37,981 nucleotides of DNA from Nitrososphaerota archaeon. Its GTDB lineage: Archaea; Thermoproteota; Nitrososphaeria; Nitrososphaerales; Nitrosopumilaceae. The stretch spans positions 1-37,981 of the forward strand of contig JABDBR010000012.1 of assembly GCA_013288545.1 (NCBI GenBank), given 5' to 3'. This document shows, piece by piece, positions 1 through 37,981 of this stretch. Position 1 is the first letter of the stretch. Each line of letters begins with the position of its first letter. Below the pieces are notes generated by a model, which was not told the DNA's origin, made no database searches, and was given only the letters and a program-made list of their open reading frames with translations. The translations under genes and the position numbers were made by a program.

Positions 1-2
1 CT

Positions 3-572
3 GCACCACCTTCAATTATTGATATGTTTCAGAGAAGGCTTGATTGTAAATGTCTCAAGAAAAAAGGAAAACATTCTCCAGTATGGACTCCAACCATTCC
101 AATTCCTGCAATAAAAAAAAATCCAGAATACTTTATTGAAGAGGGAAGCAGAACTGGTGGGTTTCATGCCAATTTTCGAAAAGATGCTGGGATAGGAAGA
201 CTGCTTTATACCACCATGAAGCCTTCAGAATTTCTCAACTATGCCTTTGCAGGAGAGATTATTGAAAAAAGATCCGAAGATGAAGTAGCTACTACCGAAC
301 TTTTGGTAAAGCATAAACGAAAGAGAATTCTAAAGTGCAAACCACAGGATGCGCCATTTCTAAAATTAGATTTGGCCAAATGCCAATTCGTCTATCATGA
401 TGGGAGACACAGGGCTGTTGCAGCAGACGAACTAGGAGTAAAAGAGATCCCTGTATTCATCGAGCATGACATCCCAGTAAATGAGGAACAATTACGATGT
501 CTCAAAGACAGGACGTTGTGGAAAAAAGAATCTACCATCTCTCCTAATCTACACCATTTTGGTGAAGTATGA
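3..572 (+). CDS. ParB-like (sulfiredoxin-fold) domain protein, possibly cut by window edge
   Basis: The clearest motif is a DGRHRAVAA stretch followed by G-x-x-x-IPVFI near residues 125-148, the pattern of ParB/sulfiredoxin-like nucleotide-binding folds. The first ATG is at 24, but the frame is open to base 3 (upstream codons read A-P-P-S-I-I-D), so the true start may lie outside the window. The N-terminal half has Cys-Lys-Cys and many basic residues. I cannot assign a partner or a partitioning role, and no ParA neighbour is visible. Homology to the ParB-like superfamily is inference from one motif; a plasmid or virus origin is possible but unproven. Confidence 0.5.
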   Translation, partial: APPSIIDMFQRRLDCKCLKKKGKHSPVWTPTIPIPAIKKNPEYFIEEGSRTGGFHANFRKDAGIGRLLYTTMKPSEFLNYAFAGEIIEKRSEDEVATTELLVKHKRKRILKCKPQDAPFLKLDLAKCQFVYHDGRHRAVAADELGVKEIPVFIEHDIPVNEEQLRCLKDRTLWKKESTISPNLHHFGEV

Positions 573-625
573 TTCTGGACACAGTATGAAGAGAAAACCT
601 CAATTGTACTCAAGTTTACATTCAT

Positions 626-1084
626 TTGAGTGAGAAAAATTTGGCAGATAAAGATGATGAAAAGACATCCAGTGATAAACTGACAAGCGATTATGGATCT
701 ATAATAAGAGAAAGCGCACTGCTAACATCATTTTCCGGATTTTTATTTGGATTTCTGTTAACTATTTCAATAAATTCTTCAAACAACTTTATTTTCATAG
801 ATAAAATCATCCTTTTGATAGCTTTATCTTCAATAACAATATCGATCTCGCTTTTCATAATGCCCGTAGTTTACCACCATCTAGAATATCCGTATATTGA
901 TTTTGAGAAATTCAAAAAAAGAAGTCACCGTTTTACACTATATGGTTTGATCCCAGCATTTGTTACATTATTTTTGGGCGTAGAACTTGCAATGGCATCA
1001 CTGCTAGGAAATAGCATCTGGGCATTTCTATTTGGCGCAATACCTTTTGTGCTTGTCTATATTTTTTTCAGATTCCGAAGATAA
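626..1084 (+). CDS. Small integral membrane protein, about four helices
   Basis: Starts at TTG (MSEKNLADKDDE). A charged cytoplasmic N-terminus of about 25 residues is followed by four hydrophobic segments at about residues 30-50, 58-80, 102-122 and 128-148, ending in a basic RFRR tail. The spacing (two helical hairpins separated by a loop containing a YHHLEYPY stretch) suggests a compact four-helix membrane protein. No catalytic motif is recognised and I do not know its function. It is monocistronic; the preceding gene ends 53 bp upstream and the next begins 173 bp downstream. Confidence 0.65.
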   Translation: MSEKNLADKDDEKTSSDKLTSDYGSIIRESALLTSFSGFLFGFLLTISINSSNNFIFIDKIILLIALSSITISISLFIMPVVYHHLEYPYIDFEKFKKRSHRFTLYGLIPAFVTLFLGVELAMASLLGNSIWAFLFGAIPFVLVYIFFRFRR

Positions 1085-1257
1085 CTGTATTGTCAGTTTT
1101 AACAATAGTAATTTCAGTCCTACAGAATCCAACCTTTGGAGGGTCAGAATAAAAATTTGACAGGACTTTTGTCCAAACCGCCTACGTATGAAAATATACC
1201 TCTTAGATAGTGACTTGAGCTAATTGCAAATATAATCCACAATCTATAAAGTATTTC

Positions 1258-2763
1258 ATGGATTCAAAAAAGATGACAAGATCTTTTTCTATGAAAATCA
1301 AGTATACTTCAATTCTATTCTTGGTTATTCCTCTGGTCTTGTCTTCATTTACCCATATCTGGAATCCAGTAGGATTTCCCGATGTCTTCTATGACGAGGG
1401 AATCTACATGTACCGAGCAATGCATATACTATCTGGGGAAGGTCTGCAAACCGGTTATTTCCATGATCATCCTTTCTTTGGGCAGATCTTCTTGGCAGGA
1501 ACATTGGCGCTTGTGGGATATCCAAACTCACTTCATCCAACTGCAGACGTCCATTCTGTAGAGATGCTGTATCTTGTTCCGCGTGTATTGATGGGAATAC
1601 TTGCAGTTGCTGACACTTTTCTGATATACAAGATTTCAGAGAGACGTTATTCAAAAAATGTTGCACTGTTTGCATCTATTTTATTTGCAGTCATGCCAAT
1701 TACCTGGCTTACAAGAAGAATACTGTTAGATTCTATTTTACTCCCGTTTTTGTTGACATCAATACTCTTTGCCATTTACGCAAAAGATTCTAAAAATAAA
1801 AAATTACTTGTCGTACTTTCCGGAGTCTTCTTTGGAATATCGATTTTTACAAAAGAGACCATGTTTGTGATGATTCCACTGCTTGCAGTTATGATATATC
1901 AGAATACCAAGAGTCCTAGAATGCTTGCAGTATGGTTTATTCCTGTTATACTGATGCCATTGATCTGGCCCATTCAAAGTATACAAAATAATCAATTTCA
2001 TCTCTGGATTAGTGATATCTTGTACCAGGTCCACCGACAAAATAACAACTTTGGAAACATACTGCAAAACTTTCTTGTTTTTGATCCGCTCTTGCTGGTA
2101 TTGGGATTTGCTGGCATAGTATATGCTGCTGTGAAAAAAGACTGGATTATTTTATTGTGGTTTGTTCCATTTCTAATATTTATTGCTACCATTGGATATG
2201 TGCAATACTTTTACTGGATTCCAGTTCTGCCGGTTCTCTGCATTGCAGCGGCTAAACTTATCATTGATCTAACAAAACACACAAAAGAAGATGTCAGGCA
2301 CAAACTCCAATTTGTTGTTATATCCTGTATTGGAATATTTGGACTGGTCATGACATCTTTTCTGATTACATCTCATGTCTCGGCTCAATTTGATGCTGCT
2401 GCATATGTCCTTCAAAATGTTCATAACAGCAATGCTCCTTATGATGAAAAAAACATCACAATTGTCTCAAGTGCAGTATATTCATGGATGTTCAAATATG
2501 TCTACCACATGACTGATGTCTTACCAGACTATCGGTATGTGTTGTTTTATCCATTGCTTACTAATCATGTCCTTCTTGTATCAGATCTTCATTTTAAGGC
2601 AAATTTTAATGCTGGAAAACAACTTCGGGACATGTATGATAATACAACTAGTGTTAAAAAATTCAGGGGCGGAGTTCTAGAAGAAGATCTTAAAAAATAT
2701 CCATTTACAAACATGGCTGTAAATTATGACGGAAGTGAAGTAGAGATAAGGGAAAGAAACTAG
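1258..2763 (+). CDS. GT39/PMT-like membrane glycosyltransferase
   Basis: About 500 residues with a dozen or so hydrophobic helices. The first extracytoplasmic loop carries Asp-Glu in FYDEGIYMYRA (about residues 45-55), the position where GT-C enzymes (PMT/ArnT/GT39) have their catalytic acidic residues. The family transfers sugars from polyprenyl-phosphate donors to protein or lipid on the outer face of the membrane, so a role in surface glycosylation is likely; the acceptor is unknown. A TATA-like AAATATAAT at about 1228-1236 fits a leaderless ATG at 1258. A second box (TCTATAAA, 1243-1250) would fit the in-frame ATG at 1273. No glycan cluster surrounds it. Confidence 0.75.
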   Translation: MDSKKMTRSFSMKIKYTSILFLVIPLVLSSFTHIWNPVGFPDVFYDEGIYMYRAMHILSGEGLQTGYFHDHPFFGQIFLAGTLALVGYPNSLHPTADVHSVEMLYLVPRVLMGILAVADTFLIYKISERRYSKNVALFASILFAVMPITWLTRRILLDSILLPFLLTSILFAIYAKDSKNKKLLVVLSGVFFGISIFTKETMFVMIPLLAVMIYQNTKSPRMLAVWFIPVILMPLIWPIQSIQNNQFHLWISDILYQVHRQNNNFGNILQNFLVFDPLLLVLGFAGIVYAAVKKDWIILLWFVPFLIFIATIGYVQYFYWIPVLPVLCIAAAKLIIDLTKHTKEDVRHKLQFVVISCIGIFGLVMTSFLITSHVSAQFDAAAYVLQNVHNSNAPYDEKNITIVSSAVYSWMFKYVYHMTDVLPDYRYVLFYPLLTNHVLLVSDLHFKANFNAGKQLRDMYDNTTSVKKFRGGVLEEDLKKYPFTNMAVNYDGSEVEIRERN

Positions 2764-2832
2764 CCTCAAATAATTATCTTGAAAATATACAATTAGAATT
2801 CTTTATAGTATGGAAAAAAGGAGCAACCATTG

Positions 2833-3000
2833 ATGGTATTTGATATAGATCAAACAATGCTTGTTTATCTTGGCATGATTACAGCCGGGATTTTTCTATT
2901 TCCAATAGCACCTTATCCTTCTCCTTATTTTATAGGAGGCATTGCGCTCATAGTGGTGGGTGGATTCTTGGTTTTTCGTAAATCTAGAAAAACTCAGTGA
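2833..3000 (+). CDS. 55-aa two-helix membrane miniprotein
   Basis: Short ORF: ATG at 2833, stop TGA at 2998-3000. It starts MVFDIDQTMLVYL, has two hydrophobic segments (about residues 8-24 and 32-48) separated by a proline-rich turn (IAPYPSPY), and ends in a basic FRKSRK tail. A GGAG lies about 10 bases before the ATG and a TTTATAGTA box about 30 bases upstream, so expression is plausible. Function unknown. Its 3' end overlaps the converging hypothetical gene by 7 bp. Confidence 0.6.
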   Translation: MVFDIDQTMLVYLGMITAGIFLFPIAPYPSPYFIGGIALIVVGGFLVFRKSRKTQ

Positions 3001-3386
3001 GCATTTTGAAACTTTGACTGTGATCTCAACTTTTCTGTTAATTTGCTAAATATTTCATTATGGCTTACATCTGTAAAATTGATAGCTCCTCCTTCACGTA
3101 TGACTTGCTTTTCAAATTTCTCTTTTATGGCAAATGTGACAGATGAATAGTGAATTCTGCCCTTGAGTTTTTCTTGTACTATTGTATCAGTATCAGGAAA
3201 TGTTGCAAAATGAAACGATATGCCTCCGGCCCAAAAGATGGTGGGTATTCCACCTCCTGCTGACCTTGCACTTGCAATTATCTGAGTTACCCAGTCTTCG
3301 AATCTTAATTCTAATACTTCATGAATGACAAGTTGGTTCCATGGCTCGATTATTATTTCCAAATCTTGATTACAAATCACGCCCAA
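2994..3386 (-). CDS. Conserved-type hypothetical protein
   Basis: A 130-residue soluble protein when read from the TTG at 3386. No family is recognised. A small-residue segment (SARSAGGGIPTIFWAGG) lies near residues 39-55, followed by an alternating beta-rich stretch and a charged helical C-terminus. On this strand a good TATA box (TTTAAATA, about 3391-3398) lies only about 5-12 bases before that TTG. Transcription therefore probably starts inside the annotated N-terminus, and the true start may be downstream (for example the TTG at codon 9, 3362). The 3' end overlaps the converging miniprotein gene by 7 bp. Confidence 0.6.
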   Translation of the reverse strand: MGVICNQDLEIIIEPWNQLVIHEVLELRFEDWVTQIIASARSAGGGIPTIFWAGGISFHFATFPDTDTIVQEKLKGRIHYSSVTFAIKEKFEKQVIREGGAINFTDVSHNEIFSKLTEKLRSQSKFQNAH

Positions 3387-3459
3387 GTTTTATTTAAAGA
3401 ACCTTGAACCTCTTTCAAGAACTGGCGATCTGGCTAAATCTCGCTCTCTGAAAGATGGA

Positions 3460-3467
3460 TTTAAATA
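3460..3467 (+). promoter_or_regulatory. TATA box for 33-aa miniprotein
   Basis: TTTAAATA in an otherwise gene-free gap, about 36-43 bp before the ATG at 3503. Spacing predicts a transcript starting near 3490 with a short leader. Confidence 0.5.
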
Positions 3468-3502
3468 GTATGCAAGTTTTTTGTTGGTTAGGTAATTTAG
3501 AT

Positions 3503-3604
3503 ATGCAAGATTGGAGTCAAGCGGGCGTATACATACCATTGATGGTAGGATTGATACCAGGATTCATTTACTGGTGTGTAATTACCGCAAAGAAACACAA
3601 GTAG
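3503..3604 (+). CDS. 33-aa single-helix membrane miniprotein
   Basis: ATG at 3503, TAG at 3602-3604. It begins MQDWSQAG, has one hydrophobic helix (about residues 9-28, with Gly and Pro) and ends AKKHK. Support comes from the TATA box upstream and the T-rich tract just downstream (3617-3632), which together form a tidy transcription unit. Single-span peptides of this size are often accessory subunits of membrane complexes, but nothing in the sequence says which. Function unknown. Confidence 0.5.
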   Translation: MQDWSQAGVYIPLMVGLIPGFIYWCVITAKKHK

Positions 3605-3616
3605 ATTAACCAAAAT

Positions 3617-3632
3617 CTTTTATCTTCTTTTT
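3617..3632 (+). terminator. T-rich terminator after miniprotein
   Basis: Pyrimidine run rich in T directly after the miniprotein stop, of the oligo-T type used by archaeal RNA polymerase. No hairpin is needed. Confidence 0.4.
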
Positions 3633-3731
3633 ATGATTTCTTAACGCAAGTTTAGTAGAACCTTCTAAACTATGTTGTTTAGATTATGATATGCAGTATG
3701 TGATTAATCTCCTTTTAGAACTACAATCAAT

Positions 3732-4751
3732 ATGAAGACCTTGTTACTTTCGAGTTTACTGATTATCATGCTGTTTACAACAAATATCGTCTGGGCTGAT
3801 CTTCCACCCTCGACAAGTCTTAAAGCCGAAATACCTCAAACCACGTACTCTTACAAAACAAGTAATGGTACCACTGTAGTACTAGGTGAAGTTCAAAATG
3901 ACAACGACATTCCGATCTATAAGGTAACTGTATATGCCAAATTCATGAACAATGATGGAACCCAGATAATAGAATCTGATACTGGAACAACTCTTCTTCA
4001 AGTAATTCCTCCTCACGGTAAATCTCCCTTTATGATATCTTCTACAAAGTCTGATCCATCCATTGCTACTGTTCAAGTAAACATGGGACCATTTGATTCG
4101 GCAGCAATAAAACAACAAATGTTAGATATTTCACCAGGACTTCTCCAAGTCTCTGATAAACTAATTCTCTCTGGTAGTGTACACAACAACGGTGCACAAA
4201 AATCGCTTAACACCAAAGTATATTTGGTTTTATATGACGCGTTTCAACGGGTGGTTAGAATCGGTGTATCTAATCCCATTGATGTTAATGCTGGAAAAGA
4301 TTTGCAATTCAATGTTACATCTGATTTAGACCCTAGAGCAATATCGTATATGCTTGTTGCAGAATCTGATGTATATCAATCAAAACCAATTCAGAATAGC
4401 TTGAAGGTATTACCTGTGGATATAATTAGTACAACAGTTACTGATTCTAACGGAACATCCTATTCTACCATACCAGTAAATGCTTCCGCAAAGATAACCA
4501 GTGATGCAAAATATATTGTCAATTCTACCCAGCCATTTATCTACTATGTCCAAGTCAAACAATTCAGTGGCCAAGTTGAATTTATAGGAAAATATGAAGG
4601 AGTATTTCTTGGACCAGGAGATCAGAATGTGTCTGTAGACTGGAAACCACATACGGCAGGCTCGTATTTTATTGAAACATACATGTGGAACTATGATACA
4701 GTTCCTCTGTCTTCTGCAGCACCATCAATTAATGTAGTACTTGTTAAATGA
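3732..4751 (+). CDS. Secreted FxLYD-type surface protein
   Basis: Clear signal peptide (MKTLLLSSLLIIMLFTTNIVWA, likely cleavage after residue 22). Two FxLYD-like beta-sandwich repeats follow: one near residues 48-100 (VVLGEVQNDNDIPIYKVTVYA) and one near 140-205 (LSGSVHNNG ... VYLVLYD). A third immunoglobulin-like stretch occupies about 225-335. There is no C-terminal anchor. FxLYD domains are found on extracellular proteins of bacteria and archaea; the ligand is unknown. It reads toward coaD with a 26-bp gap, so the two may be co-transcribed, though their functions look unrelated. Confidence 0.7.
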   Translation: MKTLLLSSLLIIMLFTTNIVWADLPPSTSLKAEIPQTTYSYKTSNGTTVVLGEVQNDNDIPIYKVTVYAKFMNNDGTQIIESDTGTTLLQVIPPHGKSPFMISSTKSDPSIATVQVNMGPFDSAAIKQQMLDISPGLLQVSDKLILSGSVHNNGAQKSLNTKVYLVLYDAFQRVVRIGVSNPIDVNAGKDLQFNVTSDLDPRAISYMLVAESDVYQSKPIQNSLKVLPVDIISTTVTDSNGTSYSTIPVNASAKITSDAKYIVNSTQPFIYYVQVKQFSGQVEFIGKYEGVFLGPGDQNVSVDWKPHTAGSYFIETYMWNYDTVPLSSAAPSINVVLVK

Positions 4752-4777
4752 CAAGGCACTGAATACAAAATATCGTC

Positions 4778-5245
4778 ATGACTAGATTCAAACTTGTGGC
4801 TTTGGGCGGTACATTTGATATTATTCATAGAGGTCATCTAGAACTACTAAGAAATGGATTTTCAATCTCATCCAAGGTTATCATAGGTTTAACCAGTGAT
4901 GAACTTGCACGAAAAAAAGGAAAAAAACCAAACCATGATTACTCTAAACGATATAAAACATTAGAGGATACAATCAAAGAAAATTTTCCAAACTCCAAGT
5001 ATGAAATAAGTAAACTTGATAATGATTTTGGTCCAGCGGTATTAGAAAAAGAGGTTGAGGCATTGATAGTAAGCGAAGAGACTTCCTCAAAAGGCAATGA
5101 ACTAAACAGACTACGAACAGAAAGAAATGCTTCACCTGTTGAAATAATTGTGGTCCCCATGGCACTTGCCAAAGATGGTACACGCATTTCTACAACCCGA
5201 ATCAAGAACTCTGAGATTGATGCTGATGGCAATATACTTAGTTGA
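4778..5245 (+). CDS. coaD: Archaeal phosphopantetheine adenylyltransferase
   Basis: Catalyses ATP + 4'-phosphopantetheine to dephospho-CoA + PPi, the penultimate step of CoA synthesis, in the cytoplasm. The nucleotidylyltransferase signature GGTFDIIHRGH is at residues 10-20 (HxGH at 17-20) and the ISTTR motif at 137-141. At 155 aa it matches the archaeal COG1019 form, with its alpha/beta Rossmann-like fold. ATG at 4778 places the signature close to the N-terminus, as expected. CoA demand is high in organisms fixing carbon through CoA thioesters, but that link is inference. Confidence 0.9.
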   Translation: MTRFKLVALGGTFDIIHRGHLELLRNGFSISSKVIIGLTSDELARKKGKKPNHDYSKRYKTLEDTIKENFPNSKYEISKLDNDFGPAVLEKEVEALIVSEETSSKGNELNRLRTERNASPVEIIVVPMALAKDGTRISTTRIKNSEIDADGNILS

Positions 5246-5289
5246 CAAACAACTTTTCAATCTTTGAGTAGGTCCCCTAAAACTCTAAA

Positions 5290-5637
5290 ATGCCTGATAA
5301 GGCATTGAAAGAATTAACTGATAGGATGTTTCGTAAAATGTCCTCAGATATCACAGGTCTAAAGGAAGGCCTGGATCCTGAAAATATAGCACTCTGGTAC
5401 AATAAAGTGATTGAAGAAGCAAAAGAGATGGCACCGCCATGGCTTGTAGATAAAATTGGTGTAAAACAGGATCCTATTCTTTATCTAAAATTCAACCTCA
5501 ATATATCAAAACGTGCAGTTCGTTATCTGATGATATCTATAGCAAATAACCTTGATGACATGCCATATACAACCAGATTGTACTTTCTCAAGGTACAGGA
5601 ATTGGTTTCTCAGGAAATGGACAAGTCTCTTGTCTAA
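5290..5637 (+). CDS. Small helical hypothetical protein
   Basis: 115 residues, predicted almost wholly alpha-helical, with no Cys and no membrane segment. Distinctive segments are ALWYNKVIEEAKEMAPPWLVDKIG (about 33-56) and a basic helix SKRAVRYLMISIA (about 73-86). It follows coaD by 44 bp on the same strand. Its stop is 2 bp from the 3' end of the converging gene at 5640. Not recognised; probably a lineage-conserved cytosolic protein. Confidence 0.6.
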   Translation: MPDKALKELTDRMFRKMSSDITGLKEGLDPENIALWYNKVIEEAKEMAPPWLVDKIGVKQDPILYLKFNLNISKRAVRYLMISIANNLDDMPYTTRLYFLKVQELVSQEMDKSLV

Positions 5638-5639
5638 AA

Positions 5640-5921
5640 TTATTCTTTAGTTATTTCCACTGTATCCTCAAGAACCTTGGTCTCTGTGATTTTGTTCACA
5701 TTGTCAATTACGGACTGGATAAAATCTGCAAAAGATTCTGCCTGAAGTCTATCTTTGAAAAGTATACTGTGGGCAGACTTGTCTTTGAGGGATATGATTA
5801 TCTCATTTTCAATTATCTCTAAAATCCCACTGATGAAAATTTCATTATCATCTTTTATGTATATTAGACTGGCAAGTTTCTGTGCTTCATAACTGTCTAT
5901 GCATGTGATATTTTTCTTCAT
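5640..5921 (-). CDS. Small hypothetical protein downstream of trpS
   Basis: 93 residues, starting MKKNITCIDSYEAQK. The middle alternates hydrophobic and charged residues (beta-rich, about 23-57) and the C-terminal third is a helix ending in acidic residues. It begins 5 bases after the trpS stop on the same strand, so it is almost certainly translated from the trpS mRNA. No family is recognised; the operon position is the only functional clue and does not prove a tRNA role. Confidence 0.6.
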   Translation of the reverse strand: MKKNITCIDSYEAQKLASLIYIKDDNEIFISGILEIIENEIIISLKDKSAHSILFKDRLQAESFADFIQSVIDNVNKITETKVLEDTVEITKE

Positions 5922-5926
5922 ATTGA

Positions 5927-7042
5927 CTAGTCAAACATGAACTTGTCTACTTGGTCTTTTGCTTTTTCTCGTTGTTTTTTAAATTCTGTTAGGAAAGGTT
6001 TGGTAGCATCTTTTAGATTACACTTGCATTCTCCACACAATAACTGTCCGCCTTTACACTTTCTTGCTCTCTCATCAGATTCTTTTTCTGTATCAAAAAA
6101 GTATCTGAGATACCAAAATACTGGGCATATGCTAAAGTTGGCACCAAGTTTTCGTTGAAGCTCAACAGTAGGTTGACCACCAGTAAATGTACTTGAGATC
6201 TTTTTATCCACTACATCATCAGTATCTGTAGTAAAAATGGCAGTTTCTGGAATTGAAGAGGACATTTTTCCTTGCATGCCAAGTCCTGGCAAAAACTTTG
6301 AATGAATCTGGGCTGGTTTTGGATATCCCATTTTTTCTGCAATGTCTCTTGTTACTCTCCAATAGGGGTCTTGGTCTATTGCCGCAGGTATGAGAACAGG
6401 AGTTGGTCGTCCCTCAATTATTGATGGCAGAAAACAAGGTGCCGCCTGTATTGGTGGAAATCCGATCATTCCTATGTTTGTAGAATTTTCAAATCCAAAA
6501 ACCGCCTTGACAGTTGAAAAAGTGATTCGCTTTGCTATCTCTAGTGCTATTGGATAAATTCTCTTGATATCCTTTGTATCAATTAGGATCTTTGTCTTTT
6601 TTGGATCAAATCCTATTGCAATTATGTCTAGAATGTTTTCTTGAGTATACCTTGATACCTCTTCCATAGATTTTTGGTCACTGTAAAGAAACTTTTCATC
6701 ATCAGTTAATTGAAATATTAAATTAACATCGAATTTTTCTTGGAGGTATTTTGTAAATATCCAAGGAAGCAAATGCCCCATGTGGATTTTTCCAGATGGC
6801 CCTCTTCCGGTATAAAGGTAAAACTTGTTTCCTTTTTCATATTCTGTTATGATTTTATCTAAATCTCTGTGGCTGAAGAAATATCCAAGCTTTAACATTG
6901 GATGAACCTCTCCAGTTATCTTCTCTATTCGCGCTTCTAATTCGGGTGAAATTTTTTCTGTGCCAAACTTTTGCATGAGTTTATCATAGTTGACATCTCC
7001 CTCTACGCTCCAAGGAGTTACTGTAAACTCTTCAGATGACAT
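5927..7042 (-). CDS. trpS: Tryptophanyl-tRNA synthetase
   Basis: Class I aminoacyl-tRNA synthetase charging tRNA-Trp. The HIGH-type motif is HMGH at residues 87-90 (in YTGRGPSGKIHMGH), and the KMSKS-type motif is GKMSSS near residue 260. The 371-aa length and N-terminal extension before the Rossmann fold match the archaeal/eukaryotic form. Near the C-terminus are clustered cysteines (C-x13-type spacing around CKGGQLLCGECKC) that may bind zinc. ATG at 7042 is leaderless from the shared TATA box at 7065-7072. Its substrate tRNA-Trp(CCA) is encoded in this window at 12826-12982. Confidence 0.92.
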   Translation of the reverse strand: MSSEEFTVTPWSVEGDVNYDKLMQKFGTEKISPELEARIEKITGEVHPMLKLGYFFSHRDLDKIITEYEKGNKFYLYTGRGPSGKIHMGHLLPWIFTKYLQEKFDVNLIFQLTDDEKFLYSDQKSMEEVSRYTQENILDIIAIGFDPKKTKILIDTKDIKRIYPIALEIAKRITFSTVKAVFGFENSTNIGMIGFPPIQAAPCFLPSIIEGRPTPVLIPAAIDQDPYWRVTRDIAEKMGYPKPAQIHSKFLPGLGMQGKMSSSIPETAIFTTDTDDVVDKKISSTFTGGQPTVELQRKLGANFSICPVFWYLRYFFDTEKESDERARKCKGGQLLCGECKCNLKDATKPFLTEFKKQREKAKDQVDKFMFD

Positions 7043-7064
7043 TCATGGTTTAGTTAGGTTAAGG

Positions 7065-7072
7065 TTTAAAAA
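7065..7072. promoter_or_regulatory. Bidirectional TATA box, trpS / pheS
   Basis: TTTAAAAA read rightwards, TTTTTAAA read leftwards. Its centre (7068.5) is exactly midway between the trpS ATG (7042) and the pheS ATG (7095), 53 bp apart. Both starts are about 23-26 bp from the box, giving leaderless mRNAs both ways. No second box fits in the gap. Confidence 0.65.
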
Positions 7073-7094
7073 GTCTTTTTGGCTTTTTGTGATA

Positions 7095-8564
7095 ATGTCT
7101 CAAGTTCTGCATCCAATTGAGCAAAAAATTCTCAAGACGTTAGCTGACAAGAAAACCTTGACACCAGAAGAACTTGCAGAGGTTACAAAACTTTCACTAG
7201 ATCAGACAAGACGAGGCATTGAATGGCTCAAATTCAAAAATCTAGCAAATGTAACCGAGTCAGAGAAAATCATTGTAACATTAGGCAAGAGAGGAAATGA
7301 GGCGTTTGAAAAAGGATTACCCGAAAGACAGCTAGTAAATCATTTGAGATCATTGGATGGTTATTCTTGTGAAATGAATGCTGCAAAAGATTACCTAAAA
7401 AATGAATTTGGACCGGCTATAGCAAATGCAAAGAAGAATGGCTGGATTGAAGTTCATGAGAATAGACTCATGCTAAAGGGGTATCATGATTTATCCTCTG
7501 AAGAAAAAATTATCAAAACAATTTCTAAAACTCCAATAGGCGTATCTGCAGATGAATTGGAAGACAAGAGCGCGTTAGAATCGCTGAAAAAAAGACCTGA
7601 CTTTGTTGTTCTTACTTCAAAAAAATCTGCCTTGGTTGACCTTACTGAACAAGGAATGGAAGCGGCAAAAAGTGTACCTGATAACATTGATTTTGAAAGC
7701 GTATCTGAGACATCCAATAAAGTAGAACAGGAAGCCAAAGTTGTCAGAGCAATAGATGTTGAAGCTGCTGCACCTGTGATATTTGCAGCAAAAAGTCATC
7801 CACTACGAGATGTCATTGATGAGGTACGAGAAATATTTGTCAGTCTTGGATTCTCTGAAATAATTGGAAATAATGTCCAGTCTAGCTTTTGGAACTTTGA
7901 TGCCTTGTTTACACCCCAGGATCATCCTGCAAGGGAAATGCAAGATACTTTTTACCTTGCAGATGTCAAAGCAAAAACAACCGCAAAACCTGATCAGATA
8001 AAAAAAGTAGCTGACGCACACAAGAAGGGTTGGAATTATCAATGGCAAAATGAAGAGGCAAGAAGACTTGTTCTAAGAACGCATACTACATGTGTAACTA
8101 TAAGAGAACTTGCTGACCAAAAGCATGATGAAGCACGGTTATTTTCAATTGGCAAGGTATTTCGAAATGAAAAACTAAGCTACAAACATCTTGCAGAGTT
8201 TCACCAGGTAGAAGGAGTTGTAGTTGGAAAAAATGTCACACTACGAGATCTGATGGGATTGCAGACTGAATTCTACCACAAGATGGGAATAAAGAAGATA
8301 AAATTCTGGCCAACATTTTTCCCGTATACTGAACCATCGTTGCAGTCCATGATATATAATGAAAAACTTGGCAAGTGGGTAGAATTGTTTGGAATGGGAA
8401 TTTTCAGGCAAGAGGTAACAAAACCGCTGGGAATCAAAAATCCAGTCCTTGCATGGGGCGGAGGAATTGAAAGAATCGCAATGTTGCGTTATGGCCTAAC
8501 AGATGTTAGAGAGTTGTATGAAAACAAGTTTGGTTGGTTGAGGAGTGTGCCAAAATGCCAGTAG
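7095..8564 (+). CDS. pheS: Phenylalanyl-tRNA synthetase alpha subunit
   Basis: Catalytic subunit of the (alpha-beta)2 class II PheRS. The N-terminal ~200 residues hold winged-helix-type DNA/RNA-binding domains (HPIEQKILKTLADKK at the start). The class II core follows, with motif 2 FRNEKLSYKHLAEFHQVEG and motif 3 AWGGGIERIAMLRYG near the C-terminus. I chose ATG at 7095 (489 aa) because it sits 24 bp after the TATA box. An in-frame ATG at 6990 would run back through trpS and the promoter. pheT overlaps by 10 bp, so the subunits are made from one mRNA. Confidence 0.92.
   Translation: MSQVLHPIEQKILKTLADKKTLTPEELAEVTKLSLDQTRRGIEWLKFKNLANVTESEKIIVTLGKRGNEAFEKGLPERQLVNHLRSLDGYSCEMNAAKDYLKNEFGPAIANAKKNGWIEVHENRLMLKGYHDLSSEEKIIKTISKTPIGVSADELEDKSALESLKKRPDFVVLTSKKSALVDLTEQGMEAAKSVPDNIDFESVSETSNKVEQEAKVVRAIDVEAAAPVIFAAKSHPLRDVIDEVREIFVSLGFSEIIGNNVQSSFWNFDALFTPQDHPAREMQDTFYLADVKAKTTAKPDQIKKVADAHKKGWNYQWQNEEARRLVLRTHTTCVTIRELADQKHDEARLFSIGKVFRNEKLSYKHLAEFHQVEGVVVGKNVTLRDLMGLQTEFYHKMGIKKIKFWPTFFPYTEPSLQSMIYNEKLGKWVELFGMGIFRQEVTKPLGIKNPVLAWGGGIERIAMLRYGLTDVRELYENKFGWLRSVPKCQ
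8540..8545 (+). promoter_or_regulatory. Shine-Dalgarno site deciding the pheT start
   Basis: GAGGAG inside the end of pheS, 9 bases before the ATG at 8555. It supports that ATG over the upstream in-frame ATG at 8534, which lies before the site. Confidence 0.6.
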
Positions 8565-10189
8565 TCACGCTATACTTTGACCGAGTCAAAAAAATTCTTG
8601 GCAAGACTGTTCCCAAGGCAAAGCTTGTCGAGACTCTACCATTCATTGGGTTGGATATTGAGGATGAGACTGTTGACCACGTCAACGTAGAATACAGTCC
8701 AAACAGACCTGATTACTCTACTGATTATGGTATCATTACGGGTCTTCAAGGATTGCTTGGAATAAAACTTGGGATGCCTGCACTGAAAATAAAAAATGGT
8801 AAAAATACAATAAAAGCTCATCCTACTGTCTCCAAAATAAGACCATATGTTACAGCAATCGAGGCAAGAAATGGCAAGCTAGATGATGAAACAATACGAC
8901 AAATAATTACCATGCAAGAGGATCTTCATAATGGACTAGGTAGAAGACGAAAGAAAGCATCAATTGGAATTCATGATCTTGAAAAAATAAAATTCCCGTT
9001 ATACTACAAGACTGTAACACAAGAGCATAGCTTTGTTCCCCTTGAATCTGATGTATCCCTGACTGTAAAAGAGATACTAGAAAAAACAGAGACGGGAAAA
9101 AAATACAAGCATATCTTGGAAGGACATTCCAAAGTTCCGATTATTGTGGACTCGGATGGAAAAACAATATCGCTTCCTCCTATTGTTAATGCAAAACTAA
9201 CAGAGATGAATGCCAAAACTCGCAATTTACTTGTAGAGGTCACTGCAACTGACAAGAACGCTGCAGAAGGGGTTCTTGCAGTTGTAGAAAATACTTTACA
9301 GATTGCAGGATTTGAGATATATTCAGTAAAAATAACTGGAGCGGGAAATTCTACTCCTGTACTAAAGTCTCGAGATCTTGTGCTAGAGCCTGAGCTTGTA
9401 AACAAGACGCTAGGAATTGAAATATCAAATCAAGTTATTATAAAATCTCTTAAAAAAAGTAGACTTGATGCAAAGATGAGAGGTAAAAAGATTGTTTGCA
9501 CAATTCCACGGTATAGGACAGATATCTTTGGAGTGATGGACCTAGTCGAAGAAGTAGCTCTTGGTTATGGAATTCAAAATCTTGTACCTACAATGCCAGA
9601 GTCAGTCTCTGCTGGTGAGAGAAATGGTATCACAAAGACACTTGAGACTGTTCGCCAGATTATGGTTGGACTGGGCTATCTTGAGGTGATGAACTTTGAG
9701 CTTACCAGCAAAGAAATCTTGTATGAAAAAACCACTAGAGATTCATCTAAAATAATATCTGTTGCAGATTCAAAAAGTCAAGAGCATATTATTTTACGTG
9801 ATGTACTTATTCCTGGAATGATGGAAGTCTTGTCAAGAAACATTCACGAATCATATCCTCAAAAAATATTTGAGATTGGAACGGTGTTTGAGAAAGCCTC
9901 ACCAATCAATGAAGTAGTTCATCTTGCTTGCCTTGGTGCACACAAAGATGTCAACTTTACAGAAGTAAAATCTGTTTTACAATCTCTTCTAAAAACTGGC
10001 TTTAATCTTACATGTGATACCATGCCACAAAAGGAACCGATGTTTGTTGATGGAAGAACTGGCAGTGTAATGATAAATAGTAAGAAACTTGGCTCACTAG
10101 GAGAAGTAGATCCTAAAGTTGCTGATAATTTCAAGCTCAGAACACCAGTAGCTGGGTTTGAGATCAAGATTACTGACCTTTTGTTTTAG
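8555..10189 (+). CDS. pheT: Phenylalanyl-tRNA synthetase beta subunit
   Basis: Beta subunit of PheRS. About 544 aa, the shorter archaeal/eukaryotic form without the bacterial EMAP-like N-terminal domain. Order seen: B1-like N-terminus (MPVVTLYFDRVKKILGK), a B3/B4 editing region (about residues 90-270, with NGLGRRRKKASIGIHDLEK), a B5 DNA-binding-fold region (about 275-350), then the catalytic-like domain. It overlaps pheS by 10 bp and has a good Shine-Dalgarno site, consistent with coupled 1:1 synthesis. Confidence 0.92.
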   Translation: MPVVTLYFDRVKKILGKTVPKAKLVETLPFIGLDIEDETVDHVNVEYSPNRPDYSTDYGIITGLQGLLGIKLGMPALKIKNGKNTIKAHPTVSKIRPYVTAIEARNGKLDDETIRQIITMQEDLHNGLGRRRKKASIGIHDLEKIKFPLYYKTVTQEHSFVPLESDVSLTVKEILEKTETGKKYKHILEGHSKVPIIVDSDGKTISLPPIVNAKLTEMNAKTRNLLVEVTATDKNAAEGVLAVVENTLQIAGFEIYSVKITGAGNSTPVLKSRDLVLEPELVNKTLGIEISNQVIIKSLKKSRLDAKMRGKKIVCTIPRYRTDIFGVMDLVEEVALGYGIQNLVPTMPESVSAGERNGITKTLETVRQIMVGLGYLEVMNFELTSKEILYEKTTRDSSKIISVADSKSQEHIILRDVLIPGMMEVLSRNIHESYPQKIFEIGTVFEKASPINEVVHLACLGAHKDVNFTEVKSVLQSLLKTGFNLTCDTMPQKEPMFVDGRTGSVMINSKKLGSLGEVDPKVADNFKLRTPVAGFEIKITDLLF

Positions 10190-10307
10190 ATTATGTCATT
10201 TACACAAAAGGAAATTATGTACATTTGGTTGCTTTAAACAATACTGTCAAGTCAATCTATTCATTTCTACTACAGGCTTTTGTATTCAAGACAGGATAAC
10301 ACACTAC

Positions 10308-10520
10308 ATGGTCTTGTATATCATGGAAGATCTATTGCATGCCACTGAAGTAAAAATACATACAGAATTATGCGAACATGTTAGACGCCATCTCAGGCAT
10401 CCTAACGCAAAAACAACTCAATGGCATCGTGCTAATGACTTGCAACAAGCAAGAGAGCATGCGCGTGACATTGCAAGAAATAACAAGTTGAGTTGGCGAG
10501 AAGCCAAATGTTGTATGTGA
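10308..10520 (+). CDS. Small basic histidine-rich hypothetical protein
   Basis: 70 aa from the ATG at 10308, or 65 aa from the ATG at 10323 (MEDLLHATEVKIH). The frame runs open further upstream to 10158, but that part overlaps pheT and is of odd composition, so I leave it out. The protein is rich in His, Arg and Gln and predicted helical (LQQAREHARDIARNNKLSW), ending in Cys-Cys-Met. Not recognised; such small charged proteins can bind nucleic acid, but that is only a guess. Confidence 0.5.
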   Translation: MVLYIMEDLLHATEVKIHTELCEHVRRHLRHPNAKTTQWHRANDLQQAREHARDIARNNKLSWREAKCCM

Positions 10521-10671
10521 TTCAACCGTATCTTAACACCGTTTTTTGACATCAAACTTTCACCCGTTTCTTAACATTCATTTTGAAACATAGATTTCTC
10601 TCTTTAATTTAGCAGTGTCCAAAAAAACACGCCTAAATGAGCTAGATATCAATCAATCACAATAAATTACT

Positions 10672-10846
10672 GACCAAAAAATAATCATATCGCCCCAATA
10701 TGCACGCAGACGGACTGGGATGATGAAATATGATTTTTGGTCCACCCAGCCGTGCTACAGGGCACCCCGGTAATAGAACAAGATGAGGATTAAGGCTAAA
10801 CGTACCAATGACTCTATGTGAGTCAGAACCGGGGAACATTCTTTTT
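10672..10846 (+). ncRNA. Candidate structured RNA with predicted pseudoknot, family unknown
   Basis: The ~340-bp gap between genes contains several complementary segments. P1: 10672-10679 plus 10684-10690 pair with 10728-10742 (GACCAAAA..ATCATAT with ATATGATTTTTGGTC). P2: 10710-10713 plus 10715-10719 lie inside the P1 loop and pair with 10745-10753 just beyond P1, giving an H-type pseudoknot. Then come a GTGC/GCAC hairpin (10752-10765), an outer stem CCCCGGT/ACCGGGG (10765-10771 with 10828-10834) and a TGACTC/GAGTCA hairpin (10809-10825). A T6 run at 10842-10847 closes it. A CTTTAATTTA box near 10601-10610 could start it. Strand is inferred from the T-run. It does not show the RNase P, SRP or 5S signatures I know. 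Confidence 0.45.
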
Positions 10847-10847
10847 T
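10842..10847 (+). terminator. Oligo-T terminator of candidate RNA
   Basis: Six T residues, seven bases after the closing ACCGGGG strand, typical of archaeal intrinsic termination. Confidence 0.45.
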
Positions 10848-10986
10848 CCTAAATTTTCTAAAAATGCTTACAATCAAAAGACTTTTTGAGATTTTATGCG
10901 GGCGGTCTATTTTTAGCTATGATATAATCTTTGATTTACGCAGAAAAAACAGATCTATTGATATATTTGCGTTGTATAGGTATACC

Positions 10987-11226
10987 ATGGCAACTGCATA
11001 TGTGCTAATAAATTGTGAACTTGGCTCTGAAGAATCCATAATCTCACAGCTAAAAGCAATTAACGGAGTCAAAGAAGTTCACGGTACCTTCGGGGCCTAC
11101 GATATACTGGCAAAGATTGAATCCCCAACAGTAGAAGCATTAAGGGAAATCATCACTTGGAAGATTCGTAAAATAGAGAAGATTCGTTCAACTCTAACCC
11201 TGATGGGCATAGAAGGTCAAAGCTAA
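10987..11226 (+). CDS. Stand-alone RAM (Lrp/AsnC effector-domain) protein
   Basis: 79 aa starting MATAYVLINCELGSEES. It is a complete beta-alpha-beta-beta-alpha-beta RAM fold (GVKEVHGTFGAYDILAKIES is the signature segment), equivalent to the C-terminal effector-binding half of Lrp/AsnC regulators but without the helix-turn-helix. Such solo RAM proteins form ring oligomers and bind amino acids or similar small molecules. They may modulate full-length Lrp proteins. I used the ATG at 10987. The open frame back to 10864 is unlikely to be translated, because a TATA-like GATATATTT lies at about 10957-10965. Confidence 0.8.
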   Translation: MATAYVLINCELGSEESIISQLKAINGVKEVHGTFGAYDILAKIESPTVEALREIITWKIRKIEKIRSTLTLMGIEGQS

Positions 11227-11329
11227 ATCTCTGTGGAGAAATCCTGCCCAATATTTTTGAAACCCTACCATAGAGTACTCTAATTTTTTATCCAAAGAAC
11301 TTTTAATTGCGCTGCAATAGTTTCATCGT

Positions 11330-11896
11330 GTGTTACTTCATTTCATTTTCTTGGTAAAAGAAGAGGATCTGGACAAAAGAAAATGGGAATTCGAATATGT
11401 CACAAAGATGGCACAATTCTATAAAGTTTGGATTGAAAAGACTTTCTCACAAAAAGTTGAGATTCAGGCAGACGAGATGGTAGTAAAATCTAGAGGACGA
11501 TTCAGAATTGTCGACACACCTGCCTTACTTGATGATCATGCTGATAGAGGAAGAGATATTTTTCATTTTTATTTGACGTATTTTAGACCGATTTGGACTG
11601 ATTGTACCTGTGAGGGATACTTTGCAGATAATTTTGGTATGGTTCTATGGAGTAAGAGTCCACAGAAAGATGACTTGACATTTCTAATGGAGACTAATTG
11701 TCCAAAGGTCTCTCATGAACTTGCTCATGAATTTTTACGGAAAACTGGATACAAAAATTATAAGGAACTAGTTCATGATATATGGGACAAACATCTCTTT
11801 GCATCATTGCCCTATGAGCACTATGACGCAGATTATACCCAAACAGAAAAGAATGCTCTTTTTGCAACTATAGATACTTCCAGTTTACGGTTATAG
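11330..11896 (+). CDS. Putative zinc metallopeptidase-like protein (HELAH)
   Basis: 188 aa from GTG at 11330, 23-31 bp after a CTTTTAATT box (11299-11307), so probably leaderless. The key feature is HELAH at residues 129-133 (context PKVSHELAHEFLRK), a perfect HExxH zinc-binding/catalytic motif. Possible third ligands lie downstream, in VHDIWDKH at about 148-155. The protein has two Cys at CTC (about 92-94) and no signal peptide, so a cytosolic zincin is predicted. I cannot place it in a named peptidase family, and catalysis is inference from the motif. Confidence 0.6.
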   Translation: MLLHFIFLVKEEDLDKRKWEFEYVTKMAQFYKVWIEKTFSQKVEIQADEMVVKSRGRFRIVDTPALLDDHADRGRDIFHFYLTYFRPIWTDCTCEGYFADNFGMVLWSKSPQKDDLTFLMETNCPKVSHELAHEFLRKTGYKNYKELVHDIWDKHLFASLPYEHYDADYTQTEKNALFATIDTSSLRL

Positions 11897-11964
11897 TAGA
11901 ATGATATCTTTTCATATTTTTAATAGCTCTAAAAGACTATAAGTAAGTAATTTAGAGTTTTTTT

Positions 11965-12081
11965 ATGCCAGAATTCATTTGCCCTGACTGTAGTAAAAAA
12001 TTATTTCACGAAAACGAAACTACCTTGGCTGCAGAAAAACAAATTCACCTAAAATTCTGTCCTGCTAAAAAGAAGCACTAG
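11965..12081 (+). CDS. 38-aa zinc-finger miniprotein
   Basis: ATG at 11965, TAG at 12079-12081. It reads MPEFICPDCSKKLFHEN..., with Cys-Pro-Asp-Cys at 6-9 and a later His and Cys (KQIHLKFC, about 26-32), a C2HC-type single zinc finger. The protein is lysine-rich. An ACTATAAG box centred near 11940 is 25 bp before the ATG, as for leaderless genes. Function unknown; DNA/RNA binding or a protein contact are both possible. Its stop overlaps the end of the converging gene by 4 bp. Confidence 0.6.
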   Translation: MPEFICPDCSKKLFHENETTLAAEKQIHLKFCPAKKKH

Positions 12082-12710
12082 CACTTTGTGACAGAATATA
12101 TTCTGTCTTGAAAGCTAGCTGTTTTGAAATCTATTTTATTTTGTGGATCTTTCTTTCGGGTTGTACTTAGTTTTTCTAATGTAACAAGTGCCTCTCCGTC
12201 AAAGCCTACTGAAGATCCAAAGACACCTTCTGAGAGCTGATTTCCATGCTCTCCTTTCTTAATGTCATCAACCATTTCGTAGAATTTTATGGCCTCTCTT
12301 TTTGTTGTTGGGCCGCCAGAAGATTTGTTGAAACCAACTGCAATATACATGCCATTATTTTTGACTGCAATAGGTACCTTGTAGACTTTGCCTGAATGGC
12401 CTGGAATTTTTTCATTTAATAAAATTTCACACTTGTGGAACATGCTTGAGATGTATGCAAAAAATCGATAGTTGGCATATGTGCCAGCGGAATCTTCGTG
12501 ACAATCAACAAAAACCTTGTGTAAAAGTTCAAGAGCGGAATCATTCATGCTTTGTAGACGTTCTTCAATTCTGCCTTTTCTGACCAGATCTGATTTACAG
12601 TCTGCAGCAATTTTTTCTAAAATGAAAGGAGGCAGGTTATAATTTTTTAGAGTTGAAACAAAAGTTCCAGTTTTAGAGGCTCCAAATGTTGGGAAATTGC
12701 CTCTACTCAA
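12078..12710 (-). CDS. Hypothetical protein, 210 aa
   Basis: Starts at TTG (MSRGNFPTFG). No family recognised. The first ~60 residues are helical and charged. Residues about 95-130 contain a hydrophobic alternating stretch (KVYKVPIAVKNNGMYIAVGFNK) that looks like paired beta strands, followed by GGPTTKREA. The C-terminus is basic. There is no signal peptide and no membrane segment. I see no convincing TATA box upstream. It lies between the zinc-finger miniprotein (3' ends overlap) and tRNA-Trp, both pointing at it or the same way. Confidence 0.55.
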   Translation of the reverse strand: MSRGNFPTFGASKTGTFVSTLKNYNLPPFILEKIAADCKSDLVRKGRIEERLQSMNDSALELLHKVFVDCHEDSAGTYANYRFFAYISSMFHKCEILLNEKIPGHSGKVYKVPIAVKNNGMYIAVGFNKSSGGPTTKREAIKFYEMVDDIKKGEHGNQLSEGVFGSSVGFDGEALVTLEKLSTTRKKDPQNKIDFKTASFQDRIYSVTKC

Positions 12711-12825
12711 TTCAATCTACCGCCATGTGTTTTCGAAATTGTAAAACTCAAGTCCTATCTCCCCTAGCAGACTTACTAGGTGCCTTTTTCCTTATAACTG
12801 TTAAGGTAAGGGAGAGATCGGATGG

Positions 12826-12982
12826 TGGGGCCGACCGGAATTGAACCGGCGACACACGGGTCACTACAGCTCCAAACTGTACATCATCCTTGCGTCAGTG
12901 AAGCTTGTGAAACCACTGGAGCCCTTAGCGGTGATCAACATGTGATCTAAACTGTCGCCATACCAGGCTAGGCTACGACCCC
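12826..12982 (-). tRNA. tRNA-Trp(CCA) with two introns
   Basis: Acceptor GGGGTCG (12982-12976) pairs with CGGCCCC, discriminator A at 12826, and CCA appears encoded next (12825-12823). The D arm has GCC/GGC with A14, G18 and G19; the T arm is GCCGG-TTCAATT-CCGGT. The only class I anticodon arm that folds is AC|GGG-CTCCAG|A-CCCGT, giving anticodon CCA and five pairs. This requires removal of intron 1 (12925-12953, 29 nt, between 28 and 29) and intron 2 (12862-12915, 54 nt, at the canonical 37/38). The loop CTCCAGA is as I recall it from haloarchaeal tRNA-Trp. Intron 2 has CTGA (12895-12898) and ATGATGT (12881-12887), resembling box D'/C'. Exact splice sites are inferred from the mature fold. 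Confidence 0.8.
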
Positions 12983-13157
12983 ACATAATGAACATAAATG
13001 CACTTGAATTTTAATTTACTTGGCTTCTGAAGATTTATTGGTACCATCATAACTCTTTTTGAGCGTTGGATTGTTTCAAAAAAGCTACATGTTGTAATTT
13101 TTGCCTCTTAACCAATTACACGCCTAAATCCGACTCTGATCACTTGGGGAGTAAAAC

Positions 13158-13691
13158 TTGGTTCGTCCTATAATCATACTATTGGGAGCAATTCCAGTAC
13201 TTGCAGCTCTTTTCATCATAGTACCAACACTTCTTCGACCAGAAATTACAAATGTTGCAGTTAATTCGGACGATGTTATATCAATAGAATATAGCAAGCA
13301 ACACCTCAAAAAAATATCATTTGGTCTCACACAGAGCATTGGTGCTGACACAACCGAAGTTCTAACTATCACAAATGATGGTCAAACTACCTATAGTCTA
13401 ACAAAGAACGGCTATTCTGAACCTGATGTAAAATACACACTGTCAAAAGATGAGATCAAGAGGCTAACTGCACTCATAAAAGAGACAGGATTCATGGAAA
13501 TCCCACAGACATCTTATCAAGTAAAAAGTGATGTAAACGAGTATGAAAAATATGGATTACAAGTTACACTGGATGGTAAATCAATCAATATACAGTGGCC
13601 TGACCAAAATTCTACTCAAGAATTCGTTCCTCCGTTGATAAATGAGGTCCAAAACAGCATGGATGCTGTAATCGCAGAAATAATAAAATAA
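13158..13691 (+). CDS. N-terminally anchored surface protein
   Basis: 177 aa from TTG at 13158, preceded by a GGGGAG Shine-Dalgarno-like site (13146-13151). One N-terminal hydrophobic helix (IIILLGAIPVLAALFIIV, about residues 5-22) acts as an uncleaved anchor. The remaining ~150 residues are polar with beta-strand character (TTEVLTITNDGQTTYSLTKNG) and end in a helix. It faces the outside by this topology. No domain is recognised. It ends 25 bp before pdxS. Confidence 0.6.
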   Translation: MVRPIIILLGAIPVLAALFIIVPTLLRPEITNVAVNSDDVISIEYSKQHLKKISFGLTQSIGADTTEVLTITNDGQTTYSLTKNGYSEPDVKYTLSKDEIKRLTALIKETGFMEIPQTSYQVKSDVNEYEKYGLQVTLDGKSINIQWPDQNSTQEFVPPLINEVQNSMDAVIAEIIK

Positions 13692-13692
13692 A
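13682..13692 (+). promoter_or_regulatory. TATA box for pdxST
   Basis: AT-only ATAAAATAAAT-type stretch overlapping the end of the previous gene, about 25 bp before the pdxS ATG at 13717. This fits a leaderless pdxST transcript. Confidence 0.45.
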
Positions 13693-13716
13693 TAGCCTAA
13701 GACGCGATCAAATCTC

Positions 13717-14685
13717 ATGATTCCGCTTTCTGGTGATTTGGGTGATACTAAAGGAGTAATCAAGGAAAAGATAGGATCGTTTGGTATTACACGTGGTACA
13801 TCTACTCTAAAACGTGGATTTGCACACATGCTCAAAAATGGAGTTGTGATGGATGTTACAACTGTTGAACAAGCTCAAATTGCAGAAGAAGCTGGCGCAG
13901 TTGCAGTAATGGTCTTGGATAAACTTCCATCGGATGTTAGAAAAGCTGGAGGTGTTGCAAGAACTGCAAGTATCAGAATTATACAAGAAATAATGGATTC
14001 TGTAACAATTCCTGTTATGGCAAAATGCAGAATAGGTCATGTATACGAGGCAATGGTTCTACAAGAAACAAATGTAGACATGATAGATGAATCTGAAGTT
14101 TTAACCCCTGCAGATGAAAATCGTCACATATGGAAATGGGATTTCACAAGTCCGTTTGTAAATGGTGCAAGAAATCTTGGTGAAGCTCTTAGAAGAATAG
14201 AAGAAGGTGCAGCAATGATTAGAACAAAAGGAGAACCTGGTACAGGTAATGTTGCAGAAGCTGTTATTCATATTAAAAATGTAAATACCGAACTGAGACG
14301 CATAAAATCCATCTATGATGCAGGCGATGAGCAAGACTTGATTAGTGTTGCAAGGGAGTTCAAAGTCTCATACTCTATTGTGGAAGAGACTGCAAGTTTG
14401 GGAAGATTACCTGTTGTCAACTTTGCAGCAGGTGGAATCTCAACTCCTGCCGATGCTGCATATTTGATGACCTTGGGTTGTGATGGAGTGTTTGTTGGAT
14501 CTGGAATATTCAAAGCTGATGATGCCAAAGAAAGAGCACAAGCAATAGTTTTGGCAACCACCTTCTGGGAAGATCCAGACAAGGTAAAAGAAGCACAAAA
14601 AATGATTGATGAAAGACAATCCATGTTGGGATTGGATACAAAGAATCTTGAGCTTAGAATGCAAGAACGTGGTAGTACAGCATGA
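13717..14685 (+). CDS. pdxS: Pyridoxal 5'-phosphate synthase, synthase subunit
   Basis: Condenses ribose 5-phosphate, glyceraldehyde 3-phosphate and ammonia to PLP (DXP-independent route). It is a TIM barrel that assembles as a dodecamer with PdxT. Seen: [16 protein letters not shown] (catalytic Asp 46), [11 protein letters not shown] (Lys 103) and RTKGEPGTG (Lys 171, the second PLP-linkage lysine), with [12 protein letters not shown] for phosphate binding near the C-terminus. About 20 residues longer at the N-terminus than typical bacterial PdxS. pdxT overlaps by 4 bp (ATGA), indicating translational coupling. Confidence 0.95.
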
Positions 14686-15299
14686 GCGGTATTAACATTG
14701 GTGTATTAGCAGTTCAGGGAGATGTTACAGAAAACATAATGGCCACAAAGATGGCAATTGAAGAATTAGGTTTGGATGGTATTGTAACTGAGGTTAAAAC
14801 TCCTGAACAGATTTCTGATCTTGATGGATTGGTAATACCTGGAGGGGAAAGCACTGTCATAGGTACATTGTCTCTAGTAAATGGCTCACTGAAAAAAATT
14901 AAAGAAAAAATTGCAAGCGGAATGCCCGTCTTTGGAATATGTGCAGGCATGATAATGCTCTCAAAAAAGGCAAAAGATAGAGTAGTTGGTGAAATGGATC
15001 AACCGCTATTGGACTTTCTTGATGTCAAAATTGAACGAAATGCCTTTGGTAGACAAAAGGATTCGTTTGAATCTGAAATCTCGATGGATAAGATAGGAAT
15101 CAAAAAGTTTCAAGGCGTGTTCATTCGCGCACCTTCAATCATAGAAACAGGAAAGGATGTAGAGGTATTATCAAAGTTTAATGAAAAAATAATTGCGGTA
15201 AAGCAAGGAAACATCATTGGCACTTCATTCCACCCTGAACTCACAGGAGATCTTTCACTTCACAAATACTTTGTAAGCCTGATTAAAGCAAAGCATTAG
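14682..15299 (+). CDS. pdxT: Pyridoxal 5'-phosphate synthase, glutaminase subunit
   Basis: Class I glutamine amidotransferase that feeds ammonia to PdxS. The catalytic triad is visible: Cys in FGICAGM (about residue 87), then His and Glu in SFHPELTGD (about 184 and 186). The oxyanion-strand motif PGGEST lies near 53-58. The 205-aa length is usual. It starts inside the pdxS stop and is followed at once by a T-rich terminator, so pdxST is a two-gene operon. Confidence 0.95.
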
Positions 15300-15302
15300 A
15301 GA

Positions 15303-15309
15303 TTTTTTT
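15303..15309 (+). terminator. Oligo-T terminator after pdxT
   Basis: Seven consecutive T residues, 4 bases after the pdxT stop and before the aconitase TATA box (15333-15340). Confidence 0.5.
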
Positions 15310-15332
15310 AGATACAATTATCAGAAATACCG

Positions 15333-15340
15333 TTTATATT
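15333..15340 (+). promoter_or_regulatory. TATA box for aconitase
   Basis: TTTATATT; +1 expected near 15360-15366, which favours the ATG at 15372 over the TTG at 15354. Confidence 0.55.
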
Positions 15341-15371
15341 AAATTCAGATTGGTTGTATAGTGTTATTACG

Positions 15372-17654
15372 ATGCAAATAGAAACAACTCCTGAACTAGT
15401 TTCAAAGGTTTATGCTAAAATCACAGAAAATATTGCAAAATATAGAAAACTAGTCAACAGGCCGCTTACTCTGACTGAAAAAATTCTGGTAGGTCATCTT
15501 GATGATATTGAAAGTGCAAAAGATATAGAACCTGGTAAGAGCTATTCATTTCTCAGACCTGATAGAGTTGCACTACAAGATGTAACTGGCCAGATGGTGA
15601 TTCTACAATTCATGCAATCAGGTCTTAAACGAAGCGCACTTCCAACAACTGTTCATTGTGATCACCTCATTCGCGCTAAAGTTAGCGGAGATGTAGACAT
15701 TAAAGTTGCACTAGACGAAAACAGTGAAGTCTACAAATTTCTTGAATCTTCATCAAGAAAATACGGAATAGGGTTTTGGAAACCAGGTGCTGGAATTATT
15801 CATCAAGTTGTACTAGAAAATTATGCTTTCCCTGGTGGATTGATGATTGGAACAGACTCTCATACACCAAATGCTGGCGGCCTAGGTATGCTTGCTGTTG
15901 GAGTGGGAGGATTGGATGCAACAGAGGTGATGGCAGGATTTCCATGGGAGCTATTGTATCCAAAAAGAATTGGTGTGTATCTCAAAGGAGATCTAAACGG
16001 TTGGGTTGCACCAAAAGATGTCATATTGTATGTAGCATGGAAGCTTACCGTATCCGGCGGAACAAACGCCATAGTGGAATATTTTGGACCTGGCACCAAG
16101 TCAATTAGCTGTACTGGCAAGGCTACAATAACAAACATGGGTGCAGAAATTGGTGCAACATGTTCTGTATTTCCGTATGATGATAAGATGAAAGTTTATC
16201 TCAATTCAACTAATCGTGGACAAATTGCAGATCTTGCAGACAGATACAAAGACATTCTTGTTGCAGATCCTGAAGTTGAGCAAAATCCGGAAAAATATTT
16301 TGATAAAGTAATAGAAATTGATCTATCTACACTAGAACCATACATTGCAGGTCCTCATACGCCTGATCTTGCAAGACCGATATCTCGGCTAGCCGAAGAT
16401 GTAAAAGAAAATAAATATCTTGATACGATCTCTGTAGCTCTTATCGGAAGTTGTACTAATTCTTCTTATGAAGACATGACAAGGGCTGCATCTGTTGCAG
16501 AACAAGCAAAATCTCATGGAATTCATGTACAAATTCCTCTTCTTGTAACTCCGGGTTCTGAACAAATTAGAGCTACAATTGAACGAGATGGGCAGATGCA
16601 TACTCTAAATGATATTGGTGCAACTGTATTGGCAAATGCCTGTGGCCCGTGCATAGGACAATGGAACAGACCCGAGATAAAACCTGGCGAGCCAAATACT
16701 ATAGTTACTTCATTTAACAGAAACTTTCCTGGACGAAATGACGGCAGAAGAGAGACAATGGCATTTATGGGAAGTCCTGAATTAATTGTTGCACTTGCTC
16801 TTGGTGGTAGATTATCATTTAATCCACTAAAAGATACTCTAAAAGGATCTGATGGAAAAGAGTTCAAACTAGAACCACCGAAAAAAGCACCAGAGGTACC
16901 ATCAAAGGGATTCTCAAATATAGGTGCAATCTATGTTCCACCTGCTGCAAATCCAGACGAGATTGAAGTTATAATTAATCCTACAAGTGGAAGATTACAA
17001 AAACTAGAACCATTTCTAAAATGGGATGGTAAAGATTTTGTAGAATTGCCGCTCTTACTGAAGGCAAAAGGCAAATGCACTACAGATCACATCTCTCCTG
17101 CAGGTGCGTGGTTGTCATTGCGTGGTCATATCGATAAAATTAGTGACAACATATTCCTTGGCGCTGTTAATGCATTTACAAATGATGTTGGTAAAGGAAA
17201 AAACCAACTAAATGGAAACACCGAGTCATTTCCAGTCATTGCAAGACAATACAAAGAGAAAGGTATGAAATGGATAGTGATAGGGGACAACAATTACGGA
17301 GAAGGTAGTAGTAGGGAGCATGCTGCAATGTCTCCAAGATATCTTGGATGTGCTGCAGTTATTGCACGAAGCTTTGCACGTATACACGAAACCAATCTAA
17401 AGAAACAAGGAGTACTGGCGCTTACCTTTGTCAATCCATCTGATTATGACAAGATTCAGGAAACTGACAAAATAAGCATACTTGATCTATCTCAGCTACA
17501 GCCTGGAAAAAATGTCAAGTGTATACTAACTCATAAAGATGGAACAAAAGATGAGATTGTACTCAAGCATTCCTATAATGATTTCCAGATAAAATGGTTC
17601 AAGGCAGGTTCTGCTTTGAACATTATGCGTGAGAGAGAAGCACAAGCTGCATAA
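15372..17654 (+). CDS. Aconitate hydratase, mitochondrial type
   Basis: Interconverts citrate and isocitrate through a [4Fe-4S] cluster. Cluster ligands are Cys361 (IGSCTNSSYED), Cys424 and Cys427 (ANACGPCIGQW); the 63- and 3-residue spacing equals that of the mammalian mitochondrial enzyme. The swivel domain is seen in KCTTDHISPAGAW and GDNNYGEGSSREHAA. The opening NRPLTLTEKILVGHLDD and the closing QIKWFKAGSALN also follow the mitochondrial family rather than AcnA/IRP1 or AcnB. Start set at ATG 15372 (760 aa) by the TATA position; TTG at 15354 would add six residues. Monocistronic. Confidence 0.93.
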   Translation: MQIETTPELVSKVYAKITENIAKYRKLVNRPLTLTEKILVGHLDDIESAKDIEPGKSYSFLRPDRVALQDVTGQMVILQFMQSGLKRSALPTTVHCDHLIRAKVSGDVDIKVALDENSEVYKFLESSSRKYGIGFWKPGAGIIHQVVLENYAFPGGLMIGTDSHTPNAGGLGMLAVGVGGLDATEVMAGFPWELLYPKRIGVYLKGDLNGWVAPKDVILYVAWKLTVSGGTNAIVEYFGPGTKSISCTGKATITNMGAEIGATCSVFPYDDKMKVYLNSTNRGQIADLADRYKDILVADPEVEQNPEKYFDKVIEIDLSTLEPYIAGPHTPDLARPISRLAEDVKENKYLDTISVALIGSCTNSSYEDMTRAASVAEQAKSHGIHVQIPLLVTPGSEQIRATIERDGQMHTLNDIGATVLANACGPCIGQWNRPEIKPGEPNTIVTSFNRNFPGRNDGRRETMAFMGSPELIVALALGGRLSFNPLKDTLKGSDGKEFKLEPPKKAPEVPSKGFSNIGAIYVPPAANPDEIEVIINPTSGRLQKLEPFLKWDGKDFVELPLLLKAKGKCTTDHISPAGAWLSLRGHIDKISDNIFLGAVNAFTNDVGKGKNQLNGNTESFPVIARQYKEKGMKWIVIGDNNYGEGSSREHAAMSPRYLGCAAVIARSFARIHETNLKKQGVLALTFVNPSDYDKIQETDKISILDLSQLQPGKNVKCILTHKDGTKDEIVLKHSYNDFQIKWFKAGSALNIMREREAQAA

Positions 17655-17699
17655 AAAAGTAAGAACTAATAGTTTCGGTGTCGTTATTTTCTATCTGCC

Positions 17700-17933
17700 T
17701 TGAGTCATACATTTGATCCAAACGAACTCTACAACAGAGTAGTTCATTATTACATTGACAAGAAGAGTTACTCAAAAGAACAAGCAAACCAGATAGCTCG
17801 CAAAGTAGTAGAGAGGGAAAAAAGTAGACATACATGCAAGAATACCAATTGTGGCCATGGCATAGATGATCACATAAGACATAGTGAGACTTGCCTTGTT
17901 CTAGACTGCGAATGCAGAAAATTTGTTAGTTAG
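17700..17933 (+). CDS. Small Cys/His-rich putative zinc protein
   Basis: 77 aa from TTG at 17700. The first half is helical (YNRVVHYYIDKKSYSKEQA) and the C-terminal 35 residues are packed with possible metal ligands: Cys-x4-Cys-Gly-His, Asp-Asp-His, His, then Cys-x4-Cys-x-Cys. This looks like a compact zinc-binding module. Not assigned to a named family. The 3' end overlaps the converging MDR gene by 8 bp. Translation is supported by clear coding bias rather than by a promoter, which I do not see well. Confidence 0.6.
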   Translation: MSHTFDPNELYNRVVHYYIDKKSYSKEQANQIARKVVEREKSRHTCKNTNCGHGIDDHIRHSETCLVLDCECRKFVS

Positions 17934-18924
17934 ATACTTGCAAAAGTATCTTTCCAAACTGGTTACTTTCTTCCATCTTTTTGTGTGCATCTTTTGCATC
18001 TTTCAAATCAAACACACTGTCAATTACGGGTCTTATTTTTTTTAATTTCATAAACTTGTGTAATGAAACAAGTTGTGACTTTGAACCAAGATATGCACCT
18101 ATTATTTGGGCTTCTTTGCTGTAAAATGATCTAATGTTCACAAGTGCTTCTCCTCCAGTTGTGGTGCCACACGAAACCATTCTTCCTTTCACTTTGAGGA
18201 CTTCAAGACTCACAGGCCATGTCTTTGCACCAACATGATCAATTACGGCATCTACTCCAACTTGATTGGTAAGTCTTAGAACCTCTAATGTGACGTCCTT
18301 TGTACTTCGATCTACAATAAAATCCGCACCTAATTTTTTTGCAAGTATAGTTTTATTTTTGTCTGATGTTACTGCGATGATCTTCAAACCCTTTGCTTTT
18401 GCAAGTAGGATTGCAGCAGAACCTACTCCGCTGTTTGCACCCCAAATCAGAATGGTGTCACCTTTTTTACATCTTGATTTTTCTAACATGTTCCACGCTG
18501 TAAGATACGAGACGTTGATTGCGGCAGCTTCCTTGTCTGACAGCCAGATTGGTTTTTTTATTATGTTCTTCATTGGGACTGAAATGATCTCAGCATAACC
18601 TCCCTTGTACTTGCCAAATCCACCTATGATGCCAAAAGATACCCTTGGAATACTAGTATCAACTGCTGGATAAACAACAATCTTGTCACCCTTTTTGAAA
18701 CCTCCAAATCCTTCTAATACAGTTCCGCAAATATCACAACCCAAAATATGTGGAAATATCACACTCTTGCCAAGTATTCCATTTCTTACCCAAATGTCCA
18801 AGTGGTTTACTGCACAATAATTTACTTTGACTAGAACATGACCTTTTTGAGAAACAGGATCTGGAACTTGTTCATATGACAATACATCAGGTCCGCCATG
18901 TTTTTTGATAATTACGGCCTTCAA
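17926..18924 (-). CDS. Zinc-independent MDR oxidoreductase (quinone reductase-like)
   Basis: 332 aa, medium-chain dehydrogenase/reductase. The GroES-like domain includes GHVLVKVNYCAVNHLDIWVRNG and the HILGCDICGTV segment. The Rossmann domain has WGANSGVGSAAI (GxGxxG-type, about residues 158-169) for NAD(P). The four-Cys structural zinc lobe of true alcohol dehydrogenases is absent, so a quinone or enoyl reductase is more likely; the substrate is unknown. It starts at TTG 18924, leaderless from the TTTAAATA box at 18948-18955. It diverges from an FMN reductase across a 97-bp gap full of inverted repeats, suggesting shared redox control. Confidence 0.8.
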   Translation of the reverse strand: MKAVIIKKHGGPDVLSYEQVPDPVSQKGHVLVKVNYCAVNHLDIWVRNGILGKSVIFPHILGCDICGTVLEGFGGFKKGDKIVVYPAVDTSIPRVSFGIIGGFGKYKGGYAEIISVPMKNIIKKPIWLSDKEAAAINVSYLTAWNMLEKSRCKKGDTILIWGANSGVGSAAILLAKAKGLKIIAVTSDKNKTILAKKLGADFIVDRSTKDVTLEVLRLTNQVGVDAVIDHVGAKTWPVSLEVLKVKGRMVSCGTTTGGEALVNIRSFYSKEAQIIGAYLGSKSQLVSLHKFMKLKKIRPVIDSVFDLKDAKDAHKKMEESNQFGKILLQVSN

Positions 18925-18955
18925 CTCTTTGTGAAAGATAAAATTATTATTTAAA

Positions 18956-19019
18956 GAACGTCACAACGTACGTTCTAACATAAGGGAAAACTTGTTAAGT
19001 TATGATTACGTCAAATCAT
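18956..19019. promoter_or_regulatory. Divergent intergenic region with two inverted repeats (operator candidates)
   Basis: GAACGT (18956-18961) and ACGTTC (18970-18975) form an inverted repeat that also contains the perfect palindrome AACGTACGTT (18965-18974), just upstream of the MDR TATA box. ATGATT (19002-19007) and AATCAT (19014-19019), six bases apart, lie directly before the FMN reductase TTG. Both repeats contain ACGT. They could bind a regulator controlling one or both genes; no regulator gene is adjacent. Confidence 0.45.
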
Positions 19020-19021
19020 AG

Positions 19022-19600
19022 TTGGCAAAACCAAAAATTCTTGCATTTGCGGGAAGTACGCGGGTTGATTCATTTAATAAAAAATTAGTCAAGATTGCAG
19101 CAGCAGGTGCAATGGAGAGCGATGTAGATGTAACTGTGATTGATCTTCGAGATTTTGCAATGCCTCTTTATGATGGAGATTTGGAACAAAAAGAAGGACT
19201 CCCTTCTAATGCGCGCAAGCTCAAGGACTTGATGCTATCACATCAAGGATTTCTCATCGCTTCACCCGAGTATAACAGCTCAATATCGGGTGTTCTCAAA
19301 AATATGATTGATTGGGTATCTAGACCATCTGAAGGCGAGGAACCACTGGCTTGTTTTAAGGGAAAAGTTGCAGGAATAATGAGCGCATCCCCTGGAGGTC
19401 TTGGTGGTCTTCGTGGATTGGTTCACGTACGGGCAATTCTTGAAAATATCTACGTACTTGTAATTCCGGATCAGCTTGCAATAAGCAAAGCCCATGAAGT
19501 ATTCAATGCTGACGGAACTCTAAAAGACAAAAAACAAGAGGAACAAGTAAAAAGAATCGGTGCTGGTGTTGCTAAACTGCTGATAAAATTAACTGCCTAA
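19022..19600 (+). CDS. NADPH-dependent FMN reductase family flavoprotein
   Basis: 192 aa with a flavodoxin-like fold. The FMN-phosphate loop is AGSTRVDSFNKKL (about residues 10-22), and the dimer/FMN signature SPEYNSSISGVLKNMIDW lies near residues 80-97. A glycine-rich SASPGGLGGLRG follows. The family reduces FMN, quinones, azo compounds or metals; the physiological substrate here is unknown. Starts at TTG 19022, with a TTAAGTTA box at 18994-19001. Its partner in the divergent arrangement is the MDR oxidoreductase. Confidence 0.85.
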   Translation: MAKPKILAFAGSTRVDSFNKKLVKIAAAGAMESDVDVTVIDLRDFAMPLYDGDLEQKEGLPSNARKLKDLMLSHQGFLIASPEYNSSISGVLKNMIDWVSRPSEGEEPLACFKGKVAGIMSASPGGLGGLRGLVHVRAILENIYVLVIPDQLAISKAHEVFNADGTLKDKKQEEQVKRIGAGVAKLLIKLTA

Positions 19601-19605
19601 AAATT

Positions 19606-19974
19606 CTATTTTGCGCTTTGATTCATCTGAATAATTCCAAAAATGTTTCCCTCTGTATCCATGCATGTTGCATAATGGCCAACTCCTGGAATTTCCATTT
19701 TTGGTACTAGTATCTGACCACCATTTGATTGAATCTTGATTATGTATTCATCAATTGAAGGTATTTCTATCGTATTTGTCATACCTATTTGTCCGGGCAT
19801 CCTCCTTGCCAGTCCACCATTAATTCCTGGTGTGCTATCGTCTCCAGTTTTTATCATCCAGTATTCCATGGGGCCGTCCCACTTGTCAAACTTCCATCCA
19901 AATGTGTTCTGGTAGAATTTTTGTGCCCTCTCTGGGTTGTCAGAAGGAATATCAAAATGTGTGATTCGTGGCAT
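19606..19974 (-). CDS. VOC (glyoxalase/bleomycin-resistance fold) protein
   Basis: 122 aa, a single VOC-type protein with two beta-alpha-beta-beta-beta modules: ITHFDIPSDNPERAQKFYQNTFGWKF at the start and a second beginning MTNTIEIPSIDEYI. It resembles the lactoylglutathione-lyase-like group that binds a metal at the module interface (His 6 and a late Glu in CMDTEGNIFGI). The substrate cannot be told. ATG at 19974 is 23-32 bp from TTAAATAATA (about 19997-20006), so it is probably leaderless. Its stop is 5 bp from the FMN reductase stop. Confidence 0.8.
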   Translation of the reverse strand: MPRITHFDIPSDNPERAQKFYQNTFGWKFDKWDGPMEYWMIKTGDDSTPGINGGLARRMPGQIGMTNTIEIPSIDEYIIKIQSNGGQILVPKMEIPGVGHYATCMDTEGNIFGIIQMNQSAK

Positions 19975-20024
19975 TGTACAAAATATGTATTGTATATTAT
20001 TTAAGCTCTAACTATATTTGTTCA

Positions 20025-22340
20025 CTATACTATGTTATGCATAGCTTTGAGATCTTTTGCAAATGGCTCCAAGCTTGTTGGAATTGCAATCTCTACTGTA
20101 TCCTTTAATGATAAATTCATGCTTTTTTTCTTGTTCCACACTTCTGAGTTAAATTCGGTAATCTCTTTTGTGTATTTTGTCCAGTCCTCATGACCTTCAG
20201 GTTCTACAAATTTTTCATGATGTACAGTATTTTGAGAATAAAGCTTTTGCCATAGGTGGTCTGTGATAAATGGCGTAATTGGTGCAAGCAGTATCAAAAC
20301 TGAAGAAAGAACCTTGTGTAGTGTAAATACTGCTCCATCTCGCTCTTCCTCTGTAAAGCCAGAACTGTATGCTCTTCCCTTTACCATCTCAATGTAATGT
20401 GCTGCAAAAAGATTCCATGTGAATTCTCTTAATGCTGTGGCAGGCACAAAGAAATTGTATTCGCTGTAACCCTTCTTGCATTCTGTAATCACTTTATCAA
20501 GCTCAGAGAGTATCCACTTGTCAGAAGGACTAGGTTTTCCTGACTCTATCACTGGAAATCCAGAAAGAAATCTTGAAACATTCCAAAGTTTGCTTAGAAA
20601 CTTTTTAGTTATCTCTATTTTTTGTTCAGAACATCTAAAGTCATATCCAAGATTTATCTCGCTTGCACTCCAAAACCTGAATGTATCTGCACCAAATTTC
20701 TGTATGATTGGAAGGGGATCAACTACATTACCCTTACTTTTGCTCATCTTTGCACCGTGTTCATCTACCCCGTATCCCATTATCCATGCGTCACTCCATG
20801 GCGTCTTGCCAGTGAGTTGTTCACATCGTAATATGGTATAGTAGAGCCATGTACGTACAATGTCTTTTGACTGTGGTCTGATGGTGGTAGGGTATGTTTT
20901 TTTAAAAAATTCTTCATCTTGTTTGTATTTTGTGATATAAAGTGGTGACACGCTAGAATCCATCCATGTATCAAACGTACGCTGCTCTCCCACAAATTCT
21001 GTGGAATCACACTTGGTGCACTTTGATATTGGACTAGAGTCTTTCCAAGGTCTATAGTATTTTCCAGGTTCTGGTACATGTGGTTCGTTACACTTTTTGC
21101 AATACCAAATGGGTATTTCTGTACCATAAAATCTTCTTCGTGAGATTGGCCAGTCAATTGAGATTGATTCAAGCCAATTCATCAAGATCTGCTTGTGCAT
21201 TGGAGGATGAAAATCAATTTTTGTTCCAAGTTCTTTTATTTTGTCAACTGCATCTTTTTGTTTTAGATAATATTCTTCCATGGAAATAATTTCAATTGCA
21301 GTCTTACTTCTCTCAGATATTGGAGTTCTATGGTTTATGTTTTCTATTTTCTCTACAAGGCCTTGATTTTGCAAGTCTTCAATTATTTTCTCTCTGGCTT
21401 GTTTTACCTTGAGACCTGCATATGGTCCTGCAACCTCTTTCATTCTTCCATTTGTTCCGACTGCCGCGATCTCTTCTAGTTTGAGATCTCTAAATAACGC
21501 GACATCATTTTGATCACCATAACTGCAAACCATGACTGCACCAGAACCAAATTCTTTTTCCGCTGATGGATGTGTCTTGATCTCTACTTCTCTATTTATC
21601 AGAGGAATGATAACTTTTTTTCCAATAACATCAGTATATCTTTCATCTTCTGGGTTTACAATTATTGTTTGACATGCACACAATAACTCGGGTCTGGTAC
21701 TTGCAATGATTATGGTTTTTTCAGGTTCCTTTACCTTGAACTTCATATGGACTAGCTTGGTTGGAATCTCCTCGTAGATTATCTCTGCATCTGCTATTGT
21801 AGTACCTGTTACCCAATCATAGTTGTTGGGCCTGTTTGCAAGATAGATCTGTCCTTTTTTCCACATCTCAATGAATGTAGACTGGGTCAGAGTACGATAT
21901 TTCTCAGAATCTGTTCTGTAATATTCTGCAAAATTGCCACTAAGGCCAAGACTCTTCATTATCTGTATCATTTCTGCCTCCAGATCATCTAATGCCGTTG
22001 CACAGAGCTTGAGAAACTCGCCTCTTTCTGTCTCATGCATCCTAATTCCGTGTTTTTTTTCTGTGTACATTTCAACAGGAAGGCCGTTTCTATCAATTCC
22101 TATTGGGAACAAGACATTTTTTCCAAACATTCTTGCAGTTCTTGCAATCATGTCTATCTGGGCATAGTGCGATGCTGCGCCAATATGCCATGGTCTTCCA
22201 GATGGATAGGGTGGAGGCGTATCAATTACAAACACATCTCCTTCAGGTTTGAAATCGTAAATGCGTGATTCTTCCCACTGTTTCAGAATTTGTTTTTCAA
22301 TCTCAGGATTCCAAGCAGTTTCCTTGATAGTTGGTTCCAT
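20025..22340 (-). CDS. valS: Valyl-tRNA synthetase
   Basis: Class I synthetase of the Ile/Leu/Val group, 771 aa. HIGH-type motif PWHIG near residues 51-55 and KMSKS at 531-535. The editing (CP1) insert begins around VTGTTIADAEIIYEE and contains STRPELL. ISRRRFYGTEIPIWYC with two CxxC pairs (CKKC ... CTKC) indicates a zinc module, as in archaeal ValRS. The C-terminal coiled coil of bacterial ValRS is missing. Starts 3 bp after the PTPS-fusion stop, so it is the distal gene of a PCD-PTPS-valS unit. Confidence 0.85.
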   Translation of the reverse strand: MEPTIKETAWNPEIEKQILKQWEESRIYDFKPEGDVFVIDTPPPYPSGRPWHIGAASHYAQIDMIARTARMFGKNVLFPIGIDRNGLPVEMYTEKKHGIRMHETERGEFLKLCATALDDLEAEMIQIMKSLGLSGNFAEYYRTDSEKYRTLTQSTFIEMWKKGQIYLANRPNNYDWVTGTTIADAEIIYEEIPTKLVHMKFKVKEPEKTIIIASTRPELLCACQTIIVNPEDERYTDVIGKKVIIPLINREVEIKTHPSAEKEFGSGAVMVCSYGDQNDVALFRDLKLEEIAAVGTNGRMKEVAGPYAGLKVKQAREKIIEDLQNQGLVEKIENINHRTPISERSKTAIEIISMEEYYLKQKDAVDKIKELGTKIDFHPPMHKQILMNWLESISIDWPISRRRFYGTEIPIWYCKKCNEPHVPEPGKYYRPWKDSSPISKCTKCDSTEFVGEQRTFDTWMDSSVSPLYITKYKQDEEFFKKTYPTTIRPQSKDIVRTWLYYTILRCEQLTGKTPWSDAWIMGYGVDEHGAKMSKSKGNVVDPLPIIQKFGADTFRFWSASEINLGYDFRCSEQKIEITKKFLSKLWNVSRFLSGFPVIESGKPSPSDKWILSELDKVITECKKGYSEYNFFVPATALREFTWNLFAAHYIEMVKGRAYSSGFTEEERDGAVFTLHKVLSSVLILLAPITPFITDHLWQKLYSQNTVHHEKFVEPEGHEDWTKYTKEITEFNSEVWNKKKSMNLSLKDTVEIAIPTSLEPFAKDLKAMHNIV

Positions 22341-22343
22341 ATC

Positions 22344-23183
22344 TTAGATCTTTGAGATTTGTGATATGATATGGGCTCCCTTGTTATAGCCCTCGTAAAT
22401 GTAGACTCCTACAGCTTCGATATTTTTTGGCATCTTTGGAACAAGTAGTTTGATTAACTCGGTGGATAAATTCTCGACAGTTGCTTCTCCTCTTAAAAGA
22501 TAAGTTGTATTCTTTGGAACTTGGAGATCGAATCTTCCCTTTGGACCGTCAAATCCAATCCTATAATGTTCACCATCTTCTTTAATGAGATATTTTTCAT
22601 TAATGAAAAATTTATGATCTAAAATTGAAATGACCTCCTTGATTATCTTCTTTGCTTCTCCAAAATCCATCAACAAATTATTTTTCATCTCTCCGACTAG
22701 CTCTACAGTAACAGATGATGTATGACCATGCAAAATTGAACATTTTTCAACAAGAGGTAGTATGTGAGCATAATCAAATGCAAATGAGGGATCTTCCATG
22801 AATATGGAACCTGTCTGCACTTCTTGGGTCTTGTAGAGGATGATATCTTGTAATTCTGATAGTCTTGCTGCAAATTTTGGGTGTCCCATTGCAATTATTT
22901 TAACATCGGACAATTCTGCTTTGAGTTCTTTGTATTTTGCAATATCTATTTCAGTGTCTATTATTTCAATCAAGCCTTTGTCTGTCTTAAAATCAACATT
23001 TACCTTCTTTCCGTTTTTTAGGGTTACTACATAATCATACTGATATTCTATCTGTAGAAATTCAAGCATCTGTGCTATTGAGAGCTCTGTTCTACTTTTC
23101 AAAAGATTACCTTTGTTATCAATATACTTGAAATCTGAATCCAAAATTGTAGAGCCTGTTGGCATTTGAAAAATTCTGCTCAA
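22344..23183 (-). CDS. Two-domain protein with C-terminal PTPS (6-pyruvoyl-tetrahydropterin synthase) domain
   Basis: 279 aa. Residues about 132-279 form a PTPS/QueD-type domain: zinc ligands His140 (FDYAH), His152 and His154 (LHGHT), catalytic-type Cys148, Asp-His at 189-190, and Glu264 (YIYEG). The family acts on dihydroneopterin triphosphate or related pterins. Residues 1-125 are an added domain beginning SRTELSIAQMLEFLQIEY with VDF and IEIID strands, reminiscent of a degenerate PD-(D/E)XK fold, though the lysine of ExK is Ile. PCD lies 40 bp upstream, supporting a pterin role. The exact product is unknown. Confidence 0.75.
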   Translation of the reverse strand: MSRIFQMPTGSTILDSDFKYIDNKGNLLKSRTELSIAQMLEFLQIEYQYDYVVTLKNGKKVNVDFKTDKGLIEIIDTEIDIAKYKELKAELSDVKIIAMGHPKFAARLSELQDIILYKTQEVQTGSIFMEDPSFAFDYAHILPLVEKCSILHGHTSSVTVELVGEMKNNLLMDFGEAKKIIKEVISILDHKFFINEKYLIKEDGEHYRIGFDGPKGRFDLQVPKNTTYLLRGEATVENLSTELIKLLVPKMPKNIEAVGVYIYEGYNKGAHIISQISKI

Positions 23184-23223
23184 TCCGTATATAAATTCTG
23201 TACAGGTGTTAGAGCACCAGTGC

Positions 23224-23505
23224 TTATTTTTCTAGTGCATTTAGAGTTCTTGCAAGGGCAACATCGTTTTGTGTAATTCCCCCTGCATCATGCGTTACCA
23301 AGTCTACTGAAATCTTGTTGTACACATTGAACCATTCTGGATGATGGTTCATTTTTTCTATGTGTATTGCTGCCTTACACATAAAACCAAAGGCTTCGAT
23401 AAAATCATCAAATACAAAGTCCTTGTGGAGTTTTCCGTTTACTGTACTCCATCCTTGCAATCCTGACAATTCTATCCTGATCTGCTCCTCAGTTAACTTG
23501 AACAT
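23224..23505 (-). CDS. Pterin-4a-carbinolamine dehydratase
   Basis: 93 aa, the usual length. The family signature [19 protein letters not shown] is followed by [11 protein letters not shown]; the His-His-Pro and the later His form the active site that dehydrates 4a-hydroxy-tetrahydropterin. The enzyme recycles pterin cofactor, and its partner here is the PTPS-domain protein 40 bp downstream. ATG at 23505 is leaderless from the shared TATA box at 23528-23536. Confidence 0.9.
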
Positions 23506-23527
23506 CCTGACAACTTTTACAGAATCC

Positions 23528-23536
23528 TATATTTAA
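23528..23536. promoter_or_regulatory. Bidirectional TATA box, PCD / PP-loop gene
   Basis: TATATTTAA, centre 23532, within about 1 bp of the midpoint (23533) between the leftward ATG at 23505 and the rightward ATG at 23561, 56 bp apart. Confidence 0.6.
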
Positions 23537-23560
23537 CTCTCAAATCGAGTCTATTGTAAA

Positions 23561-24352
23561 ATGGTTGCTGAAACAATGACAGATCTTGAAAAAAATCTAC
23601 ATACACAAACGGTTCAAGCCATTGAGGGTGTAAAAGATTCTAAAAAAATCGGAATTTCGTTTTCTGGTGGTGTTGACAGTTGTCTCTTGGCAAAAATTTG
23701 CCAAGATCTGGGATATGATGTATTGCTTCTTACGATGGGCTTTGAGGATTCACATGATGTCGAGTTTTCAAAAAAAATGGCAAATGTACTTGGCATGAAA
23801 CATGAAGTAGAAATCATTTCAGAGAAAACATTTTCAGATGTGGCAAAAAAAATCTGGGACACAATCAATGTAGATAATTTATCCTGGAATGAAAACTGTA
23901 TTGCGTTTTATTATGTGGCAAAACTTGCAAAAAATCACAAAATTGACAAGGTGGTGACCGCTAATGGCATAGATGAGCTCTTCTGTGGGTATAATGCCTA
24001 TCGTGATTCAATCTTAGAGGGAAACGATGCTGTACTTGAGATGATAAAAGATAAGCTAGATAATGAAATGAGGATGATGAGGGCAGTAAATAAAATTACA
24101 TCTGAATTTGGTGTTGTGATTGTGCAGCCATTTCTGTCAGAAAAATTTGTAGAATTTGCAAAAACTATTCCATTAGAGCATAAGATAAATGGCAACGATG
24201 ACCTTGTTAGAAAACATATTGTAAGAAAACTTGCAGTATCAATTGGGGTTCCAGAAGAGTCTGCTCTCAAGCTTAAAAAAGCAATGCAGTATGGATCCTT
24301 GATTCACAAAAATCTCTTAAAAGTCAAGAAAACTTGGAACATGAATTTCTGA
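23561..24352 (+). CDS. Stand-alone asparagine-synthase-like PP-loop protein
   Basis: 263 aa corresponding to only the C-terminal synthetase domain of AsnB. ATP PP-loop SGGVDS at residues 35-40, and the second AsnB motif NGIDELFCGY at about 135-144. The N-terminal glutaminase domain is absent, so ammonia would have to be free or supplied by another subunit, or the protein adenylates a different substrate. Known uses of this fold include amidation, tRNA thiolation and NAD synthesis; the DELFCGY motif points to the AsnB branch. The 3' end overlaps purB by 29 bp. Confidence 0.75.
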   Translation: MVAETMTDLEKNLHTQTVQAIEGVKDSKKIGISFSGGVDSCLLAKICQDLGYDVLLLTMGFEDSHDVEFSKKMANVLGMKHEVEIISEKTFSDVAKKIWDTINVDNLSWNENCIAFYYVAKLAKNHKIDKVVTANGIDELFCGYNAYRDSILEGNDAVLEMIKDKLDNEMRMMRAVNKITSEFGVVIVQPFLSEKFVEFAKTIPLEHKINGNDDLVRKHIVRKLAVSIGVPEESALKLKKAMQYGSLIHKNLLKVKKTWNMNF

Positions 24353-25685
24353 CATTGCTTGACACATTCTTGATTATATCAAATGACGCACCAAGATGGT
24401 TTTCAGGAATGAATACTCTGTCAATTTCTTCACCAGTCAAGTGAGATGAAAATGCTTCATCATTTCTTACCGCATCTCTAAAGTCTGCTCCTTCTTCTGA
24501 CGCCGCAAATGCTACTCGCTGAATATCTCTATATGCTTCAAATCTTGGAACCCCTTTCTGTATCAAAGCATCAAGAACAAATTCTGCAAATATCTGACCT
24601 TTTGTAATCTCAAGATTCTGTCTTATTTTATCTTCATTTACAAACAGAGAACTGACTATCCTTGTCATGGTCTCGAGCATCTCGTCAAGTAAGATTGGCC
24701 CAGTTGGAATGATGAATCTCTCATTTGCAGAGTTTGACAAGTCTCTTTCATGCCATAGTGGGATGTTTTCAAAAGCCACTGATATCTGACTGCGTAATAA
24801 CTTTGAAAGCGATGTTACACGCTCACTTTTTACTGGATTTCTCTTTACTGGGACTGCACTGCTTCCCATCTGACCTTTCTTGAAAGATTCTGCAACCTCA
24901 CCTATCTCTGTTCTTTGGAGATTTCGAATTTCTATAGCAATTTTTTCAAGTGTGGATCCGACCAAGGCCATATAAAAGATAAATTCCGCATATCTTTCAC
25001 GGGCAACTACTTGGGTTGTAACATCTGCAGGATATAGCCCGAGCTTCTTTGCCACTCTTCTTTGCACCTCCAAAGCTTTTGCACCCATGAGCGAACCAGT
25101 TCCTACTACACCTAATGTCTTACAAATCAAAATTCTTTTTTTCATTTCCTCTATTCTTTCCACATGTTTTGACATCTCATGTGCCCAATTTGCAAATTTT
25201 AGTCCAAAAGAAATTATGCTTGCATGTTGACCATGTGTCCTTCCTACTGCTGGTAAGGCTTTGTACTTTACAGCCTTGTCTGCTAAAATGATGGCTAATT
25301 TTGCTACTTTTGGTTCTATGATATTTAGAGTATCGCGAAATTGTAGGGAATTGCTTGTATCTACTAGATCATTGCTTGTCAAGCCATAATGTATCCATGG
25401 TTTTGCAGATGATTTGCAAATCTCGCTTAGGGCTTCTACCAAAGCTGCTGTATCATGATCACTTTTTGCCTCTAACTGTTTCACTCTTTTTACTGTGATC
25501 TTTCCAGATTTTGCCATCTTTGATATGTTCAAAGCTGCATCCTTTGGAATCATCCTTATCTCTGATTGAGCAAGAGCAACTGCGGCCTCTATATCTAATT
25601 GATATGTTATCTTTTTTTGATCATCGAAAATCTTCTTCATCTCATCAGTACCATAACGACCACCGTCAATTGGAAGAATTGGCAT
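24324..25685 (-). CDS. purB: Adenylosuccinate lyase
   Basis: Cleaves SAICAR and adenylosuccinate, releasing fumarate, in purine synthesis. The fumarase/aspartase superfamily signature GSSAVPVKRNP carries the catalytic serine loop. RTHGQHASIISFG (catalytic His) and the opening PILPIDGGRYGTDEMKKIF match the family. I set the start at ATG 25685 (453 aa). The open frame extends 63 bp further, but a GATTTATTTT box at about 25705-25715 predicts transcription starting at this ATG. It overlaps the converging PP-loop gene by 29 bp. Confidence 0.92.
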   Translation of the reverse strand: MPILPIDGGRYGTDEMKKIFDDQKKITYQLDIEAAVALAQSEIRMIPKDAALNISKMAKSGKITVKRVKQLEAKSDHDTAALVEALSEICKSSAKPWIHYGLTSNDLVDTSNSLQFRDTLNIIEPKVAKLAIILADKAVKYKALPAVGRTHGQHASIISFGLKFANWAHEMSKHVERIEEMKKRILICKTLGVVGTGSLMGAKALEVQRRVAKKLGLYPADVTTQVVARERYAEFIFYMALVGSTLEKIAIEIRNLQRTEIGEVAESFKKGQMGSSAVPVKRNPVKSERVTSLSKLLRSQISVAFENIPLWHERDLSNSANERFIIPTGPILLDEMLETMTRIVSSLFVNEDKIRQNLEITKGQIFAEFVLDALIQKGVPRFEAYRDIQRVAFAASEEGADFRDAVRNDEAFSSHLTGEEIDRVFIPENHLGASFDIIKNVSSNVRNSCSKFS

Positions 25686-25691
25686 GTCTTG

Positions 25692-25703
25692 GATCAATTG
25701 ATC
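25692..25703. repeat. Perfect 12-bp palindrome before purB start
   Basis: GATCAATTGATC sits between the purB TATA box and its ATG, overlapping the expected transcription start. It could act as an operator. Confidence 0.4.
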
Positions 25704-25779
25704 ATGGAAAATAAATCTACTTGTATGGGTTTGTATTGAAATCGACACTTTTTTCTATACTTGTGGATAAACCAAATCT

Positions 25780-25914
25780 ATGGGTTCGGATACAAAGACT
25801 GAAAAAAAGAACCTGAAAAACAATGATTCTGTTGATCAAAAAGATGATGCCGTCTTGCTTGATGGCAAAACATTACATGACTTGTATCGACATACTACCA
25901 AGCTGATTAAATGA
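25780..25914 (+). CDS. 44-aa charged hypothetical peptide
   Basis: ATG at 25780, TGA at 25912-25914. It reads MGSDTKTEKKNLKN...: a very hydrophilic Lys/Asp-rich N-terminal half and a short amphipathic helix at the end (LHDLYRHTTKLIK). A TTCTATA box at about 25752-25758 is correctly placed for a leaderless ATG. Unknown function; it may only be a leader for the gap before rtcB. Confidence 0.5.
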   Translation: MGSDTKTEKKNLKNNDSVDQKDDAVLLDGKTLHDLYRHTTKLIK

Positions 25915-25977
25915 TTAATTAGAAATCACATACTCATGATTTAAATTGTGTCCAGATACCTTTTTTCGCAGAAAGGG

Positions 25978-27429
25978 ATGTCGTCACTAATTCCAAAGAA
26001 AATACGAGAGATGGAATATCGCATTGAGGCTGATCCATCAAAAGGCATGAAAGTTCCAGTGACAATTTATGCTGATGAAAAATTATTGCAAAAAATGCTT
26101 ACCGATAGAACAATTCAACAAGCAATCAACGTATCTACTATACCTGGAGTACTAAAGCACGTTGTGGTTCTTCCAGATGGTCATGAAGGTTATGGGTTTC
26201 CTGTTGGGGGTGTAGCTGCTATGGATGCTGAAAATGGCATGATTAGTCCAGGAGGCGTAGGCTATGACATCAATTGTGGTGTCAGACTCATCAAAACGAA
26301 TCTTATGGAAAAAGATGTCCGACCAAGACTCAAAGACCTTGTAACTGAACTATTCACGTCTATTCCATCTGGTGTGGGATCCAAAGGTGCTGTACGACTT
26401 ACATCATCTGATCTTGATGAAGTTCTTGTAAAAGGAGTACAATGGGCAGTTGATCACGGATATGGTTCAAAGGATGATGCTGATGTATGTGAAGAAAATG
26501 GACAAATAAAAAATGCTGACCCTGAAAAAATATCTCCTACTGCACGCAAAAGAGGTGCACCTCAACTGGGAAGCCTTGGTTCTGGAAATCACTTTCTTGA
26601 GGTACAGCGCGTTGACCAAATTCATGATAAAGAAGCTGCCAAAAAAATGGGAATTTTCAATGAAGGACAAATTACTATATTGATTCATTGTGGTTCAAGA
26701 GGTTTTGGACATCAAGTCTGTAGTGATTATTTGAGGGTGTCAGAACAGGCACTTTCAAAATATAAAATAAATCTAGTAGACAGAGAACTAGCATGTGTTC
26801 CAAATTCTTCAGAAGAAGGAGAGTCCTATAGAAAAGCAATGTTTGCTGCGTTAAATTATGCATGGAGTAATAGACAGATGATCACACACTGGACAAGAAA
26901 AGCCTTTGAGCGAGTCTTCAAACAAACAGAATCTGATCTGGATATGAAATTAATCTATGATGTGGCTCATAATATTGCTAAAGTTGAAAAACACAAAATT
27001 GATGGTGAGCTACGTTCCGTTGTAGTTCATAGAAAGGGTGCAACAAGAGCATTCCCTCAAGGAAGAGATGAAGTACCAAGAAAATACCGAGATATTGGTC
27101 AGCCTGTTTTCATACCTGGCTCTATGGGTACTGGTAGCTGGATTTTGTTGGGGAAACCAGGTTCTATGGATTTGAGTTTTGGCTCTACCGCTCACGGTGC
27201 AGGAAGAATGATGTCAAGATCTGCGGCACGAAGAAATTTCACAGAAGGTCAAGTTCAAAAATCATTAAGCGATAAAGGAATTTTCATAAAAGCTCTTACA
27301 CGAGAAGGCGTGGTAGAAGAAACGCCTGAAGCATACAAGGATGTTGATGCTGTAGCAAATGTATCTCACGAACTTGGAATAGCTACAAAAGTAGCAAAGC
27401 TTGTCCCAATTGGGGTAATCAAGGGTTGA
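25978..27429 (+). CDS. rtcB: RNA-splicing ligase RtcB
   Basis: Joins 2',3'-cyclic phosphate and 5'-OH RNA ends using GTP and Mn2+. In archaea it seals tRNA exons after BHB endonuclease cleavage. Metal ligands are in DINCGVRL (Asp97, Cys100), NHFLEVQ and IHCGSRGFGHQV. The guanylated His is His406 in TAHGAGR, two positions off the Pyrococcus enzyme. TTTAAATT at 25939-25946 predicts a start near 25970, so I use ATG 25978 (483 aa), not the GTG at 25948. The next gene starts within its stop. It is the expected ligase for the intron-bearing tRNA-Trp of this window. Confidence 0.93.
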   Translation: MSSLIPKKIREMEYRIEADPSKGMKVPVTIYADEKLLQKMLTDRTIQQAINVSTIPGVLKHVVVLPDGHEGYGFPVGGVAAMDAENGMISPGGVGYDINCGVRLIKTNLMEKDVRPRLKDLVTELFTSIPSGVGSKGAVRLTSSDLDEVLVKGVQWAVDHGYGSKDDADVCEENGQIKNADPEKISPTARKRGAPQLGSLGSGNHFLEVQRVDQIHDKEAAKKMGIFNEGQITILIHCGSRGFGHQVCSDYLRVSEQALSKYKINLVDRELACVPNSSEEGESYRKAMFAALNYAWSNRQMITHWTRKAFERVFKQTESDLDMKLIYDVAHNIAKVEKHKIDGELRSVVVHRKGATRAFPQGRDEVPRKYRDIGQPVFIPGSMGTGSWILLGKPGSMDLSFGSTAHGAGRMMSRSAARRNFTEGQVQKSLSDKGIFIKALTREGVVEETPEAYKDVDAVANVSHELGIATKVAKLVPIGVIKG

Positions 27430-27884
27430 CAGAGGAAGACAAAGAGCTTGAACTTCTCAAGGCAAAAAGGATGCTTGAGATGCAAAAAAATATCTCACAA
27501 AGACAGAAAATTGAAGAGGTAAAGCCAGAATCAAAGGCACAAAAGGTTTCTCCAAGGGATCTAGTTCTCAAACAACTCGGATATAGGGGAGACGAAGTAC
27601 TTCAGAATGCCGAATCCCAGTTTCCCAATGAGACCAAAGTTATTGTAGAAAAACTTGCAGAACTCATCCAGGGAGGAGAAATTACCGAAATCATAGATGG
27701 AGGAAAATTGTTGACATTATTCAGGTCAGTTGGAATTCGTGTAAGAGTACAAACTACAATCAATGTTGAACAAGATGGTAAAATGGTATCTTGGTCAGAT
27801 AAACTAAAAGGTGAAACAAAATCGTTGTCTGAACCTGTATCCGATCAGGTATCTTCTAATGATTCTCCAGTTGAAAATATCTAG
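27426..27884 (+). CDS. PDCD5/TFAR19-family DNA-binding protein
   Basis: 152 aa from TTG at 27426, which overlaps the rtcB stop (TTGA). The N-terminal helix ELELLKAKRMLEMQK and the helical core (about residues 43-105, with LAELIQGGEITEIIDGGKLLTLF) follow the archaeal PDCD5 pattern. The tail after about residue 130 is low-complexity Ser/acidic (SLSEPVSDQVSSND), an addition not usual for the family. PDCD5 proteins are small DNA-associated helical bundles of uncertain role. Coupling to rtcB suggests co-expression, not a proven joint function. Confidence 0.7.
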   Translation: MTEEDKELELLKAKRMLEMQKNISQRQKIEEVKPESKAQKVSPRDLVLKQLGYRGDEVLQNAESQFPNETKVIVEKLAELIQGGEITEIIDGGKLLTLFRSVGIRVRVQTTINVEQDGKMVSWSDKLKGETKSLSEPVSDQVSSNDSPVENI

Positions 27885-27962
27885 CAATTATTTAATGTAA
27901 ACAATTTCTGATCCAGTCAGTAACTAAGTTTATTATTCCTGTATCATGTTGGATGGTTGCTT

Positions 27963-28286
27963 ATGTACGGTAGGGTCACCATTATCCAAATTGCAACAAC
28001 TAACTATGAAACTGATCGAGAGATTGTTGTTGCTGCAATGGATGAATTACAATCTCTTTGTGGTATCAAAGAAGGATATCTGGTAAGTAATCCGATGGAA
28101 AGATTTGGTTGGGCTTTTTTCAAAGTATTGATAAAAATTGAACTGCTTTCTGGAATGGAGTTGAAACTGGGAGATCAGATTGCAAAAACCAAAGGAAAAA
28201 AAATTGAAGAAAAATTTGTCACCTTTATGACAAAATTCTTTGAAAGCAAAAATGCTAAAGTAAAAGTTAAACTGGTAGATGCCTAG
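27963..28286 (+). CDS. Hypothetical protein, 107 aa
   Basis: Reads [18 protein letters not shown]... from ATG 27963; a TTG six bases earlier is the alternative. A TTTATTA box at about 27929-27936 agrees with either. An N-terminal beta strand is followed by helices and a central [17 protein letters not shown] segment that looks like a buried strand. The C-terminus is Lys-rich. There is no signal peptide. Family not recognised. Its stop overlaps the end of the converging uS11 gene by 4 bp. Confidence 0.6.
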
Positions 28287-28687
28287 ACTCTTCTTCCTCT
28301 TTTACCACCCTTCTTTCTAGTGGTATCATGAGGGATTGGTGTTACATCGTCAATTCTTCCAATCTTGAATCCGCCTCTTGCTAGTGCTCTGATTGCTGCT
28401 TGTGCACCAGGACCTGGAACACGTGAGCCAACTCCACCGACTGCTCTTACTCTTATGTGAAGACCTGTGAAGCCCTTGTCATGTGCTGCTTCAACTACTG
28501 CTGCAGTTGATTTCATTGCAGCATAAGGAGATGATTCGTATCTGTCTGCGTTAACATGTCGTCCACCGGAACTAATTGCCACAGTTTCTGCACCAGAAAC
28601 GTCTGTGATGTGCACTATGGTATTGTTAAAACTACTGAAAATGTGAGCGATACCCCATTTTTCCTTAGCTTCTTGTACGGACAACAT
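28283..28687 (-). CDS. rps11: Ribosomal protein uS11
   Basis: 134 aa, archaeal length. Small-subunit platform protein. Seen: [39 protein letters not shown], and the basic RNA-binding tail [22 protein letters not shown] at 28687 is leaderless from TTTTTTAAAC (about 28705-28714). It is separated here from the usual rps13-rps4-rps11 cluster of archaea: the genes on both sides are unrelated. Confidence 0.95.
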
Positions 28688-28717
28688 TTCAAGACTCTTT
28701 AACGGGTTTAAAAAACA

Positions 28718-29677
28718 TTAGGATCTAAGATGTGTCCAGCCACATCTCTTAATGACCTTAGATCTGTCATTGGCAATCAAAACCACATTCTTTCCATTGG
28801 AAACATGACCTATCTCAGATAGTGGAATGTTCATCTTTTTTGCCAGATTTCTGATTTTTTGCAAGTCTCTTGGATGCGCTGTTGATACAATCTCATATTC
28901 TTCACCGCCGCAAAACACTAGATCCTCCAAACTTATTTTATTTTGATGTGCAAAATTGATAACATCATTTCCGGTGGGCAGGCTAGTTATCACAAATTTC
29001 TTTTTACTCTGATGGCTCATGTCATTTAGTGTTATGGCTAGTCCATCACTAGAATCCATGGATGATGAAAAATACTTGGCAGCCTTTAATCCAAAATCTA
29101 GTCTGGGATTGGGTCTAAAAATTGCTCTTCTGAATCTTTTTGTTGCCTGCTGATCTGTCTTGTAACCGTCAAGGGTAATCTTCAAGCCTGCTGAAGAATA
29201 TCCAAAAGGGCCTGATGTTATTATGACGTCTCCTATCTTGGCGCCCCCTCTTGATGGTATTTTTTGGCTACTTGTTCCAAACATGGATACCTCAATGACT
29301 AACTCTCTTCCCTCATTGGTGTCTCCACCAATTATGTGCACTCCAAATTCTTTGGATGATCTTAGAAAACCGCTTGCTAAATCTTTGACCATTTTTTGAG
29401 TAAAATTACGTGGTATTGCTAATGCAATTGTGGCAAATGTGGGCTTGACTCCCTTGCACGAAAAATCACTTACACATGAAACCAAGCTTTTTCTTGCAAC
29501 TTCATCAAGTTTCATTCCTTTTGGTATGTCGGTACTTTGAACTAGCATATCTGATTTTACAATAAATTTGATATTGCCAATCTTTAAGACTTCAACATCG
29601 TCAGCTTGAAACCTCGATTTTTTCCCAAATCGACTTTGAAATGTCTTGATTATTTCAATTTCATCTGGATTCTTCAT
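28718..29677 (-). CDS. thiL: Thiamine-monophosphate kinase
   Basis: Phosphorylates thiamine monophosphate to thiamine diphosphate, the last step of the pathway. PurM/AIR-synthase fold. Motifs: KSDMLVQSTDIP (metal/ATP Asp near residues 42-49), IIGGDTNEG (glycine-rich, Asp), MDSSDGLA and FCGGEEYEIV, the hallmark ThiL series. 319 aa is normal. It overlaps the end of glmM by 17 bp, so the two form an operon. Confidence 0.88.
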   Translation of the reverse strand: MKNPDEIEIIKTFQSRFGKKSRFQADDVEVLKIGNIKFIVKSDMLVQSTDIPKGMKLDEVARKSLVSCVSDFSCKGVKPTFATIALAIPRNFTQKMVKDLASGFLRSSKEFGVHIIGGDTNEGRELVIEVSMFGTSSQKIPSRGGAKIGDVIITSGPFGYSSAGLKITLDGYKTDQQATKRFRRAIFRPNPRLDFGLKAAKYFSSSMDSSDGLAITLNDMSHQSKKKFVITSLPTGNDVINFAHQNKISLEDLVFCGGEEYEIVSTAHPRDLQKIRNLAKKMNIPLSEIGHVSNGKNVVLIANDRSKVIKRCGWTHLRS

Positions 29678-30959
29678 AGCTTTGTTTAACCAGCTTGGTA
29701 ACTTGTTTTTCTATTGATTTAGCCTTACTCAAATCATTTGATTCTACAGAGACTCTGATGATGTGCTCAGTATTTGACTGTCTCACTAGTACCCAACTAT
29801 CCTCATCTATTATGGATTTTATTCCGTCAATTGTTATAATTTGGCTTGACTGTTTTCTCATCTTTTTCAAAAGAGTTTGAAGTGTTTTTTTGTGAAGTTT
29901 GGAATCAACACTTACTTTGGTTCGTACTTGATGGTATTCTTCCATGAATTTATTTATGTCATCGAATTGTTTTGTTCCAACCATTGATGCGATAAGGCCA
30001 CTTGTAAGTAACCCATCTCTACACATGTTAAATTCTGGTAAAATAAAACCAGCACTACTTCCTTCTCCTCCAGCTTGAGATTTAGTTTTTAACATCAGAT
30101 CCACAACATTTGCTTCTCCAACCTTTGATCTGTTGACCTGACCTCCTTCATTTTTGATAAATTTTTCAATTGCAACACTGGTATCTATACTGAGAACAAA
30201 TTTTTTGTACCCTTTTTCAAGTGCACCTGCTACGCCAAGACCCAGCGTTACATCTGGTGATTGTTTCTTGCCGTTCTTTACTACAACCAGTCTGTCTCCA
30301 TCAAGATCAAAAGCAAAACCTATGCTTGTCTTTTTTGAGGCTTGAACAAGTTCTGATAATTGATCGTTTGTGGGGTCTGGACCTCGAGTTGATTTTCCGG
30401 GAATTCCATTGATCACGCTTACTTTACAACCTAATTTTCTTAGCAACTGTGGAGCAACTTCAAACGCTGCACCACCTCCTACGTCGATTGCTATTTTGGA
30501 TGATCTTTTCATGTCTCCAATTACTTTTGCAGCCTCATCTATGTAGTCTGAATCAACCTGTGTTTCAGTACCTATTTTCTCTCTCTGAAACTTGTCTTTT
30601 TTTATCATGTATTGTAGTTCTGATTCGTTAATGCCTCTTCCATCTAGGATAAACTTGAGTCCATTCCATTCTAATGGATTGTGTGAAGAGGTAATGATTA
30701 AACCACTACCATATTTTCTTGCTTCTCTGAAAATAACGGGAGTGGGGGATATGCCAAGATTGTAAACTGATATTCCCCTTTCTAAAAGCGAGGCAATTGC
30801 AACATTGGTTACTATCTCACCTGATGGTCTAGTGTCTCTACCAACAATACATTTTTTTGACTTGACAAGACGTGAAAAATTTCTACAATAATAGATTATA
30901 TCTTCAAGATTGAGGTCATTGCCAAAAATCCCACGAACTCCGGAAATCGATACTTTCAA
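29661..30959 (-). CDS. glmM: Phosphoglucosamine/phosphomannomutase family enzyme
   Basis: 432 aa alpha-D-phosphohexomutase that moves phosphate between C1 and C6 of a hexose or glucosamine phosphate. Active-site phosphoserine loop TSSHNP (Ser92), metal-binding loop DLDGDR (220-225), and sugar-binding GEGSSAG. Glycosylation and UDP-sugar supply are the expected uses. Archaeal homologues differ in GlcN versus mannose/glucose preference, so the symbol is provisional. Starts at TTG 30959, leaderless from the box shared with tRNA-Thr. Confidence 0.82.
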   Translation of the reverse strand: MKVSISGVRGIFGNDLNLEDIIYYCRNFSRLVKSKKCIVGRDTRPSGEIVTNVAIASLLERGISVYNLGISPTPVIFREARKYGSGLIITSSHNPLEWNGLKFILDGRGINESELQYMIKKDKFQREKIGTETQVDSDYIDEAAKVIGDMKRSSKIAIDVGGGAAFEVAPQLLRKLGCKVSVINGIPGKSTRGPDPTNDQLSELVQASKKTSIGFAFDLDGDRLVVVKNGKKQSPDVTLGLGVAGALEKGYKKFVLSIDTSVAIEKFIKNEGGQVNRSKVGEANVVDLMLKTKSQAGGEGSSAGFILPEFNMCRDGLLTSGLIASMVGTKQFDDINKFMEEYHQVRTKVSVDSKLHKKTLQTLLKKMRKQSSQIITIDGIKSIIDEDSWVLVRQSNTEHIIRVSVESNDLSKAKSIEKQVTKLVKQSYEESR

Positions 30960-30981
30960 TGACTCAAAAACGCAAAGGCTT

Positions 30982-30989
30982 TTTATAAA
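30982..30989. promoter_or_regulatory. Bidirectional TATA box, glmM / tRNA-Thr
   Basis: TTTATAAA, a perfect palindrome centred at 30985.5. The midpoint between the glmM TTG (30959) and tRNA-Thr G1 (31013) is 30986. One box appears to drive a protein gene leftwards and a tRNA rightwards. Confidence 0.6.
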
Positions 30990-31012
30990 CTCTGATTACA
31001 TTGCGAACCACT

Positions 31013-31086
31013 GCCTCGATAGCTCAGCCTGGTAGAGCGAACGCCTCGTAAGCGTTAGGCCGTGGGATCGAATCCCACTCGAGGCT
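31013..31086 (+). tRNA. tRNA-Thr(CGU)
   Basis: 74 nt without intron. Acceptor GCCTCGA pairs with TCGAGGC, and the discriminator is T. D arm GCTC...GAGC. The anticodon stem AACGC/GCGTT has loop CTCGTAA, giving anticodon CGT. T arm GTGGG-ATCGAAT-CCCAC. CCA is not encoded. U73 and the anticodon identify threonine. Confidence 0.93.
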
Positions 31087-31122
31087 TAAAACTTTGTTAC
31101 ATGGTGTGATTGCTTAATTATT

Positions 31123-31218
31123 CTAAAGTCTGCTTTCTTCTTTTCCTTCGTCAAGGGATTCTATATCTAATTCGAGTTCTTTAGCAAGTCCCTTCCACCA
31201 TACTAATGTATCTCCCAC
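31123..31218 (-). CDS. 31-aa peptide or remnant of a longer gene
   Basis: On the minus strand an open frame ends at TAG 31123-31125 and has protein-like composition: MGDTLVWWKGLAKELELD then an acidic tail. From GTG at 31218 it encodes 31 aa. The frame remains open and protein-like for about 19 more codons upstream (RQIYKGVVWFIKRG) without a good start codon, so it may be the end of a decayed gene. A TATAAAG at 31251-31257 could be a promoter for the short form. Function unknown. Confidence 0.4.
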   Translation of the reverse strand: MGDTLVWWKGLAKELELDIESLDEGKEESRL

Positions 31219-31469
31219 AATTGCTCCCCTTTTGATAAACCAAACTACGCCTTTATAGATCTGTCGGTTTTCTAACCTCTAACTAAACTAATTATCTGAT
31301 CGAAACTGCATGTTGCATATTTTTAAAAATTTTGTTTATCGTAAACTCATGTACGATTGAATATGAAAATGATCTTTCCTAAAAAATACTAATTATGATT
31401 TTTTTTAAAATTTTATAAAATATGGTATTTGTACTTTCTACAAATTAAAATAATGAAAAATGAATGGGC
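31219..31469. other. AT-rich gap without genes
   Basis: No ORF of note. It holds the palindrome ATTTTATAAAAT (31410-31421) and a hairpin ATTTGTA-CTTTC-TACAAAT (31427-31445) directly downstream of the leftward winged-helix gene, where it may end that transcript. Confidence 0.5.
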
Positions 31470-31751
31470 TTAGAGATCTAAGCCAAAAGAGTCTGCTAAA
31501 TTCTGGAATCTTTCGTATGTTTCCAGATATTGCTTACCTTTTGAAGTTATAACAAATGTGTTCTTGCCGTCGTATTCTATCTTGTTCATTAGTCCTGCAC
31601 CAGTGAGGTTGTCGACGAATTTTGAAAGTCTTGAATGTGATAAGTTTGCCTTGGTTAGAAGTGATGTTACGTTAATTCCGTTCATGCCGCTTTCTTCTGT
31701 TACAGTAAGCAAATCTCTTACTATCTGCATGCTTGTTCTATATGCTACCAT
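31470..31751 (-). CDS. Winged-helix transcription regulator (HTH_45-like)
   Basis: 93 aa. The helix-turn-helix is INVTSLLTKANLSHSRLSKFVDNLTGAGLM (about residues 26-55), followed by a wing (KIEYDGKNTFVITSKGKQYLE) and a C-terminal dimer helix. Matches the small archaeal winged-helix group that regulates nearby or unlinked genes. ATG at 31751 is 21-30 bp from a CTTATATCAC box (about 31772-31781). It diverges from the YkgJ-like gene and could control it. Confidence 0.75.
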   Translation of the reverse strand: MVAYRTSMQIVRDLLTVTEESGMNGINVTSLLTKANLSHSRLSKFVDNLTGAGLMNKIEYDGKNTFVITSKGKQYLETYERFQNLADSFGLDL

Positions 31752-31857
31752 TGCTAGAAAGTATAGAATTTGGTGATATAAGGGTATTACTATTTATTCT
31801 CTCTGGAAACCTTATAGGGATCAGATCTTGTCTCAATAAAAGGAATTTTATCCTTTT

Positions 31858-32436
31858 TTGGCTCTACGAAGCATATTGGATTTTTCCTGTGTGGAGGGAT
31901 GCTCCAAGTGTTGTATTGAAAGAGAGTATTATCCAACAATAAAGTTTGGCAAGATTGGTGTGCTTGTCATGCCTGATGAAAAAGAACACGTAGAGTCTTT
32001 GGCAGAAAAACATGGCATCACGATAACAATCCATCCTAGAATAGGTGTATCTGAAACAGAGTCTGAGGGACCTACAACAATACTTGCGTATCAAATGATG
32101 GGGAAAGATTTGGATGGTAATACCTGTCCGTTTCTTGATACTGAATCAAGTAAAAGATCGCCCCATGGTGGGTATCCGTGTAAAATATATGAAAACCGAC
32201 CGCTTGCATGCAGAGCATATCCTATAATCCAATCTTCACCAATTAGTATTGATACCAAGTGCAAATTTTGTGAAAACTGTGGAACACCATCTGGGAATGT
32301 AAATTCTGAATTAGAATCTTTGATTCAGATACAAAAAAAGATGGACACCAAAGTACCATACATCTGGCGTTTTGCTACGGGTATTGGAGAATTAAAAGAT
32401 AAAGATCTGATTAAAACTGGCTGGTTTCTAGTTTGA
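31858..32436 (+). CDS. YkgJ-family cysteine cluster protein
   Basis: 192 aa from TTG at 31858. N-terminal CVEGCSKCC (Cys11, 15, 18, 19) and later TCPFLD, YPCKIYENRPLACRAYP, and CKFCENC form the CxxCxxxCC-type set of this family, which is thought to bind zinc or an Fe-S cluster. The role is unknown, though members appear beside methyltransferases and modification enzymes. An AATAAAA stretch at about 31832-31838 is a possible TATA box. The 3' end overlaps the converging zinc-ribbon gene by 9 bp. Confidence 0.75.
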   Translation: MALRSILDFSCVEGCSKCCIEREYYPTIKFGKIGVLVMPDEKEHVESLAEKHGITITIHPRIGVSETESEGPTTILAYQMMGKDLDGNTCPFLDTESSKRSPHGGYPCKIYENRPLACRAYPIIQSSPISIDTKCKFCENCGTPSGNVNSELESLIQIQKKMDTKVPYIWRFATGIGELKDKDLIKTGWFLV

Positions 32437-32592
32437 CTTGTTTACTCTTTCATGGGTACCTGGATAATGTTCTCCAATTTTTTTAGAGTAACACTTGCTA
32501 CACAACTGACCCTTTATGTTCCAAGATTCCATTGGGACATATACGTGATCCAAAGGACCTTTGCATATTGCGCATTGTTGCGTTTCTACCAT
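32428..32592 (-). CDS. 54-aa zinc-ribbon miniprotein
   Basis: ATG at 32592-32590, TAG at 32430-32428. It begins MVETQQCAICKGPLDH and has CxxC at 7-10 and CxxC at 31-34 (LCSKCYSKK): a complete four-Cys zinc ribbon. The C-terminus is basic and polar. A TTTTTATAAC box (about 32617-32626) is well placed for a leaderless ATG. It is one of several tiny zinc proteins in this window; function unknown. Confidence 0.65.
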   Translation of the reverse strand: MVETQQCAICKGPLDHVYVPMESWNIKGQLCSKCYSKKIGEHYPGTHERVNKSN

Positions 32593-32754
32593 GTAGATAA
32601 CATTTGATTTAATTCGTTATAAAAATCATGTTTGTAAAAAGCATGTTAAATACTAGCATAATATAGAATAAAACAGCGGTAGGATAGATGGCTAATGTGG
32701 ACCTCCTGCAAGAGAACCTATCAGTCATCATTCTGCCGCAAATAAGTTAATTTT

Positions 32755-34515
32755 CTAAAAAAGATCTTGAACTACTTTCTGAATGCTGATTATCTCTTCT
32801 TCCTCTTGCTTTATTTTCTTCTCTATTACACGAACCATGGAATCCTGCCATACGTGATGGGAAAAGAAATTGTGGTAGGTGTTTGCTGCAGTCATCTCAT
32901 CATCTACGACTGTATCTTCTAGGAACTTTGTGACAATGGTATCTGTCAATTTTAGTATGCGCTGATTTAATTTGACGCTCTTAAATATTGGCTCTAACTT
33001 GGATATGTCTTCTTTAAAGTCGCCTTTTGTAAGCAGAATTTTTTCATGAAGGATCTTAAAGTATACTGCCACAAAGAACAAGGTTGCATATCTTTTTGTT
33101 TTGTGTCCTCCCTTCTTTCCATAGTTTAGGCTTTTTTTTGCATATTCTTTTGTACAATATGGATATAGAAGAAGTCTGTAATCGTCCTTTAGTTTCTCAT
33201 TGAAAACTTCGTCATACTTGCTACCTCTTGGTAGAAACTGTGCCGGAGAGCTGTATGCCTCTGTTGGTCTCTGCTCTATTCCTGCAACAAATGCCTGTAT
33301 TGCATCTTTTGCCACTATCACTTTTTTGTGGTTGTCAGGTAGATACTTGTTGTAAATCATATCTCCGACAAATTCACTTTGATGTGATTTTGTTTTAGTA
33401 TCAAATGAGCCACCCTGAATCTCATAAAAATAATGAATGTTTTCCATTTGCGATTTTAATGATTTATGAAAATCCATCAACGATACTAGATCCTTTCCTC
33501 TTACTGCATTCTGCGAGTTTCTGTATTTTGTAATATTGTTCTGATCAAGTTCGTCTGCAGCCTTGATGATTGTAACAGTTATGCTTCCATCCAAATTATG
33601 AGTGCGTCTTGCATGATCTAATACTGAGTTAGATGTCTGTGCTCCGTTTACTATTTGAGGTGAGTGCAACATTATGGAGTTGTCCTCTAATTCCTCAAAA
33701 TCGCTTACTACTATTGTTATTCCATTGTTATAATAAAAGAACTTGTGGGGAACTTCTTGCAAAGTTTCTCTCAATCCTTTGTTTACTGTGGTTTTGAACT
33801 GCATCCACTGTCTAATGTTGGATTCAAAAACATAGTCCTTGTTCTTTGTAACAAAATTTGTAAGCTCTCTTAGTTTTAAAATCCCCAGAAGCGTATTCTG
33901 ATATCTTAACTTAGTTTCAAGCTTGATGGGGGCTTTCTTTCCTGCGGCTGGTTTTTTTATCCTATCCCAAAGTTTCTGTATTATTACATCGACATCGTAT
34001 ATCTCAACTGAATCAAAATTCTCATCCTCTACCTTTTGATCTGTCACATAGATGCACTCTATCTTGAGATTCTTTTCTTGGATCTTTGTTACTAGGTGGG
34101 CAAGTTCTGGACGCATCTTTGAAATGTCTTTTCCCTGTAATCTCTTGACGTCTTCTTTGAATTTTGCTATGGCTTCAATTGAATGGGATGTTCCATACTT
34201 TGATTGGAATAGATAGATCTTGTCTTCAGAAAAATCTACTGGAAGATATGCATCAATTCCTAGATCGTTTGCTCCATCCACAATCGCGTCAGTTGCATCA
34301 TCTTCAGTTGCCTCAAAGACTCTAGTTAGCACCCATTGTAAGAAATTATGGCCTTTCTCAACTTCATTCTGTGCACTTTCCGCATATTCTTTTATGCTGT
34401 CTTTGACATTCTGTGAAAATCCATCTAACGGTTGACCATTGGTATACTGATATGCGACAGGTTTTGCACCTGGAATGTACTCTAGTAATCCGTTACTTCT
34501 TTCAGCCAAATTCAC
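32755..34515 (-). CDS. AIPR-family abortive infection protein
   Basis: 586 aa from GTG at 34515. AIPR signature segments are FFYYNNGITIVV (about residues 259-270) and SPQIVNGAQTSNSV (about 285-298). Before them is a nuclease-like core, DLGIDAYLP with Asp88 and FQSKY with Gln104-Ser-Lys106, a PD-(D/E)XK arrangement of the Mrr kind. The family is linked to phage resistance by abortive infection. A CTAAATAG box at 34533-34540 fits a leaderless GTG. The gene sits against the tRNA-Cys fragment marking the element border, on the host side. No methylase partner is seen. Confidence 0.82.
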   Translation of the reverse strand: MNLAERSNGLLEYIPGAKPVAYQYTNGQPLDGFSQNVKDSIKEYAESAQNEVEKGHNFLQWVLTRVFEATEDDATDAIVDGANDLGIDAYLPVDFSEDKIYLFQSKYGTSHSIEAIAKFKEDVKRLQGKDISKMRPELAHLVTKIQEKNLKIECIYVTDQKVEDENFDSVEIYDVDVIIQKLWDRIKKPAAGKKAPIKLETKLRYQNTLLGILKLRELTNFVTKNKDYVFESNIRQWMQFKTTVNKGLRETLQEVPHKFFYYNNGITIVVSDFEELEDNSIMLHSPQIVNGAQTSNSVLDHARRTHNLDGSITVTIIKAADELDQNNITKYRNSQNAVRGKDLVSLMDFHKSLKSQMENIHYFYEIQGGSFDTKTKSHQSEFVGDMIYNKYLPDNHKKVIVAKDAIQAFVAGIEQRPTEAYSSPAQFLPRGSKYDEVFNEKLKDDYRLLLYPYCTKEYAKKSLNYGKKGGHKTKRYATLFFVAVYFKILHEKILLTKGDFKEDISKLEPIFKSVKLNQRILKLTDTIVTKFLEDTVVDDEMTAANTYHNFFSHHVWQDSMVRVIEKKIKQEEEEIISIQKVVQDLF

Positions 34516-34549
34516 TCTGTTTACAAACTGCCCTATTTAGAAAAGCAGG

Positions 34550-34566
34550 TTATTATGATATAATAA
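34550..34566. repeat. Inverted repeat beside the att site
   Basis: TTATTAT (34550-34556) and ATAATAA (34560-34566) with 3 bases between, touching the 3' end of the tRNA-Cys fragment. Read leftwards it is T-rich and may be the original tRNA terminator. Confidence 0.4.
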
Positions 34567-34567
34567 A

Positions 34568-34609
34568 AGGTGAGGAAGGGATTTGAACCCCTATAGATTC
34601 GCTTTGCAG
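34568..34609 (-). other. tRNA-Cys(GCA) 3' half: att site of an integrated element
   Basis: Read leftwards: anticodon loop CTGCAAA (GCA), 3' strand of the anticodon stem GCGAA, variable TCTAT, T arm AGGGG-TTCAAAT-CCCTT, acceptor strand CCTCACC and discriminator T (U73, as in tRNA-Cys). Upstream bases 34610-34614 read TGCTT instead of the TTCGC needed to pair, and no D arm or 5' acceptor exists, so identity stops at the anticodon loop. This is the classic anticodon-loop-to-3'-end attachment core left on one side after integration. Confidence 0.8.
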
Positions 34610-35456
34610 AAGCAATAATACTACTAATACAACATTACAACGATTTAGGACTTGTGTCAAAGATCTAAACTGGAACGATTACGAATCGTGGCTCGTTGCA
34701 AAAAAACAAAAACACTATGCACATGTAATGCTGGACTATTCCAGAAAATACAATGATCTAGCTTTTACTGATGATCTCATATCGTTAGAATCTACTAGGA
34801 AAAAACTAGACGTACTGAAGGCAATTGCTAATCTCACTCGTTACATGGATATCAGATACGACAGCTACTTTCATGATGAATTTACTAATTGGCTAAAACG
34901 CAAAGAGATCAAATGGACTACAAAATCTGCTGTTAACAATTACAGCTTATCTAATAGAATAAAGCTTGAGGACGTCTTGGATTCAATCGAGAAGCTACCC
35001 TACAAGCACAGGATATTCGCATTATTCGTATTGGTATCCGGACTACGAACAGAGGAGGCACTTAGGGCATTTAACAATCACTCTACACTGTGTACTGATG
35101 GAATACTGGAATTATTCTGGGATAGGGGCACAAAGAAAGCCAATGCAGTATATTGTCATCCATTACTTCATGATAAAATTGATTTTAAGACGAGTAAAGC
35201 CGTCTATACATTTTTGAATAAACGAATACTAGGATATGAAATACGATTTTTACGAAAGCTGAACTTTACTATTAATGCTGGCAAAGTAGATCCTTTGTTG
35301 GCTGAGTTTATGCAGGGTAGACGAGGAAATATCTCTCAAAAGCATTATTTTCTACCCTCTATGTATGAGCACAAAAACAAGTGGCTAGAAGCATGGAATC
35401 TGATTATCCGTGACGTTATGGGATGTGATAAAACTAGGTGCTCAAAAGTGATCTAA
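34587..35456 (+). CDS. Archaeal tyrosine recombinase, C-terminal part (IntC)
   Basis: The frame is open from 34587, inside the tRNA-Cys fragment, with no start codon until ATG 34728. The 47 upstream codons read as protein (KDLNWNDYESWLVAKKQKHY), so the N-terminus is missing rather than mis-called. From ATG 34728 the catalytic Arg lies in SGLRTEEAL (Arg107). The archaeal QGR...HY pattern (FMQGRRGNISQKHYF, Tyr207) gives the second Arg and the nucleophile. This matches SSV-type int genes, whose attP lies within the gene and which are cut into IntN and IntC on integration. The TGA at 34584 lies in the tRNA T-loop, which is presumably chromosomal sequence here. Confidence 0.75.
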   Translation, partial: TPIDSLCRSNNTTNTTLQRFRTCVKDLNWNDYESWLVAKKQKHYAHVMLDYSRKYNDLAFTDDLISLESTRKKLDVLKAIANLTRYMDIRYDSYFHDEFTNWLKRKEIKWTTKSAVNNYSLSNRIKLEDVLDSIEKLPYKHRIFALFVLVSGLRTEEALRAFNNHSTLCTDGILELFWDRGTKKANAVYCHPLLHDKIDFKTSKAVYTFLNKRILGYEIRFLRKLNFTINAGKVDPLLAEFMQGRRGNISQKHYFLPSMYEHKNKWLEAWNLIIRDVMGCDKTRCSKVI

Positions 35457-36107
35457 ACTCAGTCTAGCCCTGTTGTTACATCTCATCTAACAGTATGTAC
35501 AGTAGTCGTAGTCACAGTCGTGATCCATAAGTAATGTATGTGGTACACAGTACATATCAGTAAATTCTATTGGCAGCACATTACACCATTACTAATTAGT
35601 AAATCAATAAGCAATACATCATATCAGTAATTACAGTAGTTCAACAGATTAGTAATAACAGTTTGATTGTATAATTCTCCCAATAGAAACGACTTTGTTC
35701 GTAACTTAATACAGTAAGTAGACTAGTCTGATCAGGCTTACACATATTCAGAGTATTTGAAATAACATAATGTACCATATCAGTAAATCACTCATTACAA
35801 ACTACATTGGGTACAGTAAATATGATTCGATTGCATAATTGTAAAACATCGGGGAACTTTGTTTGTAAGCCATTACAATACGCAGCGCATATTATCAGGT
35901 GTACACACTATTAGAGACTTATTCTATTAACGACTGTATCGTATAATCGTGCATATCAGTAAATCACTGTTTTTACTAATATCAAAAGATCATAGTACAA
36001 TAAACTAGTGTAGTGATTACGCCTGATCTAAATCCCAGAGATATACACTATGATCTCAATTTCTCAACATAATACTGCTTATTAGAAAAGAAATTTTCAT
36101 ACCCTCA
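35457..36107. other. Non-coding AT-rich tract, candidate origin or control region
   Basis: No protein-like ORF on either strand. It holds iteron-like repeats, a diverged internal duplication (around 35665-35715 and 35830-35885), the palindrome AGACTAGTCT (35720-35729), and the inverted repeat GATCATAGT (35988-35996) / ACTATGATC (36047-36055) before the nuclease gene. Such a density of repeats inside an integrated element suggests a replication origin or partition site; this is inference. Confidence 0.5.
35553..35968 (+). repeat. Iteron-like direct repeats CATATCAGTAA(ATCACT)
   Basis: Copies at 35553-35565 (CATATCAGTAAAT), 35620-35630 (CATATCAGTAA), 35776-35792 and 35952-35968; the last two share the full 17 bp CATATCAGTAAATCACT. 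Shorter TTAGTAA-type echoes occur near 35596 and 35649. The spacings are 67, 156 and 176 bp, too irregular for CRISPR. Confidence 0.6.
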
Positions 36108-36935
36108 TTGGTAGATGGTAAAATCACTCCCTATGCAAAGGAAAAGGGACAAAAATTAGAAAATATGTTGGAAAAATGCCTTCAAGAAATTGTTCGTAAA
36201 TTACGGGCATGTGGAATTGATTGCTATTACCTTTTCAATAGAAAACAAGAGGGTAGAGGAAATAGTGGGCCAGAGGCACTTTTAGTTATTCATCAAAATG
36301 GTCGAAATTACTATTTTTACATAGAAGCTAAGAATCACGGTGATTACCGAGAATGGTCTTTGAACAAAGTAAAGGAAAACATCATAACAAAATTTAGAAA
36401 AATAGAATTCTGTCCGTCTGATAAGAACTCAGAAACAATAGGAATAGTGATAGGTCATATCAAAACAGCAGAAGATAATGTTCTTCATTTATGGTCTGGT
36501 GGAATACTTTATCTTAATACCGGTGAATTGCCACTGAATATCAGTTCTACTAGTGATAAAATATACTATGATAAATTAAAGGGATATCTGTTATTTTACA
36601 TATCTGAAATATGTGAAAACATGGTAAATCAAGATAGTAAATATGAAATTGATATTATCAATGAAGATGATCTAATAGTTAAAAACAAGAACAAAATTCT
36701 AAAAAAATACAAAATAAATCAAATTAAAGGTAAAGGATTTGTGTATCTAGGTCCACGTTTAATGGATTTTTTCAGCGTTGGTAGGGGAAAAAGAGAAGGA
36801 ATCAAGATTGTAACACCTTGGAAATTAATTACAAGTTATGATGGTTATTCCACTAAGCGAAGAAAAATAGGTTCTGGATTGTATTGCATTGATCTGTCTA
36901 AGAGTAGGAAAACTAAATCTGAAACAGGTTGCTGA
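36108..36935 (+). CDS. PD-(D/E)XK nuclease-like protein of the element
   Basis: 275 aa from TTG at 36108. The catalytic-type core is GNSGPEALLV (Pro55-Glu56), then YYFYIEAKNH (Glu73-Ala-Lys75), the spacing of Holliday-junction resolvases and restriction enzymes. An N-terminal helix with Glu18 and basic residues precedes it. The C-terminal half (about 150-275) is Lys-rich and unassigned. More AT-rich than the core genes. It may be a resolvase for the element, a restriction-type nuclease or a defence gene; I cannot choose. An inverted repeat lies just upstream. Confidence 0.55.
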   Translation: MVDGKITPYAKEKGQKLENMLEKCLQEIVRKLRACGIDCYYLFNRKQEGRGNSGPEALLVIHQNGRNYYFYIEAKNHGDYREWSLNKVKENIITKFRKIEFCPSDKNSETIGIVIGHIKTAEDNVLHLWSGGILYLNTGELPLNISSTSDKIYYDKLKGYLLFYISEICENMVNQDSKYEIDIINEDDLIVKNKNKILKKYKINQIKGKGFVYLGPRLMDFFSVGRGKREGIKIVTPWKLITSYDGYSTKRRKIGSGLYCIDLSKSRKTKSETGC

Positions 36936-36946
36936 AACAAAAGGTA

Positions 36947-37213
36947 TTACAATACGAGTTTTTGTACACTGACCAGCAGTTGAACTAGTTTCTGACCTTT
37001 GTCTGTCAGTTTGTATGTAGTTTGAATGGGTTTTGTTGGCTTTACTGTTCTATCAATTAGTTTACGATTTGTCAAGTCTTGCAATGAAACTGAGAGTACA
37101 CTTCGAGTTTTAATGACGGTTTTTTCTAGTTCAGAATATCGTGCTTCATGGTTATCGTGAAGATAAAACAATATTCGAATGTCACTGATTTGGAATAGTT
37201 CTTCCCAGTCCAA
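36947..37213 (-). CDS. Winged-helix regulator (HxlR/ArsR-like)
   Basis: 88 aa. Helices DIRILFYLHDN, RYSELEKTV and TRSVLSVSLQDLTNRKLI make a winged helix-turn-helix, with a wing at TVKPTKPIQTTYKLTDKG and a C-terminal helix. It lacks the conserved Cys of many HxlR sensors. ATG at 37213 has an AATATATG box at about 37229-37238 on its strand. It is divergent from the secreted-protein gene, across a gap containing two TAGTACC copies and the palindrome-like CGGTTTAACCG, so it may regulate either. Confidence 0.7.
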   Translation of the reverse strand: MDWEELFQISDIRILFYLHDNHEARYSELEKTVIKTRSVLSVSLQDLTNRKLIDRTVKPTKPIQTTYKLTDKGQKLVQLLVSVQKLVL

Positions 37214-37273
37214 TGGTTATAGCAAACTAGCATATATTCATAAGATAGTACCATGTTCTAACAGAGGTAGTAC

Positions 37274-37284
37274 CGGTTTAACCG
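37274..37284. promoter_or_regulatory. Operator candidate between regulator and secreted-protein gene
   Basis: CGGTT-T-AACCG inverted repeat, just before a CTTAATAG TATA-like box (37289-37296) for the rightward gene. Two TAGTACC direct repeats lie at about 37245 and 37268. Confidence 0.35.
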
Positions 37285-37356
37285 AGTACTTAATAGGAAC
37301 TCAAAGAAAAATCACTCAATGAAGTCGTATCTACTTGGAACGATGGGTGGATTGAT

Positions 37357-37981
37357 TTGAGATACAATTCTACCAGAACAGTAATCATTGTTACAATATT
37401 GGCCCTTGGAGTAGGTATTGTTATTGGTACATCAATAAATGCAGAAGCACAGACGTCATTACCTTCTATTCCAAAGTGGATAAAAAATACTGCAAAATGG
37501 TGGGGTGAGGGCCAAACTAGTGATACAGATTTCATAAATGCAATCCAGTGGCTAATTGATCAGAAAATTATTGTAATTTCAAATAATGTACAGCCTTCTC
37601 CTAGTACATCAATACAGCAAACACAACAAGTGGCTGCTGCATCATTGAATAATTTACTTCCTACGAGAGATGACATAGGCACAGAATGGGTAATTCATGA
37701 TGCTACACCTTTTAAGAAAAATGCAACTGGTTTTGTAGATGGACTATCTCAGAGTTTTACAATAGGTTCAGATTTTACTGCGTCAACATCAACTGTGGCA
37801 GTTTACAAATTTGATTCATCATATGATGCTAACAAGTACTATGATAATTTTGTTGCAACATCTAAGGCAAGTGGAGGGTATACTGAATGGATACCCGGAG
37901 GCATTAATGCCGATAAATGCTATGGAAAACAGCAAGATTATCCAGGAGGGAGCATTAACACTCTACTCTGCATCAAAGGTA
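37357..37981 (+). CDS. Secreted surface protein, 3' end cut by window
   Basis: Starts at TTG 37357. The in-frame codons before it have no start, and the ATG at 37319 runs into a stop in another frame. The signal peptide covers about residues 1-35 (TVIIVTILALGVGIVIG ... NAEA). Then comes IPKWIKNTAKWWGEGQTSD, continuing with a FINAIQWLIDQKII helix: a repeat type common on thaumarchaeal and other archaeal surface proteins. A Ser/Gln linker and a larger beta-rich domain follow, still open at the window end. The partner or ligand is unknown. Confidence 0.7.
   Translation, partial: MRYNSTRTVIIVTILALGVGIVIGTSINAEAQTSLPSIPKWIKNTAKWWGEGQTSDTDFINAIQWLIDQKIIVISNNVQPSPSTSIQQTQQVAAASLNNLLPTRDDIGTEWVIHDATPFKKNATGFVDGLSQSFTIGSDFTASTSTVAVYKFDSSYDANKYYDNFVATSKASGGYTEWIPGGINADKCYGKQQDYPGGSINTLLCIKG

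Follow-up and report, generated by a model that had tools for sequence, protein, structure and literature searches.

Left end of an SSV-type split-integrase element at a tRNA-Cys gene of a Nitrososphaerota archaeon, with a stop codon in its attachment core

RESULTS

A tRNA-Cys remnant at a conserved host locus

The DNA analyzed here (the window, a whole contig of 37,981 bp from an archaeal bin of 1.39 Mb that is 85% complete) almost certainly holds the attL of an integrated SSV-type ("suicidal integrase") element inserted in tRNA-Cys. The novel point of this element is an in-frame stop codon in its attachment core. The core (positions 34569 to 34609, reverse strand) is the 3′ half of tRNA-Cys(GCA), 41 nt long; its complement, CTGCAAAGCGAATC...CCTCACC, begins with the first anticodon-loop base, ends with the discriminator, and matches the intact tRNA-Cys of relatives and both repeats of a complete sister element in the genome G006, which belongs to the same genus. 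An earlier sequence-only reading had correctly named the tRNA and described the remnant as exact from anticodon loop to discriminator, but it placed the start at 34568 and the length at 42 bp. Window base 34610 is an A where the intact tRNA-Cys of relatives has a G, so the remnant ends at 34609.

ARAGORN detected no tRNA-Cys in the window. In congeners it found intact tRNA-Cys(GCA) with the same 3′ half (0 to 3 mismatches over 42 nt), and the core was present with at most 3 mismatches in 30 of 37 genomes of the window's genus. These 30 comprise 27 empty sites, one site cut by a contig end (G016), the window genome, and G006. At the empty sites the order is uninterrupted: an AIPR gene on the 3′ side, tRNA-Cys, and a histone gene that lies some 45 bp beyond the tRNA 5′ end. 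The window keeps the first part of this order. The AIPR family (PF10592) host gene (positions 32755 to 34515, reverse strand; Pfam E = 3.8 × 10−55) lies outside the element as the left neighbor of tRNA-Cys, 53 bp from the core, compared to about 49 to 63 bp from tRNA-Cys in most empty-site relatives; past this gene and the core, an integrase replaces the 5′ half of tRNA-Cys. Across the genus, the gene for this abortive infection-like protein is conserved beside tRNA-Cys on the chromosome; it is not mobile cargo. In seven species (G001, G003, G006, G007, G015, G022, and G031), the AIPR gene is separated from tRNA-Cys (or from attL) by a gene for a 123-aa protein (L032:16108-16479); the latter gene is missing from the other species and from the window.

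Introns in tRNA genes and split tRNAs both exist in Archaea, and a partial tRNA could in principle be one of these instead of an attachment site. We consider this extremely improbable here: the break precedes the anticodon, the 27 congeners carry tRNA-Cys without interruption, and G006 has a complete element bordered by the same core.

The far border of the window's element appears to be unassembled or unbinned, since no second core copy (at most 3 mismatches), IntN, remainder of the element, or histone neighbor of tRNA-Cys was found in the host bin, where the core occurs once. We infer that the IntN of this element and the intact tRNA-Cys are on the missing contig. The second core foreseen by the sequence-only reading was therefore lacking in the window's own bin, whose contig stops 3.4 kb into the element, but it was present in the sister G006 as a 42-bp repeat, together with an IntN entering an intact tRNA-Cys.

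The integrase fragment beside the remnant

An integrase frame leaves the remnant rightward (IntC, positions 34587 to 35456, forward strand) and covers two domains of an SSV-type tyrosine integrase, the core-binding and the catalytic one. It is open over 289 aa, has no start in its first 47 codons, and extends back into the core, where TGA closes it at positions 34584 to 34586. Both the startless frame and the catalytic motifs SGLRTEE and QGR..HY had been pointed out from the sequence and were borne out: R154, R223, R245, H253, and Y254 are invariant among 12 homologues, and K183/K184 is nearly so. Searched alone, the window IntC had no Pfam match, and its family assignment draws on a profile and on relatives. 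The profile of the 12 homologues matched the SSV1 integrase among solved structures (4dks/3vcf; E = 7 × 10−5), and 8 of the 12 matched PF16795 (Phage_integr_3; best E = 2.8 × 10−11). An AlphaFold2 model of the window IntC, built from 7 sequences (mean pLDDT of 74), returned the SSV1 integrase as top PDB hits in Foldseek, 3uxu and 3vcf, at weak E values (0.009 and 0.03, respectively). Given the PF16795 and SSV1 matches, we discarded the idea that the thaumarchaeal split integrases arose independently. The IntC of G006 is 94% identical in amino acids; dN/dS between the two is 0.09, which, as judged from these substitutions, shows that IntC has been under strong constraint. Over the 38 codons between the core and the first in-frame ATG, dN is 0.057 and dS is 0.144, too weak for a test of selection.

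That first ATG (positions 34728 to 34730, forward strand; codon 48) raises the alternative of an unsplit integrase starting there or nearby, with the tRNA remnant merely adjacent, as in a pNOB8-type or decayed element. The ATG exists and yields a 242-aa ORF. However, homologues align about 40 residues upstream of it, AlphaFold2 places it within a confident helix (residues 42 to 58), and the missing N-terminal part sits at the other border in G006 and in nine further elements. An unsplit integrase is thus highly unlikely, and ATG 34728 is not the natural start. The initial suggestion of an SSV-type IntC next to a partial tRNA is instead supported by the SSV1 and PF16795 matches and by the IntN partner at the other border in G006. 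The first predicted helix of IntC begins at residue 12, directly past the core, which would place the attachment site in the linker that connects IntN to the remainder of the protein.

The element and its complete sister

Of the integrated element, the window contains the left 3.4 kb (positions 34610 to 37981), up to where the contig stops; three blocks share 91 to 92% nucleotide identity with the G006 element, and the GC content is 0.344, compared to 0.373 in the host part of the window. Besides IntC, this part encodes a 275-aa ORF with no family found (positions 36108 to 36935, forward strand), in a region for which blastn found no counterpart in the G006 element; an HxlR-type winged-helix regulator (positions 36947 to 37213, reverse strand; Pfam E = 4.5 × 10−12), 98% identical in amino acids in the G006 element; and a protein that is probably secreted or membrane bound, whose frame runs off the contig (positions 37357 to 37981, forward strand), with homologous pieces at L032:12690-13769 and L032:10848-11261.

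G006 carries the whole element, 11.6 kb, between two cores 11,577 bp apart that are identical 42-bp repeats. At one border the core is followed by IntC; at the other, an intact tRNA-Cys is entered by IntN, an 82-aa frame that ends KRGEEGI* at the core TGA. The sites of G003 and G007, which are closest to G006 at the tRNA-Cys locus, are empty. Among 10 ORFs of the G006 element, Pfam recognized only Fic, trypsin-like peptidase, AbiTii, HAD (phosphatase), and DUF4352 domains and no fusellovirus structural or replication gene. Likewise, Pfam and PHROGs gave no convincing structural gene among the window ORFs, and no relatives were found among IMG/VR viral contigs, whether by window protein or by alignment A1. 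The proposal that everything right of 34568 belongs to an integrated element therefore stands, from 34610 and with the G006 sister in support; no viral or replication gene that would make it virus- or plasmid-like was recognized. Because no replication or capsid gene was recognized, the tRNA-Cys element is best called a cryptic integrated element.

A split-integrase family with several tRNA targets

The joined integrase was matched in 23 of 400 genomes of the order, and the IntC profile was matched in 15 of 250 genomes of the family. In this archaeal family, both borders lie on a single contig for ten elements, which measure 3.8 to 13.6 kb: that of G006 at tRNA-Cys, two at tRNA-Gly(TCC) (G028 and G107), two at tRNA-Thr(CGT) (G070 and G158), and five at tRNA-Thr(GGT) (G335, G209, G303, G203, and G416). 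Their cores are mostly 42 to 50 bp; in G028 (L083), the IntC border lies at the contig start and the core is readable over 36 bp only. As in G006, IntN stands at the other border in the nine further elements. Joining of IntN and IntC in silico, proposed as a check in the sequence-only reading, gave an open IntN-core-IntC frame in nine of the ten (351 to 384 codons, counted from the preceding stop), while that of G006 is interrupted by the core TGA. Neither this TGA nor the recurrence of such elements in the archaeal family had been anticipated in the sequence-only reading.

Several members of the family differ in particulars. At L110 (G416:C5; IntC frame at 8613 to 9554, IntN frame at 15378 to 15662), IntN is 65% identical to that of the tRNA-Cys element and IntC belongs to the other subfamily, that of tRNA-Thr(GGT); its integrase is a probable IntN/IntC chimera, as modeled for pT26-2 integrases. 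Very small split-integrase elements (3.8 to 4.3 kb) occur at tRNA-Thr(GGT) in L077, L108, and L109. At the tRNA-Gly(CCC) loci L068, L072, and L073, the complete tRNA (positions 3458 to 3531, 5712 to 5787, and 1603 to 1676 of the oriented copies, respectively) adjoins IntC and lies mostly within the integrase frame, and no IntN partner was found at these three loci; the position of attP within the integrase gene may therefore differ there. G400, a candidate for an unsplit integrase (query residues 10 to 358), proved to be an attL-side IntC with chance similarity upstream.

Proposed course of integration

In the free element, a single integrase gene would contain the 3′ half of tRNA-Cys, antisense, within the linker that connects IntN (about 75 aa) to IntC. 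Recombination near the anticodon loop would combine the 5′ half of the host tRNA with the 3′ half brought by the element, restoring a working tRNA-Cys beside IntN and leaving the host's own 3′ half beside IntC. The integrase gene would be cut in two by this event and presumably inactive while integrated.

We infer the exchange point of the tRNA-Cys element from a related tRNA-Thr element, the only one for which it is shown. In G158, attL and attR agree over 20 bp only, at the anticodon end, and the native tRNA-Thr(CGT) of the relatives L113, L124, and L126 carries the attL version of the T-arm, not the attR version. Together these observations place the exchange on the anticodon side, with the T-arm at attR supplied by the element; exchange in SSV1 is likewise reported on the anticodon side (PMC8371274). 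In G158 (L066), the functional tRNA-Thr(CGT) now carries the T-arm and 3′ acceptor strand of the element in place of its own, such that a host tRNA was partly rewritten.

An in-frame stop codon within the core

The integrase frame within the remnant reads GGT GAG GAA GGG ATT TGA ACC CCT. The TGA (positions 34584 to 34586, forward strand) falls in the T-loop, at tRNA base A57; hosts with G57 have CGA (Arg) instead. The tRNA 3′ half is readable in three frames, and it is the frame used by the tRNA-Cys element that gives T-loop CGA with G57 or TGA with A57. Both bases occur in the genus, mostly tracking the locus tree, and A57 is common to the clade around G006. The tRNA-Gly(CCC) loci use the same frame; on their IntC side, one host has CGA and the other two have TGA.

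With exchange at the anticodon, the IntC side would come from the host, and the window TGA alone then shows only that the host has A57. The rejoined frame of G006 stops at codon 88, inside the core, and TGA is present at both borders; any circle excised from G006 therefore carries TGA. As read from the sequence, a rejoined integrase of the tRNA-Cys branch would give no single chain unless the TGA is read through, and, once the element of G006 has excised, its core TGA would still be expected to leave the integrase broken. Because the G006 insertion is apparently recent, arrival of the element with TGA is mildly favored over later mutation or conversion.

Mobility and fate of the tRNA-Cys branch

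Between the window and G006, third-position divergence is 32% across 24 host genes but 15% in IntC and 7% in the HxlR gene (Fisher P = 3 × 10−10 and 2 × 10−8 versus host genes, respectively). Similarly, dS is mostly 0.5 to 1.1 in host genes, 0.34 in IntC, and 0.125 in the HxlR gene. Given that the element genes are far less diverged than the host genes, these comparisons suggest that the tRNA-Cys element has probably moved since the hosts parted and that the two insertions are probably independent.

Combined with the core TGA, this mobility and the constraint on IntC can be read in three ways: the copies are trapped, the stop is tolerated (by two chains or readthrough), or integration occurred in trans. 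We favor the first, by a little over even odds. The core TGA, taken from the A57 of the host T-loop, would have broken the integrase, with exit possible only with a related integrase in trans; the constraint on IntC would then reflect that most divergence between the two copies built up in a mobile ancestor with a working integrase and a core CGA. Consistent with this, A57 occurs natively in the clade of G006, the window core lies on the IntC side and so would be host-derived if exchange is at the anticodon, the tRNA-Gly(CCC) IntC shows TGA at the same codon in two loci and CGA in a third, and excision in trans by a related integrase is documented for SSV2 and pTN3 (PMC8371274). However, one of the two TGA copies in G006 must be element-derived unless it changed later, the empty sites of G003 and G007 make the G006 integration look recent and leave little time for such change, and no other integrase of the same family was found in G006.

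It is possible, though we judge it distinctly less likely, that the integrase acts as two chains or through readthrough of the TGA, in which case integration need not be suicidal. The predicted model places the TGA in the linker before the first core-binding helix, such that each half would keep whole domains; the element moved after the host split, with IntC and HxlR divergence (15 and 7%) well below that of host genes (32%); and IntC fragments of SSV1 and SSV2 retain reduced recombination activity in vitro (PMC8371274). Against this, the second chain would have no in-frame ATG, GTG, or TTG to start from upstream of ATG 34728 and downstream of the TGA, and use of ATG 34728 would cost it 47 residues, the conserved W35 and L36 among them; SSV2 IntN and IntC do not interact in solution (PMC8371274); and the case draws on a single complete element, in which gene conversion between the 42-bp copies is possible. 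More tentative still is the generalization that tRNA-Cys-branch elements move with a TGA-bearing integrase gene, the stop being imposed by the host T-loop, and that a two-chain or readthrough enzyme survives the cutting. If true, this would be an escape from the suicidal-integrase paradox, in that integration would no longer kill the integrase.

DISCUSSION

The self-splitting integrase design is known from hot-spring viruses. The elements described here extend such integrases, studied mainly in hyperthermophiles, to a recurrent family in ammonia-oxidizing archaea with several tRNA targets. In this family one stretch of DNA serves as both a tRNA 3′ half and integrase coding sequence, in any of three frames, and a single host tRNA polymorphism (base 57) toggles one of these frames between Arg and stop. 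Through this dual coding and this switch, comparisons among natural variants can be used to test how self-disrupting integrases persist, a long-standing puzzle. We searched the literature for attP stop codons of suicidal integrases and found nothing relevant.

The closest design is that of SSV1/SSV2, pXQ1, and XQ2 of Sulfolobus (PF16795), which likewise have attP within the integrase gene, split into IntN and IntC at a tRNA 3′ half, and use a core of about 42 bp; the catalytic domain is homologous to that of the SSV1/SSV2 type. In contrast to that type, the present elements reside in Nitrososphaerales hosts, have no fusellovirus gene found, and in the tRNA-Cys branch carry an in-frame stop in the core. 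The pTN3/pT26-2 elements of Thermococcales share a self-disrupting integrase and a tRNA attP but have other hosts. Elements of the pNOB8 type also combine an archaeal tyrosine recombinase with a tRNA target; however, the pNOB8 integrase stays whole after integration, whereas here it is split: IntC lacks the N-terminal domain, which relatives carry at their other border.

Within the phylum, a 2019 survey of 74 thaumarchaeal elements names in its main text one split SSV1-like integrase, NitEve-E3, and gives a median att length of 17 bp (PMC6563490). For "Ca. Nitrosotalea okcheonensis" CS, the same survey describes four elements targeted to tRNA genes (PMC6563490); if G006 is that strain, its element may already stand in the survey tables. 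Going by this main text, the split-integrase kind is already known but hardly described in the phylum of the window organism. NitEve-E3 of Nitrososphaera evergladensis (PMC6563490) resembles the present elements, by its description there, in having an SSV1-like integrase split on integration and in being cryptic. Unlike that one case in the survey's main text, the family described here occurs in several genera and at several tRNA targets.
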